Below are positions 1-64,000 of a DNA stretch of 64,000 nt, in pieces. A program made the position numbers and the translations under genes. Below the pieces are notes generated by a model. The model searched no databases, was not told the origin of the DNA, and saw only the letters and a program-made list of their open reading frames with translations. Origin of the DNA: Leadbettera azotonutricia ZAS-9 (lineage in GTDB: Bacteria; Spirochaetota; Spirochaetia; Treponematales; Breznakiellaceae); assembly GCF_000214355.1 (NCBI RefSeq), contig NC_015577.1, positions 2,905,389 through 2,969,388 on the forward strand. The letters run 5' to 3'. How positions within the stretch are numbered: position 1 is the first letter of the stretch; every line of letters begins with the position of its first letter.

Positions 1-315
1 AAAGTTCATATTGCGGATCTCAGTATTATACTCGAAGAAGCCCTGCACGAAAGCGGTGTTTCAGGGGTTGCCCGTTTTTCCCGGGATTTTCTGCTCGACG
101 CTGAAATAGCAGCAGAAGTGTACGACTATTTTGAGCAAACCTTGCGCCTCTTTATTACTGAAGGGAAAGGTAAAACAGGCGACAAATCCGTAGTAGTGTA
201 TATGAAGGGCGAAGAGACGCATCTGGAATTCCGCATGGTAGAAAGCATATCCAATAAAGGAGATCTGCTCTTAAGGATATTCCCTTTGGACACAAAGGAA
301 GAAAACCATGTATAG
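1..315 (+). CDS. 3' end of an unidentified protein, truncated by the window edge
   Basis: The frame is open from base 1 to the TAG at 313-315, giving the last 104 residues of a longer protein. The piece is soluble and mixed alpha/beta. A helix containing ILEEALHESG and a strand pair around SVVVYMKG and HLEFRMVES recall the start of a degenerate histidine-kinase-type ATPase fold, but I see no G1/G2 glycine boxes, so that reading is weak. The stop overlaps the start of the downstream sensor kinase by 8 bases. It is therefore probably cotranscribed with the signalling block and may belong to it. No function assigned. Confidence 0.6.
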   Translation, partial: KVHIADLSIILEEALHESGVSGVARFSRDFLLDAEIAAEVYDYFEQTLRLFITEGKGKTGDKSVVVYMKGEETHLEFRMVESISNKGDLLLRIFPLDTKEENHV

Positions 316-1687
316 CATGTACTTTCTTGCACCCTTTAGGGAACTTACCACCTTTATTTTTGCCCTGGCAGTGATTGTCCAATGCTTCCGTCTGTTTTTG
401 CTGTTTACCGCTCATGAAAAATCGACGTTCCTTTCGAGGAAAGTTTTTGAAACGGCCTCGCTCTTTTACCTCTTTTTTTGGGGGGCAGCCTTTACTATCT
501 TTTTGGAATACCTCAATGACGGCATCTTCTTAACCTTGCCTTTTACCGGACAATTTCTTAATTCTTATCCGTTTTTTCTTTTTATTGTGTTCAGCAATGC
601 CCTTTTGGCGGTATCTGTTTTTTACCGGTGCTATCATGAAGTAAAGCAGCGACCTTTAAGCATAAACCGCCTGTCAGTTAAAGAAACCATTGACCACATG
701 GGCTTAGGCGTTCTCTACGCTGACCTCAAAGGGAGGCCGGTACTGGTAAACAGCGCCATGCGCTCTATTCTTGTGCAGCTTGGGCTAAAAGGGAATATCA
801 ATCTTGGGCAGCTCCGCGAACAGCTGACCCAGGGCATCGCCCTGGGCGATACTATTAAACTATCTTTTAGCAGTGATACTGCGAATAGTACCAGTTCCCA
901 CTGGCTCTTTTCATTTGACATCATTAGTGTCAATGGCAGGCGCTATACCCAGGTGCTGGCGGCCGACATCACAGAGGAAGAAGAACTCAACCGCCAAATT
1001 GATAAGGCAAACCATACCCTGCAAGAACAAAGCGAGCATATAACCCTGGCAATAGACCAAATAGAAGAAACCGAAAAGGCGAAAGCCCTGCTCCATGCAA
1101 AAATGGATCTCCACGACCGCATGGGGCAGAGTATCGCCCTGCTTGGGCAAGCCCTCGCTCCAGGAGGCGGCGGAAGCGAAAAAATGGAAACCCTGCGCCC
1201 CCTTATCGCCGAGTTTACCGCCCTTGCATCTTTGAGCGGGGATTCAAGCGCAGAAGCAACGATACAAGAAAGCGAAGATCTCCTTCCTTTGGAAAAGTAC
1301 CGCGAGCTGGGAATCGGCATGCATATTGAGGGGAACGAGGCTCCCCCCGGTAGGTTGCCGCCCCTCACGCATCTGAGCGGAAACGCTGCCGCCGCCCTAA
1401 GCGCAATACTGCGCGAATGCATTACCAACGCCGTGCGCCATGCCGGCGCACGCAACATCTTTGCCCGCATCGAGGAAAAAGCAGATGCCCTTACCGTGAA
1501 AATTACCAACGATGGGCCTCTGGGCGGAACGAAAAGCAAGGACGGCGCCCTACCCTTCCATGAAGGAACTGGCATTCAAGGCATGCGCTTCCGTGCCGCC
1601 CAGGCAGGCGGCGAAGTAACTATAGAACAAGGCCCGCCCTTCACTGTTATAATCAACGTGCCCATAAAGGAATTACGCCATGATTAA
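308..1687 (+). CDS. Membrane sensor histidine kinase (HisKA_3/NarX-like)
   Basis: Protein of 459 residues. Residues 1-115 are strongly hydrophobic, with about three to four membrane segments. A PAS-like segment follows (about 120-225, beginning TIDHMGLGVLYADLKGRP), then a coiled coil (about 225-262). The phosphoacceptor box is LHDRMGQSI, with His at about residue 269. A C-terminal HATPase domain shows the N-box ECITNAVRHAGA, a weak G1 box (TNDGP) and the G2 box GTGIQGM. The dimerisation helix and the next gene, a LuxR-type regulator overlapping by 8 bases, identify it as the kinase of a NarL-type two-component pair. An AAGGAAG sequence six bases upstream supports the ATG at 308. The stimulus is unknown; there is no obvious periplasmic ligand domain. 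Confidence 0.85.
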   Translation: MYSMYFLAPFRELTTFIFALAVIVQCFRLFLLFTAHEKSTFLSRKVFETASLFYLFFWGAAFTIFLEYLNDGIFLTLPFTGQFLNSYPFFLFIVFSNALLAVSVFYRCYHEVKQRPLSINRLSVKETIDHMGLGVLYADLKGRPVLVNSAMRSILVQLGLKGNINLGQLREQLTQGIALGDTIKLSFSSDTANSTSSHWLFSFDIISVNGRRYTQVLAADITEEEELNRQIDKANHTLQEQSEHITLAIDQIEETEKAKALLHAKMDLHDRMGQSIALLGQALAPGGGGSEKMETLRPLIAEFTALASLSGDSSAEATIQESEDLLPLEKYRELGIGMHIEGNEAPPGRLPPLTHLSGNAAAALSAILRECITNAVRHAGARNIFARIEEKADALTVKITNDGPLGGTKSKDGALPFHEGTGIQGMRFRAAQAGGEVTIEQGPPFTVIINVPIKELRHD

Positions 1688-2336
1688 CCTGGTCATTGTC
1701 GAAGACCATGCCCTGCTGCAAGACACCCTTGCCAAATCTCTCCGCGCCGAAAAGGACATTACCGTCGCCGCCTGCATAGACGACGCCGACGACGCCCCTG
1801 CCCTTGTTGCCGCCCTCAAGCCCGATCTTGTGCTTATGGACGTCGTTACGGGCAAAGAAGCCGCGGGCAAGGGCAGCTTTTCCCCCCTCAAAAAGGCCAA
1901 CGGCATCGCCGTAGCCGCCCGTATCCACCGGGATCAGCCCGACGTCAAAATCATCATCATCACCGCCTACCCGGAAGTGAGCTTTATTGAGCAGGCAAAG
2001 GAAGCAGGCGCCCAGGGATTTGTCTATAAGAACGCCGGCGCTTCTTCCCTCATTTCCGTAATTCGCAGCGTCATGGACGGGTACACCAACTACCCCCTTG
2101 CCCCCGCCGCTCAAATGCCTGCTACCTGCGCCCTCACCCCGGATGAGTTACGCGTCCTCCGCCTTGTGTGCCAAGCCAAGAGCCGGAAGGAAATCGCTGC
2201 GGACATAGGGGTCTCCGAAAGCACCGTCAAAGCCCACATCGCCGAAATCCTCGCCAAAACCGGTTTCGACACGATCTGGAAGCTCGCCATCTATGCCGTC
2301 CAAAACGGATTCATCGTGCCGGGATCAGAGGGATAG
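1680..2336 (+). CDS. LuxR/NarL-family response regulator
   Basis: 218 residues. An N-terminal receiver domain has the acidic pair at E8-D9 and a phosphoacceptor Asp54 in VLMDV. A C-terminal LuxR-type helix-turn-helix spans about 148-210 (LTPDELRVLRLVCQAKSRKEIA, recognition helix SESTVKAHIAEIL). Receivers of this family normally read LMDVxMPxxDGIEA. Here roughly 13 extra residues lie between the phosphorylated Asp and the NGIAVAARI helix, and the usual Pro is absent. The gene overlaps the upstream kinase by 8 bases, so it is the likely partner. Expected role: DNA-binding output of the kinase encoded at 308-1687. Confidence 0.9.
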   Translation: MINLVIVEDHALLQDTLAKSLRAEKDITVAACIDDADDAPALVAALKPDLVLMDVVTGKEAAGKGSFSPLKKANGIAVAARIHRDQPDVKIIIITAYPEVSFIEQAKEAGAQGFVYKNAGASSLISVIRSVMDGYTNYPLAPAAQMPATCALTPDELRVLRLVCQAKSRKEIAADIGVSESTVKAHIAEILAKTGFDTIWKLAIYAVQNGFIVPGSEG

Positions 2337-2347
2337 CAGCACAAACC

Positions 2348-5300
2348 ATGAAAAAGGCCATACGGAATGCCCGGAACGGGGCTGCTGTTGCGCTTATAGC
2401 AGCCGGCATCGTTATCCTCCTTTACATCTCCTTTAGTCTTTCCCTCTATAAGGAAGGGGAAGGGCCCCTCTATATCAACCTGCGGGAGTACGCCCTCTAC
2501 GGCAAAAAGGGGTTTGAGCCTGCCGACACCCTGGCTCAGGCGGCAAGGGGCCGCTGGGAAGTGATTGCCCCAGCGGGTGATACATCCCTGGCGATTGTCA
2601 AGAAGAAGTTCAGCGGCCTGCCGCGCCGCGTTTTCCTTTCGCCCTTTGGATCGCCCCCGGAGCACTTTGCCTACCGTATCAGCTTCCCGGTATCCTCCGA
2701 TGCCCTTGCCTTTTTGCGGCGCGACCGCCGCACTGTACCGGGGCTCTTTATCGCCGCCCTGGGGGATAACTGGGAGGTTTACCTTAACGGTGTCCTTATC
2801 CGCAGCGAGCTCCACCTGGATAGCTCGGGCCGCCTTGCCGAGCACCGCGCCCAGCGGAAGGTGCGCTTCCCCTTTGCCGAAGACCTCCTTGTGGAGGGCG
2901 CCAACACCCTCGTCCTGCACCTGGTGGGCGACCCCAACCACGACAACCTGGGGCTTTATTACGGTACCCCCGTCTACATCGACGATTACGAAAAGATTGC
3001 CTCCTCCAGCCGCGAGACAGGCACCATTGCGTTGATTGGCATGTATCTCTTTTTGGGACTCTACCATTTTATCATCTTTTTCCAGCGCCGCGACGTGTGG
3101 TACAACCTCTACTACGGCTTTTTTTCCTTGTGCATGGGCATCTACTTTTTAACCCGCCTTTCGTGCATCTATGACTTTAATCCCAACACCGATATCTGGT
3201 CGCGCCTGGAGTTCGCCTCGCTCTTCTTTTTCCTGCCCCTGCTCTCCTGTTTTTTCCAGAGCCTTACCCAGGGGAGGCCCCGGTTCCCGGCAAAGCTGAT
3301 GCTTGCCATAGGCGGGGCCATGGCGCTGACAGAGGCGGTGTTTACCCCACAGTTTGGCGAAGACTGCATTAACCTCTTTTACATCCTGGGGATAATCGAA
3401 ATCCTCTATATATTTGCAATAAACTTTGGCTACGAGTTTTTCTACCGCGCGTATATCTCATGGAAAACTGCCCCCCGCCGCCGCGAAGACGGCACCCCCT
3501 TTACCCTCCTCGACGACCTTACCTGGAACTTAATCCACGCCCCCATGGGGAATCTTGCACTGGGCATCGTGCTTGTGTTTGTAACGGGCATGTTCGACTT
3601 TATCGATTCCGCCTTTCTTAACTGGGGAATACTTACCAGCCGCTTTGGCTTTACCATCTTTACCCTGGGGGCCGCCTTTATCCTTGCCCGCCGCTTTAGC
3701 GAGATGTACCGGGAGCTTCACGACCTCAACGCATCCCTGGAATCTACCGTGGAAGAGCGCACCCTGGCGCTCCGCGAGCAGACCCGGCTGGCCGTAAGTG
3801 CATCCCGCGCCAAAACCAACTTCCTTGCCAACATGAGCCACGAAATCCGCACCCCCCTTAACGCGATTATGGGTTACAGCGAACTGGAATTGGAAGCGAA
3901 AAGTAATACTGCGAATAAGGAAAACTCCGTTTTCCGCCTGGAACAAATACACCAGTCGGGGGCGGCCCTTCTTTCGATTATCAACGATGTGCTGGACATT
4001 TCCAAAATAGAATCGGGCAGGCTGGAGCTTATCCCTGCCGAATACGATCTTGCGAGCTTGATAAACGACACAGTCTCCCTTAACACCGTGCGCATAGGCA
4101 GTAAGTCCATCGCCTTCCGCCTGGAACTCGACGCTGCACTGCCCAAGAGCCTAATAGGAGACGAACTCCGCATACGCCAAATCCTCAACAACCTGTTGAG
4201 CAACGCCATTAAGTACACCAGGGAAGGTGAAGTCCGCTTTACCGTTGCCCAGGAAGACAGCACGGGCGGCGACTCTGGCGACCTGTACCTTGTGTTCACC
4301 GTAGCCGACACCGGCATTGGCATCAAGGCTGAAGAGCTGGACAAAATCTTTGACGAATACGACCGCGCCGACCAGGAAGCCAACCGCAACATCGAAGGAA
4401 CAGGCCTCGGGCTTTCCATTACACGGCAGCTTGTGCTTCTTATGGGGGGCACCATTACTGTGCAAAGCGAATACGGCTCCGGCAGCGTCTTTACCGTAAA
4501 AGTGCGCCAAAAAGCCGTCTATATAGGTGACACCATAGGGGAAACCGCCCGGGATGCATTGCAGAACTTCAGCTACCACGACAGCCGCCTAAAGGCCGAG
4601 ATCGATTTTGATCGCGCCGACCTCTCCTCCGCCCGCGTCCTCGTGGTCGATGACGTTGCCTCCAATATACAAGTGGCACAGGGTTATCTCGACCTCTACC
4701 ACCTCGCCATCGACAGCGCCTCTAGCGGCGAAGAAGCCCTGGCAAAGATAATGGAAACCCCTTACAACCTTGTGTTCATGGACCACATGATGCCCGGCAT
4801 GGACGGCATCGAGACCGTCCGCCGCTTTAGGGAATGGGAAGCAGAACACGCCAAAGAATACGCTTTGCGTAATCCACACATTCCCATTGTTGCGCTTACT
4901 GCAAACGCCCTTATTGGCAATGACGAGATGTTTGCTTCTAATGGCTTCGACGGTTTTTTGAGCAAGCCCCTGCGCGCATTGGAATTGGACAAAATACTGT
5001 TGCGCTTTATCCCGAAGGAATTGCAAAAGGCTGCGACAAAGGAAGAAACAGCCGTGCCGCTTAGCCCTTATGCGGCGGATCACGCCCCTCACCCTGCAAT
5101 CAACGGCATGGATAGCGCCCTCGGCCTCGAACGCACCGGCGGCGAAGAAGAAGGCTATCTCTACGTACTCAATAGTTTCTGCACCGACAGCAAAGAACGC
5201 ATCGACACCCTGCGCCACATGCTGTACCACTTCTCGCAATTAAAAAACACTGCCTCCGGCGTGGATCTTCCGCAGGAAAATACCCAATCCTTCTCCATAT

Positions 5301-5506
5301 TCACCCTGCTCATGCACGCCCTCAAGAACGCCCTCTATTCCATCGGGGCAGACACCCTCTCGAAAGAAGCAGGAGCCATAGAGCAGCTCGGCAAAGAAGC
5401 CAAGCTCGCCGCAGTCATCGCTCAAGGCCAGACCTTTTACCTGGCTTTTAAGGAGTTCAACGAAACTCTCGACACCGCCCTCCACGGGAGTGGCGAAACC
5501 CTCTAA
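2348..5506 (+). CDS. Hybrid sensor kinase: 7TM-DISM-like sensor, HisKA, HATPase, receiver and HPt
   Basis: 1052 residues from the ATG at 2348. The frame is open further upstream, but that part overlaps the preceding regulator in another frame. Order: an N-terminal signal/TM segment (about 10-30); an extracytoplasmic beta-rich domain resembling 7TMR-DISMED2 (about 40-225); seven-TM DISM-type segments (about 230-450); a short coiled coil; HisKA with NMSHEIRTPLNAIMGY (His498); HATPase with DTGIG and GTGLGLSI; a receiver with LVFMDHMMPGMDGIE (Asp812); and a C-terminal HPt domain with HALKNALYSIGA (His990). This is a complete phosphorelay in one chain. The LuxR-type regulator 18 bases downstream is the natural acceptor of the HPt phosphate. 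Confidence 0.88.
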   Translation: MKKAIRNARNGAAVALIAAGIVILLYISFSLSLYKEGEGPLYINLREYALYGKKGFEPADTLAQAARGRWEVIAPAGDTSLAIVKKKFSGLPRRVFLSPFGSPPEHFAYRISFPVSSDALAFLRRDRRTVPGLFIAALGDNWEVYLNGVLIRSELHLDSSGRLAEHRAQRKVRFPFAEDLLVEGANTLVLHLVGDPNHDNLGLYYGTPVYIDDYEKIASSSRETGTIALIGMYLFLGLYHFIIFFQRRDVWYNLYYGFFSLCMGIYFLTRLSCIYDFNPNTDIWSRLEFASLFFFLPLLSCFFQSLTQGRPRFPAKLMLAIGGAMALTEAVFTPQFGEDCINLFYILGIIEILYIFAINFGYEFFYRAYISWKTAPRRREDGTPFTLLDDLTWNLIHAPMGNLALGIVLVFVTGMFDFIDSAFLNWGILTSRFGFTIFTLGAAFILARRFSEMYRELHDLNASLESTVEERTLALREQTRLAVSASRAKTNFLANMSHEIRTPLNAIMGYSELELEAKSNTANKENSVFRLEQIHQSGAALLSIINDVLDISKIESGRLELIPAEYDLASLINDTVSLNTVRIGSKSIAFRLELDAALPKSLIGDELRIRQILNNLLSNAIKYTREGEVRFTVAQEDSTGGDSGDLYLVFTVADTGIGIKAEELDKIFDEYDRADQEANRNIEGTGLGLSITRQLVLLMGGTITVQSEYGSGSVFTVKVRQKAVYIGDTIGETARDALQNFSYHDSRLKAEIDFDRADLSSARVLVVDDVASNIQVAQGYLDLYHLAIDSASSGEEALAKIMETPYNLVFMDHMMPGMDGIETVRRFREWEAEHAKEYALRNPHIPIVALTANALIGNDEMFASNGFDGFLSKPLRALELDKILLRFIPKELQKAATKEETAVPLSPYAADHAPHPAINGMDSALGLERTGGEEEGYLYVLNSFCTDSKERIDTLRHMLYHFSQLKNTASGVDLPQENTQSFSIFTLLMHALKNALYSIGADTLSKEAGAIEQLGKEAKLAAVIAQGQTFYLAFKEFNETLDTALHGSGETL

Positions 5507-5524
5507 CAAAAAGGAAATCATAGT

Positions 5525-6208
5525 ATGGAAAACAAAGCAGAGAAGCCAATTAACATACTCATCGTCGAAGACCAGGTATTGCTCAGAGAATCGCTTGAAA
5601 AACTGCTGGAAGCCCAAAAAGATATGCATGTTTCAGGCACATTAAGCTACGCCGCAGATGCCCTGGACTTTTGCCGCAAAAAGAAACCCCACCTTATCCT
5701 TATGGATGTACTCACTTCGGACAGCCTGTCCACCTCAGACGGCGCTGACGAAACAGAACACAGCCGCATTCAAATCAATGGCATAGAGGCTGCCCTGGAC
5801 ATACGCTTCGAATTCCCGGATATCAAAATCGTCATCATGACCGCCTTCCCCGAAATCACCTTTATCGACGCCGCCCACCACGCCGGGGTGCAGAGCTTTA
5901 TTTATAAAAGCATCTCCAGCGACACCATGCTCAACATAATCCGCAACACAATGGGCGGCTACTCCGTCTACCCCGACCGCATCCCCCGGGAACTCGTCAA
6001 AACCCCCAAATTCACAGAACGGGAAATCAAAACCCTCAGGCTCCTCGCCCAAGCCAAAACCCGCAAAGAAATCGCCGCCGCCCTGGACACCACCGAAGGT
6101 ACCCTTAAAGCAATCATTACCGGCATCCTCAACAAAACAGGCTACGATAATATCATGCAGTACGTTGTCCACGCCGTAAGCTCAGGCATCATCAGCCCTA
6201 AAGGCTAA
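5525..6208 (+). CDS. LuxR/NarL-family response regulator
   Basis: 227 residues. The receiver domain has an acidic cluster at E15-D16 and a phosphoacceptor Asp61 in LILMDVL. The C-terminal LuxR helix-turn-helix contains FTEREIKTLRLLAQAKTRKEIA. As in the regulator at 1680-2336, the loop after the phosphoacceptor is enlarged, here by about 17 residues rich in Ser, Asp and Thr. The two regulators look like paralogues from a duplicated kinase-regulator unit. It lies 18 bases after the hybrid kinase and is its likely partner. The next gene is on the other strand, so the signalling block ends here; I see no clear terminator in 6209-6280. Confidence 0.9.
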   Translation: MENKAEKPINILIVEDQVLLRESLEKLLEAQKDMHVSGTLSYAADALDFCRKKKPHLILMDVLTSDSLSTSDGADETEHSRIQINGIEAALDIRFEFPDIKIVIMTAFPEITFIDAAHHAGVQSFIYKSISSDTMLNIIRNTMGGYSVYPDRIPRELVKTPKFTEREIKTLRLLAQAKTRKEIAAALDTTEGTLKAIITGILNKTGYDNIMQYVVHAVSSGIISPKG

Positions 6209-6280
6209 TAGCTCAAGTTTAGTTGCTGGATACCGTACAATTTGGAGTTTTGCCATGCCAAGCGGGACCATCAACGGCTT

Positions 6281-7789
6281 TTACTTCTTCCCCGAATGCA
6301 GCACAAACTCCATCTGCTCTGCATTCTGCTTAATCAGATTATACCAGAGGGCTTTTTTCTTGGGCACTTCGGGGCTTTTCCGCCCTATGGCTTTAAGCTT
6401 TTCGTATACGTTTACTGCGTTCTTTGCGGCGCCCCAGGCTTTGAGGTAGTTGCCCTGGAAGATCTGGGGGGCCCTGGCGTCTATCTCGCGGTCTATAGTG
6501 TCGAGGTAGGATTTGAGGAGCATGTCGTATTTGTCGGTGACGCCCCGGAGGTAGTCCAGGAGAAGCCGCTCGAATTGGGGGAGCTGCTCGATGAGGGAAA
6601 TAAGGGTTTTGAGGAGTTCCACAGCGCCTGCATAATCTTCGTCCTGCAGGTAGGCTTTGGTGGTCATGCGGAAAAGCTGTATAAGGGAATCGTTGGTGAT
6701 GGTCTGCATGCCGTATATGGGCTTGGCTGGGGTGAGGTTGAACTTGGGCATAGACTGGGCTGCTTTGGAAAGGACTTCCATAAGATCCAAAAAAATCCGC
6801 TGCTCCCAGAGGTTGTTGCCGATAGAGCCGAAAAGCCGCTGAAGCTCCTCGCTGAACTTTTCCTTATAGAGATCTTCGGGCCTGAAGACTGCCTCGCAGG
6901 TGGGGATCATGACACCCTTGAATTCAATCTGTCCGGTTTCCAAAAAGTAGACTGCGTTGTGCCTGAAGATGGCGCACTTTTCCTTTTCGTTTTCCTTTAT
7001 ATAATTCATGACCACCTGCTTGGCAACCATGATGCGAGATTCCTTGGGGGAAAGCTCGTTTGCCCTGGTCTGGAGACGGGCGCCTGAATTGAGGAGGAAG
7101 CCGGCGAGGTTCCCCTTTTCCGTGATGATGAGGGGGCTTTGGGTATTGCCGCCGGTAATGCCTGCGGAGATCTTGAAAACCGGCAGGGCTGCTTCGGCTT
7201 CACCTTCCCGCCTGGTGGGGATATTGGGATCGTCCACCACGTTGGTCTTGCCAAAGTAGTCGATGATGCTCAGGGTTACGGTAAGGGCATCGGTGGCGCT
7301 GGCGGCTATGACCACCATCTCGTCGCCCCGCTCCCTGTGGCTCACAGCCTGGCATTTTGTGGAAATCCGGTTGCCCACGCTTTCCATGGCATGGTCAAAG
7401 GTGTGCATCATCGAAAGATTCTTGCGGGAATCCATGCAGAACTGGGTATAGCCATGTATGTCCAGCATGGCGATATAGAGGTTCGAAATCTGGAGGGTGG
7501 TCTTGAGGTCGCCTGCCTGGGGGAACTGTTTGTCGGGGATCACAAGTTCCCGCCAGAGCCGCTTGTGGGTATCAAAATGTATGTCCGAAAAAAAGCCCCA
7601 GTTGAGCTTTTTGATAAGCTCGAAAAGGCGCATCATCACAGGGTGGGTACGGGAACTGCGTAAAACAGGGGCGGCAAACTCCTTGAGGCCGGAGAATACG
7701 GTAATCTCCTTGTTTATGACTTTGTCGTATAAAAAGGAAAATAACTCGTCTTCGGAAGTTGTGTCTGTAAATTCTGCTAAACTATTCAC
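6281..7789 (-). CDS. Class III nucleotidyl cyclase-like domain protein, unusual
   Basis: 502 residues from a GTG start with AAAGGA upstream. Residues about 100-290 have the layout of a class III adenylate/guanylate cyclase: first strand YIAMLDIHGYTQF (Asp110), second metal-Asp turn HRERGDEMVV (Asp156), a strand FKISAGITGGNTQSP resembling the GIxxGxV motif, and a helix LAGFLLNSGARLQTRANEL resembling the NxAARL helix. Both metal-binding Asp positions are kept, but the canonical substrate residues cannot be placed with confidence. The region after 300 is helical and unlike any family I recognise. It could be a true cyclase, or a catalytically dead relative acting as a sensor. Divergently arranged with the TPR gene at 7877. 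Confidence 0.55.
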   Translation of the reverse strand: MNSLAEFTDTTSEDELFSFLYDKVINKEITVFSGLKEFAAPVLRSSRTHPVMMRLFELIKKLNWGFFSDIHFDTHKRLWRELVIPDKQFPQAGDLKTTLQISNLYIAMLDIHGYTQFCMDSRKNLSMMHTFDHAMESVGNRISTKCQAVSHRERGDEMVVIAASATDALTVTLSIIDYFGKTNVVDDPNIPTRREGEAEAALPVFKISAGITGGNTQSPLIITEKGNLAGFLLNSGARLQTRANELSPKESRIMVAKQVVMNYIKENEKEKCAIFRHNAVYFLETGQIEFKGVMIPTCEAVFRPEDLYKEKFSEELQRLFGSIGNNLWEQRIFLDLMEVLSKAAQSMPKFNLTPAKPIYGMQTITNDSLIQLFRMTTKAYLQDEDYAGAVELLKTLISLIEQLPQFERLLLDYLRGVTDKYDMLLKSYLDTIDREIDARAPQIFQGNYLKAWGAAKNAVNVYEKLKAIGRKSPEVPKKKALWYNLIKQNAEQMEFVLHSGKK

Positions 7790-7876
7790 GCTGATCCTTT
7801 GATAGACTATATCATAAAAAAAAAAGAATTTATAGTATTAAAATCATTTTTGATATATATTATTAATGGGGGGTCT

Positions 7877-8416
7877 ATGGAAAACGCGGAGCTTTTAAAC
7901 AATTCGGGAATAGCCCTGACCGAAGCCAACAGGCCCAACGAGGCCATACCCCTTTTCCAGAAGGCGCTGGTACTGGAGCCCGAAAACCCCCTGCTCTGGA
8001 TGAACCTCGGCATTGCCCAGCAGCGCACGGGCGAGTACGAGGACGCCCTGGAGAGCTTCCATCATGCGGTCGATATTGATGATGACATGGCGGAAGCCTG
8101 GGGCTGCATGGGTCTTATCTACTATGAGATGGAGAAGTTTGAGGAGGCCGAAGAATTCTACCATGCCTCTCTTTCCCGGGAGAACGCCTCGCCCAAAGTA
8201 TGGAATAACCTGGGGGTCCTCTACTTTTCCGAAGGGAATTACGAGGAAGCCCGCAGCTGTTTTGAGGAAGCCCTCATATACTCCCCCCTTTTTTATGATG
8301 CCCTTTTCAATATACGGGATACCTGCAGGGAACTCAAAGATTACCGGGCTGCCGCTGAATTCGAGAGGGTGCTTTCGAGCCTTTCGCCCAGCGACAGGGT
8401 CCTGTCAGCCAGGTAG
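7877..8416 (+). CDS. Tetratricopeptide-repeat protein
   Basis: 179 residues, almost entirely TPR units of 34 residues. Unit 1 starts at about residue 4 (NNSGIALTEANRPNEAIPLF), and further units follow at about 38, 72 and 106, with typical W-LG-Y-A-F-P spacing. No signal peptide is visible, so it is probably a cytoplasmic scaffold. I chose the ATG at 7877 because GGGGGGTCT precedes it; the frame is open upstream from 7799, but that stretch is AT-rich and looks like promoter DNA. It ends 6 bases before the YmdB-like gene, suggesting cotranscription. Binding partner unknown. Confidence 0.85.
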   Translation: MENAELLNNSGIALTEANRPNEAIPLFQKALVLEPENPLLWMNLGIAQQRTGEYEDALESFHHAVDIDDDMAEAWGCMGLIYYEMEKFEEAEEFYHASLSRENASPKVWNNLGVLYFSEGNYEEARSCFEEALIYSPLFYDALFNIRDTCRELKDYRAAAEFERVLSSLSPSDRVLSAR

Positions 8417-8422
8417 CATAAA

Positions 8423-9253
8423 ATGAAAATCCTCTATATCGCCGAAATCGTGGGCAAAGCCGGGGTTTATGCCTATAAAAAGGGGCTTCCGGAGCTTAAG
8501 TCACGCTTCAACCCCGATTTTATCATTGCCTGCGCGGACGGCGCTACCGGCGGCAGCGGCCTCGGGCGGAACCATGCGGCATATCTGCACAAGCTGGGCG
8601 CCAATGCGCTCACCCTGGGCGAATGTTGTTTCTTCAAGAAAGACCTCACCGAGAATTTGGCGAAAATCTCCTATGTGCTCAGGCCCGACAACCTCAACCC
8701 CGAAGCCCCGGGCATTGGTTCAAGGGTCTTCAAAGCGGGCAATCTCAAAGTGGCAGTGGCTGTGCTTCTTGGCCAGAGCAGCTTCCGCCGCATCCACAGC
8801 TCAAGCCCCTTTTCAGGTCTCCCGGCCCTGCTCGAAAGGCTCAGGCTCGAAACCCCTTTCACCTTCATCGACTTCCATGCCCAGGCCACGGCAGAGAAGC
8901 AGACTTTTTTCGCCATGGCGGATGGGCATTGCTCGGCAGCCATCGGCTCCCACTGCAGGGTGCAGACTGGGGACGCAAAAGTCCTTCCCGGCGGCACGGC
9001 TGTCATCACCGATGCGGGGCGCACAGGCAGCCAGAATTCCGTCGGCGGGACCGAGCCTGATTCCCGTATACAAGAATACCTGACAGGCATACCCGACTGG
9101 ACCAAGGAAGCCTGGGCAAAGCCTGAACTCCAGGGCGTCCTCATCGATATAGGCGATGACGGCAAGGCCCGTTCCATAGAACGGGTACAGCATGAAGTGC
9201 CGGATGCGCCGAATTCAGGGCAAGAGGATAATCCGGATGAAGATGATGATTGA
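8423..9253 (+). CDS. YmdB-like metallophosphoesterase with a degraded metal site
   Basis: 276 residues along the full YmdB (DUF1385/2',3'-cyclic-nucleotide phosphodiesterase) fold: MKILYIAEIVGKAG at the start, IDFHAQATAEKQ in the middle, and GSHCRVQTGDAKVLPGGTA followed by ITDAGRTGSQNSVGG. The family's di-metal ligands are largely changed: Asp8 is Glu, Glu39-Asn40 are Asp-Gly, the Asn67-His68 pair is Glu-Cys, and the second His of the THTH motif is Arg179. His152 and His177 remain. An ordinary YmdB is a phosphodiesterase; this one may bind metal weakly, have another activity, or act as a non-enzymatic regulator. It sits between a TPR gene and an RseC-like gene, with its 3' end overlapping the latter by 17 bases. 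Confidence 0.8.
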   Translation: MKILYIAEIVGKAGVYAYKKGLPELKSRFNPDFIIACADGATGGSGLGRNHAAYLHKLGANALTLGECCFFKKDLTENLAKISYVLRPDNLNPEAPGIGSRVFKAGNLKVAVAVLLGQSSFRRIHSSSPFSGLPALLERLRLETPFTFIDFHAQATAEKQTFFAMADGHCSAAIGSHCRVQTGDAKVLPGGTAVITDAGRTGSQNSVGGTEPDSRIQEYLTGIPDWTKEAWAKPELQGVLIDIGDDGKARSIERVQHEVPDAPNSGQEDNPDEDDD

Positions 9254-9671
9254 AACCGGCAGAATCTCCGCCATCGCAGGCAGCACAATCACGGTTCAGC
9301 AGGATGCGTTCTCATCGTTCAAGAATTCCGAAGCCTGTTTCGGCTGCATGAACCAGGAATGCAAAGAAAAACAGGGATATATCAGCGTTTCGAATCCCCT
9401 CAAGCTCCCCCTGGAAATTGGCAGCCAGGTTGAAACAGAAATATCACCGAAAATGATCCTTGGCCAGGCGTTTTTTGCATTGATACCGCCGCTTGCGGGG
9501 TTCATTGCGGGCTTTTTGCTTGCGGGATTGATTTTCCCCTCTATTGGAGACCCCGGAAAAGCTTTTGGAGGCGTTATCCTGATGTTTGCGGGCGCTTTTG
9601 GATTTTACTTCTATAGGAAGCGGCATCCTGTTAAGGTCTTGCCAAGAGTCGTCAGGATTTTGCCTCAATAA
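9237..9671 (+). CDS. RseC/MucC-like membrane protein
   Basis: 144 residues from the ATG at 9237, chosen because AGAGGA lies upstream and because the RseC-type N-terminus (IETGRISAIAGSTITVQ) begins just after it. A cysteine cluster follows, CFGCMNQEC, then a beta segment, two transmembrane helices (about 77-100 and 105-125) and a basic C-terminal tail. This matches the RseC family, whose members help sigma-E regulation or the Rnf-type reduction of SoxR in other bacteria. Neither partner is in this window, so its role here is open. It overlaps the end of the YmdB-like gene by 17 bases, which implies translational coupling. Confidence 0.7.
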   Translation: MKMMIETGRISAIAGSTITVQQDAFSSFKNSEACFGCMNQECKEKQGYISVSNPLKLPLEIGSQVETEISPKMILGQAFFALIPPLAGFIAGFLLAGLIFPSIGDPGKAFGGVILMFAGAFGFYFYRKRHPVKVLPRVVRILPQ

Positions 9672-9686
9672 TATTTTCCTAAAGAC

Positions 9687-9715
9687 TTGTTGATTTCTAC
9701 AAAAGCGAGTATATT
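9687..9715 (+). promoter_or_regulatory. Sigma-70-type promoter of the Hsp20 gene
   Basis: TTGTTG at 9687-9692 and TATATT at 9710-9715 are separated by 17 bases in an otherwise non-coding gap. An overlapping alternative is TTGATT (9690) with TTTAAT (9714), 18 bases apart. Either predicts a leader of roughly 130 bases before the Hsp20 start. I see no CIRCE-like TTAGCACTC repeat. Confidence 0.5.
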
Positions 9716-9795
9716 TAATATAGGAGTTTGTCGAATTATCCTTCTATAAATGGAGGGCGCAAGCTCCAGGACCCGTCTTTGGAAGGTTCAATTTT

Positions 9796-9814
9796 GCCGG
9801 GCCGCAAGGCCGGC
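9796..9814 (+). promoter_or_regulatory. GNRA-loop hairpin in the Hsp20 leader
   Basis: GCCGGGCC and GGCCGGC can pair around a GCAA tetraloop, with one bulged G. A smaller stem, GGG and CCC around AAAAT, follows at 9826-9836. The stem does not cover the Shine-Dalgarno GAAGGAG at 9842-9848, so this is not a simple thermometer; it may stabilise or process the mRNA. Confidence 0.35.
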
Positions 9815-9854
9815 GCAAGCGTCTAGGGAAAATCCCAAACGCGAAGGAGTCACT

Positions 9855-10388
9855 ATGAAAGGGCCTAAAGGTTACATGGATCTGGGCACTATCTTCGACG
9901 AAATTTTCGAAGCCACCCGGAATTTTCAGGATGAATTCCACCGGAATTTTAACCCCTTTGGGGAGGGCTGCGGCCCACGCTGGAATTTCGATGAGAATAC
10001 CGACTACTATCCCAACTATTCCTATCCTCCCATGAACGTTTACATGACGGCGGACCGGAGCATGATCTTCGAGTTTGCCCTTGCGGGCTTCGACGAAAAG
10101 GACATCACCCTCTCTTTCCAGGGTGACTACATGGTCTTTTCCGCTACCCTGCCCCAGGTGAAAAACGGGGAGGAGCTTCCTGCCGGAGAAAACCCGCGCT
10201 ACTTTAAGCGCCGCCTTAAGATGAAGGACATCGAAAAGCAGAAGTACTTCGTGCCCCTGGACAAGTACGCCCAGGACAAAGTCAAGGCGGTCTACAAAAA
10301 CGGCATACTCAAGGTGGCTATCCCCCCCAAGGACGAGCCCGATCAGAGCGACGGCATCAAGATCGAGATAGTTAAGGAAGGAGTTTAG
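9855..10388 (+). CDS. Hsp20/alpha-crystallin small heat-shock protein
   Basis: 177 residues from the ATG at 9855, preceded by GAAGGAG. The alpha-crystallin core runs from about residue 57 (PPMNVYMTADRSMIFEFALAGF) to about 165 and ends with the family signature NGILKVAIP. Such proteins are ATP-independent holdases that form oligomers in the cytoplasm. The N-terminal arm (residues 1-55) is rich in Phe, Asn and Tyr, as expected for a client-binding arm. It is a single gene with its own promoter and a leader of about 130 bases, and downstream genes belong to a separate sugar cluster. Confidence 0.88.
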   Translation: MKGPKGYMDLGTIFDEIFEATRNFQDEFHRNFNPFGEGCGPRWNFDENTDYYPNYSYPPMNVYMTADRSMIFEFALAGFDEKDITLSFQGDYMVFSATLPQVKNGEELPAGENPRYFKRRLKMKDIEKQKYFVPLDKYAQDKVKAVYKNGILKVAIPPKDEPDQSDGIKIEIVKEGV

Positions 10389-10442
10389 GGTTTCACCCTC
10401 TATTCCCTGAATTTGCACATATCCGATATTTTCTTCTCAAAA

Positions 10443-10509
10443 CCTCGTTATCAGCGTGGATATTATTTGTAGTAATACGATATTATTGAAGCCACATCCG
10501 ATAACGAGG
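10443..10509 (+). promoter_or_regulatory. Long inverted repeat covering the ribosome-binding site of the sugar operon
   Basis: CCTCGTTATC at 10443-10452 is the exact reverse complement of GATAACGAGG at 10500-10509, and GTGG (10456-10459) can pair with a CCAC just inside the right arm. The right arm contains the GAGGAG used by the next gene. In the loop, GATATTATT occurs twice, at 10459 and 10479, exactly 20 bases apart. It could be a DNA operator for the AraC-type regulator encoded downstream, or an RNA hairpin that hides the Shine-Dalgarno sequence. Confidence 0.5.
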
Positions 10510-10516
10510 AGAATTG

Positions 10517-11314
10517 ATGATGAAAATCGGCGTTAATACTGTATTATTCAAGGATTTCACCCTGCGGGAGACCTTTGCGGCTATTTCCCGTGCCGGCTAC
10601 GACGGGGTGGAAATCTCTGCCATCCAGGGCATGTGCGAACATTTGGTGCTGGACAACTGGGCCGCGCAAGCCCAGGAGATTCTTGCCCTTTCAAAGCAGT
10701 ACAACCTTGCCCTGCTTTCCATGGAAGTCACTGTCCTGGACGAGGCAAGGCTGGAAAAAGCCTTTGCGGCTGCCAAAGCCCTGGGTATCCCCGTGATCAA
10801 TGTAGGCCCCGGCGGCAAATCCGGGGATGAAGCAACCCTCAAGGAATCCCTTGCAACACTCAAAGCCCGTTCAGAGCTGGCTGCGAAATATGGCGTCACT
10901 CTCTGCGTAAAAGCCCATGTGGGCGCTGCAATCTACAATACCCCCACTACCCTCGAAGCCATGAAAGCTATCCCCCTGGATTCTTTCGGCATCGACATGG
11001 ATCCCAGCCACATTCACCGGGCTGGGGAAACCCCCAAAGAAAGCCTCAAGGCAGTCATTGCAAGGGTTAAGCACATCCATATCCGGGACTGCAAGGGATT
11101 GGGGCCTTCTCCCGGGGAACCGGGCCTCCAGACCTGTGGAAGGGGCGATATCGATCTTTTCGGTTATTTCAAAGTTTTGGCAGATGCCAAATACGAAGGC
11201 CCTGTATGCCTCGAAGTGATAGGCCCTTCCCAATCCATTGAACAGGCAATCACCATCGCTGCCGAAAGCATGGGCTTTATAAGAGCCTGCTTAAAAAACC
11301 TCAGCATACGCTAA
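10517..11314 (+). CDS. Sugar isomerase/epimerase, xylose-isomerase-like TIM barrel
   Basis: 265 residues (ATG at 10517; a second ATG at 10520 is equally well placed behind GAGGAG). The fold is the AP-endonuclease-2/xylose isomerase-like TIM barrel: opening strand KIGVNTVLF, YDGVEIS near residue 35, INVGPGG, then the metal-binding segments GIDMDPSHIHRAG and HIHIRDCKG, and a closing VCLEVIGP. Members include tagatose 3-epimerases, inosose dehydratases and 3-keto-sugar epimerases. It heads the plus-strand catabolic unit with Gfo/Idh/MocA oxidoreductases, which favours an epimerase or isomerase acting on an oxidised sugar. Exact substrate unknown. Confidence 0.8.
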   Translation: MMKIGVNTVLFKDFTLRETFAAISRAGYDGVEISAIQGMCEHLVLDNWAAQAQEILALSKQYNLALLSMEVTVLDEARLEKAFAAAKALGIPVINVGPGGKSGDEATLKESLATLKARSELAAKYGVTLCVKAHVGAAIYNTPTTLEAMKAIPLDSFGIDMDPSHIHRAGETPKESLKAVIARVKHIHIRDCKGLGPSPGEPGLQTCGRGDIDLFGYFKVLADAKYEGPVCLEVIGPSQSIEQAITIAAESMGFIRACLKNLSIR

Positions 11315-11327
11315 AAGGAGATGAATA

Positions 11328-12725
11328 ATGAAGAAACCTAATCTGCTCTTTGTAGGCATCGACAGTTTGAGGCGTGATCACATGAGTCTCTACGGCCACA
11401 CAAACCTCACCACCCCCCATCTGGATAAATATGCCAAGTCAGGGGCTGTATGGAACAAGTGTTTCAGTGCATCCATCCCCACTACCTCGGGGTACGCCAA
11501 CATGCTCACAGGCCATGATGTTTTCGGTACCGACATAGTTGCCTTGCGCCACAAGGGGTCTTATGCGCCGGGTGTCAAAACCCTCCCGGAGATCCTCAGG
11601 GAAAACGGCTATGCCACAAGCTGCGTGGGCTTTACCGGGAACCCCGCCAGCCGGGGCTTTGACAAGTACATCGATTTTGAAGGCTGGGGATCTTTTGCGG
11701 AGGGCCGTTCTCATAAAGCCGAAAATCTCAATGATGTTACCATTCCTGAACTGAAACGCCTGGCTGCCCAGGATAAGCCCTTCCTCCTCTTTTTGAGGCA
11801 TATGGATCCCCATGCTCCTTATCTTCCCCCAAGGCCCTTCGAAAGGCTCTTCTATGCCGAAAATGAATTCGACAAAAAAAACAAATCCCTTGATCCGGTT
11901 TATGCCTTTAAGCCTTTCTCCGATTTTTTCAAATCATGGTTCCCGCCGGGATGTACTGATGCCGAGTACATCAAGGCGCAGTACGATGGCGAAATCGCCT
12001 ATATGGATTCGTGCATCGCAGTATTGCTGGAAGAAGTCAGAAAATTGGGCATTGAGGATGAAACCCTCATCGTCTTTACTTCCGATCATGGCGAAACCCT
12101 TTACGATCATGACTGTTTCTTTGATCATCACGGCCTTTACGAATGCACCTTAAGCGTTCCCCTGATTTTCCGCTACCCCAAAAAGATCCCCGCAGAAACA
12201 CGCTTTGACGATATTGTCACCCTCAAGGATGTGCTTCCCACTATCCTGGATATCATGGGCATTAACCGCAAAGGTATCCCCATGGAAGGGCGGAGCCTCC
12301 TGGCCCGCATGACCGGGGGTGGATTAAAACAAGAGCCTGAATTCTACATCACCGAATGTACCTGGATGAGGAAGCATGGCTGGCGCACACCCCAGTATAA
12401 ACTTATCAGGGCTTTGGAGCCTGACTTCCACCACAAACCGGAAACGGAGTTATACGATCTTGTCCGCGATCCCGGGGAAAATGACAATATCGCAAAAAAA
12501 GAACCGGAAATTGTAAAAGTACTAACGGATCGCATGGACAAATGGATCAAGAAACGGGAAAAGGAAACAGGACGTACCGCCCCCTCGTTTACCAATATCC
12601 ACTGGCACGGCATTGAAGGCCGGGGGGTTTTTAAGACATCCGATGAAGCCTACAATACCATGTATATAGGCGGTATCCAGGCAGCGCAGAAACTTCAGGA
12701 ATCCCAAAAGAAGGATAAAAAATAA
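11328..12725 (+). CDS. Sulfatase-fold hydrolase lacking the formylglycine cysteine
   Basis: 465 residues of the alkaline phosphatase/sulfatase superfamily: metal-site strand FVGIDSLRRDHMSLYG near the N-terminus, HMDPHAPYLPP at about 163, and FTSDHGETLYDHDCFF with a following VPLIFRYP strand. In true sulfatases the activation motif C/S-x-P-x-R precedes (L/T)TG. Here the aligned stretch before MLTG reads TTSGYA (residues 52-57), so the catalytic position is Thr and the motif Arg is gone. That resembles phosphatase- or phosphotransferase-type members of the superfamily more than FGly sulfatases. No signal peptide, so cytoplasmic. It ends exactly at the next start codon, indicating an operon. Confidence 0.8.
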   Translation: MKKPNLLFVGIDSLRRDHMSLYGHTNLTTPHLDKYAKSGAVWNKCFSASIPTTSGYANMLTGHDVFGTDIVALRHKGSYAPGVKTLPEILRENGYATSCVGFTGNPASRGFDKYIDFEGWGSFAEGRSHKAENLNDVTIPELKRLAAQDKPFLLFLRHMDPHAPYLPPRPFERLFYAENEFDKKNKSLDPVYAFKPFSDFFKSWFPPGCTDAEYIKAQYDGEIAYMDSCIAVLLEEVRKLGIEDETLIVFTSDHGETLYDHDCFFDHHGLYECTLSVPLIFRYPKKIPAETRFDDIVTLKDVLPTILDIMGINRKGIPMEGRSLLARMTGGGLKQEPEFYITECTWMRKHGWRTPQYKLIRALEPDFHHKPETELYDLVRDPGENDNIAKKEPEIVKVLTDRMDKWIKKREKETGRTAPSFTNIHWHGIEGRGVFKTSDEAYNTMYIGGIQAAQKLQESQKKDKK

Positions 12726-13736
12726 ATGCTTAAGGTCTGCGTTATCGGTATGGGCCACATCGGAAATCTCCACGCAAAGATCTACCGCGAAAGGAAGGAC
12801 TGCACCCTTGCCGCAATTTGCGACAAAATCCCTTCCATCGCGGAAGAAAGTGGGAAGCGCCACAGCGTAAAATGGTACACCGATGCTGCCGATATGCTTG
12901 CCAAAGAAAAGCCTGACATTGTTTCTGTGGCTACCGGAGGTTTTGAATACTCTTCGGATCACTACGAGCCTACCATCCAGGCTTTGAAAGCAGGCTGCCA
13001 TGTGCTGGGCGAAAAGCCCATTTCCAACGATCTCCGCCATGGAACAGAAATGGTAAGGACCGCCAAAGAAATGGGGGTCTGTTATGCCATAGACCTTAAC
13101 CACCGCTTTACGCCGGCAGCACGGACCGCAAAAAAGTGGCAGAACGAAGGCCTCGTCGGTGGGCTTCTCTTCTGCAACATGGCCCTCTGGATAGGAAAGC
13201 CCCAGGACCTTGATTCGCCCTACTACCACCTTAAAGCCCTGAACCCCCACAGTGTGGACATCATGCGTTATTTCATGGGAGATGTGGATGAAGTTTCCTG
13301 CTTCGCAATGACAGCTCCGGGGCGCAACATCTATTCCACGGCTTCCATCAACATGAAATTCAAGTGCGGCGCTGTGGGGCATCTTACATCAAGCTATGAT
13401 ATTGCCCGGGGCCATCCCATGGAACGCTGTGAAGTTGCAGGGCTCAAGGGCCGGTTGATCTTCGAAGATATGTGGCGGGAGGCAACCCTTTACCCCTCGG
13501 GCGATCCCGTCAAGATGCAGTACACCAACCCTGTGTTCGGGGGCTTTGAAAGTTTTGATGACACCTTTAGGGATCGCATTGGCAGTTTTGTGGAACAGAT
13601 AGCCCGTGGGGATAAGCCGGAAGAGATCGACGGATCAGGGGAAGCCGGGCTTGCGGCCCAAAGGGTAATACACGCTGCCATAGCCTCTCTCAAAGAAGGC
13701 GGCAAAGTCGTCCGGGTGGACGACACGGAGGAATAA
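12726..13736 (+). CDS. Gfo/Idh/MocA-family NAD(P)-dependent sugar oxidoreductase
   Basis: 336 residues. The N-terminal Rossmann fold shows VIGMGHIGNLHAK and, at about residue 97, the family motif GEKPIS with the conserved Lys. The C-terminal alpha/beta domain contains HPHSVDIMRY-like catalytic His (NPHSVDIMRYFMG). Members oxidise sugar hydroxyls, often at C3 or in inositols, with NAD(P). It starts immediately after the sulfatase-like stop and ends overlapping the AraC regulator start by 1 base, so it lies in the middle of a tightly packed operon. Substrate cannot be read from sequence. Confidence 0.85.
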   Translation: MLKVCVIGMGHIGNLHAKIYRERKDCTLAAICDKIPSIAEESGKRHSVKWYTDAADMLAKEKPDIVSVATGGFEYSSDHYEPTIQALKAGCHVLGEKPISNDLRHGTEMVRTAKEMGVCYAIDLNHRFTPAARTAKKWQNEGLVGGLLFCNMALWIGKPQDLDSPYYHLKALNPHSVDIMRYFMGDVDEVSCFAMTAPGRNIYSTASINMKFKCGAVGHLTSSYDIARGHPMERCEVAGLKGRLIFEDMWREATLYPSGDPVKMQYTNPVFGGFESFDDTFRDRIGSFVEQIARGDKPEEIDGSGEAGLAAQRVIHAAIASLKEGGKVVRVDDTEE

Positions 13737-14590
13737 TGAGCTGCCTAAGCTGGGCTTCCCTGGGGGGAGATTCAGGATGCCCCGTGAAGGTGAACGAACG
13801 CATCCAGAGCACCATGTACAGGCACAGCCACGAGTTTTTTGAATTCGTCTATGTCGAAGAAGGGTTCTGCCTTCATTTCTCGGGGTCAGGAGTGGAACTA
13901 CTCATGGGAGGGGATCTCCTTGCCATGAGTCCGGGAATGGAGCATTACTACTGGTGCAAAAAAAATATCACTATAGTGAACATCATGTTCCTGCCGGAAA
14001 TTTTTTCCGGATTAATGAAAGACATCAAATCCCTGCCGGGCATGGAAGATTTTTTCGAAGGGAAGCTCCAGAACCCCCTCCTGAGCCATTTAAGTTTTGA
14101 CGACAGGGAAGAAATGCGCAGGATCATCAACGCCCTGCGAAAGGAAGAAGAGCAGAAAATTGTTGGCTGGGAACTCAGAAGCAAGGCCCTGCTGACAAAC
14201 GTGATTATAATTCTTTCCAGGGTTGTGAACACCAGGTTCTCAAAGCAGGGAAACAAGAACCCCTACCTTGGCTATACCCTTAAAACAGTGGAGCGCATCG
14301 AAGAAAATTATTCAGAAGCCCTGACTGTGAGAGATTTGGCGGGTAGCCTGGGCATTGGGCCTGATCACCTTACACGGCAGTTCCACCAGATCATGGGGAT
14401 AACCCCGACTGAGTATCTGAGGCGCCGCCGTTTTGCAAAGGCTTTGGAACTGCTGCGAAAACAGCAGCCAGTGTCAGAAGTTTATGCTGCATCGGGATTC
14501 AGAAGCATCAATTATTTTTCCAGGGAGTTTAAAAACCTTTTTAAAATGACCCCCAGCGAATTCAAACGCCAGGCGAAGTTGAACAAATAA
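13736..14590 (+). CDS. AraC-family transcriptional regulator
   Basis: 284 residues. The N-terminal cupin-like sensing domain has the typical HSHEFFEFVYVEEG, and a GGDLLAMSPGMEH strand lies near residue 60. The C-terminal double helix-turn-helix (about 180-280) ends with the AraC signature ASGFRSINYFSREFKNLFKMTPSEF. GGAGGAA just upstream and a TAATG overlap with the preceding gene support this start. As the only regulator inside the plus-strand sugar unit it is the best candidate for controlling it, possibly through the repeats at 10443-10509. The inducer is presumably a sugar or its oxidised derivative. Confidence 0.88.
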   Translation: MSCLSWASLGGDSGCPVKVNERIQSTMYRHSHEFFEFVYVEEGFCLHFSGSGVELLMGGDLLAMSPGMEHYYWCKKNITIVNIMFLPEIFSGLMKDIKSLPGMEDFFEGKLQNPLLSHLSFDDREEMRRIINALRKEEEQKIVGWELRSKALLTNVIIILSRVVNTRFSKQGNKNPYLGYTLKTVERIEENYSEALTVRDLAGSLGIGPDHLTRQFHQIMGITPTEYLRRRRFAKALELLRKQQPVSEVYAASGFRSINYFSREFKNLFKMTPSEFKRQAKLNK

Positions 14591-14612
14591 ATCAATTTTA
14601 TAGGAGTATATT

Positions 14613-15716
14613 ATGGGTATTAAAGTTGCGATTATCGGCTGCGGCGGCATAGGTACTAACCATGCCAACTGCTACAAAAATGACAGCCTTGCGGAATTGG
14701 TCGCGGTCTGCGATATAGTCCCCGAAAAGGCCAGGAAGCTGGGCGAGGATAAAGGAGTGCCCTGGTACAAATCCACAAAGGAAATGTTCGCAGCCCACCC
14801 TGAGATCGAATCTGTGAGTGTTACTACTTCCGGTTATGACAATGGCTCTATGCACTTTGAACCTGCCATGGAAGCCCTGGATGCGGGAAAAAATGTTTTA
14901 GTGGAAAAGCCAATCTGCGCAGATCTCCGGGATGCCCAGGAACTGGTGCGTTATGCCGGAAAAAAGAAACTCTACCTGGGATGCAACCTGAACCACTATT
15001 TTACCAAAACCGCAGAGCGGGCAGATGAGCTTATCAGAGACAAAAAAATCGGCGAGCTGGTGTACTGCATTCATAAAGTAGGTTTCAACGGCAATGAAAA
15101 GAAATACACCGGACCCGGCACCCCCAGGTGGCAAACTCCCTATTCTCATGTCAAAGCTTTCTGCGCACATCCCTTCTCGGTGATGCGCCATTTTTGCGGT
15201 GATATTATGCAGGTGCAGGCCTTTATGGACAGACCCGGCATACGCCGCAGCCAGCTGGATCCCATGCTCTCCATTAACGGTATCCATGTGCGTTTTGCCA
15301 ATGGCGGAATAGGCTATCTCCTGAGCCAGCGGGGCGATGCCATGTTCGGCCTTGGCGGCTGGTGGAGCTATGAGCATGCAGGCACCAGGGGTACCTTCTG
15401 TATCGAAAACTGTGTGGAAAAGTTGCATTACTGGGATGTTGACAAAGTAGAAAATCCCGGTATGGCCAGCCCCAAACCGGAAATTTTCGATACCGGCATC
15501 ACGGACTTCAACGCTACCTTTCCTTCGAGGATCCACGCATGGCTGGAAGATCTTGCCAATAAGGTACCCCTTGAACACCTCCGCGCTTCGGGCAGGGACG
15601 CCCTGGCAACTCTAACCTATACCTTCGCGGCAATGCGCTCTTATGAAGAAGGCGGCGCCCTGGTAATCCCCGAGGCCCTGCCGGCCCTCCACGGCGATAT
15701 AAAGTACGTTTGGTAA
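14613..15716 (+). CDS. Gfo/Idh/MocA-family NAD(P)-dependent sugar oxidoreductase
   Basis: 367 residues. Rossmann start VAIIGCGGIGTNHANCYK, conserved NVLVEKPICADLRDA near residue 92, and LGCNLNHYFT in the catalytic domain. It is a paralogue, but not a close copy, of the enzyme at 12726-13736. Its C-terminal part is longer and contains GLGGWWSYEHAGTRGTF. TAGGAG precedes the ATG. Having two different members in one unit suggests successive oxidation/reduction steps, or an oxidation followed by reduction after epimerisation. It ends 5 bases before the ATG of the second sulfatase. Confidence 0.85.
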   Translation: MGIKVAIIGCGGIGTNHANCYKNDSLAELVAVCDIVPEKARKLGEDKGVPWYKSTKEMFAAHPEIESVSVTTSGYDNGSMHFEPAMEALDAGKNVLVEKPICADLRDAQELVRYAGKKKLYLGCNLNHYFTKTAERADELIRDKKIGELVYCIHKVGFNGNEKKYTGPGTPRWQTPYSHVKAFCAHPFSVMRHFCGDIMQVQAFMDRPGIRRSQLDPMLSINGIHVRFANGGIGYLLSQRGDAMFGLGGWWSYEHAGTRGTFCIENCVEKLHYWDVDKVENPGMASPKPEIFDTGITDFNATFPSRIHAWLEDLANKVPLEHLRASGRDALATLTYTFAAMRSYEEGGALVIPEALPALHGDIKYVW

Positions 15717-15721
15717 CAACA

Positions 15722-17095
15722 ATGGCCGGTCAATACCGCAACCTGCTTTTTCTTCTGGCAGACCAGCTCCGCCATGACGCACCGGGTTATGCCCTGGGCG
15801 GAAAGGGGCTGTCAAAAACTCCCCATATTGACCGGCTTGCTTCCCGGGGCATTGCATACAGCAGAGCATACACGCCCCTGCCCGTGTGCGCCCCGGCGAG
15901 GCAGTCCCTATTATGCGGAAGGCATCCCGATTCTTTCGGGGCTTTCTGGAACCACGGTTTTTTTAATACTCCTGATTTCGTGCCCCCGAGCACTTTAACC
16001 CAAAACCTTGCAGCCTGCGGAAAGCGCGGGTATTTCGCAGGTAAATGGGATATTGCGAAGGGCACAAAGCCGCAAGACTTTGGTTTTAGCGCCTATTGCA
16101 GTAAAAGCGAATATGCTCTTTATTATAAAGACCGTTATCCTGCCTTGAACTTCGAGGGCGGGTGGATGGGCTGCGAAAGTCCGGTTAAGCTTGAAGATGC
16201 GGACACTCATTTTTTTGCCAGAAAAGCTGTGGATTTTATACGGGAAAAGCCTTCCCCAAACGAAAACGGATTCTTTCTCTGGGTGGATTTCGGCGTGCCC
16301 CACCTTCCCTGTAGGCCCAGTGCGCCCTTCTCTGCAATGTATTCAGCGAAAGATTTCCCCCCCTGGCAAGGTTTTGGCGATCCAAAGGAAAACAAGCCTT
16401 ACTGCCACAAACAGCAGACGTTGAACTGGAACCTTGACAAGGCAAGCTGGGAAGAAATGGCAGCCCAGGTTGCCCGTTACTGCGGCGTAGTGTCGCAGCT
16501 GGACGACGCCATTGGGTTCATCGTTAAGGCTCTCGAAGAATCAGGGCATCTTGACGATACTCTCATAATCCTTACTTCCGATCATGGCGACATGTGCGGG
16601 AACCACCGCATGTTCGACAAGCATAATACCATGTACGACGACATAGTGAGGGTGCCCCTTGTAATAAGCGGATCTTCTTTTACACCCCATTCAAGCGAGG
16701 CCCTGGTTTCAAACTGCCTGGATCTGCCCCTGACTATTTCGAGCCTCATGGGGCTTCCGGCTTTAAGCGGCGCTCACGGATTTTGCCTTCCCCTCAAAGG
16801 TGAAAGTACAAGAAACTTTATAACATCATCTTCCAATGGGCAGCAGTTTGGATTTTTCAACACCCGGATGATTACTGACGGCCGTTACAAATACGTTTGG
16901 AATCTTACAGATGTCGATGAATTTTACGATGCACAAACAGATCCGGGGGAATGCTGCAATTTGATATATGACAGCTCTATGGCTGAATACATTAAAAAAT
17001 TCCGCAGAGAATTGTTTAACGATTTAAAAGCTCATGGCGATCCCTTTGCTTCAGAGTGGCTTGCCCCTCAATTATTGGAAGGAAGAAAACTTTAG
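15722..17095 (+). CDS. Sulfatase, formylglycine (Cys) type
   Basis: 457 residues from the ATG at 15722; a TTG at 15710 is in frame but poorly supported. The activation motif is intact: C56-A-P-A-R60 in VCAPARQSLLCGR, where the Cys is converted to formylglycine. The metal-site Asp is in LLADQLRHD, and the DHG motif is in LTSDHGDMCGNHRMFDKH. No signal peptide is visible, so desulfation is predicted to be cytoplasmic, after import. Conversion of the Cys needs an anaerobic maturase (anSME), which is not in this window. The substrate is probably a small sulfated sugar taken up by the adjacent LplABC-type importer. Confidence 0.85.
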   Translation: MAGQYRNLLFLLADQLRHDAPGYALGGKGLSKTPHIDRLASRGIAYSRAYTPLPVCAPARQSLLCGRHPDSFGAFWNHGFFNTPDFVPPSTLTQNLAACGKRGYFAGKWDIAKGTKPQDFGFSAYCSKSEYALYYKDRYPALNFEGGWMGCESPVKLEDADTHFFARKAVDFIREKPSPNENGFFLWVDFGVPHLPCRPSAPFSAMYSAKDFPPWQGFGDPKENKPYCHKQQTLNWNLDKASWEEMAAQVARYCGVVSQLDDAIGFIVKALEESGHLDDTLIILTSDHGDMCGNHRMFDKHNTMYDDIVRVPLVISGSSFTPHSSEALVSNCLDLPLTISSLMGLPALSGAHGFCLPLKGESTRNFITSSSNGQQFGFFNTRMITDGRYKYVWNLTDVDEFYDAQTDPGECCNLIYDSSMAEYIKKFRRELFNDLKAHGDPFASEWLAPQLLEGRKL

Positions 17096-17104
17096 GAGGA
17101 ATAT

Positions 17105-18697
17105 ATGAAAAGAACTGCATCAAAAGCGATCTGTGTTTTATTGGTCCTGGCAGGAAGCGCCTTAATCCTGGTCATGATGGCAGGCTGCAGGCCCAAGGCA
17201 GCTGCATCCAGCGTGGAACCAGGCAGTCTTAAAAAACTGGTTTTCGCAACCACTGAAAATACAGACCCCAATTACAGCTACAAAAACAAGCTCCCCGTAT
17301 GGGCCGAGCTTGAAAAACGTACAGGGATCGAAATTGAATTCGAAGTAACCCCCACCGCTGACTTTGACAGTGTTATGAGCGTGCGTCTTGCAGCCGGGGT
17401 GAACCTCCCGGATATCGTGCGCCTTCCTGCAGGGAATCCCCTTCAGTTCTCAGTCAACGGCCTTATCATTCCCTTAAACGATCTTATCGATCAATATGGG
17501 GCGAATATCAAAGCCCTTTTTGAAAAACGCCCTGATGTAAGGAATGCCCTTACCGCGCCTGATGGCAAACTATATGTTTTGGCAGCTATCGTTGACGCGC
17601 GGTCCCATATAAATTTCCCTTCTTTTGGAATACGCAAGGACTGGGCGGCCAAACTGGGCCTCCAGGAACCTGATACTATAAGCGACTGGTACAATGTGCT
17701 TAAGGCTATCAAAACAGGCGACCCAAATGGCAACGGAAAAGCCGATGAAATTCCCTACACTGCTTACAAGGATCGCAACAATGGGATCTTCCGTTTCGGG
17801 GAAGCCTGGGGGCTTCATCTCTATGTCAGCGATGGCTGGTATGCCTACGGCAGTACCGTGGCTTATGACTGGATAGATCCCAGGCTCAAGGATTATCTTG
17901 AGGAGATGCACAAATGGTACGCCGAAGGTCTCATCGACCCTGAATTCAATTCCCAGACCAATGAACAATATACTGCCAAGTGTATCAGTAACATTGCCGG
18001 CTCGGAATCGCAGTTTATGAGCATGATATACCCCCAGTGGAATGTCAGAATGGCGCCTGATACCCCCGGTGTCCATTGGGAAAGCGTCAACCCGCCTGCG
18101 GGGCCAAAGGGTGATCGTTTTCTGATTCGGGAAACTCCCATAGAGGCAATCTATTTCGCCGTAACCCGCGACTGCAAAGATCCGGTGACTGCCATTAAAT
18201 GGCTGGACTATATGTATGCTTCTCCTGAGGGGCAAATACTCTTGTGCAACTTTGGCATCGAAGGGGTTACATTCAATTTGATAGACGGCAAACCCATGCT
18301 GGGCGATGCCATCCTCAAATACGAACGGGGTTCGGGGCTGGGTATGGAGATCCAGGGCATGAATGGAGCTGCATTCCCCAGAGTACTCATGCCCGAAATG
18401 ATCGAGCAGCGTTTTATGCACTATACTGACGAATTCGCTGCTGCTAAAAAAGCTTCTGCGTTTTATATTCCGCCCTTCCCAGTTATCATGGCTACCGACG
18501 AAGAAACTTCGGAGCTGCAATCCATCATGGCCGATATCGACACCCTGAGGCAAGAATATTTTTATGACTTTATCACCGGAAGGAAGAACCTCTCCCTCTT
18601 TGACAGTTATATTTCTCAGATAAAAGCCATGGGTATTGATCGCGCCATCGCCATCAAGCAGGTTCAATACAACCGTTCCCAGGGAATTCCCAAATAG
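17105..18697 (+). CDS. Sugar ABC-importer solute-binding lipoprotein (LplA-like)
   Basis: 530 residues. A lipoprotein signal ends at Cys28 in MMAGC, so the mature protein is anchored to the cytoplasmic membrane facing the periplasm. The size and the segments LVFATTENTDPNYSYK, DIVRLPAG and TGDPNGNGKADEIPYT match the large LplA/YtcQ-type family 1 binding proteins that take up oligosaccharides or uronates. AGGAGG stands before the ATG. Two LplB/LplC-type permeases follow. No ATPase gene is adjacent, as is usual for this class, which shares an MsmX-type ATPase. Confidence 0.88.
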   Translation: MKRTASKAICVLLVLAGSALILVMMAGCRPKAAASSVEPGSLKKLVFATTENTDPNYSYKNKLPVWAELEKRTGIEIEFEVTPTADFDSVMSVRLAAGVNLPDIVRLPAGNPLQFSVNGLIIPLNDLIDQYGANIKALFEKRPDVRNALTAPDGKLYVLAAIVDARSHINFPSFGIRKDWAAKLGLQEPDTISDWYNVLKAIKTGDPNGNGKADEIPYTAYKDRNNGIFRFGEAWGLHLYVSDGWYAYGSTVAYDWIDPRLKDYLEEMHKWYAEGLIDPEFNSQTNEQYTAKCISNIAGSESQFMSMIYPQWNVRMAPDTPGVHWESVNPPAGPKGDRFLIRETPIEAIYFAVTRDCKDPVTAIKWLDYMYASPEGQILLCNFGIEGVTFNLIDGKPMLGDAILKYERGSGLGMEIQGMNGAAFPRVLMPEMIEQRFMHYTDEFAAAKKASAFYIPPFPVIMATDEETSELQSIMADIDTLRQEYFYDFITGRKNLSLFDSYISQIKAMGIDRAIAIKQVQYNRSQGIPK

Positions 18698-18708
18698 AGT
18701 TTGAAACT

Positions 18709-19647
18709 ATGACCGTACAGAAGAATAATCCATTAAGCCGCAGGCAGAACCTTTGGCGCAATCTGAAACGGGACAGGATGCTCATCCTTCTTGCCCTGCC
18801 TGCAGTGTTGTACTTTGCAGTGTTTCATTATCTCCCCATGATCGGTACAGTCATAGCTTTCCAGAATTTTAGGCCAGGAGCCGGGCTTTTCAGCAGCTCC
18901 TGGGTAGGAATACGCTGGTTTAAAGAATTTTTCTCTTCCATATTTTTTTCGCGCCTCCTCGTAAACACCTTTCTGCTCAGCTTCTACATGCTGATATTTG
19001 CCTTCCCCGTTCCCATTATCTTTGCACTCATGCTGTGCGAAGTAAAGGATGGGCTTTTCAGGCGCACTATTCAGGCAATAAGTTTTCTGCCCCATTTTAT
19101 TTCCCTTGTAGTAGTAGTAGGGATACTGCAAAATTTTCTTTCCATCAGTGATGGGGTCATAAACCAGTTCAGGGGTTTCCTCGGCTTCAAGGCAATAGGT
19201 TTTTTGGATGACCCTGGGTATTTCAGGATGGTCTATGTGGTTTCGGGCATCTGGCAGGAATTCGGCTGGAATTCCATCGTGTATATAGCAGCCATTGCGG
19301 GCATCAGCCCCCAGTTATACGAAGCTGCCCGCATAGACGGATGTTCCCGATTCCGCCAGATGATCCATATTACCCTGCCGGGCATCATGCCTGCGGCCGT
19401 CACCCTCCTCATACTCCATTTGGGGAAGATGATGAGCGTAGGTTTTGAAAAAATAATACTCATGTATAGCCCTTCAACTTATTCGGTAGCCGATGTGCTT
19501 TCTACCTATGTTTACCGCAGGGGTATCGTGGACATGCAGTTTTCCTACGCAGGGGCGGTGGATCTTTTTAATTCGGTGATAAACCTTGTTCTGCTCCTTG
19601 CAGTAAACAGAATTTCACGCCGCAGAACCGGCGTAGGGCTTTTTTAA
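18709..19647 (+). CDS. Sugar ABC-importer permease, LplB type
   Basis: 312 residues with about six transmembrane helices. The cytoplasmic EAA loop is clear: YEAARIDGCSRFRQMIHITLP at about residue 204. The first helix follows a short basic N-terminus (LKRDRMLILLALPAVLYF). It pairs with the LplC-type permease 9 bases downstream and the binding lipoprotein 11 bases upstream to form an importer of the carbohydrate uptake-1 family. The missing ATPase must come from elsewhere in the genome. Confidence 0.88.
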   Translation: MTVQKNNPLSRRQNLWRNLKRDRMLILLALPAVLYFAVFHYLPMIGTVIAFQNFRPGAGLFSSSWVGIRWFKEFFSSIFFSRLLVNTFLLSFYMLIFAFPVPIIFALMLCEVKDGLFRRTIQAISFLPHFISLVVVVGILQNFLSISDGVINQFRGFLGFKAIGFLDDPGYFRMVYVVSGIWQEFGWNSIVYIAAIAGISPQLYEAARIDGCSRFRQMIHITLPGIMPAAVTLLILHLGKMMSVGFEKIILMYSPSTYSVADVLSTYVYRRGIVDMQFSYAGAVDLFNSVINLVLLLAVNRISRRRTGVGLF

Positions 19648-19656
19648 GGAAACGGC

Positions 19657-20547
19657 ATGGCGCATCAGGCATCTGTCAGGTTTGACGGTTCAAGGTTTCT
19701 CCACAGGGTTATTGTATTATTGCTGATACTGCTGCTCTTCATAACCCTTTACCCGGTGATATACATTCTTTCCATGTCCATATCCGAAGCAAACGCAGTA
19801 CTTCGCCGGGAAGTAATACTCTTCCCCAAAGGTTTTTCTTTGAAAAGCTATACTCTTGTTTTTGAAAACCCCCAGGTTTGGCGCTCTTATCTTAACACTG
19901 TTATCTATACTGTCGCGGGCACCTGTATCAATTTGCTGCTTACCCTGACCTGTGCCTATGCGGTTTCGCAGCAAAAGTTTTTTCTCCGTAAGGGGCTCAT
20001 GGTGTTCATTACCCTGACCATGATGTTCTCGGGGGGCATGATCCCGGGCTTCCTCCTGGTGACCCGTTTGGGGATCTATAATACCCGCTGGGCTATACTG
20101 CTCCCAGGGGCAGTTTCAGCCTGGAACCTCATCATTGCAAGGAACTTTTTTATGACTACTATCCCGGACGAATTAATCGAAAGCGCCAAAATAGACGGGG
20201 CCAATGATATTTCAATTTTTGCCCGCATAGTACTGCCCCTTTCGGGGGCAATAATTGCGGTGATGACTTTGTTTTATGCCGTGGGGCATTGGAATATGTG
20301 GTTCAAGGCTATGATCTATGTTCCCAACATAAATCTCCAGCCTTTGCAGCTTTATTTGCGGAATGTACTGCTCCTCAACTCCCCTGAAGCCATGGCGGGC
20401 CTTGACGACGCCATGGAAAGGATAGCCTATGCCATGCAGCTTAAATACGCAGTAATAGTGGTAGCCACACTGCCTGTAATGTGCCTTTACCCCTTTGTAG
20501 CAAAACACTTTGCCAAAGGGGTAATGGTCGGTGCGATTAAAGAATAA
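19657..20547 (+). CDS. Sugar ABC-importer permease, LplC type
   Basis: 296 residues with six predicted transmembrane helices, and the EAA loop ESAKIDGANDISIFARIVLP at about residue 172. It ends with the typical AKGVMVGAIKE tail of MalG/LplC-type subunits. AAGGAAAC precedes the ATG. It is the last gene of the plus-strand sugar unit. The stop codon is 2 bases from the stop of the convergent Gfo/Idh/MocA gene, and no terminator hairpin fits between them. Confidence 0.88.
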   Translation: MAHQASVRFDGSRFLHRVIVLLLILLLFITLYPVIYILSMSISEANAVLRREVILFPKGFSLKSYTLVFENPQVWRSYLNTVIYTVAGTCINLLLTLTCAYAVSQQKFFLRKGLMVFITLTMMFSGGMIPGFLLVTRLGIYNTRWAILLPGAVSAWNLIIARNFFMTTIPDELIESAKIDGANDISIFARIVLPLSGAIIAVMTLFYAVGHWNMWFKAMIYVPNINLQPLQLYLRNVLLLNSPEAMAGLDDAMERIAYAMQLKYAVIVVATLPVMCLYPFVAKHFAKGVMVGAIKE

Positions 20548-20549
20548 AA

Positions 20550-21638
20550 TTATTTTATAAGAGGCTCGGGCCGCTCGCAGGTACTCTTCACTTCATAGTA
20601 TTTGCCGGTCGCTGAGGCATCATGGATGCCATGCATGACATCCAGGGCATGGTAGGCAAGTTCTGCAGAAACCCGGTGGGGTCTGCCCTCGGTGATGGAT
20701 TCGGCCAGATCGGTGATCCCAAGGCCCCGGCTGTTATCAGGGTACGGCTTGAGCAGAGGAATCTCTGACCAGTTTTCGTCCCTGAAGCGTTTCACAAACA
20801 CAGGGCCGCCAAAGGTATTGGGATCAGGAACGCGGAGCGTGCCCTCTGAACCGTAGATCTCAATATTGGGCAGGGTATGGGAAAATACATCAAAAGTCAT
20901 GATAAGGCTTGCTACCGCCCCATTAGCAAAATCGAGGGTACCCGCTATATGAGTAGGAACATCCACATTGATCACCTTGCCGTTGAGAGGTTCGCTCGTG
21001 ATAGTGCGGGTTTCAAAAGTTTTCCTTGCGGTACCAGAAACTCTGGTGATAGGCCCTATAAGGTTGATAAGGGTATGAAGATAATAGCCTGCCATGTCGA
21101 ACATGGGGCCCCCTGCCTTTTTGTAGTAGAACTCAGGCCCCGGATGCCAATGCTCGTGACCATGGTTCACCATAAAGGCAACCGCTGCCACAGGCCGTCC
21201 AATCCAGCCATCATCGATGAGCTTGCGGCAGGTCTGAATCCCTGCGCCGAGAAAGGTGTCGGGGGCTCCCCCAACTTTAAGCTTCTTTTCGGCTGCGACT
21301 TTCAAAACTTCCTGGGCTTCGCCCCGTTCTGCGCAGAGGGGTTTTTCTGTATACAGGTGCTTCCCCGCTTTAACAGCCTGGATTGCCACACCATAGTGAT
21401 TGTAAGGCTCGGTGATATTGAGGATTATATCAACGTCAGGACTATTTATAAGATCCTCTGTCTTTTTAATATAGGGGATACCGTATTCCTTGGACGCCTT
21501 CTCGGCCCTCTCGGGGATGAGATCGGTAAGGCCTGTTACCTGTACCCTCTTGCTGAATATACCGTTTCCGGTAAGGTTCTTAAAATAGATACCCGAAATA
21601 TTTCCGCAGCCAACTACACCAATTCTCTGTAATGCCAT
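20550..21638 (-). CDS. Gfo/Idh/MocA-family NAD(P)-dependent sugar oxidoreductase
   Basis: 362 residues. Rossmann start IGVVGCGNISGIYFKNL, family motif LYTEKPLCAERGEA near residue 95, and a catalytic-domain stretch GGPMFDMAGYYLHTLINLIG. AGGAGG lies seven bases before the ATG. It is the last gene of the minus-strand unit, 21 bases after thuA-like. In well-studied pathways a Gfo/Idh/MocA dehydrogenase and a ThuA protein act together on 3-keto-glycosides, so a similar partnership is likely here. Substrate not determinable. Confidence 0.85.
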   Translation of the reverse strand: MALQRIGVVGCGNISGIYFKNLTGNGIFSKRVQVTGLTDLIPERAEKASKEYGIPYIKKTEDLINSPDVDIILNITEPYNHYGVAIQAVKAGKHLYTEKPLCAERGEAQEVLKVAAEKKLKVGGAPDTFLGAGIQTCRKLIDDGWIGRPVAAVAFMVNHGHEHWHPGPEFYYKKAGGPMFDMAGYYLHTLINLIGPITRVSGTARKTFETRTITSEPLNGKVINVDVPTHIAGTLDFANGAVASLIMTFDVFSHTLPNIEIYGSEGTLRVPDPNTFGGPVFVKRFRDENWSEIPLLKPYPDNSRGLGITDLAESITEGRPHRVSAELAYHALDVMHGIHDASATGKYYEVKSTCERPEPLIK

Positions 21639-21659
21639 TATATCCTCCTATCTGAATGT

Positions 21660-22388
21660 TCAATACATTCCCAATTCGTTTTTCCATTCATCAGCGCTGA
21701 GGCCTTTTTCTACAGCAATACGCTTGCTCTCGGCAGCCCACAGTATACCCCGCTTCATGAGCTCCCAGGCTTCCGGGATTTCGAACACATCGTTATGATG
21801 GCCCAGGGCATTGTAGAACACCCTGCCGTGACCCCATTTCCTTGTCCATACCTGGGGCACGTCAACCTCCCCATTGGCGGAATGATACCATTTTATCATG
21901 GGGAAACGGGTAGTGGCCAGGACTTCATTGGCAGGATCCACATGGAGATAGTACTGTTCCGAAGCCACTTCAAAGTCCTTGATCCCTTCGGTGAGGGGGT
22001 TGGATTTGCTGATAATATTTATCTTGTATTTGACGCCATCGCAGCCCGGATGGGCCACCCAATTGGCGCCGGTTATAAACTGGTACAGGATATTGGAACG
22101 GAAGGCATCGCACATGCCCCCGTGACACCCTGCCATACCTACACCCGATCCTATGGCTTCAGAAAGAACCTCAAAAAACTTATGAGGAAATATTTCCTGG
22201 GACATGGTCCAGACCGGGATAAAAAGATCCTGGGATTTAAGCAGTTCAAGATCTTTAAGCACATCGGTAGTTTCCGTTACCGTGACCTCAAAATCATTTT
22301 CTTTTAAAAATTTATTGAACCGTTCCGTTATAAGCTTGGGTTCGTGACCGTCCCAGCCGCCGCACATTATTAAGGCTTTGCGTTTCAT
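21660..22388 (-). CDS. ThuA-like protein (trehalose-utilisation family)
   Basis: 242 residues from the ATG at 22388. An upstream ATG nine bases earlier sits inside the AAGGA ribosome site and is unlikely. The fold is the class I glutamine amidotransferase-like ThuA domain: ALIMCGGWDGHEP, VGMAGCHGGMCDAF at about residue 90, and PQVWTRKWGHGRVFYNALGH at about 180. ThuA of rhizobia acts with the dehydrogenase ThuB in oxidation of trehalose and other disaccharides to 3-keto forms. The neighbouring Gfo/Idh/MocA gene fits that arrangement. Its precise reaction is uncertain in the family. Confidence 0.85.
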   Translation of the reverse strand: MKRKALIMCGGWDGHEPKLITERFNKFLKENDFEVTVTETTDVLKDLELLKSQDLFIPVWTMSQEIFPHKFFEVLSEAIGSGVGMAGCHGGMCDAFRSNILYQFITGANWVAHPGCDGVKYKINIISKSNPLTEGIKDFEVASEQYYLHVDPANEVLATTRFPMIKWYHSANGEVDVPQVWTRKWGHGRVFYNALGHHNDVFEIPEAWELMKRGILWAAESKRIAVEKGLSADEWKNELGMY

Positions 22389-22413
22389 AGATTCCATCCT
22401 TGTTGTTAAGTAA

Positions 22414-23061
22414 CTAATTAGAAGTAATCAGCACCGCCGCCGAGCTTGTCCCGATGCGGTCACAGCCTGCTTCGAGGTACTTCACCATGTCTTCCCTGGT
22501 GCGAATGCCCCCTGCGGCTTTCATCCTGACCTTGGGGCCGATGTGCTCCTTAAAGAGGAGTATGTCTTCCAGGGTTGCGCCTGCGGGGCCGAGGCCAGTG
22601 GAGGTTTTGATGTAATCCGCCCCTGCTTCGGTAACTATATCGCAGAGGCGGATCTTTTCGTCGGTGGTAAGATAACAGGTTTCGATAATGACCTTGAGGA
22701 TTTTAGAGCCTGCTGTTTTTTTGATCAGCATGATCTCTTCAAGGACTTTGTCAAAATGCCCGTTCTTTACATCCCCGATGTTGATCACCATGTCGAGTTC
22801 CGAGGCTCCGTCCTTGAGGGCCAATTCGGCTTCCCGGATTTTAATAACCGGAAGGCTGTATCCCAAAGGGAAGCCCAGCACAGTGCAGACATTGAGGCCC
22901 TTAAAGGTCTCTGCGGCGGGCTTCACGAATGAGGGAGGGATACAGGCCGAAGCGGTCTTAAATTCGACTGCCTCGGCGCATATCTTTTGTATGTCCTCCC
23001 AGGAAGCCTGGGCTTTAAGCAAGGTATGATCGATACGGCTCAGAATCTCACTGTTGGTCAT
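22414..23061 (-). CDS. deoC: Deoxyribose-phosphate aldolase
   Basis: 215 residues, the normal bacterial DeoC length. It splits 2-deoxyribose 5-phosphate into glyceraldehyde 3-phosphate and acetaldehyde. The Schiff-base Lys is K152 in YIKTSTGLG, with D90 in SELDMVINIGD and K181 in KAAGGIRT as the proton-relay residues. GAGGG precedes the ATG. In this operon it stands beside an AzgA-type purine permease and a sugar importer, suggesting either salvage of deoxynucleosides or use of a related aldol reaction in the sugar pathway. Confidence 0.92.
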   Translation of the reverse strand: MTNSEILSRIDHTLLKAQASWEDIQKICAEAVEFKTASACIPPSFVKPAAETFKGLNVCTVLGFPLGYSLPVIKIREAELALKDGASELDMVINIGDVKNGHFDKVLEEIMLIKKTAGSKILKVIIETCYLTTDEKIRLCDIVTEAGADYIKTSTGLGPAGATLEDILLFKEHIGPKVRMKAAGGIRTREDMVKYLEAGCDRIGTSSAAVLITSN

Positions 23062-23069
23062 GTACCCTC

Positions 23070-23612
23070 TTATTTAGAAAGAAATTTTACACTGACACCT
23101 GAATAATCGTTGTCGATCTTGAGGGAATCCAAAATCTGGGAAATCTGCCCCCGATGGTGGGTACCATGGGCAGTAAGCTGCTGGAGCATAAAGTAAAGGG
23201 GAACAGAGGCAGGCTTGCCACCGTACCAGTCAAGCTTTATAGGCGCTTCAAGATCTTTATCAGTCAGGGCCGATACAAAGTTCACATAGGCCTTGTCCGT
23301 GATTTTGATGCCTTCGGTGACTTTTTTCCACTGATCCCCGGTGATCTTCTTGGCTTCGATGATTTCGACCTTTGCCAGAGGCGCCAGAGCTTTCTGGGCC
23401 GCTGCGTTTTTGGCAGTTGCTTCTTTAAACATAGTCAGGAAGAAATAAGCCCCTCCCAGGGCATGGCGCGCCAGACTGGAAAGGCTTCCGTAGTAGCTCT
23501 TGCGGTTTTTTTCCCTGTCCTCATTGCTCAACTTATCCAGGATGGCAACAACGGCCTTGTCGGCTTCTTCATTGTATTTGGCAAAGGTAATCAATAATTC
23601 TTTTGCATTCAT
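23070..23612 (-). CDS. DinB-family four-helix protein
   Basis: 180 residues of the DinB/YfiT-like metal-binding four-helix bundle. The metal His triad is suggested by ARHALGGAYF at about residue 47 and by TAHGTHHRGQI near residue 143. DinB-family members are often thiol-dependent transferases (bacillithiol or similar), and many have no known function. The gene is packed between deoC and the purine permease with gaps of 8 and 14 bases, so it is cotranscribed. Its connection to sugar or nucleoside use is unclear. Confidence 0.75.
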   Translation of the reverse strand: MNAKELLITFAKYNEEADKAVVAILDKLSNEDREKNRKSYYGSLSSLARHALGGAYFFLTMFKEATAKNAAAQKALAPLAKVEIIEAKKITGDQWKKVTEGIKITDKAYVNFVSALTDKDLEAPIKLDWYGGKPASVPLYFMLQQLTAHGTHHRGQISQILDSLKIDNDYSGVSVKFLSK

Positions 23613-23626
23613 GTTTATACAAACTC

Positions 23627-24922
23627 CTATTTAAGAACAAAACGCAGAACAAATATTACAAAGAGTATCCAGGTAACAATAGAGATATCTTTGAACTTTC
23701 CGGTAGCTGTCTTGAGGATCACATAGGAAAGCACGCCGTACACAATACCGTCAGCAATACTGTATGCAAAGGGCATCATCACAATGGCGAGGAAGGCAGG
23801 AATACCTTCGGTGGGATCTTCAAAATCAATGCTTGATACAGGCTTCATCATGAGGAAACCCACAAAGATAAGGGCAGGAGCTGTAGCCGCGCTGGGAATC
23901 AACAGGAAAAGAGGCGAAAGAATCAAAGCAACGAAGAAGAGGATGCCTGTCACCAAAGCAGTAAGACCTGTGCGGCCCCCTGCCGCGACCCCTGCGGTGC
24001 TTTCTACATAGCTTGTAACCGTAGAAGTGCCAAGGGCAGCGCCGGCCACTGTGCCGATTGCGTCAGCCAAAAGGGCTTGCTTGACATGGGGGATATTCCC
24101 GTCTTTATCGATAAGCCCAGCCTGGGTAGTAACCCCCACGAGGGTTCCGACAGTATCAAAAATATCAACAAAGAGGAACGTGAAAAACACGGTAAAGAAT
24201 TGGAAACTGATAATCGTGGTAAAATCAAATTGAAAAAGAAGAGGAGCGGCAGGCGTGCCAAAAGGAGAAAAGCCTTCAGGAAGGGAAGTGATCCCCATAG
24301 GTATACCGATGACTGTGGTTGCAATAATCCCGATAAGGATCGAGCCGGGAATCTTGAGGGAATAAAGGACAATGATAATAATCAGGCCCAGGAGGGCAAG
24401 GAAGGGACTGCCTGAAGTCAAGTTTCCAAGGCCGATAACAGTGCCTGCGTCGTTCACCACGATGCCTGCGTTTGCGAACCCTATAAGGGCGATGAAGAGG
24501 CCGATACCAACGGCAACCGCTTTTTTAAGGTTTGCCGGGATTGCCTTTATAATGGCCTCGCGCACATTAAACAGGGAAAGGATCACAAAGAGGATGCCTT
24601 CAAGGAACACAGCGGTCAGGGCAATCTGCCATGAATAGCCCATGCCGAATACCACTGTGAAGGTGAAGAAAGCATTGAGCCCCATGCCGGGCGCCAGAGC
24701 CACGGGCAGGTTGGCCATTAGAGCCATAATCAAGGTTGCAATACCCGAAGCAATGGCAGTGGCGGTAAAGACCGCCCCGGGAGTCATACCCCCGCCAATG
24801 CTGCCCAGCATACCGGGGTTTACCGCCAGTATGTAAGCCATAGTCAGAAAAGTGGTTACCCCTGCAAGGATCTCCCTGCGGACCGTCGTTCCATGCTCTT
24901 GCAGCTTAAAGAGCTTTTCCAT
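23627..24922 (-). CDS. AzgA-family purine (adenine/guanine/hypoxanthine) permease
   Basis: 431 residues with about 12-13 transmembrane helices. The start matches the AzgA/PbuG family (REILAGVTTFLTMAYILAVNP), as do ALAPGMGLNAFFTF near residue 75 and the later TSTVTSYVESTAGVAAGGRTG. These are proton-coupled purine base importers in the cytoplasmic membrane. GGAGGGAAATC precedes the ATG. A 71-base gap separates it from the upstream ABC permease gene; I looked there for a purine riboswitch and saw none. Purine uptake beside deoC suggests nucleoside salvage. Confidence 0.88.
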   Translation of the reverse strand: MEKLFKLQEHGTTVRREILAGVTTFLTMAYILAVNPGMLGSIGGGMTPGAVFTATAIASGIATLIMALMANLPVALAPGMGLNAFFTFTVVFGMGYSWQIALTAVFLEGILFVILSLFNVREAIIKAIPANLKKAVAVGIGLFIALIGFANAGIVVNDAGTVIGLGNLTSGSPFLALLGLIIIIVLYSLKIPGSILIGIIATTVIGIPMGITSLPEGFSPFGTPAAPLLFQFDFTTIISFQFFTVFFTFLFVDIFDTVGTLVGVTTQAGLIDKDGNIPHVKQALLADAIGTVAGAALGTSTVTSYVESTAGVAAGGRTGLTALVTGILFFVALILSPLFLLIPSAATAPALIFVGFLMMKPVSSIDFEDPTEGIPAFLAIVMMPFAYSIADGIVYGVLSYVILKTATGKFKDISIVTWILFVIFVLRFVLK

Positions 24923-24993
24923 GATTTCCCTCCAAAAAATGCGTAATGAGATTTGATATATACTACCACGATTTCAAAGCTAATACAATCAGC

Positions 24994-25848
24994 CTAGCCT
25001 TTTACAGCCCCGGCCATCATGCCCTTCACCAGCTTGTCCTGCCCAAAGACATAGAGAAGAATCACAGGCAAAGACGAAAGTACGAGCAAGGCCATGATGA
25101 GGGGGGTGTTCATGGAGTACTGGCCCTGGTATTCCCAAATCGCCAAAGGCAGGGTGCGGCTTTTCTGGGACTGGGTAAGAATCATGACGAAAATAAATTC
25201 GTTCCAGATCACCACGCCGTTGTAGATGCCCAGAGTTGCAAGCCCCGATTTGGAAAGGGGGAATATCACCTTGAAGAAGGCGGCGAATTTCCCGCAGCCG
25301 TCAATCTCCGCGGCTTCTTCAATTTCCTTGGATAAGCCCTGCATAAAGGCAGTCAGGATGAAAATCGACATGGGAAGATTAAAGGCAACATTGGGCCCTA
25401 TGACGGCGATGACATTATCATAAACATTCATCCTGATGGACATCATAAAAACCGGTATTAATGTGATATGGATAGGTATGGACATAGTTGCGACAATCGC
25501 GCCGAAGATGGGCCTGTTGAGTTTGAACTGCATGCGCGAAAGAGGGTATGCGGCAAAAGCGCTGATAAATAAAAGCAGGGTCAATGAAACCGCCAACACG
25601 ATCACGCTGTTCACAAAGTATCTGTAAAAACCGCCCTGCATGACGGTTGCATAATTTTCAAAACTGAGTCTGTCTGGGATCTTGAAAAGACCGCCGGTGA
25701 TAAATTCACCCTGGGTCTTAAGGGACGTGAAGATCTGGAAGACAAAAGGCGCCCCTGCGATAACGAGCCAGACAACGGCAAACACTATTGCCAGCACCCA
25801 GAAAAGGGAGAATTTTTTCTTTCCATAAATTGCAGCATTAGACTTCAT
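24994..25848 (-). CDS. Sugar ABC-importer permease, MalG type
   Basis: 284 residues, six transmembrane helices. The EAA loop is EEAAEIDGCGKFAAFFKVIFP at about residue 188, and the tail VKGMMAGAVKG is typical of MalG/AraQ-type subunits. The start follows the TGA of the MalF-type gene by one base, so the two are coupled. It belongs to a second carbohydrate uptake-1 importer, distinct from the LplABC-type one in the facing operon. Confidence 0.88.
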   Translation of the reverse strand: MKSNAAIYGKKKFSLFWVLAIVFAVVWLVIAGAPFVFQIFTSLKTQGEFITGGLFKIPDRLSFENYATVMQGGFYRYFVNSVIVLAVSLTLLLFISAFAAYPLSRMQFKLNRPIFGAIVATMSIPIHITLIPVFMMSIRMNVYDNVIAVIGPNVAFNLPMSIFILTAFMQGLSKEIEEAAEIDGCGKFAAFFKVIFPLSKSGLATLGIYNGVVIWNEFIFVMILTQSQKSRTLPLAIWEYQGQYSMNTPLIMALLVLSSLPVILLYVFGQDKLVKGMMAGAVKG

Positions 25849-25849
25849 T

Positions 25850-26755
25850 TCACAGCTCCGTCTTCCGGTTCAGGGTAGAAATAACGATGAGGGCTACCAG
25901 GGTTATGAGTATGAACATGCCGCTGGCGACAGTTGCACCATAGCCCATGTTGTAACGCACAAACGACAGTTTATACATATAAGTAGCCATAAGCTCGGTG
26001 GAAACACCAGGGCCGCCGCCTGTCATGACGAAAATAAGGTCGAAATATTTTAACGATCCGATTATCGAAAGGGTCATGCCCGAAACAATTGTGGGCCTTA
26101 AGAGGGGAAGGGAAACCCGCCAGAAATACTGGCTCCTGGTGGCGCCGTCTATGCTTGCGGCTTCGTAAAGCTCTACAGGAATAGTGCCGTAAGCTGCGAG
26201 ATAGAGAACCATGTAAAAAGGGATGTACTGCCAACACACAACACCGATAACGGTGTAAAGGGCGATCCTGGGGTTACCCAAAAGATCCACGCCGCCGCCA
26301 CCGAACAGTTTTGATATTGATGCGATAACACCGTAGTTGGCGTCCAGGGTGTACTTGAAAAGCACACCTATTGCCACCGACGAAATCAGGTAGGGAATGA
26401 ACCAAACAACTTTGAAAACCGCTCCCCGCCTTTCGGTTACATCCAGAAAAGTCGCCAATGCCATGGCAAAGGGAACCTGGAAAACCAGGGAGAGGAACAT
26501 GATCTTGACATTGTTGCCAAAGGCCCTCCAAAAGTTAATATCCTTCGCTAAATTGATCCAGTTTTCGGCGCCTGTAAAAACACGCTTCCGCCCCATGCCG
26601 TTCCAGGCCATGGTACTGGTAATGAAGGATTCAACAATGGGATAAGCCACATACACAATAAGGAAAAGAAGGGCCGGCAGCAGAAAAACTGCCGCCGCTA
26701 TACGGATTGAATGCTGACGCGCGCTGCGGAGGGACACCATTTTGCTGCCGGCCAT
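25850..26755 (-). CDS. Sugar ABC-importer permease, MalF type
   Basis: 301 residues from the ATG at 26755, preceded by AGAGG; a GTG two codons earlier is possible. Six transmembrane helices are visible. The EAA loop reads YEAASIDGATRSQYFWRVSLP near residue 205. It starts 11 bases after the binding-protein stop and couples to the MalG-type gene downstream. No ATPase gene is present in the unit. Confidence 0.87.
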   Translation of the reverse strand: MAGSKMVSLRSARQHSIRIAAAVFLLPALLFLIVYVAYPIVESFITSTMAWNGMGRKRVFTGAENWINLAKDINFWRAFGNNVKIMFLSLVFQVPFAMALATFLDVTERRGAVFKVVWFIPYLISSVAIGVLFKYTLDANYGVIASISKLFGGGGVDLLGNPRIALYTVIGVVCWQYIPFYMVLYLAAYGTIPVELYEAASIDGATRSQYFWRVSLPLLRPTIVSGMTLSIIGSLKYFDLIFVMTGGGPGVSTELMATYMYKLSFVRYNMGYGATVASGMFILITLVALIVISTLNRKTEL

Positions 26756-26766
26756 AACCACACCTC

Positions 26767-28059
26767 TTATTTTTTCTTAAGATAGGCAGCCTGGGCGTCC
26801 TGGAGCTGCTGAGCAGCGGCCCTGGGACTCAAGGTTCCGCCGAAAATCTCCTGGCTGGTAACCTTGTGCACATCGGCTACTTCCGGGGACAGGGACTGGT
26901 CATACCAGAGCTGAATATCTGGAGCGGCCTGAACCTGGCCAAAAAGTTCCGCCAGGATGGGATCCGAAAGCTTCACACCCTTTACCGGGGGAATGCGTCC
27001 GTCGTCCAGGGCATCGGCAATACCATTATCATCAATAAGGTGGCTAATGAGTTCAAAGGCCTTGGCCTGGTTCTTGGAAGAAGAAGCCACGTGGTAGAAG
27101 TTATCGCCAACGGTACCAATTACGGTGTTGGGGTTTCCCGAGCCCTGCTCGTCTCTGGGGAACTTGAAGATTCCCATCTTGGCGGCAAATTCGGGGCTCT
27201 CGGTAAGGGCCGAAGAATTGAACCAGCTTCCCATGATGTGCATGGCTGCTTCGCCGCGATAAAGGATCTGCCGGGCCTGGCCTGAATCTTCGTCGAGGCC
27301 GTTAAAGCCGGTGTTGAAATACCCTTTGTTCACCCATTCCTGGAGCTTCTCGCCTGCATAGATAAATGCGGGATCGAGGAAAGTGCCCGAACCGTCAACC
27401 GCATTGATGAAGGGCTGGGTTCCGCCCCGGCGTGTAGCCAGGAACATGAAGTACATGGAGCCTGTCCACTGGGTCTTGTTGGCAAGGCTGAAGGGGGTTA
27501 TGCCGTTTTTCTTGAGGGTATCACAGGCGGCTTCAAGTTCCCTGATGGTGGTGGGAACGGCGATATTGTACTTTGCGAAGAGTTCCTTATTATAGAACAC
27601 CGTACAAACCGATACATTCTGCATGGGAAGGCCCCAAATCTTTCCCTGATAGGTAGCTTGGGCAATAGCGGCGTCAAGGAATTTGTCCTTGTAATTATTG
27701 GCATTCATATATGAAGTAAGATCGACGATACTGCCGTTCTTTGCATATTCATACATGGGTCCGCCTGACCATGAAAGGAAGGCATCGGGGGTCTGACCGG
27801 AAGCCAGGGCTACGGCGATCTTCTGTTTGTAAGCATCGTTGACTATCATGGTAAGGTTTGCCTTGATAGTGGGATTGTCAGCGGTGAACCGGGCTACAGC
27901 GCGTTCAAAAATACCGGGACCTTTGCCGGTGGTCTGAATTGACCAAATCTCCAACGAATTGGCGGAACCGCCGCTTGCCTGGCTTCCGCCGGCCGCAAAT
28001 ACCAAACCTGCCGCCATAACGGTCAGCAGCCCGAGAAAAAGAATTCTCTTTAAACTCAT
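26767..28059 (-). CDS. Sugar ABC-importer solute-binding protein (family 1)
   Basis: 430 residues from the ATG at 28059, six bases after GGAGG. A Sec signal peptide spans residues 1-23 and ends at VFA before AGGSQ. No lipobox Cys is present, unlike the LplA-type protein of the facing operon, so it is predicted to be a soluble periplasmic protein. The body matches family 1 sugar-binding proteins: IWSIQTTGKGPG, PDAFLSWSGGPMYEYA and FNGLDEDSGQARQILYRGEAAM. It is the first gene of the minus-strand unit. Ligand unknown; sugars, nucleosides or glycosides are all possible given the downstream genes. Confidence 0.87.
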   Translation of the reverse strand: MSLKRILFLGLLTVMAAGLVFAAGGSQASGGSANSLEIWSIQTTGKGPGIFERAVARFTADNPTIKANLTMIVNDAYKQKIAVALASGQTPDAFLSWSGGPMYEYAKNGSIVDLTSYMNANNYKDKFLDAAIAQATYQGKIWGLPMQNVSVCTVFYNKELFAKYNIAVPTTIRELEAACDTLKKNGITPFSLANKTQWTGSMYFMFLATRRGGTQPFINAVDGSGTFLDPAFIYAGEKLQEWVNKGYFNTGFNGLDEDSGQARQILYRGEAAMHIMGSWFNSSALTESPEFAAKMGIFKFPRDEQGSGNPNTVIGTVGDNFYHVASSSKNQAKAFELISHLIDDNGIADALDDGRIPPVKGVKLSDPILAELFGQVQAAPDIQLWYDQSLSPEVADVHKVTSQEIFGGTLSPRAAAQQLQDAQAAYLKKK

Positions 28060-28100
28060 TTCTTGCCTCCTAAGCAATGTAGATTATAAATCTTCCCATT

Positions 28101-28129
28101 ATTTTAGTATGAATTTGGAAATTATGCAA
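28101..28129 (-). promoter_or_regulatory. Sigma-70-type promoter of the minus-strand sugar/purine operon
   Basis: On the minus strand TTGCAT (28129-28124) and TAAAAT (28106-28101) are 17 bases apart, about 42 bases before the binding-protein ATG. It sits in an AT-rich gap between two operons and is well placed for the unit 28059-20550. Confidence 0.6.
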
Positions 28130-28202
28130 CAAAAAAAATTTCAGGAGAAGCCTTAATATTTCACCTCGCAATAATACCTGTCTCACTTATTGGAGAGTCC
28201 CT

Positions 28203-28236
28203 AAAAAAAGAGCCGGGAATCCCCGGCTCTTTTTTC
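28203..28236 (-). terminator. Rho-independent terminator after the hydrogenase operon
   Basis: AGAGCCGGG (28209-28217) pairs perfectly with CCCGGCTCT (28222-28230) around a four-base loop, flanked by an A-run on the left and a T-run on the right. It therefore can terminate in both directions. It lies 18 bases past the hydrogenase stop on the minus strand. Confidence 0.88.
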
Positions 28237-28253
28237 GGCTTTAACAGCGCAAA

Positions 28254-30011
28254 TCAACGTGTATACAGCGGCAACTCCACATACTTGGTATGCAGCAGTT
28301 CATGGGCCTTATGCCCATTGGGCTCACCCAGGAATTCCTTGTACACCTGGGTAATAAAAGGATTCTGATGTGAACAACGGAGCTTCGACTGGGTATCATC
28401 CTTGTAGATGCCTTCGGTGCGGAGCTTGCGGACTTCGTCGGTGCAGCCGTAGGGCTGTCCGCCGCCGCCTATGCACCCGCCCCTACAGGCCATGACTTCC
28501 ACAAAGTGATAGGGGGTTTCCTTGCCTGCGTCGCGGGCATCGCGGATTTTGTTCAGCACCGCTTCGATGTTACCCATCTGGTGGGCTATGGCGATCTTGA
28601 TCTTCGTACCGTTGCCGAAATCCACCTCGGCTTCCTTGACGCCGTCAAGGCCGCGGGCAGGGAGGAAGTTCACGTCGCCCAGCTCTTTTTTGGTTACAAG
28701 GAAATAGGCACTGCGGACTGCGGCTTCCATGACGCCGCCTGTAACGCCGAAGATGGTTCCGGCGCCGGTATAGGGGCCCATGGGGCTGTCGGCTTCTTCG
28801 TCATCCAGTTTGAGGATCTCGATGCCCGCCTGTTTGATCATGCGGGCCAGTTCCCTGGTGGTGATGACGATGTCCACGTCAAAGCCGTGGCCGGCGCTTT
28901 TCATGTCGTCGTTGCGGTGGCTTTCCCACTTCTTGGCGGTACAGGGCATGACCGACACGGAGTAGATCTTGTTGGGGTCTACGCCGGCCTTTTCCGCCCA
29001 GTAGGCTTTGATCATGGCACCCATCATCTGCTGGGGGCTCTTGGCAGTGGAAAAGTTGGGGATCATGTCCGCGTAGTACTTTTCCATGTAATCGACCCAG
29101 GCAGGGCAGCAACTGGTGATAAGGGGAATATCGCTACCTTTGGTGGTGAGGCGTTTTACGAGTTCTGTGCCTTCTTCCATTATAGTGAGGTCAGCCGAGA
29201 AGTTCGTGTCGAACACGGTTTTGAAGCCCAGACGGCGGAGGGCGGCGTAGATCTTTTTGGTAAAGACCGTTCCGGGGGGCAGGCCGAATTCTTCAGCGAG
29301 AGCCACGCGGACTGCGGGGGCGATCTGCACCACGGGGTGGACATCGGGGTTCTGCAAGGCGGACCATACTTTTACGGTGTCGTCCCGCTCGTAGATGGCC
29401 CCTACCGGGCAATGGGCGGCGCACTGGCCGCACTTGATGCAGGGGCTTTCGCCCAGGGGGGCGTCAGCAGCACTGGCGATTCTTCCCTTGATGCCGCGGC
29501 CGAGGAATTCGATGGCCCAGACATTCTGCACTTCCTGGCAGACTTTGACACAGCGTCCGCAGCGTATGCACTTTTCGGGGTTCAGCACGATGGCAGGATT
29601 ACTGTCATCAATTTGAAGGCCGTTGGCGATATGCTTGAAGGGCAGCTCTCTGATGCCGAATTCGGCGGCCAGGGTCTGGAGTTCGCAGTTCCCGTTGCGG
29701 GGGCACTGGAGGCAATCGCTTGGATGGTTTGAAAGAATGAGTTCCACCACAGTACGGCGGGTTGCGAGGATTTCAGGATCATGGGTGATGATCTGCATGT
29801 TGTTTTCGCAGGGGGTCGTACAGGCCCGGGCCATACGGGGGGAACCGGGACCGCCGGTGCGGACTATGCAGAGGCCGCAGGACGCCCAAGGGGGAAGATC
29901 GGGGCTATAGCAGAGGGTAGGGATTTTAACATTGACCTTCCGGGCAGCGTTCAGAATTGAAGTCCCCTCCTCCACCGTTACATCAATGCCGTTTATTTTA
30001 AGGTTGACCAT
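28254..30011 (-). CDS. [FeFe] hydrogenase catalytic subunit, HndD/HydA type
   Basis: 585 residues. Order: N-terminal 2Fe-2S ferredoxin domain (C34, then ASCGLCIV); His-Cys 4Fe-4S segment (HPSDCLQCPRNGNCELQ); two 4Fe-4S sites (CIRCGRCVKVC and CIKCGQCAAHC); then the H-cluster domain with all three signatures, TSCCPAW, MPCTAKKWE and MACRGGCIGGGGQP. This is the M3-type layout of multimeric, NAD(P)-linked or electron-bifurcating hydrogenases. It is cytoplasmic and reversible in principle; the direction in this organism cannot be told from sequence. Last gene of the operon, 10 bases after the NuoF-like subunit and followed by a strong terminator. Confidence 0.95.
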   Translation of the reverse strand: MVNLKINGIDVTVEEGTSILNAARKVNVKIPTLCYSPDLPPWASCGLCIVRTGGPGSPRMARACTTPCENNMQIITHDPEILATRRTVVELILSNHPSDCLQCPRNGNCELQTLAAEFGIRELPFKHIANGLQIDDSNPAIVLNPEKCIRCGRCVKVCQEVQNVWAIEFLGRGIKGRIASAADAPLGESPCIKCGQCAAHCPVGAIYERDDTVKVWSALQNPDVHPVVQIAPAVRVALAEEFGLPPGTVFTKKIYAALRRLGFKTVFDTNFSADLTIMEEGTELVKRLTTKGSDIPLITSCCPAWVDYMEKYYADMIPNFSTAKSPQQMMGAMIKAYWAEKAGVDPNKIYSVSVMPCTAKKWESHRNDDMKSAGHGFDVDIVITTRELARMIKQAGIEILKLDDEEADSPMGPYTGAGTIFGVTGGVMEAAVRSAYFLVTKKELGDVNFLPARGLDGVKEAEVDFGNGTKIKIAIAHQMGNIEAVLNKIRDARDAGKETPYHFVEVMACRGGCIGGGGQPYGCTDEVRKLRTEGIYKDDTQSKLRCSHQNPFITQVYKEFLGEPNGHKAHELLHTKYVELPLYTR

Positions 30012-30021
30012 TATTTACTCC

Positions 30022-31827
30022 TTATACCTTTGCCACCGCGCCGAATTTGCAGGCTTTGAAGCACTCGCCGCACTTGAGGCATTTTTCGGGATCGATGCGA
30101 TAGGGCGGCCGTTTTTTGTCGGTTCCCTCCACCTGGGTGATGCAATTGGCAGGACACTTTTTGGAACAGGCGCCGCAGCCTATGCACTTGTCAAGGTTGA
30201 TTTCGAAGCGGACAAGCTTCTTGCATTTGCCGGCCCGGCACTTTTTGTCCCGGATATGTTCGAGGTATTCTTCCCTGAAGTTCTTTACCGTGGACAGGGT
30301 GGGATTAGGCGCAGTCTGGCCCAGGGCGCAAAGAGACGCCTTTGACATGGCCTTGCCTATGGTTTCAAGTTTTTCAAGGTCCGCTTCGGTGCCATTGCCG
30401 CCGGCAATTTTGTCGAGTATGGCAAGGAGCTGGCTCGTGCCTATGCGGCAGGGTGAACACTTGCCGCAGGATTCGTCAACGCAGAACTCCATGTAGAAAC
30501 GGGCCACGTCAACTACGCAGTCGTCTTCGTCCATGACGATCATGCCGCCTGAACCCATCATGGAGCCGTTTTTGACAAGGGTGTCAAAGTCGATGGGGGT
30601 GTCCAATAACGCTTCGGTCAGGATGCCGCCTGAGGGACCGCCGGTCTGGACGCCCTTGAACTTCTTGCCGCCCTTGATACCGCCGCCGATTTCAAAAATG
30701 ATCTCCCGCAGGGTGGTTCCCATGGGAACTTCCACAAGGCCGGAATTTTTGATTTTTCCCGTGAGGGCGAAAACCTTGGTGCCCTTGGATTTTTCAGTTC
30801 CGATTTTTGCAAGCCATGCGCCGCCCTTGTTAGTGATAACCGGCACGTTCGCCAAAGTTTCAACATTGTTGATAATGGTGGGTTTCTGCCAGAGGCCCTT
30901 GTTGGCCGGGAAAGGAGGCTTGGGAACGGGCATGCCCCGGTTCCCTTCGATGGACTTGATGAGGGCTGTTTCTTCGCCGCACACAAAGGCGCCGGCGCCC
31001 AGACGGATTTCAATGTCGAAATCGAAACCCGAGCCGAGTATGTCTTTACCAAGGAGGCCGTATTCCTGGGCTTGCCTGATAGCGATCTTGAGGCGTTCAA
31101 TGGCCAGAGGATATTCGGCGCGTATGTACACAAAGCCCTGGTGTGAACCAATGGCCTTACCCGCGGTGATCATGCCTTCGATGACCGAGTGGGGGTCGCC
31201 TTCGATGGTTGACCTGTCCATATAAGCGCCGGGATCGCCTTCGTCGGCGTTGCAGATAACGTACTTTACGTCGCCGGGAGCCTTGCGGGCAAAGTCCCAT
31301 TTCATCCAGGTGGGAAAGCCCGCGCCGCCCCGGCCCCGGAGGCCCGAAACTTTCATTTCTTCGATAGTCTGTTCGGGCGTCCACTGGAACAGAACTTTTT
31401 CGAGGCCCAGATAACCTTCGCGGGCTATGTACTCGTCGATGTTTTCAGGGTTGATAACGCCGCAGTTACGGAGAACCACGCGCACCTGCTTCTGATAGAA
31501 TTCGATGTCTTCCACAGCAGTATTGCTTTTCTTTTCGGCATCGCCTTTATAAAGGAGGCGGGGAACTTCGCGCCCTTTGACGATCTGTTCCGCGATGATC
31601 TCCGCGGCGTCTTCGGGCTTTACGTCCACATAGAAGGAATCTTCGGGCAGCACCTTGACGATGGGCCCCCGTTCGCAGAAGCCGAAGCAGCCGGTCTTGA
31701 CAATCTGTACCTGATTTTTGACGCCCAGCTTTTCAGCATTGGCAATCAGGCTCTTGTAGATTTCATCGCCTTTGTTGGATTCGCAGCCCGTACCGCCGCA
31801 GGTTAAAATGAAGTGATTATAGGCCAT
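30022..31827 (-). CDS. Hydrogenase NuoF-like flavoprotein subunit, HndC/HydB type
   Basis: 601 residues. A thioredoxin-like 2Fe-2S domain at the N-terminus (CGGTGCESNKG, then KTGCFGFCERGP) is fused to a NuoF core with the NADH/FMN motifs GLRGRGGAGFPTWMKW and CNADEGDPGAY and a 4Fe-4S site CGKCSPCRIG. Two C-terminal ferredoxin motifs follow (CIGCGACSKKCPANC, CLKCGECFKAC). This subunit handles NAD(P)H and FMN and, in bifurcating hydrogenases, splits electrons between NAD and ferredoxin. Preceded by AAGGGGGA. Confidence 0.94.
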   Translation of the reverse strand: MAYNHFILTCGGTGCESNKGDEIYKSLIANAEKLGVKNQVQIVKTGCFGFCERGPIVKVLPEDSFYVDVKPEDAAEIIAEQIVKGREVPRLLYKGDAEKKSNTAVEDIEFYQKQVRVVLRNCGVINPENIDEYIAREGYLGLEKVLFQWTPEQTIEEMKVSGLRGRGGAGFPTWMKWDFARKAPGDVKYVICNADEGDPGAYMDRSTIEGDPHSVIEGMITAGKAIGSHQGFVYIRAEYPLAIERLKIAIRQAQEYGLLGKDILGSGFDFDIEIRLGAGAFVCGEETALIKSIEGNRGMPVPKPPFPANKGLWQKPTIINNVETLANVPVITNKGGAWLAKIGTEKSKGTKVFALTGKIKNSGLVEVPMGTTLREIIFEIGGGIKGGKKFKGVQTGGPSGGILTEALLDTPIDFDTLVKNGSMMGSGGMIVMDEDDCVVDVARFYMEFCVDESCGKCSPCRIGTSQLLAILDKIAGGNGTEADLEKLETIGKAMSKASLCALGQTAPNPTLSTVKNFREEYLEHIRDKKCRAGKCKKLVRFEINLDKCIGCGACSKKCPANCITQVEGTDKKRPPYRIDPEKCLKCGECFKACKFGAVAKV

Positions 31828-31840
31828 TCTATTATCCCCC

Positions 31841-32236
31841 TTAACCTTTCATGATGTCGGCGGCAGGCCGGTCGAGGATGTGGTCATCCAGAAGCGCCTT
31901 GCCCACGAGGTGTTTTGAGACGATTTCCCTGGCGCAGGCGGCGTCTACTCTTCCGTAGATGACCGTGGGCATGCCGGGCACAAGAACTTCCACAGTGGGT
32001 TCCGAGTGACAGAGGCCCATGCAGCCTGTTTGCCGCACCAGGACACTGTCCACCAGTTTGTGATCATCCAGGGCGCTGAGGAAGGCGTCCAATGTCACCT
32101 TGGCGCCGGCGGCGATACCGCAGGTTCCCATGCCTACAATAACCTGGATTTCCTTACCCTCAGCTTCTCTGCGCTGAATGTCGGTTTTTTTGGTATCCCG
32201 CAGTTTGCGCAGATCATCCAAACTCATTTTAGCCAT
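31841..32236 (-). CDS. Thioredoxin-like [2Fe-2S] ferredoxin, HndB type
   Basis: 131 residues. The four expected cysteines lie in MGTCGIAAGAK and, about 36 residues on, RQTGCMGLCHSEP. This is the small 2Fe-2S carrier found in HndABCD hydrogenases. It starts 15 bases after the HATPase-only gene and ends 13 bases before the NuoF-like gene. A related small 2Fe-2S protein is encoded at 53056-53364 behind the nif operon. Confidence 0.9.
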   Translation of the reverse strand: MAKMSLDDLRKLRDTKKTDIQRREAEGKEIQVIVGMGTCGIAAGAKVTLDAFLSALDDHKLVDSVLVRQTGCMGLCHSEPTVEVLVPGMPTVIYGRVDAACAREIVSKHLVGKALLDDHILDRPAADIMKG

Positions 32237-32251
32237 TTTCCTCTCCTTCCT

Positions 32252-32857
32252 TCATTCGTCATTTTGATCGTCGTTAACTTCTATAGAACGTAAATACCTA
32301 TCCAGCAAAATCATGGACTGGGTATCCTCAAGATCCCCGCCCAATGCTTCGGCAAGTTCCGTCTTGCGGACCTCGTAGTGAATCTGCTTCCCGCCCATTT
32401 CACAGACCCTGCGGATAACCAGTTCCTCGGGCCCCTGGAAAAGCAGCACTATTCTGAACATCCCGCTCAAGTCGCCCACAGGCGGCGTATCCACATTGGA
32501 CACATCAAACCAGGCGGAAACCTCAGTCCCGTGGGCAAACCCTTCAGGATCCACAGCCTTTACGGAATCCATCTTCCAGCCGCCCCCCGATTGCTCCGCA
32601 GTCTGGATCAGGAAGGGAACCCCCAGGCCCACCTTGCGGTGGGGATGCTTGATCCCGTCGGTCACGAAAGGATCCTGGGCCCTTTTCAAACCTTCAGGGC
32701 TCATGCCCTTGCCGTTATCCTTCACAATAAAACGGAATTCAGGATTGCCATTCGCCCCGTGTTCCGTTTCCCTGATTTCAAGCTCTACAAGATCAGCCCC
32801 CGACTCCGCAGCGTTCTGAGTAATATCAGTCACCAGATCGCTCAAGGTAAAGTGCAA
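32252..32857 (-). CDS. HATPase-only protein embedded in the hydrogenase operon
   Basis: 201 residues from a TTG start five bases after GGAGG. The GHKL-type ATPase motifs are complete: N-box DITQNAAESGADLVELEI, G1 DNGKGM, and a G2-like GLGVPFL. There is no dimerisation/His box and no membrane segment, so it cannot be an ordinary sensor kinase. Anti-sigma-like kinases of similar layout exist. Its position between the NuoE-like and HndB-like subunits, with in-operon spacing on the 3' side, argues for a role in the hydrogenase's regulation or maturation. The C-terminal 70 residues match nothing I recognise. Confidence 0.8.
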   Translation of the reverse strand: MHFTLSDLVTDITQNAAESGADLVELEIRETEHGANGNPEFRFIVKDNGKGMSPEGLKRAQDPFVTDGIKHPHRKVGLGVPFLIQTAEQSGGGWKMDSVKAVDPEGFAHGTEVSAWFDVSNVDTPPVGDLSGMFRIVLLFQGPEELVIRRVCEMGGKQIHYEVRKTELAEALGGDLEDTQSMILLDRYLRSIEVNDDQNDE

Positions 32858-32881
32858 AAAAACCTCCAGTTTTTTTGCTTA

Positions 32882-32904
32882 GGAGTTTTCCAAAGGAAAA
32901 CTCC
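32882..32904 (-). other. Perfect 10-bp hairpin inside the hydrogenase operon
   Basis: GGAGTTTTCC and GGAAAACTCC pair completely around a three-base loop, in the 67-base gap between the NuoE-like and HATPase genes. No U-run follows directly on the transcribed strand, so it is not a standard terminator. It could be an mRNA processing or stabilising site that changes subunit ratios, or a leaky pause. Confidence 0.55.
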
Positions 32905-32924
32905 ATGAACCGATTTTCCCCATA

Positions 32925-33413
32925 TTAGGCATTCCGGTATTTGGCGATAATTTCGGGGATCATTTCCTTGGTAAGCTTGCCGTAGGTGTCGTTGCCGACG
33001 GTCATGACCGGGGCAAGGCCGCAGCAGCCTACGCAGCGAACGGGGTCAATGGAGAAAAGGCCGTCTTCGGTGACGCCCCCTTCGGCAAGACCCAACAGGC
33101 TCCGCGCCTCTTCGATAAGATCCTGGCCCCCTTTAAGGTAGCAGGCAGTGCCGAGGCACACGGAGACCTTGTGCTTCCCGGGCTTGGTGGTCTTGAAGAA
33201 GTGGTAGAAGGTGATGACCCCGTAGATGCGGGCCAGAGGAATTCCCGTAAGGTGGGAGAGCTTTTCTGCCGATTCCCGGGAAATAAAGCCAAAGGTTTCC
33301 TGTGTCTTGTGCAGAATCATGATAAGACTGCCGGGTTTTACCTTCCATTCGTCGATGAACGAGATCAGATCCTGGGGAAACGTGATGTCCCCCGAGCTAG
33401 CTTTTGCTGCCAT
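32925..33413 (-). CDS. Hydrogenase NuoE-like subunit, HndA type
   Basis: 162 residues from the ATG at 33413, behind GGGGG. A TTG four codons upstream is also in frame. Thioredoxin-like 2Fe-2S fold of the NuoE/HndA family: helical N-terminus ending in YGVITFYHFFKT, cluster ligands CLGTACYLKGG and about 36 residues later CVGCCGLAPV. It passes electrons between the NuoF-like and catalytic subunits. First gene of the five-gene hydrogenase operon. The upstream 60 bases are AT-rich and probably hold the promoter, but I could not choose a convincing -35/-10 pair. Confidence 0.92.
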   Translation of the reverse strand: MAAKASSGDITFPQDLISFIDEWKVKPGSLIMILHKTQETFGFISRESAEKLSHLTGIPLARIYGVITFYHFFKTTKPGKHKVSVCLGTACYLKGGQDLIEEARSLLGLAEGGVTEDGLFSIDPVRCVGCCGLAPVMTVGNDTYGKLTKEMIPEIIAKYRNA

Positions 33414-33483
33414 GGATACCCCCAATGAATAGATAAAAATTTATCGTTAAACAATACTCATATTCTATAACTAAAGGGATAAT

Positions 33484-33594
33484 TTAGCAATATGGAAAAC
33501 TGCCATCCCCGAAAATGGCCTGCATGGGGGCTTTTAGCTCCTTGCGCACCAGCTCGCCAATGATCTGGGCAAGGTCGTGTGTTCGGCTTTGGCA
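33484..33594 (-). pseudogene. C-terminal relic of an antitoxin-like gene
   Basis: The last 36 codons of a minus-strand frame read RTHDLAQIIGELVRKELKAP followed by a short tail. This matches the C-terminus of the intact 76-residue protein at 35131-35361 (EHKTPVEIIGQLVREKIAAT). The rest of the gene is missing: upstream the frame is antisense to a different relic on the plus strand. It is therefore a truncated paralogue. Its tail lies in a 41-bp sequence that is repeated at 33929. Confidence 0.5.
33492..33532. repeat. 41-bp direct repeat, copy 1
   Basis: Matches 33929-33969 in the same orientation at 38 of 41 positions; both share the 22 bases from CCGAAAATGG to GGGGGCT. The two copies flank the relic of a nuclease-like gene. 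This looks like a dispersed repeat or the scar of an insertion or duplication. Confidence 0.8.
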
Positions 33595-33802
33595 CATTAA
33601 AAAGACAGATATAAACCCCGATGATTTTGCGTATATTCCCCTGGTTCTGAACGAGTTTGACACCATGGAATATACCGAAACGGATAAAAAAGGAAACAAA
33701 AAGCTGCTATTCAAGAAAAAAATTGATAGCCAGATATATCTTGCAACAATAGAGCGCGGCCTGCATAAAGCAGAAATACGCACATTATGGAAAACGCCCT
33801 GA
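33587..33802 (+). pseudogene. Relic of a phage-type PBECR nuclease-like domain
   Basis: About 70 codons starting near LWHIKKTDINPDDFAYIP and running through KKGNKKLLFKKKIDSQIYLA to a stop at 33800. The pattern (His-Ile-Lys-Lys start, 'iP' strand, Lys-rich turn, IYLATIE strand) resembles the phage-derived Barnase/EndoU/ColicinE5/RelE-like nuclease domain found on mobile elements. The N-terminal part of such proteins is absent; just upstream is the antitoxin relic on the other strand. I read it as a broken fragment, not a working gene. Confidence 0.5.
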
Positions 33803-34268
33803 CAAGGTGCCTCGTGCTGACCTTTCGATCCCCTTGAGCCAACGTCTAGGAGCCGCAGCCCCAAACGACCCTTGCCGGCCGACTAATATAAATATACATC
33901 ATAACCTCAAAAAAGACAAGCATTACACATGGAAGACTGCCACCTCCGAAAATGGCCTGCATGGGGGCTGACAAAACCAGTGCTGCTAACCTTTACTTTC
34001 GGCGCCATGCGCCTATAATCCGCTTTTCCGCTGCGGTATCCTTGACAAAAACCCGCGCCAAAGCTAGCCTGAATCATGGTTCAAGTTGGCTCTTTGCTTA
34101 TAGTAAACTACCCCCCCCATTCCCATCGGATTACTAGGATATAATAGTTCTCGCCATTTTAATTCCTCAAATCATGTCCCGGCCATTACCGGGCATTTTT
34201 TATGGGAAACGGTGTTTCCCTTCCGATTCAACATCGCCGCTCGTGCGGCCCATAGCAAGGAGTAAGAA
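33803..34268. other. Non-coding accessory stretch with several hairpins
   Basis: I see no convincing gene here. It contains repeat copy 2; a weak terminator-like stem CCCGG/CCGGG (34178-34193) followed by CATTTTTT; a perfect seven-base stem GGGAAAC/GTTTCCC (34204-34220); and GCCGC/GCGGC (34236-34249). The last two would lie in the leader of the lipoprotein gene at 34269. A C-run of eight at 34111-34118 stands out. Confidence 0.5.
33929..33969. repeat. 41-bp direct repeat, copy 2
   Basis: Second copy of the sequence at 33492-33532, with three substitutions. It lies in a non-coding stretch 127 bases after the nuclease relic. Confidence 0.8.
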
Positions 34269-35006
34269 ATGACCTATAGATGTTATTCAAAAGAAACCCG
34301 CGAAGGGTTCGGCGGCAAAGATCCCGACCGAGATGATCCGGCGTCAGACGCCTCGCCTGAAATTGCAAAAACATTGGAATTGCAGAAAATAAATTCGCGC
34401 CGCGCAAAGGCAGTGGCCGCCGCCGGAATGATGGGATTTGCGACAATATTCGGTGCATGCAAACAGCCGACGGATTCAACAACTCAGCAACAGCCGAAAG
34501 CATGCGAATGCCCGAATGGAACGGAACACCCATACGGAACAACAATGCCGTGTTGTGATGGCGAAGATTGCACATGCACAGTGGCACAACTGCAAAAACC
34601 AGCATTTGAGGATTTTTTCCTTTTTGATGGAACCATTAGCCAATTAGTAAAGGACCAATTTATATCAGCATACGCAACACTTGATGCAGAGTTTGTTGTA
34701 GATTTGAAAAATAACTATAAATCTCCTGTATATGTATATGGAGATCCTAATAATTATGGTGATGTGTATGATGATTCTATAGTTTACTTTATGGGTGAAA
34801 TTACATTGCAAGGAAATCATGGGGAATTGACTGCGGCTATATTAAAAACAATGTTGGATGAATATAAAGCAGATCCATATAATAAATTAGTCGCCTTAAA
34901 ATCAAATAACAAACAATTTTTGGCATTGGGCAAACAGTTCAATAATGCAAAGAATACCGTTCGGCTCAGCCGCGCGGCATTTTCGCGCCCACAATTACAG
35001 GCGTAA
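34269..35006 (+). CDS. Hypothetical lipoprotein with a late, Tat-like signal
   Basis: 245 residues, no family recognised. A hydrophilic N-terminus of about 42 residues precedes NSRRAKAVAAAGMMGFATIF and then GAC. Twin Arg, a hydrophobic run and a lipobox Cys in this order would fit a Tat lipoprotein signal with an N-terminal extension. A Cys-rich linker follows (CECPNGTEHP, then CCDGEDCTC), then a 140-residue Tyr/Asn/Asp-rich domain. The 3' half (34600-34930) is clearly more AT-rich than the neighbouring operons, a sign of acquisition. AAGGAG precedes the ATG. Alone on its strand in an accessory patch. Confidence 0.65.
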   Translation: MTYRCYSKETREGFGGKDPDRDDPASDASPEIAKTLELQKINSRRAKAVAAAGMMGFATIFGACKQPTDSTTQQQPKACECPNGTEHPYGTTMPCCDGEDCTCTVAQLQKPAFEDFFLFDGTISQLVKDQFISAYATLDAEFVVDLKNNYKSPVYVYGDPNNYGDVYDDSIVYFMGEITLQGNHGELTAAILKTMLDEYKADPYNKLVALKSNNKQFLALGKQFNNAKNTVRLSRAAFSRPQLQA

Positions 35007-35130
35007 TTGGCAACGCAAGGGTACCAGGCACCGAATTTGTCGGTGTGTCCTCCCATACCACGCTATACAAATTACGATGCATCTCTTAAAAACATCGATC
35101 CAAACCGCTAAACCGGCGGCCGGTCCCTGA

Positions 35131-35361
35131 TTATGCTGTAGCGGCTATCTTTTCGCGCACTAATTGCCCGATGATCTCGACAGGAGTTTTGTGTTCGGCT
35201 TCGCAAGCGGATCGAATGTACGCTGCGGAAAGCTCGTCCACCGGCATCAGTCGCCGCGCAGGATTCGCAAAAAAACCGCCTTCATTTGGGCCCACTTTTG
35301 GGATATGGCTAGTATAGTATTCGTCTAAAGCCGCGGCTTCTTCATCAGTTAAGTCTTTCAT
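35131..35361 (-). CDS. Small antitoxin-like protein
   Basis: 76 residues, acidic N-terminus MKDLTDEEAAALDEYYTSH, and a C-terminal helix EHKTPVEIIGQLVREKIA resembling the ends of small antitoxin or DNA-binding proteins. No partner toxin is adjacent: the upstream gene on the same strand is an Rpn-type nuclease 51 bases away, which could be a functional partner but is not a known toxin of this type. A truncated relative of this gene is found at 33484-33594. Function uncertain. Confidence 0.55.
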   Translation of the reverse strand: MKDLTDEEAAALDEYYTSHIPKVGPNEGGFFANPARRLMPVDELSAAYIRSACEAEHKTPVEIIGQLVREKIAATA

Positions 35362-35412
35362 CCTGTTCTCACTAACTAAGCGCAGTACCCACTACACCGA
35401 TAGATGCTGGGC

Positions 35413-36384
35413 CTACAGTTTCTCGACAACTTCAAGGGGGAGGCCCAGAGCTTTGACGATCTTATCGACAGGAACGTCCAAGGCTTTTAAGCTTCGGGCC
35501 GAGTCGAGCTTGTTTTGCCTTTCCCGTTCTGCCTTCTCTGCCATCTCGGCGGTATACTTCTCTTCCAATTCTTCTGCATAAGTTTTAATCGTTGCCATCT
35601 CGGCAGCATGCTTTTCTTCCAGTTCTTCCGCGTAAGTTTTAATCTCTGTCACCAGCATAGTGTCCACTCCTTCCAATTCAGTATAGTCTGTATAGAGTTC
35701 CCTGAACAGTCTTTCCATAAGGGACTGTACCGTGTTGATATCCTTCTTTTCGAGGATTCCGGTATAGCCGCTCTCTTTGGTTAAAAGCGTAAGATCGTCT
35801 ATCTGGCTTTTTAATTCAGCTGCCAGCAGCTTGAGTTCTCCCCTTGTTTTTGCCTTCTTTACTTTGTGCCTCAGTTTGAGAAGGTAAAAGGGAAACAACA
35901 GTATCATCTTTTGTTGAAATAATTCTTCCGGGGCATGGTCGTGGATCTTGAAGGTTCCTACCTTGTACTCGTGAATGCTGTTATCCGGGAATTCCAGTTC
36001 CAGCGTTATCATATCGGGGATTCTTCCCTGTGCGTCAAGATAGATGATTTTCGGCATGGGGAAGGTCAGGCGGATTTTCTCTTTTGTTAAAATCTGCGTA
36101 TCCCTGGCCTGCATAAAGCCGTATTCAAAAACCCGGATGACCATTTCCCCGCCTTCCCGAGTCTGGGCCTCAAGGTTATAGGTATGGGAGTTATTGATTT
36201 TAATCATGGTATCTGAGCGGCGGAGACCAAGGCCATCGCCAATGTGCTCGGTGCTGAGATACTCCACGGGGCTGTCGGGGGGGAAATTGGTATTGAAGAG
36301 AGCGTTGATAAGATAGATCACGCCCCGGGGAGAAGAGGCAATGAGTTTTTTGAATACAAGGTCGAAAAGGTGTGCTGTCTCCAT
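35413..36384 (-). CDS. Rpn/PD-(D/E)XK nuclease-family transposase-like protein
   Basis: 323 residues of the recombination-promoting nuclease (PDDEXK_2) family. N-terminus LFDLVFKKLIASSPRGVIYLINAL, then the nuclease core RRSDTMIKIN with YNLEAQTREGG supplying the Asp and Glu-x-Gln motif. The family's C-terminal sequence DVPVDKIVKALGLPLEVVEKL is present. Before it, a coiled coil contains an 18-residue unit repeated twice. Rpn proteins cleave DNA and promote RecA-independent recombination; they are usually mobile or multicopy. Its presence supports the view that 33.5-36.4 kb is an accessory island. Confidence 0.85.
   Translation of the reverse strand: METAHLFDLVFKKLIASSPRGVIYLINALFNTNFPPDSPVEYLSTEHIGDGLGLRRSDTMIKINNSHTYNLEAQTREGGEMVIRVFEYGFMQARDTQILTKEKIRLTFPMPKIIYLDAQGRIPDMITLELEFPDNSIHEYKVGTFKIHDHAPEELFQQKMILLFPFYLLKLRHKVKKAKTRGELKLLAAELKSQIDDLTLLTKESGYTGILEKKDINTVQSLMERLFRELYTDYTELEGVDTMLVTEIKTYAEELEEKHAAEMATIKTYAEELEEKYTAEMAEKAERERQNKLDSARSLKALDVPVDKIVKALGLPLEVVEKL
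35536..35643. repeat. Two tandem 54-bp units within the Rpn gene
   Basis: The minus-strand translation gives IKTYAEELEEK(HA)AEMAT and IKTYAEELEEK(YT)AEMAE back to back, encoded at 35590-35643 and 35536-35589. The repeat extends the coiled coil and probably varies in copy number between relatives. Confidence 0.75.
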
Positions 36385-36676
36385 GACGCCTCCTGCGGGT
36401 GAATGAATTTCTTACCCTATATATGGCATCAGGATGCGTGGCGCTTCATTTTTTACTGCGCTTTTTTGTGAATTGATAAAAAATCGTACTATTTCCTGAT
36501 AAAAATCCAATCAACCAACCCCGCCGCAGTGGGGGTGCCGGAATAGACCGGAACGGAGCCGCTTTAGCGGCGCAGCGAGGACTATGCAGGCAGGGGGAGC
36601 AGCGTAGATGCGTCTTGCACTGCAGCCGGCGAATGCCCCTGGGGTATACGCGTCAGGAGTGCGCCCCCTCCTTGGC
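36385..36676. other. Non-coding gap with an AT-rich half and a GC-rich half
   Basis: 36385-36510 is AT-rich and would hold the promoter of the Rpn gene. 36520-36660 is GC-rich and includes a perfect GCCGC/GCGGC stem around TTTA at 36558-36571. No reading frame looks real: a plus-strand frame starting at 36608 is antisense to the lipoprotein gene. The GC-rich part may be a 3' untranslated region, a small RNA or a dispersed repeat. Confidence 0.4.
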
Positions 36677-37423
36677 TTACCAGCTCACTTCGTAAAACAG
36701 GGGGGTGTCGAGGACAAGGAGATCCAGGAGGGGGACTTCAAAGTCCGCCCTGGAACCTACGGCGGTTCCCCCGTGGATGAAGGCAATGGGGCCGGGCAAA
36801 TTGAGGGAGGCCCTGATTTTGGCATTTTGAATTTCGTCCGCAATGGGCTTGCCGTAAAGGGTGGTTACCAGGTTCAGGTATTCCCTGCGGGAAATGGATT
36901 CGCCTGTGGCGGCTGGAGCCATGAGGGCGTTGAGGTAGTCCACCGCATCCGGCGAAAGCAGGGCCAGGACATCCGGCGCGGTCTGGAGATCCAGGGCAAT
37001 GACGAGGCGGCCTGAGGGCTTAACATTCGCGCTGTTTGCGGAGGTATCGGTGTTGTCTGTATAGGTAACAAACTTTTTTTCGCCTACAGCAAGGAAATCC
37101 CCGGCCTTTGAAACCCCCACTGTGCCTTCTATGGCGGAAGGGGCGGTGTTTTTAAGGGAAACCGAGGCAATGCCCGGGGCAGATGCCATGGACTTGCCTA
37201 TGGCCTGGCCGTCAAGGATGAGATCGGCAGAGCCTGAAGAGCCCATCATGGACTGGAAGCTTTTGATAAGGGATGTCATGCGGGGTTCGAGGCTGGTTTT
37301 AAGGATAAGATCCGCAGCCCCCCCCTGCTTCAATGTGCCGTCTATGCGGGCGGAACATGCAAGAAGCAGAACAAGGGTCAAAAAATTTACTGTAAAAAGG
37401 GCGAGCTTTTTTTTCGAAACCAT
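36677..37423 (-). CDS. Hypothetical lipoprotein
   Basis: 248 residues. Lipoprotein signal with hydrophobic core FTVNFLTLVLLLAC and Cys23 as the lipidation site. The mature part begins with SARIDGTLKQGGAADLILKT and has repeating beta-type segments (VIALDLQTAPDVLALLSP, IRASLNLPGPIAFIHGG), which recall beta-rich envelope proteins. No family recognised. Divergent from the acyl-CoA ligase gene; the 52-base gap must serve both. Probably faces the periplasm. Confidence 0.75.
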   Translation of the reverse strand: MVSKKKLALFTVNFLTLVLLLACSARIDGTLKQGGAADLILKTSLEPRMTSLIKSFQSMMGSSGSADLILDGQAIGKSMASAPGIASVSLKNTAPSAIEGTVGVSKAGDFLAVGEKKFVTYTDNTDTSANSANVKPSGRLVIALDLQTAPDVLALLSPDAVDYLNALMAPAATGESISRREYLNLVTTLYGKPIADEIQNAKIRASLNLPGPIAFIHGGTAVGSRADFEVPLLDLLVLDTPLFYEVSW

Positions 37424-37475
37424 GTTACTATACTAACAATATCGTTCTAAGTATTCTATACACAAGAGGTATCAC

Positions 37476-39188
37476 ATGGAGAATGCGTTCATACCCTGGG
37501 CATTTTTGGAAGAGTATCGGGGTAAGGCTTTTAAGGGGGAATGGCCTCCCCTGCCTGAAATGTACCGGATCATCGTCAGCCGTTTTGGAGAGCGGGCCTG
37601 CTTTACCATTTATGAGCCTGATCGCATCAGCCTGAATTATAACGAAGCCCTGAAGCTGATTGAGGCCGTGTCCCGCTGGCTCTACAGCAAGGGCATACGC
37701 CGGGGCGACAAGGTTGCCGTATCGGGGAAGAATTCGCCTGAATGGGCGGTGGCCTATATGGGCGTACTCTTTGCGGGCGCCACTGTAGTACCTATAGATT
37801 ATCAGATTAAAACTGAAGAGATAGATCTGCTCCTCAAGACCTCGAAGGCCAAGATCCTTTTTATAGATGAAGAAAAGCACAACTACTATACCGGCAAGCA
37901 CGCGGAATTCGGCTTAACCGAAATCATCTCCTTAAGAAAGGGCGTAGGAACCTACGTCTACGACATTGACGGCCCCTCGGCTCAGATCGAAGAACCCGGC
38001 GAATTCGATTTGGCGGCCATACTCTTTACCTCGGGAACCACCGGCATTCCCAAAGGCGTCATGCTGACCCATCAGAACCTGGTGTCCGACTGCTACCTGG
38101 CCCAGGGCACTCCATTTGGGGTGTACTATACCGATGTATTCTATGCCCTGCTCCCCATTCACCATGCCTATACCATGCTGGCGGTATTGATCGAAGCCAT
38201 GTCCGAAGGCGCAGAAATAGTCTTCGGCAAAAAGATGGTCACCAAGGCCATACTCAAAGATCTTAAAGAAGCGAAGATCACCGTGTTCCTGGGCGTGCCC
38301 ATGCTCTTCAACAAACTTTTGGCCGGCATACTCAAAGGCATCAGGGCAAAAGGCCCCATTGTATACGGCATAATCTGCGCCATGATGACCATTTCGGGGT
38401 TCATCAAAAAAGTGTTCAAAAAGAACCCGGGCAAGAAAATGTTCCACGCGATTTTGAACCAGGCATCCCTTGCTACCCTGCGGGTCTGCATCTGCGGCGG
38501 CGGCCCCCTGGCACCTTCGGTGTTCCGCAAGTTCAACCAGCTGGGCATAGACTTTGTGCAGGGCTACGGCCTCACCGAGACCAGCCCCATTATCAACCTC
38601 AATCCGATAGCCCATTACAAAGAAGCCAGCGTAGGCAAAAAAATCCCCGGCATCGAGATGAAGATACTTGATCCTGACGAAAGGGGAATAGGCGAAGTAA
38701 TCGTCAAGGGCCCTGTGGTCATGAAGGGCTACTTCGAAATGCCTGCAGAAACCGCTGCTTCCTTGACCGCCGAAGGTTTCCTCAAAACAGGCGATCTGGG
38801 CTACATGGATGACGAGGACTATCTTTACCTCACGGGCCGCGCCAAAAACATGATAGTCACCGAGGGGGGCAAAAACGTCTACCCCGAAGAAATCGAGAAC
38901 GAGTTCCAGCTCTTTGACGAGATAGATCAAATCATGGTGCGGGGTTATATAGCCGACAAGCGCATGAAAAAAGAAGAAATAGAAGCCCTGGTCTACCCGA
39001 ATCCCGAAGCCCTCAAGGATGAATCAGGCGCTGTGCTTCCCAAGGCGGAGATCAAGGCCAGAATTGAAGCCATCATCGCCGAGGTGAACCAGCGTCTCCT
39101 CCCCTACCAGAAGATAACGCGCACCATTCTTCTCGAAGATCCCATGGAGATGACGACCACCAAGAAAATCAAGCGCGATAGTGTGTGA
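37476..39188 (+). CDS. Long-chain acyl-CoA synthetase / AMP-dependent ligase
   Basis: 570 residues of the ANL superfamily. AMP-binding motif TSGTTGIPKGVMLTHQNL at about 184, GYGLTETSPIINLNP at about 363, the adenylate hinge TGDLGYMDDEDYLYLTGR, and the catalytic C-terminal Lys within TTTKKIKRDSV. It activates fatty acids to acyl-CoA (or acyl-ACP) through an acyl-AMP intermediate. A hydrophobic segment near residue 298 (GPIVYGIICAMMTISGF) could associate with the membrane, as in related long-chain enzymes of spirochaetes. Substrate chain length not determinable. Confidence 0.9.
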   Translation: MENAFIPWAFLEEYRGKAFKGEWPPLPEMYRIIVSRFGERACFTIYEPDRISLNYNEALKLIEAVSRWLYSKGIRRGDKVAVSGKNSPEWAVAYMGVLFAGATVVPIDYQIKTEEIDLLLKTSKAKILFIDEEKHNYYTGKHAEFGLTEIISLRKGVGTYVYDIDGPSAQIEEPGEFDLAAILFTSGTTGIPKGVMLTHQNLVSDCYLAQGTPFGVYYTDVFYALLPIHHAYTMLAVLIEAMSEGAEIVFGKKMVTKAILKDLKEAKITVFLGVPMLFNKLLAGILKGIRAKGPIVYGIICAMMTISGFIKKVFKKNPGKKMFHAILNQASLATLRVCICGGGPLAPSVFRKFNQLGIDFVQGYGLTETSPIINLNPIAHYKEASVGKKIPGIEMKILDPDERGIGEVIVKGPVVMKGYFEMPAETAASLTAEGFLKTGDLGYMDDEDYLYLTGRAKNMIVTEGGKNVYPEEIENEFQLFDEIDQIMVRGYIADKRMKKEEIEALVYPNPEALKDESGAVLPKAEIKARIEAIIAEVNQRLLPYQKITRTILLEDPMEMTTTKKIKRDSV

Positions 39189-39212
39189 TTGTTGCAAGAA
39201 GATTGAAGCCCC

Positions 39213-40295
39213 ATGGTCTATATTGAGAGAAAAAAGCTGGAAGAATTCTGCGCTTCCATTTTCAGGGCTCTGGGGCTCCCCCATGAAGAAGCTTTGGATT
39301 CTTCCCGCATACTCACGGCTGCCGATGCCAGGGGCGTAAAAAGCCACGGCGTCGCCCGCATCAGGCGTTATGCCGAAGGCATCAAGGCAGGTCTTATAAA
39401 AGGCGGCATAACGCCGACGGTACTTCACGAAACACCTATCTCCCTGGTTCTGGATGCAGAGGGCGGCATGGGGCTTTCGCTCAGCAAGAAAGCCATGGAA
39501 AGCTCCATCGCAAAGGCAAAAGAACATGGCGTTGGGATCTGCGCAGTGCGGAATTCCAACCACTTCGGCATTGCGGGCTATTACGCCGAAATGGCGGCCA
39601 GGGAAGACATGATCGGCATTGCCATGACCAACACCGCCGCCCTGGGGGTTCCTACCTTTGCACGGGAAGCCGCCTTCGGCACTAACCCCATAGCCTTTGC
39701 AGCTCCCGGACTGGACGGAAAAATGTTCAGCCTGGACATGGCCAGCACCACTGTAACCCGGGGTAAAATGGAAGTATACGAACGCGAAAAAAAGCCCCTG
39801 CCGCCGGGCTGGGCAGTCGGCACCGACGGCCTCACCGCCCAGGACCCGGTTAAGCTCCTGGACGACATGCTCCGCCAAAAAGGCGGCGGCCTCCTCCCCT
39901 TGGGGGGCGAAGGTGAAAGCTTCGGAGGCCACAAGGGCTACGGCCTTGCCGTTATGGTAGACATACTCACCGCCCTCTGCTCGGGCGGCACATTTGGTCG
40001 CTCGGTAAAAGACAGTGAAATCACTTCGGCACGGGTTTGCCATTTCTTCATGGCCCTGCGTCTCGACATATTCCGAACCCCGGAAGATTTTAAGCGCGAC
40101 ATGAGCCAATTGCTCTGTGAACTCAATTCCCTCAAGCCCGCAACCGGGGCAAGCCGGGTCTATTACGCAGGACAGAAAGAACATGAAGCCGAGGCTGAGA
40201 GCAATGCTAAAGGCGTGCCCCTCGCCGAAGGTGTTTGGGAGACTTTGAAGAAAACAGCAAAGGAATTGGGAATAGCATACCAAGAAACTTTATAA
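39213..40295 (+). CDS. Malate/L-lactate/ureidoglycolate dehydrogenase family (Ldh_2)
   Basis: 360 residues of the NAD(P)-dependent 2-hydroxyacid oxidoreductase family that does not have a Rossmann fold. Signature segments: ADARGVKSHGVARIRRY near residue 37 (catalytic His), AVRNSNHFGIAGYYAEMA near 110, GTNPIAFAAPG, and the GGHKGYGLAVMVDIL helix. Substrates in the family include malate, sulfolactate, ureidoglycolate and diketogulonate. It follows the ligase by 24 bases on the same strand, but a functional link is unclear. Convergent with the his operon; no terminator seen in 40296-40326. Confidence 0.87.
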   Translation: MVYIERKKLEEFCASIFRALGLPHEEALDSSRILTAADARGVKSHGVARIRRYAEGIKAGLIKGGITPTVLHETPISLVLDAEGGMGLSLSKKAMESSIAKAKEHGVGICAVRNSNHFGIAGYYAEMAAREDMIGIAMTNTAALGVPTFAREAAFGTNPIAFAAPGLDGKMFSLDMASTTVTRGKMEVYEREKKPLPPGWAVGTDGLTAQDPVKLLDDMLRQKGGGLLPLGGEGESFGGHKGYGLAVMVDILTALCSGGTFGRSVKDSEITSARVCHFFMALRLDIFRTPEDFKRDMSQLLCELNSLKPATGASRVYYAGQKEHEAEAESNAKGVPLAEGVWETLKKTAKELGIAYQETL

Positions 40296-40326
40296 ATTTT
40301 TTATACCAATTAAGTCCGCTGATGCT

Positions 40327-41655
40327 TTAGGTTTTCGCACTAGTACTGCGCATTGCGGCGCTTGCGGCGTGGCCTGAAAGGCCCTCGGCACGGGCAATGC
40401 ATTCTGCGGCTTTGAGGGCCTCCGTGTAACCTGAACCGGATGAACAGCGGAGGCTCGTTGCGGTTTTAAGAAAGTGCCGCACCGAAAGGCCCCCGGTAAA
40501 ACGGGCGCTGCCCGAGGTTGGAAGGGTGTGGTTGATACCGACTGAATAATCGCCCAGGACTTCGGCAGATGCTTCCCCGATAAAAAGGGAACCGTAATTT
40601 CTCAAGCCTTGAACCCAGGCTTCCGGATTTGCTGTTTGAAGTTCCAGGTGTTCAGGGGCAATAGTGTTGGCAATGCGCGTGGCTTCATCCTTGTTATTAT
40701 AAATGATGATAAGCCCACCCGATTCAAGGGAAGCCCTTGCCGTAGAAGCTGTAGAAAGGTCTGCAAGACGGGATGAAAGCGTCCTGGCAAGAAGATCCGC
40801 AGATTCGCGGTTTGGGACCAATGCCCTGGCCCGTGCATCAGGATCATGCTCGGCCTGGGCGAGCATATCTGCTGCGGTTAAGTTTGCCGAAGATCCTTTT
40901 TGCAGATCCCCCGTAATGATGAGCACATCTGTTGGGCCGGCCACAAAGTCTATGCCGGTTTCTCCGTAAAGGAGACGCTTGGCAAGCGCCACATATTTGT
41001 TGCCGGGGCCGACGATTACATCACAGCGGGGTATGGTTTCTGTCCCCAGGGCGAGAGCGGCAATGGCCTGGGCCCCGCCTATTGCAAAGACCCTCAGCTC
41101 ACTGCGGCTGCAAGTTGCAGACGCAATGCCCGCCGCAGCCAATATCCGCTTGTCTGGGAGGCCGTCTTCAAGAGGGGGAGAGGCCAGGATTACGTCGCCA
41201 ACGCCTGCGCAAAAAGCCGGCACAAGCCCCATGAGGGCTGTGGAAATCAGGGGGAAGCGGCCAGCGGGAACATAAACCGCAGCGCGTTCCACCGGGATTA
41301 CCCTTTGGCCCGTAAACACCCCAGGGGCGATTTCTGTCTCAAAATCCCGAAATTGACTGCGCTGCAATTCGGAAAAACGCCAAATGTTCCCTGCAGAAAA
41401 TTTAAGAGCTCTAACCAGATCAGGATCATTTGCCTCAAGATCGGTCACTGCTTTTTGTACCATATGTCGGGGAACTTCAAATATTTCCGGTGAAGACTTG
41501 TCAAATTTAGCAGCAAAAGTTTTAACTGCCCTATCTCCATTTAAGCGTATTTCTGCTATTATGTCTTTTACTGCAGTCTCCGCAGCAGTATGGTTTTCAG
41601 CGGTATTACGCTTATTCCAATACGCATCAAATTCGTCAGCGTTAAGTATTTTCAT
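40327..41655 (-). CDS. hisD: Histidinol dehydrogenase
   Basis: 442 residues, normal length for HisD, which oxidises histidinol to histidine in two NAD-dependent steps and binds Zn. Recognisable segments: PGGRFPLISTAL-type (YVPAGRFPLISTALMGLVPA), IGGAQAIAALALGTE, DVIVGPGNKYVALAKRLLYG, the GPTDVLIITGD strand, AQAEHDPDARA and DYSVGINHTLPTSG, supplying the Zn and catalytic residues. It is the last gene of the his operon, starting 2 bases after the hisC stop. Confidence 0.95.
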   Translation of the reverse strand: MKILNADEFDAYWNKRNTAENHTAAETAVKDIIAEIRLNGDRAVKTFAAKFDKSSPEIFEVPRHMVQKAVTDLEANDPDLVRALKFSAGNIWRFSELQRSQFRDFETEIAPGVFTGQRVIPVERAAVYVPAGRFPLISTALMGLVPAFCAGVGDVILASPPLEDGLPDKRILAAAGIASATCSRSELRVFAIGGAQAIAALALGTETIPRCDVIVGPGNKYVALAKRLLYGETGIDFVAGPTDVLIITGDLQKGSSANLTAADMLAQAEHDPDARARALVPNRESADLLARTLSSRLADLSTASTARASLESGGLIIIYNNKDEATRIANTIAPEHLELQTANPEAWVQGLRNYGSLFIGEASAEVLGDYSVGINHTLPTSGSARFTGGLSVRHFLKTATSLRCSSGSGYTEALKAAECIARAEGLSGHAASAAMRSTSAKT

Positions 41656-41656
41656 A

Positions 41657-42760
41657 TTATCCCCTGATTATTTCCGCGCATCCATTGAGAAAGGTATCCA
41701 TTTCATCATCAGTACCCATACTGATCCTGAGGTAATTATTGATCCTCGGTTTGTCAAAACGCCGTACCAGTATGCCCTTTTCCCTGAGAGCGGAAAACAC
41801 CTGCATCCCTGACTTTCCCGAAGAAGCAGGGGGAGAGGCAAAAACAAAATTTGCCTGTGAAGGGATTACAGTGAAGCCCATTTGGGCTAAAGAGGCTGAA
41901 ACCTTCTCCCTTGTACTGCATACGTGGCGGTTAACTTCATCATAATATGCAAAATCAGAAACAGCGGCGGCGGCCCCTGCAAGGGCAAGCCGATCCACGG
42001 TATAGGAATTAACAGAATCCCTGACCCTGCAAAGGGCTTCAATAAGATCTTTATGGCCTATGGCAAAACCCACCCTGAGGCCCGCAAGAGATGCGGCTTT
42101 GGAAAGAGTATGCACCGTTAAAAGATTAGGAAATTGTTTTACCAGTGTTACTGCGGATTTTATGCCCGGCTTATCGGCAAAGGCAATATAGGCCTCGTCC
42201 ACAATAAGCGCTTTCCCGTTTTTTTCTTCATATCCTGCCAATTTTGTTATTGCGTCCAGGGCCAGGGCTTTTGCAGTAGGGGCATTGGGGTTGGGGAAAA
42301 TTATTCCGCCGTTGTTTTGCTTGTAATCATCAGGATCTATCGAAAAATTATCTTTAAGTGAAACAGTGCGAAAAGGCACATCCCAAAGGCGTGCATATAC
42401 AGGATAAAAACTGTAGGTAATATCAGGGAACAATATCGGCACTGCGCCGGACACACCTTGACATTCAAAAAACGCAGCAAAGGCAAAGGCCAAGACTTCA
42501 TCGGAACCGTTTCCTGCAAAAACCTGTTCTACGGCTACTCCATAACGGGCGGCGACGGCCTCGCGGAATTCAGTACAGGCAGGATCTGGGTAAAGGCGGA
42601 GCCTTTCATCAGCGGCTTTTGCAATAGCCTCTATCACCTTGGGTGAAGGGGGATAGGGATTCTCATTGGTGTTGAGCTTGATAAACTTCCTGTCCCGAGG
42701 CTGCTCGCCCGGTATGTAGGGGGCCAGGGATTTAACCCGGCTGTTCCAGTAAAGGCTTAT
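41657..42760 (-). CDS. hisC: Histidinol-phosphate aminotransferase with a predicted ATA start
   Basis: 367 residues if translation begins at ATA 42760-42758. The family's essential N-terminal region (YWNSRVKSLAPYIPGEQP, then KLNTNENPYPPSP) is encoded upstream of the first in-frame GTG (42637). The frame is closed by a TGA 18 bases before the ATA, and the only candidates in between are this ATA and a CTG at 42727. AGGAGG lies exactly 8 bases before the ATA, which overlaps the upstream TAA as ATAA, just where ATGA would be expected. The PLP Lys is in HTLSKAASLAGLRVG. It transfers the amino group from glutamate to imidazoleacetol phosphate. Confidence 0.88.
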   Translation of the reverse strand: MSLYWNSRVKSLAPYIPGEQPRDRKFIKLNTNENPYPPSPKVIEAIAKAADERLRLYPDPACTEFREAVAARYGVAVEQVFAGNGSDEVLAFAFAAFFECQGVSGAVPILFPDITYSFYPVYARLWDVPFRTVSLKDNFSIDPDDYKQNNGGIIFPNPNAPTAKALALDAITKLAGYEEKNGKALIVDEAYIAFADKPGIKSAVTLVKQFPNLLTVHTLSKAASLAGLRVGFAIGHKDLIEALCRVRDSVNSYTVDRLALAGAAAAVSDFAYYDEVNRHVCSTREKVSASLAQMGFTVIPSQANFVFASPPASSGKSGMQVFSALREKGILVRRFDKPRINNYLRISMGTDDEMDTFLNGCAEIIRG

Positions 42761-44073
42761 TTTTTGTGCCTCCTGTCAAGTTCATCCAGCACTTCTTCTA
42801 CACCTACCCCCGCGCGGGTGATGAGGGCGGTGGTAAAATAGAGGAGATCCGCGGCTTCCCAGACAATTTCGTCATGGGTTTTGGCAGTGCAGACCTCGTC
42901 TGCCTCTTCCATTACTTTTTCACGTACCAGATCGGCATCCAGGGTTGCGGTGTAGGAACCAGGTTTGGGATTGCTGAAACGTTCGGCAATTACGGACTGG
43001 AGGTATTCCCAGGTGTACCGGCGGTCTGTGCCGAAACAGGACCATGCGCCAGTGTGGCAGACAGGACCTGCGGGTTCTACGATCGCAAGGATAGCGTCCC
43101 TGTCGCAATCGGCTCTGAGGCGCAGCACCTTAAGGGTATTGCCCGAATGTTCACCCTTCATCCAAAGCTTGCTGCGTGTACGGCTGTGAAAGCAGAGATT
43201 CCCGCGCTTGAACGTTTCGCTTACCGCTTCTTCATCTGCAAAGCCTGTCATAAGAACCTGGCCGTCACGGCTTTGGGCTATCACGGGCAGCATGGGCTGG
43301 GGAGGCGCACCTTTCTTCCAGTTTAGGGAACGCAGGAAGGCGTCGGCGAGATTAATTTTTCCTGTATAGAGGGCCATGCCCAGCTGCACATCGCAGCCCA
43401 AGGCTGCAAGGGATTCTACTTCCTCAAGGGTAGTAACACCACCTGCGGCAGTAATACTGCACTCTTTATCATTAAGCCATGAGAGGGCTTTTTTTAATGC
43501 TTTGACCTGTTCCAAATCAATGCCCGTCATGGTGCCTTCGCGTTCCACACAGGTAAAAAGAAGCTCTGCCGCATAGGGGGCGACTTCTATTGCGACTTCG
43601 GCTAGCTTAAGGCCCGTGGGAGTTTTCCAGCCGTCTACAACTATCTCGCCGTTCCGGGAGTCTACCGCAACGATGAGGCGTTCACGGCCGATTTTTTTGG
43701 ATATGGCTTCGAGGAATTCGGTGTTGACTTTGAATTCCCCTGCTGCAATGCCTGCGCCTTTTTTGGCAGGATCGCGGAAGGCATTTGAACCGACAATGAT
43801 CTTTTTTGCGCCAAGGCTCACCAGTTCCCTGGCCTGTTCGGGGCTACGTATGCCGCCCCCTACCCTGCACTCGGCTAGGCGGAGCAATGGCTTTATCATT
43901 TCAAGATTGCTTCCCTTGCCCATGGCGGCGTCAAGGTCGATGACTGCAACTTCGCCATAGAGATCAAATTCTTTGGCCAGGCCCGGGGCGTCTTCCCTTT
44001 GCAGTACCAATTCTGCGCCCTGGCGAAGCTGGACAACTTTTCCGCCCTGTATGTCTATCGAAGCAATTACCAT
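42757..44073 (-). CDS. hisA-hisIE: HisA-HisI-HisE trifunctional fusion
   Basis: 438 residues from the ATG at 44073 (AGGAG ten bases upstream; an ATG at 44082 is only one base from that site). Residues 1-247 are HisA, the ProFAR isomerase barrel with catalytic Asp7 (ASIDIQGGK) and Asp138 (VAVDSRNGE). Residues about 261-350 are HisI, the PR-AMP cyclohydrolase ([10 protein letters not shown]; Zn ligands in ADCDRDA and VCHTGAWSC). Residues about 355-438 are HisE, the PR-ATP pyrophosphatase ([15 protein letters not shown]). Pathway order would be E, I, A: the chain holds three consecutive steps. Overlaps hisF by 7 bases. Confidence 0.93.
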
Positions 44074-44837
44074 CTGACACATACTCCTTTTGATTCAGCG
44101 TATTTTTTTATTTCAGGTATGGTTGTTTTTCCAAAATGCAGCAGTGATGCTACTAACGCCGCGTCGGCCCCCGGATTCTGCAGTACCCCCGCGATCTGAT
44201 CGAGATCCCCTGCGCCGCCCGAAGCAATTACCGGCACCGGCACTGCGTCGAGTATGGCTTTGGTTAATTCCAGATCGTATCCTGTGCCGGTGCCGTCAGC
44301 GTCGATGGAGTTGAGGAGTATCTCCCCTGCCCCAAGCTCCACTGCTTTTATTGCCCATTCAATTGCGTCAAGGCCGGTATCTGTACGTCCCCCGTGAGAA
44401 TAGGCAGTCCACTTCGGATGTACCGCGTCCTTGTCAACACGTTTGGCGTCTATCGAAAGCACCACGCACTGGCTTCCGTAGGCTTTAGCCATTTCGGAAA
44501 GCAATTCAGGACGTTGGAGGGCTGAGGTACAAACCGAAACTTTGTCGGCCCCAGCGTTCATAGCTTCCCTCATATCCTCAACTTTGCGTATGCCGCCCCC
44601 TACACAGAGGGGAATGAAAACTTCGGCTGCGACTTTGCGCACCACATCCAAAAGGGTTTCGCGGCTTTTATAGGAAGCCCCGATGTCGAGGAAGGTAAGC
44701 TCATCTGCACCCTCTTCGTTGTACCGCCGGGCAAGCTCCACGGGATCGCCCGCGTCCTGTATGCCCTTGAACTTGATACCCTTAACCACCCGGCCATCAT
44801 CAACATCCAGGCAGGGAATAATACGTTTAGCCTGCAT
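44067..44837 (-). CDS. hisF: Imidazole glycerol phosphate synthase, cyclase subunit
   Basis: 256 residues, full-length HisF barrel. Opening strand [19 protein letters not shown] with the catalytic Asp11, [28 protein letters not shown], the second catalytic Asp in [10 protein letters not shown], and the closing [16 protein letters not shown]. It uses ammonia from HisH to convert PRFAR into imidazole glycerol phosphate and AICAR. Ten bases after hisH and overlapping hisA-hisIE. Confidence 0.96.
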
Positions 44838-44846
44838 AAAGCCCCC

Positions 44847-45467
44847 TTAACCCATAATCCAGTTTTCAAGCAGCTTGAGACCCCAGGTTCCCGACTTCTC
44901 GGGATGAAACTGCACCGCCGAAAGATTCCCCTGCTCCACTGCGGAACAGTAAGAAAGGTAATAATCCGCTTCCGCCGCAACGGCCCTGTCCCCTGCGGGA
45001 GCCGCGTAGTAAGAATGTATGTAGTAGAAAAAAGAATTTTGAGGAATGTCTTTAAAAAGGCGGCTCCCGGAACGGGCCTTGGTACTGTTCCAGCCAATCT
45101 GGGGAACCTTGCGGCCCGGAAAACGTTTAACGGAGCCGGGGATAATTGAAAGGCCCTTTACTTCCCTGCCGTTCACCGGGGGGGCTTCTTCAGAAGCATC
45201 AAAGAGGAGCTGAAGGCCAATGCAGATACCGAGGAAAGGCCTGTCAGCGTTGATCCACTCTTTTACTGCCTGGGCATAGCCCGACTTTTCAAGGGAGGCC
45301 ATGGCGGTTGCAAAGTGGCCATCGCCGGGGAAGATAATTTTGGCGTAAGGGGTATTGCTGCCGAGTTCTTCGGGTGCCTTGACAAAACGGGCTTCGGTGT
45401 TGAGGCGTTTAAGCGCATTCATCACAGAACCAAGATTGCCTGCGCCGTAATCTATTACACCTATCAT
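44847..45467 (-). CDS. hisH: Imidazole glycerol phosphate synthase, glutaminase subunit
   Basis: 206 residues of the class I amidotransferase type. Start [18 protein letters not shown], nucleophile Cys in [17 protein letters not shown], catalytic His-Glu in VQFHPEKSG. It supplies ammonia to HisF through the barrel. Coupled to hisB by an ATGA overlap. Confidence 0.96.
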
Positions 45468-46033
45468 GCTAAAACACCTTTGGTCGAGGGTATGAGGCCG
45501 ATTGACCGGGGATCGATTTCGCAGGCTTCCCTCAGGGCCCGGGCTGCCGCTTTAAAGAGGGCTTCAACTTTGTGATGATCGCTGCGGCCCCTGAGTATGT
45601 CCAGGTGCAGCGCCGCGCCTGCGCTTGACGCGAACCCCTGCCAAAAATCCTGGGCCGTGTCGTTGCCCGGAAGGCCTGCTTCAAAAACCAGAAAACTCCG
45701 GCCCGAAAGATCTACCGCGGCCCTGGCAAGGGTCTCGTCCATGGGGTATAGGCAGCTTCCAACGCGGCGTATGCTTTCTTTATTGCCAAGAGCTTTGGCA
45801 AAACACTGGCCCAGGACTATGCCGGTATCTTCCACCAGGTGATGCTGGTCAACTTCAAGATCCCCGGAGGCCCTTATTTCCAAATCGAAAAGACCATGGC
45901 GGGCAAAGGTGTTAAGCATATGGGCCATGAAACCTATGGGATAATCCAGCTTCGCCGTTCCCTTGCCGTCAAGGTCAAGCTTGATGGTAATATTGGTTTC
46001 TTTGGTACTTCTGGTAACTTCTGCAGTTCTCAT
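45464..46033 (-). CDS. hisB: Imidazoleglycerol-phosphate dehydratase
   Basis: 189 residues from the ATG at 46033, preceded by GGAGGA; the frame is open slightly further upstream. The Mn-binding motifs are HMLNTFARHGLFDLEIRA, DQHHLVEDTGIVLGQ and RSDHHKVEALFKA. It is the monofunctional form, without the histidinol-phosphatase domain of enteric HisB. No histidinol phosphatase gene occurs in this operon, so that step must be encoded elsewhere. Confidence 0.95.
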   Translation of the reverse strand: MRTAEVTRSTKETNITIKLDLDGKGTAKLDYPIGFMAHMLNTFARHGLFDLEIRASGDLEVDQHHLVEDTGIVLGQCFAKALGNKESIRRVGSCLYPMDETLARAAVDLSGRSFLVFEAGLPGNDTAQDFWQGFASSAGAALHLDILRGRSDHHKVEALFKAAARALREACEIDPRSIGLIPSTKGVLA

Positions 46034-46049
46034 ATTAATTCCTCCATTG

Positions 46050-46904
46050 TTAAGGAACAACTTTCCTCAAATCATATTCTACAATGTCCCCTGCGCCCAG
46101 CTTTTTCAGCCTGGGTATAAGTTCAGGGACTTCGTGTTTTTTTACGGCGATTTTTACTGCAAAACCGTCACTCCCGCAAAGGGGCGCAACCGTAGGGCTG
46201 CGCATGGACGGAAGGCCCGAAACAAGCTCGTTGAAATTCTCCTCGGTAACGTTCATCTCAAGCATCACCCTGTCGCGGCCTTCGAGAACCGCGTTAAAGA
46301 GCATGGCAAGTTCTTCGATGCGGCCCCGCTTTTCGGGGTTTGCCATAGCGGCCTTGGAAGCTACAAAACGGGTGGAAGATTCCAGAACAGTGGCGATGAT
46401 TTTAAGGCCGTTATCTTTAAGGGTCTGGCCCGAAGCGGTATTGTCAATGATCATGTCAGCGTCATCAGGGGGGAAAACTTCGGTGGCCCCGTAGGTACGG
46501 AGTATGCGATAATTGTAATTCTCTTTCTTGAGCCACTTCTCAGCCAGGTTGACGTATTCTGTGGCAACCACGATCTTGCGGGCTTTGAGCTGCGCCTCGC
46601 TTGTTTCAGCGGGAATGGCGGCAACAATGCGCACCTTGTCCATGCCCAGATCCAGGATCTCTTCTACATCGGCGCCGTTTTCCTGTATCCAGTCGATGCC
46701 CGTAAAGCCCGCATCGTGGCTCCCCAATTCCAGAAGCTCGCCTACATTCTGGGGTTTCATGATCTTGGCGTCCAGCCAGTCGGCCGCAATCACAGGCCGA
46801 TAGGTACGGTCCGCGAGGTACATGGGGAATCCTGCCTCGTCGAACAATTTGGAAACATTGTCAAAAATCCTCCCCTTGGGGATAAGGATACGCAGCTTGT
46901 CCAT
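46050..46904 (-). CDS. hisG: ATP phosphoribosyltransferase, long form
   Basis: 284 residues from the ATG at 46904 with AGGAG eight bases upstream. The catalytic part starts LRILIPKGRIFDNVSKLF and contains the PRPP loop region DNTASGQTLKDNGL. The C-terminal 75 residues (ending VEYDLRKVVP) are the ACT-like regulatory domain of long-form HisG, so no HisZ is needed and feedback inhibition by histidine is expected. First structural gene of the operon; a leader region of about 160 bases lies upstream. Confidence 0.95.
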   Translation of the reverse strand: MDKLRILIPKGRIFDNVSKLFDEAGFPMYLADRTYRPVIAADWLDAKIMKPQNVGELLELGSHDAGFTGIDWIQENGADVEEILDLGMDKVRIVAAIPAETSEAQLKARKIVVATEYVNLAEKWLKKENYNYRILRTYGATEVFPPDDADMIIDNTASGQTLKDNGLKIIATVLESSTRFVASKAAMANPEKRGRIEELAMLFNAVLEGRDRVMLEMNVTEENFNELVSGLPSMRSPTVAPLCGSDGFAVKIAVKKHEVPELIPRLKKLGAGDIVEYDLRKVVP

Positions 46905-46956
46905 ATTCACTCCTGCTATAATGATCGAAGCAAAACAAAATTTCGCACCACTCCTC

Positions 46957-46989
46957 AAAAAAAAAGCCGTGGACTTTGAGTCCACGGCT
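46957..46989 (-). terminator. his operon attenuator: terminator hairpin
   Basis: On the minus strand AGCCGTGGACT (46989-46979) pairs perfectly with AGTCCACGGCT (46975-46965) around a three-base loop, and nine U residues follow (46965-46957). It lies after the leader peptide and before hisG, the right place to stop transcription when histidine is plentiful. A rival pairing uses TGGACTCA (46984-46977) with TGAGTCCA (47026-47019), which would break this stem. Confidence 0.88.
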
Positions 46990-47007
46990 GCATAACCGCT
47001 CTAACGC

Positions 47008-47067
47008 CTAAAAGGCGATGGACTCAGGAGACGTAAAATTATGATGGTGATTAGAAATCCGTTTCAT
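47008..47067 (-). CDS. hisL: his operon leader peptide
   Basis: A 19-codon frame, MKRISNHHHNFTSPESIAF then TAG, lies between the his promoter and the terminator. Codons 7-9 are CAC CAT CAT, three histidines in a row, so scarce charged tRNA-His would stall the ribosome there. The antiterminator arm (47019-47026) lies inside the 3' end of the peptide's reading frame. No Shine-Dalgarno sequence precedes the ATG, and the predicted transcription start falls on the ATG itself, so it is probably translated as a leaderless mRNA. Confidence 0.82.
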   Translation of the reverse strand: MKRISNHHHNFTSPESIAF

Positions 47068-47074
47068 AGACTAC

Positions 47075-47103
47075 AGTCTAGCAGCCAGCGAATTTATTGT
47101 CAA
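47075..47103 (-). promoter_or_regulatory. his operon promoter
   Basis: On the minus strand TTGACA (47103-47098) and TAGACT (47080-47075) are separated by 17 bases. This is the best sigma-70-type promoter in the window. The ATG of the leader peptide begins 8 bases after the -10 element. Confidence 0.88.
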
Positions 47104-47107
47104 GTGC

Positions 47108-48091
47108 TTAGAATTCTTCGTATCTGCCTGTCTGCGAAGTATCGTAGCCGCCAAGAATTTCAAGATCCTGCTTGAATTCCGGCGAATCAACATAGCTCAA
47201 AATGCTTCTTACTGCGGAAGTATTTTTATCGGAAAGGCGGAATACAAAATCGTACCATTCAAGCTGAAGGGGTATGAACTCAATGCCCTGTATACCTTCC
47301 GCGCCTCTTGCACAGCCGCAGCCCAGATCCGCACCGCCCTTAGCCACTATTCCTGCGCAGACCAGGTGAGAACCTGATTCCCTGGTGTAACCCTGTATAC
47401 CTTGAGGATCAATGTTCAGCCCTGTCAGTTTCTGATCCAGCAGTATCCGTGTACCGCAGCCTTTTTCGCGGTTGATTATGGTGATGCCGGGTCTGGCAAG
47501 ATCCTTCCAGCTTTCTATCTTGAGAGGATTTTTTTTCTTCACATAAAAGCCCTGCATACGTCCTGCAAGGCGCAACACGCCGACCCGTAATCCCGGGAGC
47601 AGCCGATGCATAAAAGGATAGTTATAGGTATCGGTTTCTGCATCCCAGAGGTGAGAGGCGGCCATGGTGATCCTGCCGTTGTAGAGGGCATAGAGACTGT
47701 TGTAACAGCCCATGTACGATCGGAGGACGGACTCCCCTGTTCCGGCTATTTTGGGCAGCAGAAGATCGATACAGGCATCCTGGCCTGAAACAATGATGGA
47801 CGCGCCGCTTGTCTGTATGGATTCAGCAGGCATTCTGCGTAACGTTCCGGCCACCGGTCCGGACCCGTCCCAGGAGCAATCTTCATCGTCAGTTCCGACA
47901 GCGCTTGTTTTTGCCCGAGGACCTGTCTTGCCTGCCTGAAGATAGAAATCTATATCCGCCTGGGAAACCCGCACTTGTTTTCCCACTTTTGAAGAGGGCA
48001 GTTCTCCCCGTTTGATAAGTTCGTAGACCGTATATTTCTTAATCCGCAGTTGGCCAGCCACGTCTTCGGCGGTTAGCAGGGTAGATTCCAT
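47108..48091 (-). CDS. Excisionase-type HTH regulator with a PBP-like ligand domain (probable molybdate regulator)
   Basis: 327 residues from the ATG at 48091, where the domain begins; the ribosome site is poor and the frame is open further upstream. Residues 1-60 are a MerR/excisionase-type helix-turn-helix (LLTAEDVAGQLRIKKYTVYEL). Residues about 90-310 resemble the PBP-like domain (PF12727) of proteins related to molybdate-binding ModA, with PLKIESWKDLARPGITIINREKGCGTRILLD. It is transcribed away from modA with a 181-base shared gap. Role inferred: sensing molybdate or a related oxyanion and controlling mod genes. Confidence 0.8.
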   Translation of the reverse strand: MESTLLTAEDVAGQLRIKKYTVYELIKRGELPSSKVGKQVRVSQADIDFYLQAGKTGPRAKTSAVGTDDEDCSWDGSGPVAGTLRRMPAESIQTSGASIIVSGQDACIDLLLPKIAGTGESVLRSYMGCYNSLYALYNGRITMAASHLWDAETDTYNYPFMHRLLPGLRVGVLRLAGRMQGFYVKKKNPLKIESWKDLARPGITIINREKGCGTRILLDQKLTGLNIDPQGIQGYTRESGSHLVCAGIVAKGGADLGCGCARGAEGIQGIEFIPLQLEWYDFVFRLSDKNTSAVRSILSYVDSPEFKQDLEILGGYDTSQTGRYEEF

Positions 48092-48209
48092 GAAAAGAGT
48101 ATACACAACTAATAGAAAAAATGCAATTAAACTATGCCCGGCCTGGGTATTTGTGCATTCATAATAGTCTGTTTGATTATGTTTCATTTTGTTTTGTTGT
48201 ATTCCACTA

Positions 48210-48236
48210 TTGTATATTGTTTCGTTTTATTATACT
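48210..48236 (+). promoter_or_regulatory. Possible modA promoter with an overlapping inverted repeat
   Basis: TTGTAT (48210) and TATACT (48231-48236) are 15 bases apart, shorter than ideal. GTATA (48212-48216) and TATAC (48231-48235) form an inverted repeat across the same bases. A regulator bound there, for example the divergently encoded one, would block the promoter. Confidence 0.35.
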
Positions 48237-48272
48237 CTCTTGCTGGAATTCATTATTAAGGAGGAACCTATA

Positions 48273-49097
48273 ATGAAAAAGGAAGGAATTCTTACCTTCG
48301 GCAGGCCTTTGGCCTTGTTTGCCCTGATGTCTCTCGCGGCTGCCCAGCTCTTTGCGGGCGGTAAAAGCGAGGCCGTGCCAAACAAGGCTGAGCCTGAGCA
48401 TCAGCCTGTTACGATTCTGGTGGCTGCAGCAGCGAGCCTTCAATATTCCTATCAGGAGCTTATCCCCCTCTTTCAGGAACAGTATCCCTGGATTACCGTA
48501 GATGGGACTTACGACAGTTCGGGCAAACTCCAGACCCAGATTGAGCAGGGCCTTGAGGCCGATGTGTTCATGTCGGCTGCCATGACCCAAATGAACAACC
48601 TCGTAAAGGGCGGTCTTGTGGCTGCTGATTCGGTTAAGCCCCTGCTGGAAAATAAAATTGTATTGATAAAGCCCGCAGGTACGGTTACTCCGGTTACAGG
48701 TTTTGAGAATTGCGCCCAGGCAAAGATCATAGCCCTTGGCGATCCCGCCAGTGTCCCTGCAGGCCAGTATGCCAAAGAGGCCTTTACCAGCCTGGGCAAC
48801 TGGGATGCCGTTTCAGCCAGGGCCAGTTTCGGTACCAATGTTACAGAGGTGCTCAATTGGGTAGGCGAAGGCAGCGCCGAAGTTGGGGTGGTATATGCTA
48901 CCGATGCGGCAACCAGCAAAAAAGTCGAAATCATTGCCGAAGCGCCCGCAGGCAGCCTTTCGGCAAAAGTACTCTATCCTATAGGCATAGTAAACGCCTC
49001 CGCAAAAAAAGACGCGGCAAAACTATTCATGGATTTCCTTGCTTCGCCTGACGGGCTCGCAATCTTTTTGAAATACGGATTCGCGGGGAATAAATAG
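48273..49097 (+). CDS. modA: Molybdate ABC-importer binding protein
   Basis: 274 residues from the ATG at 48273 behind AAGGAGGA. Sec signal peptide ending at LFA before GGKSEA, with no lipobox. The mature part matches ModA: VTILVAAAASLQYSYQELIP, TYDSSGKLQTQIEQGLEADVFMSA, ASFGTNVTEVLNWVGEGSAEVGVVY. It binds molybdate or tungstate in the periplasm and delivers it to ModBC. Molybdenum supply for the FeMo-cofactor of the nitrogenase encoded 4 kb away is the obvious role. Confidence 0.93.
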   Translation: MKKEGILTFGRPLALFALMSLAAAQLFAGGKSEAVPNKAEPEHQPVTILVAAAASLQYSYQELIPLFQEQYPWITVDGTYDSSGKLQTQIEQGLEADVFMSAAMTQMNNLVKGGLVAADSVKPLLENKIVLIKPAGTVTPVTGFENCAQAKIIALGDPASVPAGQYAKEAFTSLGNWDAVSARASFGTNVTEVLNWVGEGSAEVGVVYATDAATSKKVEIIAEAPAGSLSAKVLYPIGIVNASAKKDAAKLFMDFLASPDGLAIFLKYGFAGNK

Positions 49098-49102
49098 TTT
49101 TT

Positions 49103-49768
49103 ATGGATTTGACCCCGGTTTTAATTTCACTTAAGACCGCATCGGCATCTATTGCAGCAACCTTTTTTTTGGGGCTGCTGCTGGCAGAATTTGTTGCATC
49201 CACCAGGCGCAGGGAACTCAAGATGATACTCGACGGCATACTCACCCTGCCCCTGGTGCTTCCCCCCACAGTGGCAGGTTTTTTCCTGCTCTGGATATTC
49301 GGAGTGAGAGGGCCTGTGGGAAAATTTTTCGTAGACCTTTTCGGTGTTAAGATAGCTTTTTCCTGGGCCGCTACAGTGCTTGCTTCTGCTGCAATCTCCT
49401 TTCCCATGATGTACCGTTCCGCAAGGGGCGCTTTGGAACAGGTAGATCCCAACCTACTTTATGCGGCCAGAACCCTCGGTATGGGAGAATGGACAATTTT
49501 CTGGAAGGTGAGTCTCCCTACCGCCTTGCCCGGTATTGCCTCGGGGGCGGTGCTGGCCTTTGCCCGGGGTCTTGGTGAATTCGGCGCTACTGCCATGATT
49601 GCAGGCAACATAGCCGGCAAAACCCGTACCCTGCCCCTAGCGATATATTCCGCAGTCGCCGCAGGGGACATGAATACTGCGGGTGTGTATGTAGCAATCA
49701 TTGTACTGCTTTCCTTTGCGGTAGTAGCATTAATGAATTATTTTACCATACATGAAAGAAGAAAGTAG
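49103..49768 (+). CDS. modB: Molybdate ABC-importer permease
   Basis: 221 residues, five transmembrane helices, normal ModB length. EAA-type loop YAARTLGMGEWTIFWKVSLP at about residue 117, and the ModB motif FARGLGEFGATAMIAGNIAGKTRTLPLAIY. It begins 5 bases after modA and ends 11 bases before the predicted modC start. Confidence 0.93.
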   Translation: MDLTPVLISLKTASASIAATFFLGLLLAEFVASTRRRELKMILDGILTLPLVLPPTVAGFFLLWIFGVRGPVGKFFVDLFGVKIAFSWAATVLASAAISFPMMYRSARGALEQVDPNLLYAARTLGMGEWTIFWKVSLPTALPGIASGAVLAFARGLGEFGATAMIAGNIAGKTRTLPLAIYSAVAAGDMNTAGVYVAIIVLLSFAVVALMNYFTIHERRK

Positions 49769-49779
49769 GAGAGTATGCC

Positions 49780-50835
49780 ATTAGCATCAAGGTTTCAATA
49801 CTAAAAAAATTATCTTCCCGGTTCAAGCTTGAAATTGAATTTGAAACTTCAGGCGGCGCTGGTGAATGCCTGGGCATATTGGGGGTTTCAGGTTCAGGCA
49901 AGAGCATGACCCTCAAATGCATTGCAGGCATCGAAACACCCGATGAGGGGCATATTGAAGTTAATGGCCGCCTTCTTTTTGATTCAACAAAAAAAATCAA
50001 CCTTAAACCCCAGGCAAGAAAAGCAGGTTATCTCTTTCAGAATTACGCCCTCTTTCCCAGAATGACAGTGATGGAAAACATTACCGCAGGTCTTTTGCTT
50101 CCCAAAAACGAAGCCCGCAGTAGAGCTGACCTTTTGCTTGGGCGTTTTGAACTTGAAGGCCTTGAAAACCGTTATCCTGAGCAGCTTTCAGGAGGCCAGC
50201 AGCAGAGGGTGGCCTTGGCCCGCATGCTCATCAGGGAACCGGAGGCGGTGCTTCTGGATGAGCCATTTTCCGCCCTGGATACCAATTTGCGGGAACAGAT
50301 GCAGATCAGCTTCCCTGATTTTTTAAGATCCTGTAAAGATGTGATCATGGTAACACACTCAAGGGACGAAGTGTACCGGCTTTGCAGCGAAACCCTGATA
50401 CTCGATAAGGGCAGCTGCATTAAGATGGGCAAGACCCGCGATCTTTTTCTTAATCCCGGCCTGGTCCAGGCTGCCCGGCTTACGGGGTGCAAAAATATTT
50501 CTCCCATTAGGCGCATTGGCGAGGATGAAATCATCGCCCTCGACTGGGGGCTCACTCTCAGAACCGCAGTCCCTGTTTCGGATAGAATTACCCAGGTAGG
50601 GATCAGGGCTCATGATCTTTTGCCCGCAAAGAGCGAATCGGCCGTTAATCAGATAGCCCTCAAGGTGATTCAAATTTCAGAAGAACCTTTTGAAAATGTC
50701 ATCCTCTTTACCAATGCCGAAACCAGCTCTGCTGAAACTCAAAAAACCATCTGGTGGAAATATAGCAAGTATTCAGGTCTCACAATTCCTGAAAAACTTT
50801 TTATTCCACCTGAAAATTTGCTCTTGCTGGAATAG
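49780..50835 (+). CDS. modC: Molybdate ABC-importer ATPase with a predicted ATT start
   Basis: 351 residues if the start is ATT at 49780. Family proteins begin MS-x-x-V, and here the frame gives (I)SIKVSILKKLSSRFKLEIEF before LGILGVSGSGKSMTLKC; no ATG, GTG or TTG exists between the in-frame TGA (49753) and a TTG inside the Walker A strand (49879), which would remove strand 1. AGGAG at 49767-49771 is 8 bases from the ATT. An ATG at 49775 is in the wrong frame and stops after nine codons. Other motifs: YLFQNYALFP, LSGGQQQRVA, AVLLDEPFSALD, THSRDE and a C-terminal TOBE domain. Confidence 0.88.
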   Translation: MSIKVSILKKLSSRFKLEIEFETSGGAGECLGILGVSGSGKSMTLKCIAGIETPDEGHIEVNGRLLFDSTKKINLKPQARKAGYLFQNYALFPRMTVMENITAGLLLPKNEARSRADLLLGRFELEGLENRYPEQLSGGQQQRVALARMLIREPEAVLLDEPFSALDTNLREQMQISFPDFLRSCKDVIMVTHSRDEVYRLCSETLILDKGSCIKMGKTRDLFLNPGLVQAARLTGCKNISPIRRIGEDEIIALDWGLTLRTAVPVSDRITQVGIRAHDLLPAKSESAVNQIALKVIQISEEPFENVILFTNAETSSAETQKTIWWKYSKYSGLTIPEKLFIPPENLLLLE

Positions 50836-50881
50836 ATAATATAGATTATAACTATTGCAGGATATTTAAAGGTGGTATTTT

Positions 50882-51091
50882 ATGAAAATTAGTGCGCGCA
50901 ACCAGTTCAAAGGCAAAATCCTTGCCATTAAGGAAGGGGCGGTTAACGGTATTGTGATAATCGACATAGGCGGGGGTAACAAAATGTCGGCTACCATTTC
51001 CATGGATTCCATCAGGGAGTTGGATCTTAAGGTGGGCGGCGAAGCCTATGCTATTGTTAAGGCTACTGCGGTGATGGTCGGGATAGACTGA
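50882..51091 (+). CDS. mop: Molbindin (Mop/TOBE) molybdate-binding protein
   Basis: 69 residues, a single Mop/TOBE domain: SARNQFKGKILAIKEGAVNGIV at the start and EAYAIVKATAVMVG at the end. Such proteins form hexamers that store molybdate in the cytoplasm. AAGGTGG precedes the ATG. It lies between modC and the HEPN-like gene and is probably part of the mod transcript. Confidence 0.9.
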   Translation: MKISARNQFKGKILAIKEGAVNGIVIIDIGGGNKMSATISMDSIRELDLKVGGEAYAIVKATAVMVGID

Positions 51092-51098
51092 TTTTTAT

Positions 51099-51491
51099 AT
51101 GGCGCAAATAAAAAACTGGGAACAATTTCTCGAGGACGGCCGGGGTTTTCACCGTACTGTTAAAGGCAGCTTAAAGCGGCCCGAAATTTTTACCCCCGAA
51201 TTGATACAGAATATCGCGGCCATGGGCATTGAAAAATACTTTATGGCTATTTTTACGCATAGGGGCTGTCTGCCCCGCAACCATACTATGACTGACTTTA
51301 TCGAAGAGACTAAAGCCTTCCGGCCCCTGCCCCAGGATCTTGAAGAAAGCCTCCGTTACTTCGATTCCCTCCAGTCTATCTGCTCCCTGGAGTATTTTAA
51401 AATTATCAAACCCAAACTCGAAGATGTGCCTCGTTTTGTGGACGCCATAGACCGGGTAGCCCTTTTCGCGGAAGAGGAAGTTGCGCTCTGA
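51099..51491 (+). CDS. Orphan HEPN-like protein in the mod-nif junction
   Basis: 130 residues, mostly helical, no family firmly recognised. The middle (IQNIAAMGIEKYFMAIFTHRG, followed by CLPRNHTMTDFIEE) has the feel of a HEPN domain, in which a helix ending in EKYLKA-like residues precedes a Arg-rich turn and His. R-x6-H (RGCLPRNH) and R-N-H are present. The gene is 7 bases after mop and overlaps the next gene by 11 bases, so it is translationally coupled to the homocitrate synthase gene. It may serve the nitrogenase or molybdenum pathway; there is no proof. Confidence 0.6.
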   Translation: MAQIKNWEQFLEDGRGFHRTVKGSLKRPEIFTPELIQNIAAMGIEKYFMAIFTHRGCLPRNHTMTDFIEETKAFRPLPQDLEESLRYFDSLQSICSLEYFKIIKPKLEDVPRFVDAIDRVALFAEEEVAL

Positions 51492-53046
51492 TATTCAGCA
51501 TTCCTTATCAAGGGTTTCCATACTGGACACCACATTGCGGGATGGGGATCAGGCCGCAGGTTTTGCATTCTCTGCCGATGCCAAACTCAAAATCGGGAGA
51601 GCTCTGGCCGCCGTCGGCGTGGATATAATCGAGACAGGTTTTCCTCTTTCAAGCCCAGCGGATCTTGAGGCCTGCCGCTTGCTTGCGCTTGACCTGTCAG
51701 CGTCAGGTTTTAGGGGCCTTACCGCGGTAATGTGCCGGGGCCGCCGTTTTGATATTCAAGAAAGCGCAAAAGTTTTTAAAGGGGAAGTGCCTGGGCTGCT
51801 CCATATTTCCCTACCGGTTAGTAAAATTCATATCGAAGCTAAATTAGGTAAAACAGAAGCAGAAGTTCTTGATATGGCAAGGGAAGCTGTTTCTTATGCA
51901 GCTGGGTTGTGCGCCAAAGTTGAATTGGGGGCGGAAGACGCTTCCCGGGCTGATCGCAATTTTCTTGCTGATTACTGCGCCGCTGCCATCGAGGCCGGCG
52001 CATCAATTGTAAATATAGCCGATACCCTCGGCAGTTTTTGCCCAAAGGAGATACACGATTTAGTGTCATTTCTGCTGGAGAAAACGCCGGCCTTTAGGGA
52101 CGGCAAAGCTGTCTTGAGTGTTCATTGCCATAACGATCTGGGCCTGGCCTGTGCCAATACCCTGGAGGCAATAGAAGCCGGCTGCGGTCAGGTAGAGGTT
52201 TCTGTTTCCGGCATAGGGGAACGGGCAGGGAATGCCGCCCTGGAGGAAATTGCCGCCAATCTCGCGGCGCGGCCTGAGCATTATCAGGTAAGTACCAATC
52301 TCCTGGTTGAAAAAATTCCTCCCCTTGTGTCCATGGCGGCGGAAATTTCCGGGACTTCAGGTTCCCTGATGAAGCCCCTGAGCGGCTGGAACGTGAGGGC
52401 CCACGGTTCAGGCATACACCAGCAGGGGCTTTCCCGCAGTACTGAAACATATTCGCCCCAGGCTGCCATTGGCTTTACCATGGTTCCTGAGCGTATAGTG
52501 CTTTCACGTCATTCAGGCCGGGCGGGGGTTGATTTATTTTGCCGGCGCTACTGCGGTTTTGAACTTGATGAAGAAACTATTTCCCGGGTAACTGCTCATA
52601 TTAAAAGTTCCCACTTTTTTGAGGAAGGCTCCGCAGGGATAAGTGAATTCCTCTGTTTACTGGCGGATATTCACAAGCTGCCCGGCACCTATGAAGGGCC
52701 CTTGATTGTAGATTCCTGGTCAGAGCATACCGGGGCTGATAATGAAGGGAATATACGCGCCCAGTTCGAAGCATCCCTTAAGATTTACGGAAGCAATAAA
52801 ACGGTTCAGAAAATCTCCGGTTCAGGTGATACTGCCATTTCTGCGGCTTTCGGAGCTTTATGCAAACTGGGAACGCTTGAGCTGAAAACCGTGAGTCTCA
52901 ACGGGGCAGGAAACCGCGTACGTCTGTATGCCGAAATCCTGGCAGACTCGCGGATTTACAGCGCCGAACATTCAGGTTCTGAACCTTCTCTGCTTCTATT
53001 CCGCTGCGGCCTTGATGCTTTAAATGCGGAGACGCTTCGCAGTTAA
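51481..53046 (+). CDS. nifV: Homocitrate synthase-like protein with a LeuA-type C-terminal domain
   Basis: 521 residues from a TTG start overlapping the previous stop. Catalytic HMGL-like barrel with VSILDTTLRDGDQAAGFAF (the AAG form is typical of NifV), AVLSVHCHNDLGLACANTLE carrying the metal-binding His pair, and SVSGIGERAGNAALEE. Residues about 400-521 are a LeuA dimerisation/regulatory domain (ISGSGDTAISAAFGAL). It condenses acetyl-CoA with 2-oxoglutarate to homocitrate, the organic ligand of FeMo-co. Ordinary NifV lacks the LeuA domain, so allosteric control is possible; an isopropylmalate- or citramalate-type reaction is the alternative. Confidence 0.78.
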   Translation: MRSDIQHSLSRVSILDTTLRDGDQAAGFAFSADAKLKIGRALAAVGVDIIETGFPLSSPADLEACRLLALDLSASGFRGLTAVMCRGRRFDIQESAKVFKGEVPGLLHISLPVSKIHIEAKLGKTEAEVLDMAREAVSYAAGLCAKVELGAEDASRADRNFLADYCAAAIEAGASIVNIADTLGSFCPKEIHDLVSFLLEKTPAFRDGKAVLSVHCHNDLGLACANTLEAIEAGCGQVEVSVSGIGERAGNAALEEIAANLAARPEHYQVSTNLLVEKIPPLVSMAAEISGTSGSLMKPLSGWNVRAHGSGIHQQGLSRSTETYSPQAAIGFTMVPERIVLSRHSGRAGVDLFCRRYCGFELDEETISRVTAHIKSSHFFEEGSAGISEFLCLLADIHKLPGTYEGPLIVDSWSEHTGADNEGNIRAQFEASLKIYGSNKTVQKISGSGDTAISAAFGALCKLGTLELKTVSLNGAGNRVRLYAEILADSRIYSAEHSGSEPSLLLFRCGLDALNAETLRS

Positions 53047-53055
53047 CCTGACTTT

Positions 53056-53364
53056 TTAAGCGATGACGTATTCGGCCGCGGGAGTTCCCTTCTCAATGGA
53101 GTCGATAACCGCATCTATGGCTTCTTCGCTGTCGATGTGGCCGAACCACCAATTTTCAGGGTACACCACCAGGGCAGGTCCGCGGTCGCAAACTCTGAGA
53201 CAGGATGTGCTGGATACCGCTACATCGACGAGGCCGCGGTCTGTAAGTTCTTCCTGGAGGTACTGCATAAGCTGGCCTGAGCCTGATTTGGCACAGACGC
53301 CTTGAGGGGTTCCGTTCATGCGAAAAGACGCACATAAGAGAACGTGGTGTTGGGGTTTAGTCAT
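53056..53364 (-). CDS. Thioredoxin-like [2Fe-2S] ferredoxin at the end of the nif operon
   Basis: 102 residues. Cysteines in LLCASFRMNGTPQGVC and STSCLRVCDRGP match the four-ligand pattern of thioredoxin-like 2Fe-2S ferredoxins. It follows nifB by 41 bases on the same strand, with AAGGAG before the ATG, and is therefore probably the last gene of the nif transcript. Similar ferredoxins accompany nif genes in other diazotrophs, where they donate electrons or protect the enzyme. Related to the HndB-type protein at 31841-32236. Confidence 0.85.
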   Translation of the reverse strand: MTKPQHHVLLCASFRMNGTPQGVCAKSGSGQLMQYLQEELTDRGLVDVAVSSTSCLRVCDRGPALVVYPENWWFGHIDSEEAIDAVIDSIEKGTPAAEYVIA

Positions 53365-53405
53365 TTGATCACTCCTTATAAAGAAAAATATTTAACCTTG
53401 CGGAG

Positions 53406-54674
53406 CTATGCTCCGCAGCCCATTCCGCTTCCGGTACAGCCTTGACCATTCCCTGGTTTTCTTTGGGCTGTGAAGACTCTTGGGATGCCCCGGCCTCCCA
53501 GCAGGGAAGCTGCCAAGTCGGTGATAAGGCCTTCTCCTGTAATAACGGGGAGACTCAAGGATTCTAGAACTTTTTTTGGAGTAGCACCGCAGTTGGCTGC
53601 CAATAAAGCAAAACAGTCGGAGAAGGTGTTGGCCAGGGTTTCCCAACGAGTATTGCCTGAACCAGGTTCCGGGGTGGAGCGCTGTTCACAGAGAACGAGT
53701 TTGCCTTTTTCTATTCCAAAAACCCAGAGTTGGGTTGCTTCTCCAAGGTGGCGGTTTACAAAGAGACCTTCCATCGAAGCTATTGCGAGATAGGGACGTT
53801 TGGATGTGGGTTTGGGAATGGAGGCTTCGGCCAGAAGACGGTCAAGTTCACCTGAGTTTTGATCGCCTATGAGACCTGCGGCATCGGCGCGGCAGCGGGC
53901 GCAATGGGACATTTGTTTGATGTATTTGAAAGCTTCGTTTCTGATGGGAAGCATGTCTCCGGGGTTTAGGCTGGGGATGTTTTCAAAGGCGGAGCCTTCG
54001 ACATGCATCATGGGGATACAGTTTTGTATATCAGCCCCGAGATTGGCGCAGTATTCAGCAATTTTGGCTGCATGGGTATCATTTACGCCGGGTATGATAA
54101 CCGTGTTTATCTTTACAATTATTCCTAAAGATTTTAAGACTTTTATGGCTTCGGTCTGGCGTTCGAGAAGGACCTTGGCGCCTTCTATTCCGCGGTAAAC
54201 TTTAGGGCCGAAGCGCACCCATGAATAAATTTTAGCGCCGATTTCGGGATCAACAGCGTTGACAGTAATAGTAACATGGGAGATGTTAAGATTCACCAAT
54301 CTGCCTGAGTATTCAGCAAGGCCAAGGCCATTGGTGGCGAGGCAGAGAATTTTTTCGGGATATTTTTCGTGCACTAATTCCATAGTCGCAAGGGTTTCTT
54401 CGGCATTGGCAAAGGGATCGCCGGGACCGGCTATGCCTATAACAGCGATAGGAGTTTTCTCTTCCATTTTTTCCATTACCATGCCAAGATAATCCAGGGC
54501 CTGGAAAGGCGAGAGTATTGCGCTGGTAACGCCGGGACGGTTTTCGTTTACACAATCGTATTTGCGGTTGCAGAAGTTGCACTGTATATTGCACTTGGCG
54601 GCTACAGGGAGGTGTATTCTTCCGGTACTGTGTCTGACTTCACTGTTAAAACAAGGATGATTTCCAAAGTCCAT
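53406..54674 (-). CDS. nifB: FeMo-cofactor biosynthesis radical SAM protein
   Basis: 422 residues. The N-terminal radical SAM barrel has the cluster motif CNIQCNFC and the family's later CARCRADAAGL (KQMSHCARCRADAAGLIG). A C-terminal NifX/NafY-like domain (about 295-405) begins YLAIASMEGLFVNRHLGEA. It makes NifB-co, the 8Fe-9S-C precursor of all nitrogenase cofactors. GGGGAG precedes the ATG, 9 bases after the nifN stop. The Gly/Cys-rich tail (GQGCTGSGMGCGA) is common in NifB. Confidence 0.95.
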   Translation of the reverse strand: MDFGNHPCFNSEVRHSTGRIHLPVAAKCNIQCNFCNRKYDCVNENRPGVTSAILSPFQALDYLGMVMEKMEEKTPIAVIGIAGPGDPFANAEETLATMELVHEKYPEKILCLATNGLGLAEYSGRLVNLNISHVTITVNAVDPEIGAKIYSWVRFGPKVYRGIEGAKVLLERQTEAIKVLKSLGIIVKINTVIIPGVNDTHAAKIAEYCANLGADIQNCIPMMHVEGSAFENIPSLNPGDMLPIRNEAFKYIKQMSHCARCRADAAGLIGDQNSGELDRLLAEASIPKPTSKRPYLAIASMEGLFVNRHLGEATQLWVFGIEKGKLVLCEQRSTPEPGSGNTRWETLANTFSDCFALLAANCGATPKKVLESLSLPVITGEGLITDLAASLLGGRGIPRVFTAQRKPGNGQGCTGSGMGCGA

Positions 54675-54683
54675 ATTGCTCCC

Positions 54684-56075
54684 CTAAATATAGGTATATC
54701 CTTTATCATGCTGATCCTGTTTTGCTTCCATAATTGCATTGCAGACAAGGTCGAATAGATTAAGCGTTCCTTTATATCCCAGGTGGAGTATGCGCTGGCC
54801 GCCTATACGGTCGTGAATAGGGAAACCGCAGCGCACCAGGGGTATGCCTAATTCGCGGGAAAGAAAGAGGCCCTTGCTGTGGCCCATGATAAAGTCAGGT
54901 CTTAGATCCTTTGCCATTTCCAGGATGGTTACAAAATCCGCGTCATCTGCGATCTGAACTTCCTGCCTGGTGTTCCGTAATACGCCCTGAATTCTTTTTT
55001 TAAAGCCCTGACTATCCGCACCTGTAGCTGCTATTACCGGCACAATTCCAATTTCATCAAGGAAGGAAGCCAGACTCGCTACGAAATCTTCTTCCCCGTA
55101 AATAATAGCCCGCTTGCTGTTAACGTATTTGTGGCCGTCTATGTAGGCGTCGATAAGCCTTCCCCGCTGGCGATTCCATATTTCAGGGATTTCTTTTCCT
55201 GACAATTTAGAAAGAGTTTTATAGAAAGGATCGCAATTTTCTATGCCGATGGGAAGATCCTGCCTGAAAAGGGGAACGCCCCAGGTTTCTTCAAGCCACT
55301 TTCCCGCGTCGTGTCCGGGAGCTATGCCAAAGTATACTGTACCTGCCGCCTCTCCCATCTTTTTAATATCTTCCGGTTTTGTACCACCCTGGGGAAGCTT
55401 CTGGTAGGTTTCCCATGAAGGCCCGTCAAGGCTTTCTGAATAATCGGGAAGAAGAGTGTAATCAGTGGTAAAGGAACCTAGAATAGTTTGAAGTTCCCGT
55501 AAATCCTCAGCCGAAATAAAACCTGAAACAAGATTGATGCGCCCTTTGCTTTCTGTTCTGGTTATTTTCTCTCCATCAACGAGTTTGCTCACTGCCGCAA
55601 AAACAGCTTCATGGAAACCATCCATGTGCGTACCGCGGTAACTGGGAGTAGATGCATAGAAAATCGCAGGATTCTGCCCGCCGTTATTTCTCAAACCTTT
55701 GGCCCGATCAATTTCATATTGCCTCAGATACATGGGTACATCTTCACCAATGGTTTCAGAAAGGCACGTTGATGTAACACCAATCGCGGCAGGCTTGTAA
55801 GAACGTGAAACATTGTCCAAAGCGGTAAAAAGATTATCCTTTCCTCCAAAAATCGCGGTAGATTCAACAAAATTTGAGGATGCAATATCAATAGGTTCCC
55901 TGAAATGGCTGATGCCGTAACGCCTGATATACGTTGAGCACCCTTGCGATCCATGTATTAAGGGTATGCAGCCTTCAATCCCCCTCAACACTAAACAGGC
56001 CCCCAGGGGCGAACAGAGCTTGCAGGCATTGCGTGTAGAAGTAAAATTAGGAACAGCAGTAGTTTGAAGGCTCAT
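54684..56075 (-). CDS. nifN: FeMo-cofactor scaffold subunit NifN
   Basis: 463 residues from the ATG at 56075, which overlaps the nifE stop as ATGA. NifK-like fold: NACKLCSPLGACLVLRGIEG at the start with P-cluster-type cysteines, HGSQGCSTYIRRYGISHFREP, and STCLSETIGED. NifN lacks catalysis; with NifE it forms the scaffold on which NifB-co matures into FeMo-co. It is distinguished from nifK by its position and by the shorter, more divergent middle part. Confidence 0.92.
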   Translation of the reverse strand: MSLQTTAVPNFTSTRNACKLCSPLGACLVLRGIEGCIPLIHGSQGCSTYIRRYGISHFREPIDIASSNFVESTAIFGGKDNLFTALDNVSRSYKPAAIGVTSTCLSETIGEDVPMYLRQYEIDRAKGLRNNGGQNPAIFYASTPSYRGTHMDGFHEAVFAAVSKLVDGEKITRTESKGRINLVSGFISAEDLRELQTILGSFTTDYTLLPDYSESLDGPSWETYQKLPQGGTKPEDIKKMGEAAGTVYFGIAPGHDAGKWLEETWGVPLFRQDLPIGIENCDPFYKTLSKLSGKEIPEIWNRQRGRLIDAYIDGHKYVNSKRAIIYGEEDFVASLASFLDEIGIVPVIAATGADSQGFKKRIQGVLRNTRQEVQIADDADFVTILEMAKDLRPDFIMGHSKGLFLSRELGIPLVRCGFPIHDRIGGQRILHLGYKGTLNLFDLVCNAIMEAKQDQHDKGYTYI

Positions 56076-57430
56076 ATTTTCTTTTCCTGTGCTTTCATTC
56101 TCGCCGGCGAATATTTCCACACGGGGCTTGTAACCGAATTGTGAACTTCTCTCGCAAAATTGAGCATGCCTTCAAATCCTGCCAATGCTTCCTTGCGTTC
56201 ATGATTATGATCGCAGAAACCTATTCCCATCTTGTAAGCAATGGGCCGTTCCTTAACACCGCCGATTAAAAGGTCCGCGCCTTTTTCAAGAATAAAACCT
56301 GATAGTTCCAGAGGGTTAGTGTCGTCGAGTATAATGGTTCCTTCATTGGTAATTTCTTTGAGGTATTCATAGTCTTCGGGGGAACCGGTCTGTGAACCAA
56401 CCACTACGGTTTCCATACCTAAATGACGCAGGGCCTTTACCATGGAGAAGGCCTTAAAAGAACCCCCTACATAAACGCCCGCCTTCTTGCCTTCAAGATC
56501 TTTGCGGAATTCCGCAAGCCGGGGGAGAAGATCGGAAACTTCGGAACGAACCAATTCTTTCGTGTTCTCCATAATTTTTTCGTTATTAAAAAAATCCGCC
56601 ACGTCATAGAGGGCCTTGCTCATGTCTTCTATACCGAAATAGGAAACCCTGATAAAGGGAATGCCGTACTCTTTTTCCATCATTTTTGCAAGGTAGGTCA
56701 TGGAACCGGAACATTGAACTACATTGAGGCGGGCTCTATGGGCTTTTCCTATTTCCCCAACCCTTCCATCGCCTGTAATGCAGGAAGTTACTTCTATTCC
56801 CATGCGTTTGTAATAATCCTTGATGATCCAGGTTTCCCCGGCAAGGTTGAATTCCCCGAGTATATTGATACTGAAATCAGAGACCGGCGTGGTATTATCC
56901 TTGCCGGTTAATTTAAAGGCCCCTTCGCACGCTGCCTTGTAGCCGTCTTTCTTGGTTCCCTTAAAACCTTCTGAGTGGACAGGAATAACCTGTATTCCAT
57001 GCTCTTTTTCCACTTTTGCGCAAACTGCATCCACATCATCGCCAATAAGGCCGATGATGCAGGTACAGTACACAAAAGCTGCCTTGGGTTTATATTCGTT
57101 TATTAATTCCGTTAGCGCTGCATAGAGCTTTTTCTCACCCCCGTAGATTACATCGTTTTCTTTCAGGTCTGTAGAAAAACTCAAACGGTGAAGTTCAGGC
57201 CCCGACGAAAGGGAGCCCCTTAATTCCCAGGTATACGCCGCACAGCCAATGGGGCCGTGGATAAGGTGCAATGCATCAGCGATAGGGTAAAGTACCACCC
57301 GGGAACCGCAGAAAACACAGGCCCGCTGGCTTACTGAACCTGCGGTACTGGCCTTCTCGCATTCCAGCGCATAGGTATCCTTGCCCTTTTCGAGAACCTG
57401 CTGTTTCCTGGCTTCAAGAACTTCTACCAT
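56072..57430 (-). CDS. nifE: FeMo-cofactor scaffold subunit NifE
   Basis: 452 residues, NifD-like. Segments: QRACVFCGSRVVLYPIADA, HLIHGPIGCAAYTWELRG, CTCIIGLIGDDVDAVC, then VVQCSGSMTYLAKMMEKEYG. It makes the alpha half of the NifEN scaffold. In NifE the FeMo-co Cys/His ligands differ from NifD, and the protein is shorter than the NifD here. GAGGAAAC precedes the ATG, and it ends in an ATGA overlap with nifN. Confidence 0.93.
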   Translation of the reverse strand: MVEVLEARKQQVLEKGKDTYALECEKASTAGSVSQRACVFCGSRVVLYPIADALHLIHGPIGCAAYTWELRGSLSSGPELHRLSFSTDLKENDVIYGGEKKLYAALTELINEYKPKAAFVYCTCIIGLIGDDVDAVCAKVEKEHGIQVIPVHSEGFKGTKKDGYKAACEGAFKLTGKDNTTPVSDFSINILGEFNLAGETWIIKDYYKRMGIEVTSCITGDGRVGEIGKAHRARLNVVQCSGSMTYLAKMMEKEYGIPFIRVSYFGIEDMSKALYDVADFFNNEKIMENTKELVRSEVSDLLPRLAEFRKDLEGKKAGVYVGGSFKAFSMVKALRHLGMETVVVGSQTGSPEDYEYLKEITNEGTIILDDTNPLELSGFILEKGADLLIGGVKERPIAYKMGIGFCDHNHERKEALAGFEGMLNFAREVHNSVTSPVWKYSPARMKAQEKKI

Positions 57431-57440
57431 TACAGTTTCC

Positions 57441-58817
57441 TCACATTACAAGCTCAAACTTTTCTTCCGATGCGTCCCTGTCCTGGCGATCCATGAAGAC
57501 ATCAAGGATTTTTACCAGGAGATGAAGGCCGCCGCGGTAGCCCGTAATGGGGAAATAAGAGTGGCCTATCCTGTCATAGATGGGGAAACCGGTACGTATC
57601 AGGGGGATGTCCATATCCCGCGCAATATACTTGCAGTAGGTGTTCCCAAAGATAAGATCAGGTTTTGTATTTTGAAGGAGCTGGTGAAAGTAAAAGAGAT
57701 CAGCCTGGGCGCCTGATTTAACAATAGCGTTGGGGCCTGCAAGCTCTTTTATCCTTCTGTCCCACTTGGCCCCTGCGGGAGTGCCGGTAATGACATGAAT
57801 AACTTCCATACCTGCGTCTTTGCAGAATTGAACCAGCCCGAAAAGAATATCAGGGTCACCCATAAGGGAAATCTTTTTACCGTATACATACTGGGCCTTG
57901 TCGCAGAGCACGTCCACAAGTTGCCCCCGTTCAACAGTAATGCTCTCGGGGACCGTAACACCAGAAGTGGTTCTGAGTTTATCAATAAAGGCGTCAGTAG
58001 CGCTGATGCCTATGGGAAGGTCCAGAATTTCGGTTTTTACTTTACACTTGCTGTCCAAAAGCTGGGCAGCCTGAAAAGTGCCCACCCGTCCCAGAGCCAG
58101 GGCATAACGGCTGTCTCCCGAGGCGATGATCTTTTCCCTGGGAGTGCCGCCCTTGGGGTACATGTGGAACTTGCCGTCCATGGGAGCGTTTACGACGCCG
58201 GAAGTATCGGGATACATAATGTAGTCTATGCCCATTTCCGCAGCAATATGTTTAATTTCAGACATATCGCTGGGTTCCACAAAAGAAGGAAGTAAGGTAA
58301 TGCTTTTATTTTTCTTCCCCGTGTTTGTTGCGAAGTTCTGCACCATGGCAGTAAGCATATTGGCATAACCTGTAACATGAGAACCTTTGAAACTCGGGGT
58401 AGAGGCGTACATCACAGTCTTCCCCTTGGGGATCTTGTTGTCCGCAATTGCCCTGTTGATGATCTGGTTAAGGTCGTCGCCTATTACTTCTGAAAGACAA
58501 GTAGTGTTAACTGCAATGATGTCCGGATCGTAAAGGGCAAATATGTTGTTTATGGATTCCAACATATTCGACTGGCCGCCGAATACCGAGGCCCCTTCGG
58601 TAAATGAAGAAGTACTCGCCATGATAGGTTCGGCATAATGCCGCGTGAGAGCGCTCCGGTGATAGGCGCAGCAGCCCTGGGAACCATGGCTATGAGGCAG
58701 GCACTTGTGTATACCCAGGGCCGCATACATGGCCCCTACAGGCTGACAGGTCTTGGCAGGATTAATCGTAAGAGCGCTCCGCTCAACCACTTCTTTAGGT
58801 GTATGTCTCAGTAACAT
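57441..58817 (-). CDS. nifK: Nitrogenase MoFe protein beta chain
   Basis: 458 residues from the ATG at 58817 behind AGGAG. P-cluster cysteines in KTCQPVGAMYAALGIHKCLP, GSQGCCAYHRSALTRHY and TTCLSEVIGDD. This is a compact NifK, shorter at the N-terminus than that of Azotobacter, as in clostridial and other group III nitrogenases. The gene is 10 bases downstream of nifD. The usual IRTGFPIYDRIGHSYFPITGYRG segment near the C-terminus is present. Confidence 0.95.
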   Translation of the reverse strand: MLLRHTPKEVVERSALTINPAKTCQPVGAMYAALGIHKCLPHSHGSQGCCAYHRSALTRHYAEPIMASTSSFTEGASVFGGQSNMLESINNIFALYDPDIIAVNTTCLSEVIGDDLNQIINRAIADNKIPKGKTVMYASTPSFKGSHVTGYANMLTAMVQNFATNTGKKNKSITLLPSFVEPSDMSEIKHIAAEMGIDYIMYPDTSGVVNAPMDGKFHMYPKGGTPREKIIASGDSRYALALGRVGTFQAAQLLDSKCKVKTEILDLPIGISATDAFIDKLRTTSGVTVPESITVERGQLVDVLCDKAQYVYGKKISLMGDPDILFGLVQFCKDAGMEVIHVITGTPAGAKWDRRIKELAGPNAIVKSGAQADLFYFHQLLQNTKPDLIFGNTYCKYIARDMDIPLIRTGFPIYDRIGHSYFPITGYRGGLHLLVKILDVFMDRQDRDASEEKFELVM

Positions 58818-58827
58818 ATTGGCTCCT

Positions 58828-60465
58828 TTAGTTAAACGCGTAGGTAGCGGAAAGTTCAGGGGATTCGTCCCAGGGGGCCTTGGTAAATTTGAAGGCACTG
58901 CAATTGAGAAGCCTGTCTATTTCCTTATAGAAATTAATAGCACCCTTGTAGCCTGCAAAAGGTCCCATATAGTCATAGCTGTGAAGCTGCTTCATGGGTA
59001 TGCCCCTTTTCTGTACCACATATTTTTCTTTGATACCCGCACAGACCAGATCAGGATGATAGCGGTCAAGCAGTTCTTCAAGTTCGTAGTGGTTGCAATC
59101 ATCAATGACCAGGCTGGACTCGGGCATCTCGGTCATCAAGCCATTGTAGTCGCTGAAGGCAAAACCATCGGCTTCCATGCTGGCTTTCTTCTCTTCGCTG
59201 AGCCTGGGCTTGTACCGTACGGCATCGGCTTCCACCTTGAGTTCCTCGATGTTCCGGGAATCAGCGTCTACTATTATGGAGGGCATCACCTTCCGTCCTT
59301 CATAATCGTCACGATGGGCGAACTCATAACCGGCGGAAAGTATAGTAATGCCGATTTCCCTAAGCAGCTCCTGATAGTGATGTGCCCGTGAACCGCCGAC
59401 GTAGAGAACCGCAGTTTTTCCTTCGCAGCGCGATTTTACATCAAGACGCACTTTTTCCACTTCAACCAGTTCCCGCTCTATTACTTCTTCTGTTTTTTTG
59501 AGAAGATCTGCATCTTCATAAAACTGGGCTATCTTCCTGAGTGATTTTGATGTAGCCTCGGCGCCTACGAAATTCACTTTGAACCAGGGGATGCCGTATT
59601 TTTTCTCCATCATTTCAGCCAGATAGTTGATGGATCTATGGCACATAACCACATTCAAATCCACTGTATGGGCCGAAGAAAATTCATCATACGTTGAATT
59701 CCCCGAGAATGTAGAATGGAGCGACAGGCCGCAATCAGCAACTATCCTCTCAATCTCAAAGGCATCCCCGCCTATGTTGTATTCACCAAGGATATTGAAT
59801 TTGAATTTTCCCGGTTTGGAAAAAGTATCATTAAGGCCAACTACATCGGTAAACACTTTGTTGTTTGCCACATGGTGGCCTGCGCTTTGGCTTACGCCCT
59901 TGTAACCTTCGCATGAAAACCCAAAGATGTTTATATCAGGGTATTTTTCTTCCATGGCCCTTGCCACGGCGTGAACGTCGTCACCTATGAGACCCACAGG
60001 GCAGGTGGCAAAAATACCAATAGCTCTGGGGTGGAAGAGGGCAACGGCCTCATCAATAGCAGCCCGCAGTTTCTTTTCACCGCCGAATATGATCTCCTCT
60101 TCCTGAAGATCTGTGGACATAGCATAGGTCATGTAGTTGACATCGCTTTCGGTGGTAGGCTTCGTCTGATTCCGCCTGGTAAGCCAGCTGTAAAATCCGC
60201 AGCCTATAGGCCCATGGGTTATCTGCAAAATATCACGGGTAGGGCCCAAGACCACGCCCTTGCATCCTGCGTAAGCGCAACCCCTCATGGTGATTATGCC
60301 GGGAATAGTTCTGGTGTTAGCCAGTATCTCGGGTACATCATCGTCATTTTCTATTTTGTTGATTATTATCTGCTTGGCCCGTTTCTTGGCGAGCTTGGGC
60401 GGGTATCTTTCAAGAATTTCCGCCTTAAATTCCGCTGTGTCTGGGAGTTCATATACTTCTGCCAT
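58828..60465 (-). CDS. nifD: Nitrogenase MoFe protein alpha chain
   Basis: 545 residues. P-cluster cysteines in RGCAYAGCKG, HGPIGCGFYSW and ATCPVGLIGDD; the FeMo-co Cys ligand in NVVMCHRSINYLAEMMEKKYG and His ligand in MKQLHSYDYMGPFAGYKG. An insertion of about 50 residues around 385-445 (RDDYEGRKVMPSIIVD onward) is typical of the long clostridial NifD. Both Mo-site ligands are present, so this is a Mo-type nitrogenase and not an Anf/Vnf protein. AGAGG precedes the ATG, 18 bases after nifI2. Confidence 0.96.
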   Translation of the reverse strand: MAEVYELPDTAEFKAEILERYPPKLAKKRAKQIIINKIENDDDVPEILANTRTIPGIITMRGCAYAGCKGVVLGPTRDILQITHGPIGCGFYSWLTRRNQTKPTTESDVNYMTYAMSTDLQEEEIIFGGEKKLRAAIDEAVALFHPRAIGIFATCPVGLIGDDVHAVARAMEEKYPDINIFGFSCEGYKGVSQSAGHHVANNKVFTDVVGLNDTFSKPGKFKFNILGEYNIGGDAFEIERIVADCGLSLHSTFSGNSTYDEFSSAHTVDLNVVMCHRSINYLAEMMEKKYGIPWFKVNFVGAEATSKSLRKIAQFYEDADLLKKTEEVIERELVEVEKVRLDVKSRCEGKTAVLYVGGSRAHHYQELLREIGITILSAGYEFAHRDDYEGRKVMPSIIVDADSRNIEELKVEADAVRYKPRLSEEKKASMEADGFAFSDYNGLMTEMPESSLVIDDCNHYELEELLDRYHPDLVCAGIKEKYVVQKRGIPMKQLHSYDYMGPFAGYKGAINFYKEIDRLLNCSAFKFTKAPWDESPELSATYAFN

Positions 60466-60483
60466 ATTTACCTCTTAAAAGTT

Positions 60484-60864
60484 TCACATATCCAATACTT
60501 CGTCCCCGGATTCACCGGTACGAACACGCCAGGATTCTGCAACAGGCATAACGAAAATTTTACCATCCCCGCTTCTGCCTGTTTTATTTACACCGATCAC
60601 CGTATTGACTACAGTCTTTACCAGCTTGTCAGGAACGATGACATTGATCATGCGCTTGGGTATAAGTCTACCTGCGATGCCCAGTTCCTGAATCATGTCT
60701 TCGTAACGTTCGGCGGCGCCTTCGATGTAATGGGGTATTTCTATAATTCCTTTACCCCGGCCCGAACATTCTTTAGCATACATGGAGGTAATTCCCGCTT
60801 CGGCCAGGGCGCGCTTGGTTTTGTTCATCATGTTCATCCTGATGATGGCCATCACTTCCTTCAT
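60484..60864 (-). CDS. nifI2: PII-like nitrogenase switch-off regulator NifI2
   Basis: 126 residues, a GlnB-like protein: KEVMAIIRMNMMNKTKRALAEAG start, a long T-loop around ERYEDMIQELGIAGRLI, and VNTVIGVNKTGRSGDGKIFVMPV. In methanogens and clostridia NifI1-NifI2 complexes bind the MoFe protein and shut it off when ammonium or low 2-oxoglutarate is sensed. Start overlaps the nifI1 stop as ATGA, and nifD follows in 18 bases. Confidence 0.94.
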   Translation of the reverse strand: MKEVMAIIRMNMMNKTKRALAEAGITSMYAKECSGRGKGIIEIPHYIEGAAERYEDMIQELGIAGRLIPKRMINVIVPDKLVKTVVNTVIGVNKTGRSGDGKIFVMPVAESWRVRTGESGDEVLDM

Positions 60865-61226
60865 ATCTTTTCCTCAGGAATTGGCGCGGAAGTTCCGGTA
60901 TCAGGCGCGTCCTTGAGTCCGGAACTTACGGTGTAAACTTCTTCCACAGGGGATACAAAGATCTTGCCATCGCCAAAGGAACCCTTGCCGGTGCGGGCAA
61001 CTTCCATTATTTTCTTAATGACAAATTCTTTGTCGCTGTTTTTTACTACCATGAGCAGGAGTTCCTTGGGAATCTCGTCATAGGTTACGTCCCCGATCTT
61101 GATACCCCGCTGCTTGCCCCGGCCCGATACATTCATCCGGGTTACCGCAGGAAATCCATCCGCCATGAGGGCGGCCATTACTTCTTCAGCTTTCTCTGGC
61201 CGCACTATCGCCCTTATCATTACCAT
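60861..61226 (-). CDS. nifI1: PII-like nitrogenase switch-off regulator NifI1
   Basis: 121 residues of the PII family: IRAIVRPEKAEEVMAALMADG, SGRGKQRGIKIGDVTYDEIPK (the short NifI1-type T-loop) and ARTGKGSFGDGKIFVSPVE. The C-terminus has a Pro/Thr-rich tail (PDTGTSAPIPEEKI) not usual in PII. The nifI1-nifI2 pair between nifH and nifD is a hallmark of group III-type nitrogenases and indicates post-translational switch-off. GGAGGAG precedes the ATG, 15 bases after nifH. Confidence 0.94.
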   Translation of the reverse strand: MVMIRAIVRPEKAEEVMAALMADGFPAVTRMNVSGRGKQRGIKIGDVTYDEIPKELLLMVVKNSDKEFVIKKIMEVARTGKGSFGDGKIFVSPVEEVYTVSSGLKDAPDTGTSAPIPEEKI

Positions 61227-61241
61227 ATTAATTCTCCTCCT

Positions 61242-62087
<846 letters not shown>

Positions 62088-62124
62088 TCAATTTCCGTTT
62101 TGCAAACGGCTCACCATTTATATA

Positions 62125-62139
62125 GCATAAAGCGTGCCA
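62125..62139 (-). promoter_or_regulatory. Sigma-54 (-24/-12) promoter of the nif operon
   Basis: On the minus strand the 15 bases TGGCACGCTTTATGC match the consensus TGGCACG-N4-TTGC except for A in place of one T, with GG and GC 12 bases apart. The start of transcription would be near 62113, about 47 bases before the nifH ATG. This fits activation by the NifA encoded divergently. Confidence 0.82.
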
Positions 62140-62192
62140 AGTCTTTAAAAAGCCCTTTTTTGCCCCTTTAATGCCCATAAAAGGCTGAATTA

Positions 62193-62242
62193 TGTTAGCT
62201 AAAAATAACAAACGCTACATCCATGTGGATTCAACATACACA
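62193..62242. promoter_or_regulatory. Candidate upstream activating region for NifA
   Basis: Two imperfect inverted repeats lie 55-105 bases upstream of the sigma-54 site: TGTTA-N8-TAACA (62193-62210) and TGTG-N11-CACA (62224-62242). The classical NifA site is TGT-N10-ACA; neither matches exactly, so these may be variant sites or sites of another regulator. Confidence 0.45.
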
Positions 62243-62293
62243 AAAGTAGGAAAATTCTCTTGAATTTTTCTCTTTGTTGAGTTACTCTTGGGT

Positions 62294-63898
62294 ATGGCAT
62301 TACGAATCGAAGAACCTAGACTGCTCACCTGTCCCATAACGGTGCAGCCCTGTTCCCTGAATATGTATCAGCGGTCGAGGGACGGGCTTCGTCTCCTCTT
62401 TGAAATCTCAAGCCTCCTCTCCGAATCCGATCACATCGAAGCGATCCTCAAGCCCGTGCTGGATCAAATTGCCTCCTGCCTGGGCATACGAAGAGGCATG
62501 ATTACCATCCTCAACCGTGAAACAAGAGAGATAGCCATTGCCGAAGCCTGGGGGCTGGACGAACACCAAAAACTCAAGGGCCGCTATTCTTTGGGAGAGG
62601 GAATAACAGGCCAGGTCATAGAAACCGGAAACCCTGCGGTAATTAAGCGTATTGCTGACGATCCCCGTTTTCTCAACCGTACGGGGGCGCGGAAAAATGC
62701 CGAAGCCATGGACACTTCTTTTGTCTGTATTCCCATCAAGCTGGGGCTTGAAGTGATTGGCGCCATTGGCATCGACCTCAATTACAGCTCTGAAAGTCTC
62801 GATTACGAAGTCGGAGTGCTTACTGTTGCTGCGGCTTCCATCTCCCAGGTGGTGCGGCTCCAGCAGGTGCAAACCGAGGAGATGGCGGATCTTCAGGAGG
62901 AGAATTCGAGGCTTTACGAGGAACTGCGGGTACGCTACAACCGGCCCAAGGCCATCATCGGCAATTCCAAAATCATGCGCCTCCTTTACAGCCAGATGGA
63001 GCAGGTAAGCGCTACAAATGCTACGGTACTGCTCCTGGGCGAGAGCGGAGTAGGCAAGGAGAGGGTGGCGCATACCATCCATTACGCTTCTCCCCGTTCG
63101 CTCAAGCCTTTCATCAAGCTGAACTGCGCCGCCATTCCCGAAAGCCTTATTGAGGATACCCTCTTCGGCCATGAGAAAGGCGCATTTACCGGCGCAGTTT
63201 CTCTGCGTAAAGGGTATTTTGAAGAAGCCGACTGCGGCACCATTTTTCTCGATGAAATCGGCGAGATGCCCCTTCAGGTGCAGACCAAATTCCTGCGAGT
63301 ACTGCAGGAAAGGGAATTTGAACGCATAGGCGGCACCCGTACCATCAAGGTAAACATCAGGGTTATTGCCGCCACAAACCGCGATCTTCCTGCCCTCATC
63401 CGGGAGGGAATCTTCCGCGAAGACCTTTACTACCGCCTTTCAGTTTTCCCCCTGGTGATCCCCCCCCTGCGCGAGCGCAAAACCGACATCATGCTTTTGG
63501 CCAATCATTTTCTGGAGCGCATTTCCGCCGAACACGGCAAAGAGATTCGCAGTATTTCTCCTGCCGCAGTATCGCTCATGACCGCCTATTCCTGGCCGGG
63601 GAACGTGCGGGAACTTGAGAACTGCATAGAACGCGCAGTTATACTGTCAACTGACGGAACCATTCACAGTTATCACCTGCCTCCCAATCTTCAAAAAAAA
63701 CAGGAGGCCCAGGGCGGAAGGAAACGCCCCTTAAAGGAAGTTTTGGAATCTGTGGAAAAAGAATTGATTACCGAAGAATACCGCTGGACCCGGGGCAGTA
63801 TCGCCCGGGCCGCCGCCAACCTGGGTATTTCCGAACGTATCATGGGACTCAGGGCTGCCAAATATGGGTTGAAGAAGGAAAACTATACCGGCGAATGA
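62294..63898 (+). CDS. nifA: NifA-like sigma-54-dependent activator
   Basis: 534 residues from the ATG at 62294; a TTG two codons earlier is also possible, and neither has a strong ribosome site. GAF domain (about 35-190), short coiled coil (about 190-212), AAA+ domain with Walker A GESGVGKE, the sigma-54 contact loop GAFTGA, and DEIGEMPL, then a Fis-type helix-turn-helix (ARAAANLGISERIMGLRAAKYG). Divergent from nifH, whose promoter has a -24/-12 element. It lacks the inter-domain Cys cluster of oxygen-sensing NifA, which fits an anaerobe. Could also be an activator of a related class. Confidence 0.88.
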   Translation: MALRIEEPRLLTCPITVQPCSLNMYQRSRDGLRLLFEISSLLSESDHIEAILKPVLDQIASCLGIRRGMITILNRETREIAIAEAWGLDEHQKLKGRYSLGEGITGQVIETGNPAVIKRIADDPRFLNRTGARKNAEAMDTSFVCIPIKLGLEVIGAIGIDLNYSSESLDYEVGVLTVAAASISQVVRLQQVQTEEMADLQEENSRLYEELRVRYNRPKAIIGNSKIMRLLYSQMEQVSATNATVLLLGESGVGKERVAHTIHYASPRSLKPFIKLNCAAIPESLIEDTLFGHEKGAFTGAVSLRKGYFEEADCGTIFLDEIGEMPLQVQTKFLRVLQEREFERIGGTRTIKVNIRVIAATNRDLPALIREGIFREDLYYRLSVFPLVIPPLRERKTDIMLLANHFLERISAEHGKEIRSISPAAVSLMTAYSWPGNVRELENCIERAVILSTDGTIHSYHLPPNLQKKQEAQGGRKRPLKEVLESVEKELITEEYRWTRGSIARAAANLGISERIMGLRAAKYGLKKENYTGE

Positions 63899-63909
63899 CA
63901 CTTTGACCG

Positions 63910-64000
63910 CTAATGCGAAGAAGGATAATCAGGCAAAAAAGCGCCCGCTTCTACAACCATAAAGCCCGCAGACCCTACAGCTGAACCTTCCTGTTCTTCC
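63910..64000 (-). CDS. 3' end of an unidentified gene at the window edge
   Basis: On the minus strand a frame is open from the window edge to TAG at 63912-63910 and reads EEQEGSAVGSAGFMVVEAGA then FLPDYPSSH. Only about 29 residues are visible. It converges on nifA with 11 bases between the stops. Small size makes this uncertain. Confidence 0.45.
   Translation of the reverse strand, partial: EEQEGSAVGSAGFMVVEAGAFLPDYPSSH

Follow-up and report, generated by a model that had tools for sequence, protein, structure and literature searches.

The closest described system is the enterobacterial his leader (hisL; Rfam RF00514), in which a short peptide with a run of His codons, seven in the enterics, is encoded ahead of hisG, the first gene of the operon, and an antiterminator competes with a terminator, a stalling ribosome being the presumed sensor. 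In the Firmicutes, namely the Bacillus cereus group, Peptostreptococcaceae and Erysipelotrichales, his attenuators have been found by comparison, again with His leader peptides (3–5 His codons), an antiterminator and a terminator upstream of his operons (PMC9413887). Attenuators of other amino acids have been reported whose RNA begins at or beside the start codon of the leader peptide. For the C. glutamicum ilvBNC attenuator, transcription starts one nucleotide from the start codon of the leader IlvL (PMC11857589), and in S. meliloti the ATG of the attenuator peptide trpL forms the 5′ end of the rnTrpL RNA (PMC7298713). The former concerns branched-chain amino acids in an actinobacterium, follows a three-hairpin model and has been tested experimentally, and the latter concerns tryptophan in an alphaproteobacterium, where both the peptide and the RNA have functions in trans as well. 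Cysteine-rich upstream ORFs in mycobacteria have been discussed as candidate attenuators (PMC4633059). Amino-acid regulation in spirochaetes is little described; we found no description of a spirochaete his attenuator in the open-access literature, and a 2010 comparative survey by Lopatovskaya et al., known to us through its citation in PMC4833913, may cover spirochaetes.

Here we analyse a stretch of 64,000 nucleotides (the window) from the termite-gut spirochaete Leadbettera azotonutricia ZAS-9, whose genome is a single contig of 3,855,671 bases and whose relatives include termite-gut Treponema and Breznakiella homolactica. The window holds what is very probably a ribosome-stalling transcription attenuator of the his operon with a leader peptide translated from a leaderless RNA. 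All of the hisL features listed above recur in it, but the spirochaete leader has three His codons, lacks a Shine-Dalgarno sequence, has its start codon at the presumed 5′ end of the RNA, comes from a different phylum and goes without an Rfam match: at the gathering score RF00514 (His_leader) matched neither the window nor the genome, and 18 leader loci gave no his-leader match up to E = 1. An earlier reading of the DNA from its letters alone (the sequence-only reading) had considered a leaderless attenuator unusual outside high-GC Gram-positives, which holds only in part, since with ilvBNC and trpL known besides, leaderless attenuation has precedents and also occurs outside those bacteria. 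What is apparently new and undescribed is a his attenuator of the leaderless type, found in spirochaetes and kept in two of their lineages.

Anatomy of the his leader

The his leader element in the window is real. TTGACA-17-TAGACT, the ATG, the 19-codon ORF, the pairing and the terminator were each found as the sequence-only reading had described them, all on the minus strand, which it had left unstated (Table 1). The A of the leader ATG (47067, minus strand) is the eighth base after the −10 element, with seven bases between, and is presumed to be the transcription start or adjacent to it; no Shine-Dalgarno sequence could be read within reach of this ATG at this locus. The ORF closes with a TAG at 47010–47008. 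Within it, TGAGTCCA (47026–47019) is the exact complement of TGGACTCA (46984–46977) over 8 bp, or 9 bp if extended. The terminator consists of an 11-bp stem (46989–46979 with 46975–46965), a 3-nt loop and a run of nine T (46965–46957), the first of which is paired, and its hairpin has a folding energy of −19.1 kcal/mol. Antiterminator (2:3) and terminator (3:4) compete with each other through the shared strand 3. The ATG of hisG (46904, minus strand) is preceded by AGGAG, and the his operon downstream of the leader is apparently complete. One ORF of the operon, of 441 aa (42757–44082, minus strand), reads as HisA fused with HisI and HisE.

Table 1. Features of the his leader and operon, in coordinates of the window
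Feature	Position	Strand	Basis
−35 element TTGACA	47098–47103	−	read directly; register of TTGAC shared by 65 of 66 His leaders
−10 element TAGACT, 17-bp spacer	47075–47080	−	read directly
Leader peptide ORF MKRISNHHHNFTSPESIAF, 19 codons	47008–47067	−	read directly; register conserved
Regulatory codons CAC CAT CAT (His7–His9; nt 19–27)	47041–47049	−	read directly; His runs in relatives
Strand 1, CGGATT (codons 3–4), can pair with strand 2	47056–47061	−	comparison; changes with strand 2 in G023 and G087
Strand 2, TGAGTCCA, 5′ side of antiterminator, inside leader ORF (nt 42–49)	47019–47026	−	read directly; shuffle tests
Strand 3, TGGACTCA, 3′ side of antiterminator and part of 5′ arm of terminator	46977–46984	−	read directly
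Intrinsic terminator, hairpin (strands 3 and 4) 46989–46965 and U run to 46957	46957–46989	−	
hisG, first gene of the regulated operon	46050–46904	−	Pfam HisG and HisG_C
Rest of the his operon	40327–46033	−	hisB, hisH, hisF by Pfam; hisA-hisIE fusion, hisC, hisD by reading of translations

Conservation and promoter register in the Spirochaetia

Compared across genomes, the his leader is deeply conserved, across two lineages of Spirochaetia. The sequence-only reading had proposed a search for the same leader before hisG in other treponemes. We took all ORFs of 6–60 codons with a His cluster at most 420 nt upstream of hisG, ignoring promoters. The order-level sample comprised 119 genomes, of which 95 had hisG, and 90 hisG loci were examined. 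A His-rich leader was present at 49 of these 90 loci of the window's order, and in every one of the 49 TTGAC lies 35–40 nt before an in-frame start codon, a six-position interval in which chance would place it in less than 1% of cases (6/1024). A second family of the class (f13, the five Spirochaetia families being labelled f1, f3, f4, f5 and f13), with HisG only about 25% identical, has the leader at 17 of the 17 loci examined, 16 of them in promoter register. A phylum-wide His pattern, in which the frame was not enforced and chance hits were many, was used only to point to f13. Over the five families, TTGAC is in register in 65 of 66 His leaders, with spacers of 16–18 bp and 6–10 nt from the −10 element to the start codon, and this constancy supports the earlier proposal of a leaderless leader peptide. 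Relatives carry three to six His codons per leader. The earlier count of three for the window is borne out, and what had seemed few is simply the low end of that range.

Within the window's own family, a His-rich ORF was found at 33 of 80 named loci, 28 of them at 35–37 nt. At most of the family's loci without a leader, another open frame closely precedes hisG, so that hisG probably does not come first at those loci. Thirteen loci taken from other lineages of the phylum yielded no such leader. When the leaderless-leader pattern was recast for Trp and run on 39 genomes, it returned mostly coding-sequence noise, and we therefore make no claim for other amino acids.

The surroundings of the start codon are consistent with a leaderless RNA, for which the register is indirect evidence. 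Shine-Dalgarno pairing averages −0.9 kcal/mol before the leader versus −5.4 kcal/mol before hisG, a few leaders scoring lower through promoter sequence. In 53 of the 66 leaders a pyrimidine precedes the start codon, which would be expected of transcripts that begin with the A of AUG. Many leaders of f4 have 9–10 nt after the −10 element, so that their RNAs may carry a UTR of a few nt in this family. The exception to both register and absence of a Shine-Dalgarno sequence is G330, where AAAGGAGGAG stands at Shine-Dalgarno distance as a strong ribosome-binding signal and a promoter in register is absent. This Shine-Dalgarno-led leader (L198; AAAGGAGGAG, MKAYHRHHHFIEVRR), whose ATG lies some 135 nt ahead of the hisG match, makes a natural contrast pair with all other examined f13 leaders, which by their sequences are leaderless.

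The antiterminator

In this leader, repeated codons for the operon's end product and an intrinsic terminator are joined by an antiterminator whose formation, in masked folds, depends on the position of the ribosome. With a ribosome mask over the His codons, the 2:3 antiterminator folds at −21.9 kcal/mol (transcript to nt 96); moving the mask to the stop codon abolishes this helix, and the longer transcript then folds into the terminator. Folding of the full-length RNA without a time constraint always favours the terminator, which suggests a switch governed by timing, like that of classical attenuators.

The complementarity of the window's antiterminator exceeded that of 100 out of 100 dinucleotide shuffles in a first test (z = −4.1), in which the region was cut at the stop codon and antiterminators overlapping the stop, such as CATAGGGTCC, were missed; in a second test that corrected this, p was 0.015. 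Pooled over related leaders, the shuffle z of the antiterminator helix was 5.9 in the window's family (38 leaders) and 10.0 in three other families (37 leaders), values that are upper limits because related sequences were treated as independent and a few loci were present twice under different identifiers. A simple terminator finder also picked the wrong hairpin in some leaders (for instance L002, L200 and L202), which lowered the pooled value. The relatives build the same helix from other letters, such as TCGCGGTCG with CGACCGCGA, CATAGGGTCC with GGACTCTATG, TGCCGGAA with TTCCGGCA and GAGCCGGT with GCCGGCTC. These comparisons support an antiterminator helix that is kept in the window's order despite changed letters and, with it, the ribosome-stalling his attenuator put forward in the sequence-only reading.

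Strand 1 likewise lies in codons 3–4 in the window's family, usually as CGGATT, and pairs with strand 2; the two strands change together, giving GGACCCT with AGGGTCC in G023 and CGGGC with GCCCG in G087. Judged by these comparisons, the family's leader is a four-strand attenuator with a layout like the classical one. Nearly all relatives with a His leader have a terminator, including 17 of 17 f13 loci, and a simple contiguous-helix test did not recover a significant antiterminator in f13 (pooled z 1.2).

Leaderless-type promoters in the genome

In the genome of the window, 50 sites fit TTGACA-16..18-TANNNT-5..8-ATG and 4 fit the reversed pattern, and the same promoter with an ATG 20–23 or 35–38 nt after the −10 element occurs 22 and 26 times, respectively. 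ORFs of at least 60 codons follow in 31 of the 49 cases inspected (examples L091–L139). These counts suggest that leaderless genes are probably common in this genome, so that the leader peptide would use an initiation mode that the organism has anyway. In an earlier survey, 6 of 18 spirochaete genomes were reported to have leaderless genes, at 3.9% of genes on average (PMC3160421). The ORFs behind such promoters include Fur-like and GntR-like regulators.

Proposed mechanism and alternatives

In the mechanism that we propose, transcription would begin on the A of the leader AUG or at an adjacent base, and the ribosome would load directly on this 5′-terminal AUG. When charged tRNA-His is scarce, the ribosome would stall at His7–His9, covering strand 1 and leaving strand 2 free to pair with strand 3 as the antiterminator, and the his operon would be transcribed. 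When histidine is plentiful, the ribosome would reach the stop codon (nt 58–60) and cover strand 2, whereupon strands 3 and 4 would pair and transcription would stop at the U run. If no ribosome is present, strand 1 could hold strand 2 and the terminator would form. To judge from its sequences, this looks like an old solution in which a classical control circuit runs with no ribosome-binding site.

The neighbouring gene upstream bears on how the RNA begins and on what the hairpin is for. It lies on the same strand and ends at 47108, 5 bp before the his −35 element, with no terminator between, so that read-through RNA may exist. Attenuation could accordingly be real and the leader not leaderless, the start lying further upstream and the peptide being made either by internal initiation that needs no Shine-Dalgarno sequence or by ribosomes that re-initiate once past the upstream gene; the Shine-Dalgarno-led version in G330 adds to this possibility. 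We consider it unlikely, as the 35–40 nt between TTGAC and the start codon in all 49 leaders of the order, and the promoter register in 65 of 66 overall, argue against a gene-distant transcription start, which would not fix this distance. The same missing terminator would also fit a hairpin that serves only to terminate the upstream gene, which encodes an HTH_17/PBP_like protein, with the His codons there by accident. Two findings speak against a mere upstream-gene terminator and make this explanation extremely improbable: leaders rich in His codons and accompanied by a terminator stand ahead of hisG in five families, and antiterminator complementarity is found in the window's order.

Control by a DNA-binding repressor was considered because a 6-bp inverted repeat (TAGACT-GT-AGTCTA; TAGACTGTAGTCTA, 47080–47067, minus strand) overlaps the −10 element and the presumed start, and another leaderless-type promoter of the genome, L117, reads CTAGACTGTCTAGATG. 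The palindrome is not kept in the his promoters of relatives, whereas register, His run and terminator are, and we set it aside as an operator on this ground; that the promoter is mainly under such a repressor seems very unlikely. L117 itself carries CTAGACTGTCTAG, which is similar to the palindrome.

Returning to the attenuator with a leaderless leader, RNA that reads through from the upstream gene should remain untranslated in the leader, which has no Shine-Dalgarno sequence, and should terminate; the same hairpin may in this way insulate the his operon from upstream read-through. Leaderless initiation may even be an ancestral, selected feature of his attenuation in Spirochaetia that couples the first ribosome to polymerase and insulates the operon, a tentative idea that we hold to be somewhat doubtful. 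If it is true, direct loading on the 5′ AUG would couple the first ribosome to polymerase at once, and antitermination would be limited to RNAs begun at the his promoter, with upstream read-through always terminating. The dozens of leaders in which promoter, start codon, His run and terminator keep a fixed register are a natural test set for two questions: whether attenuation can be driven by leaderless initiation, and how a ribosome stays in step with polymerase when there is no 5′ UTR. Further, the element, which is absent from Rfam, may serve as a sequence marker for leaderless starts in the spirochaete phylum.

Two observations concern the neighbourhood of the his loci. Near hisG of G080, a sub-threshold match to the fluoride riboswitch was found at L031:448–563 (plus strand; 29.3 bits with a cut-off of 34, E = 0.0003). 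In the window, the HTH_17 and PBP_like protein (47108–48187, minus strand) is a probable regulator, and its gene is divergent to genes for a solute-binding protein and an ABC transporter, molybdate-like in appearance (48189–50835, plus strand).
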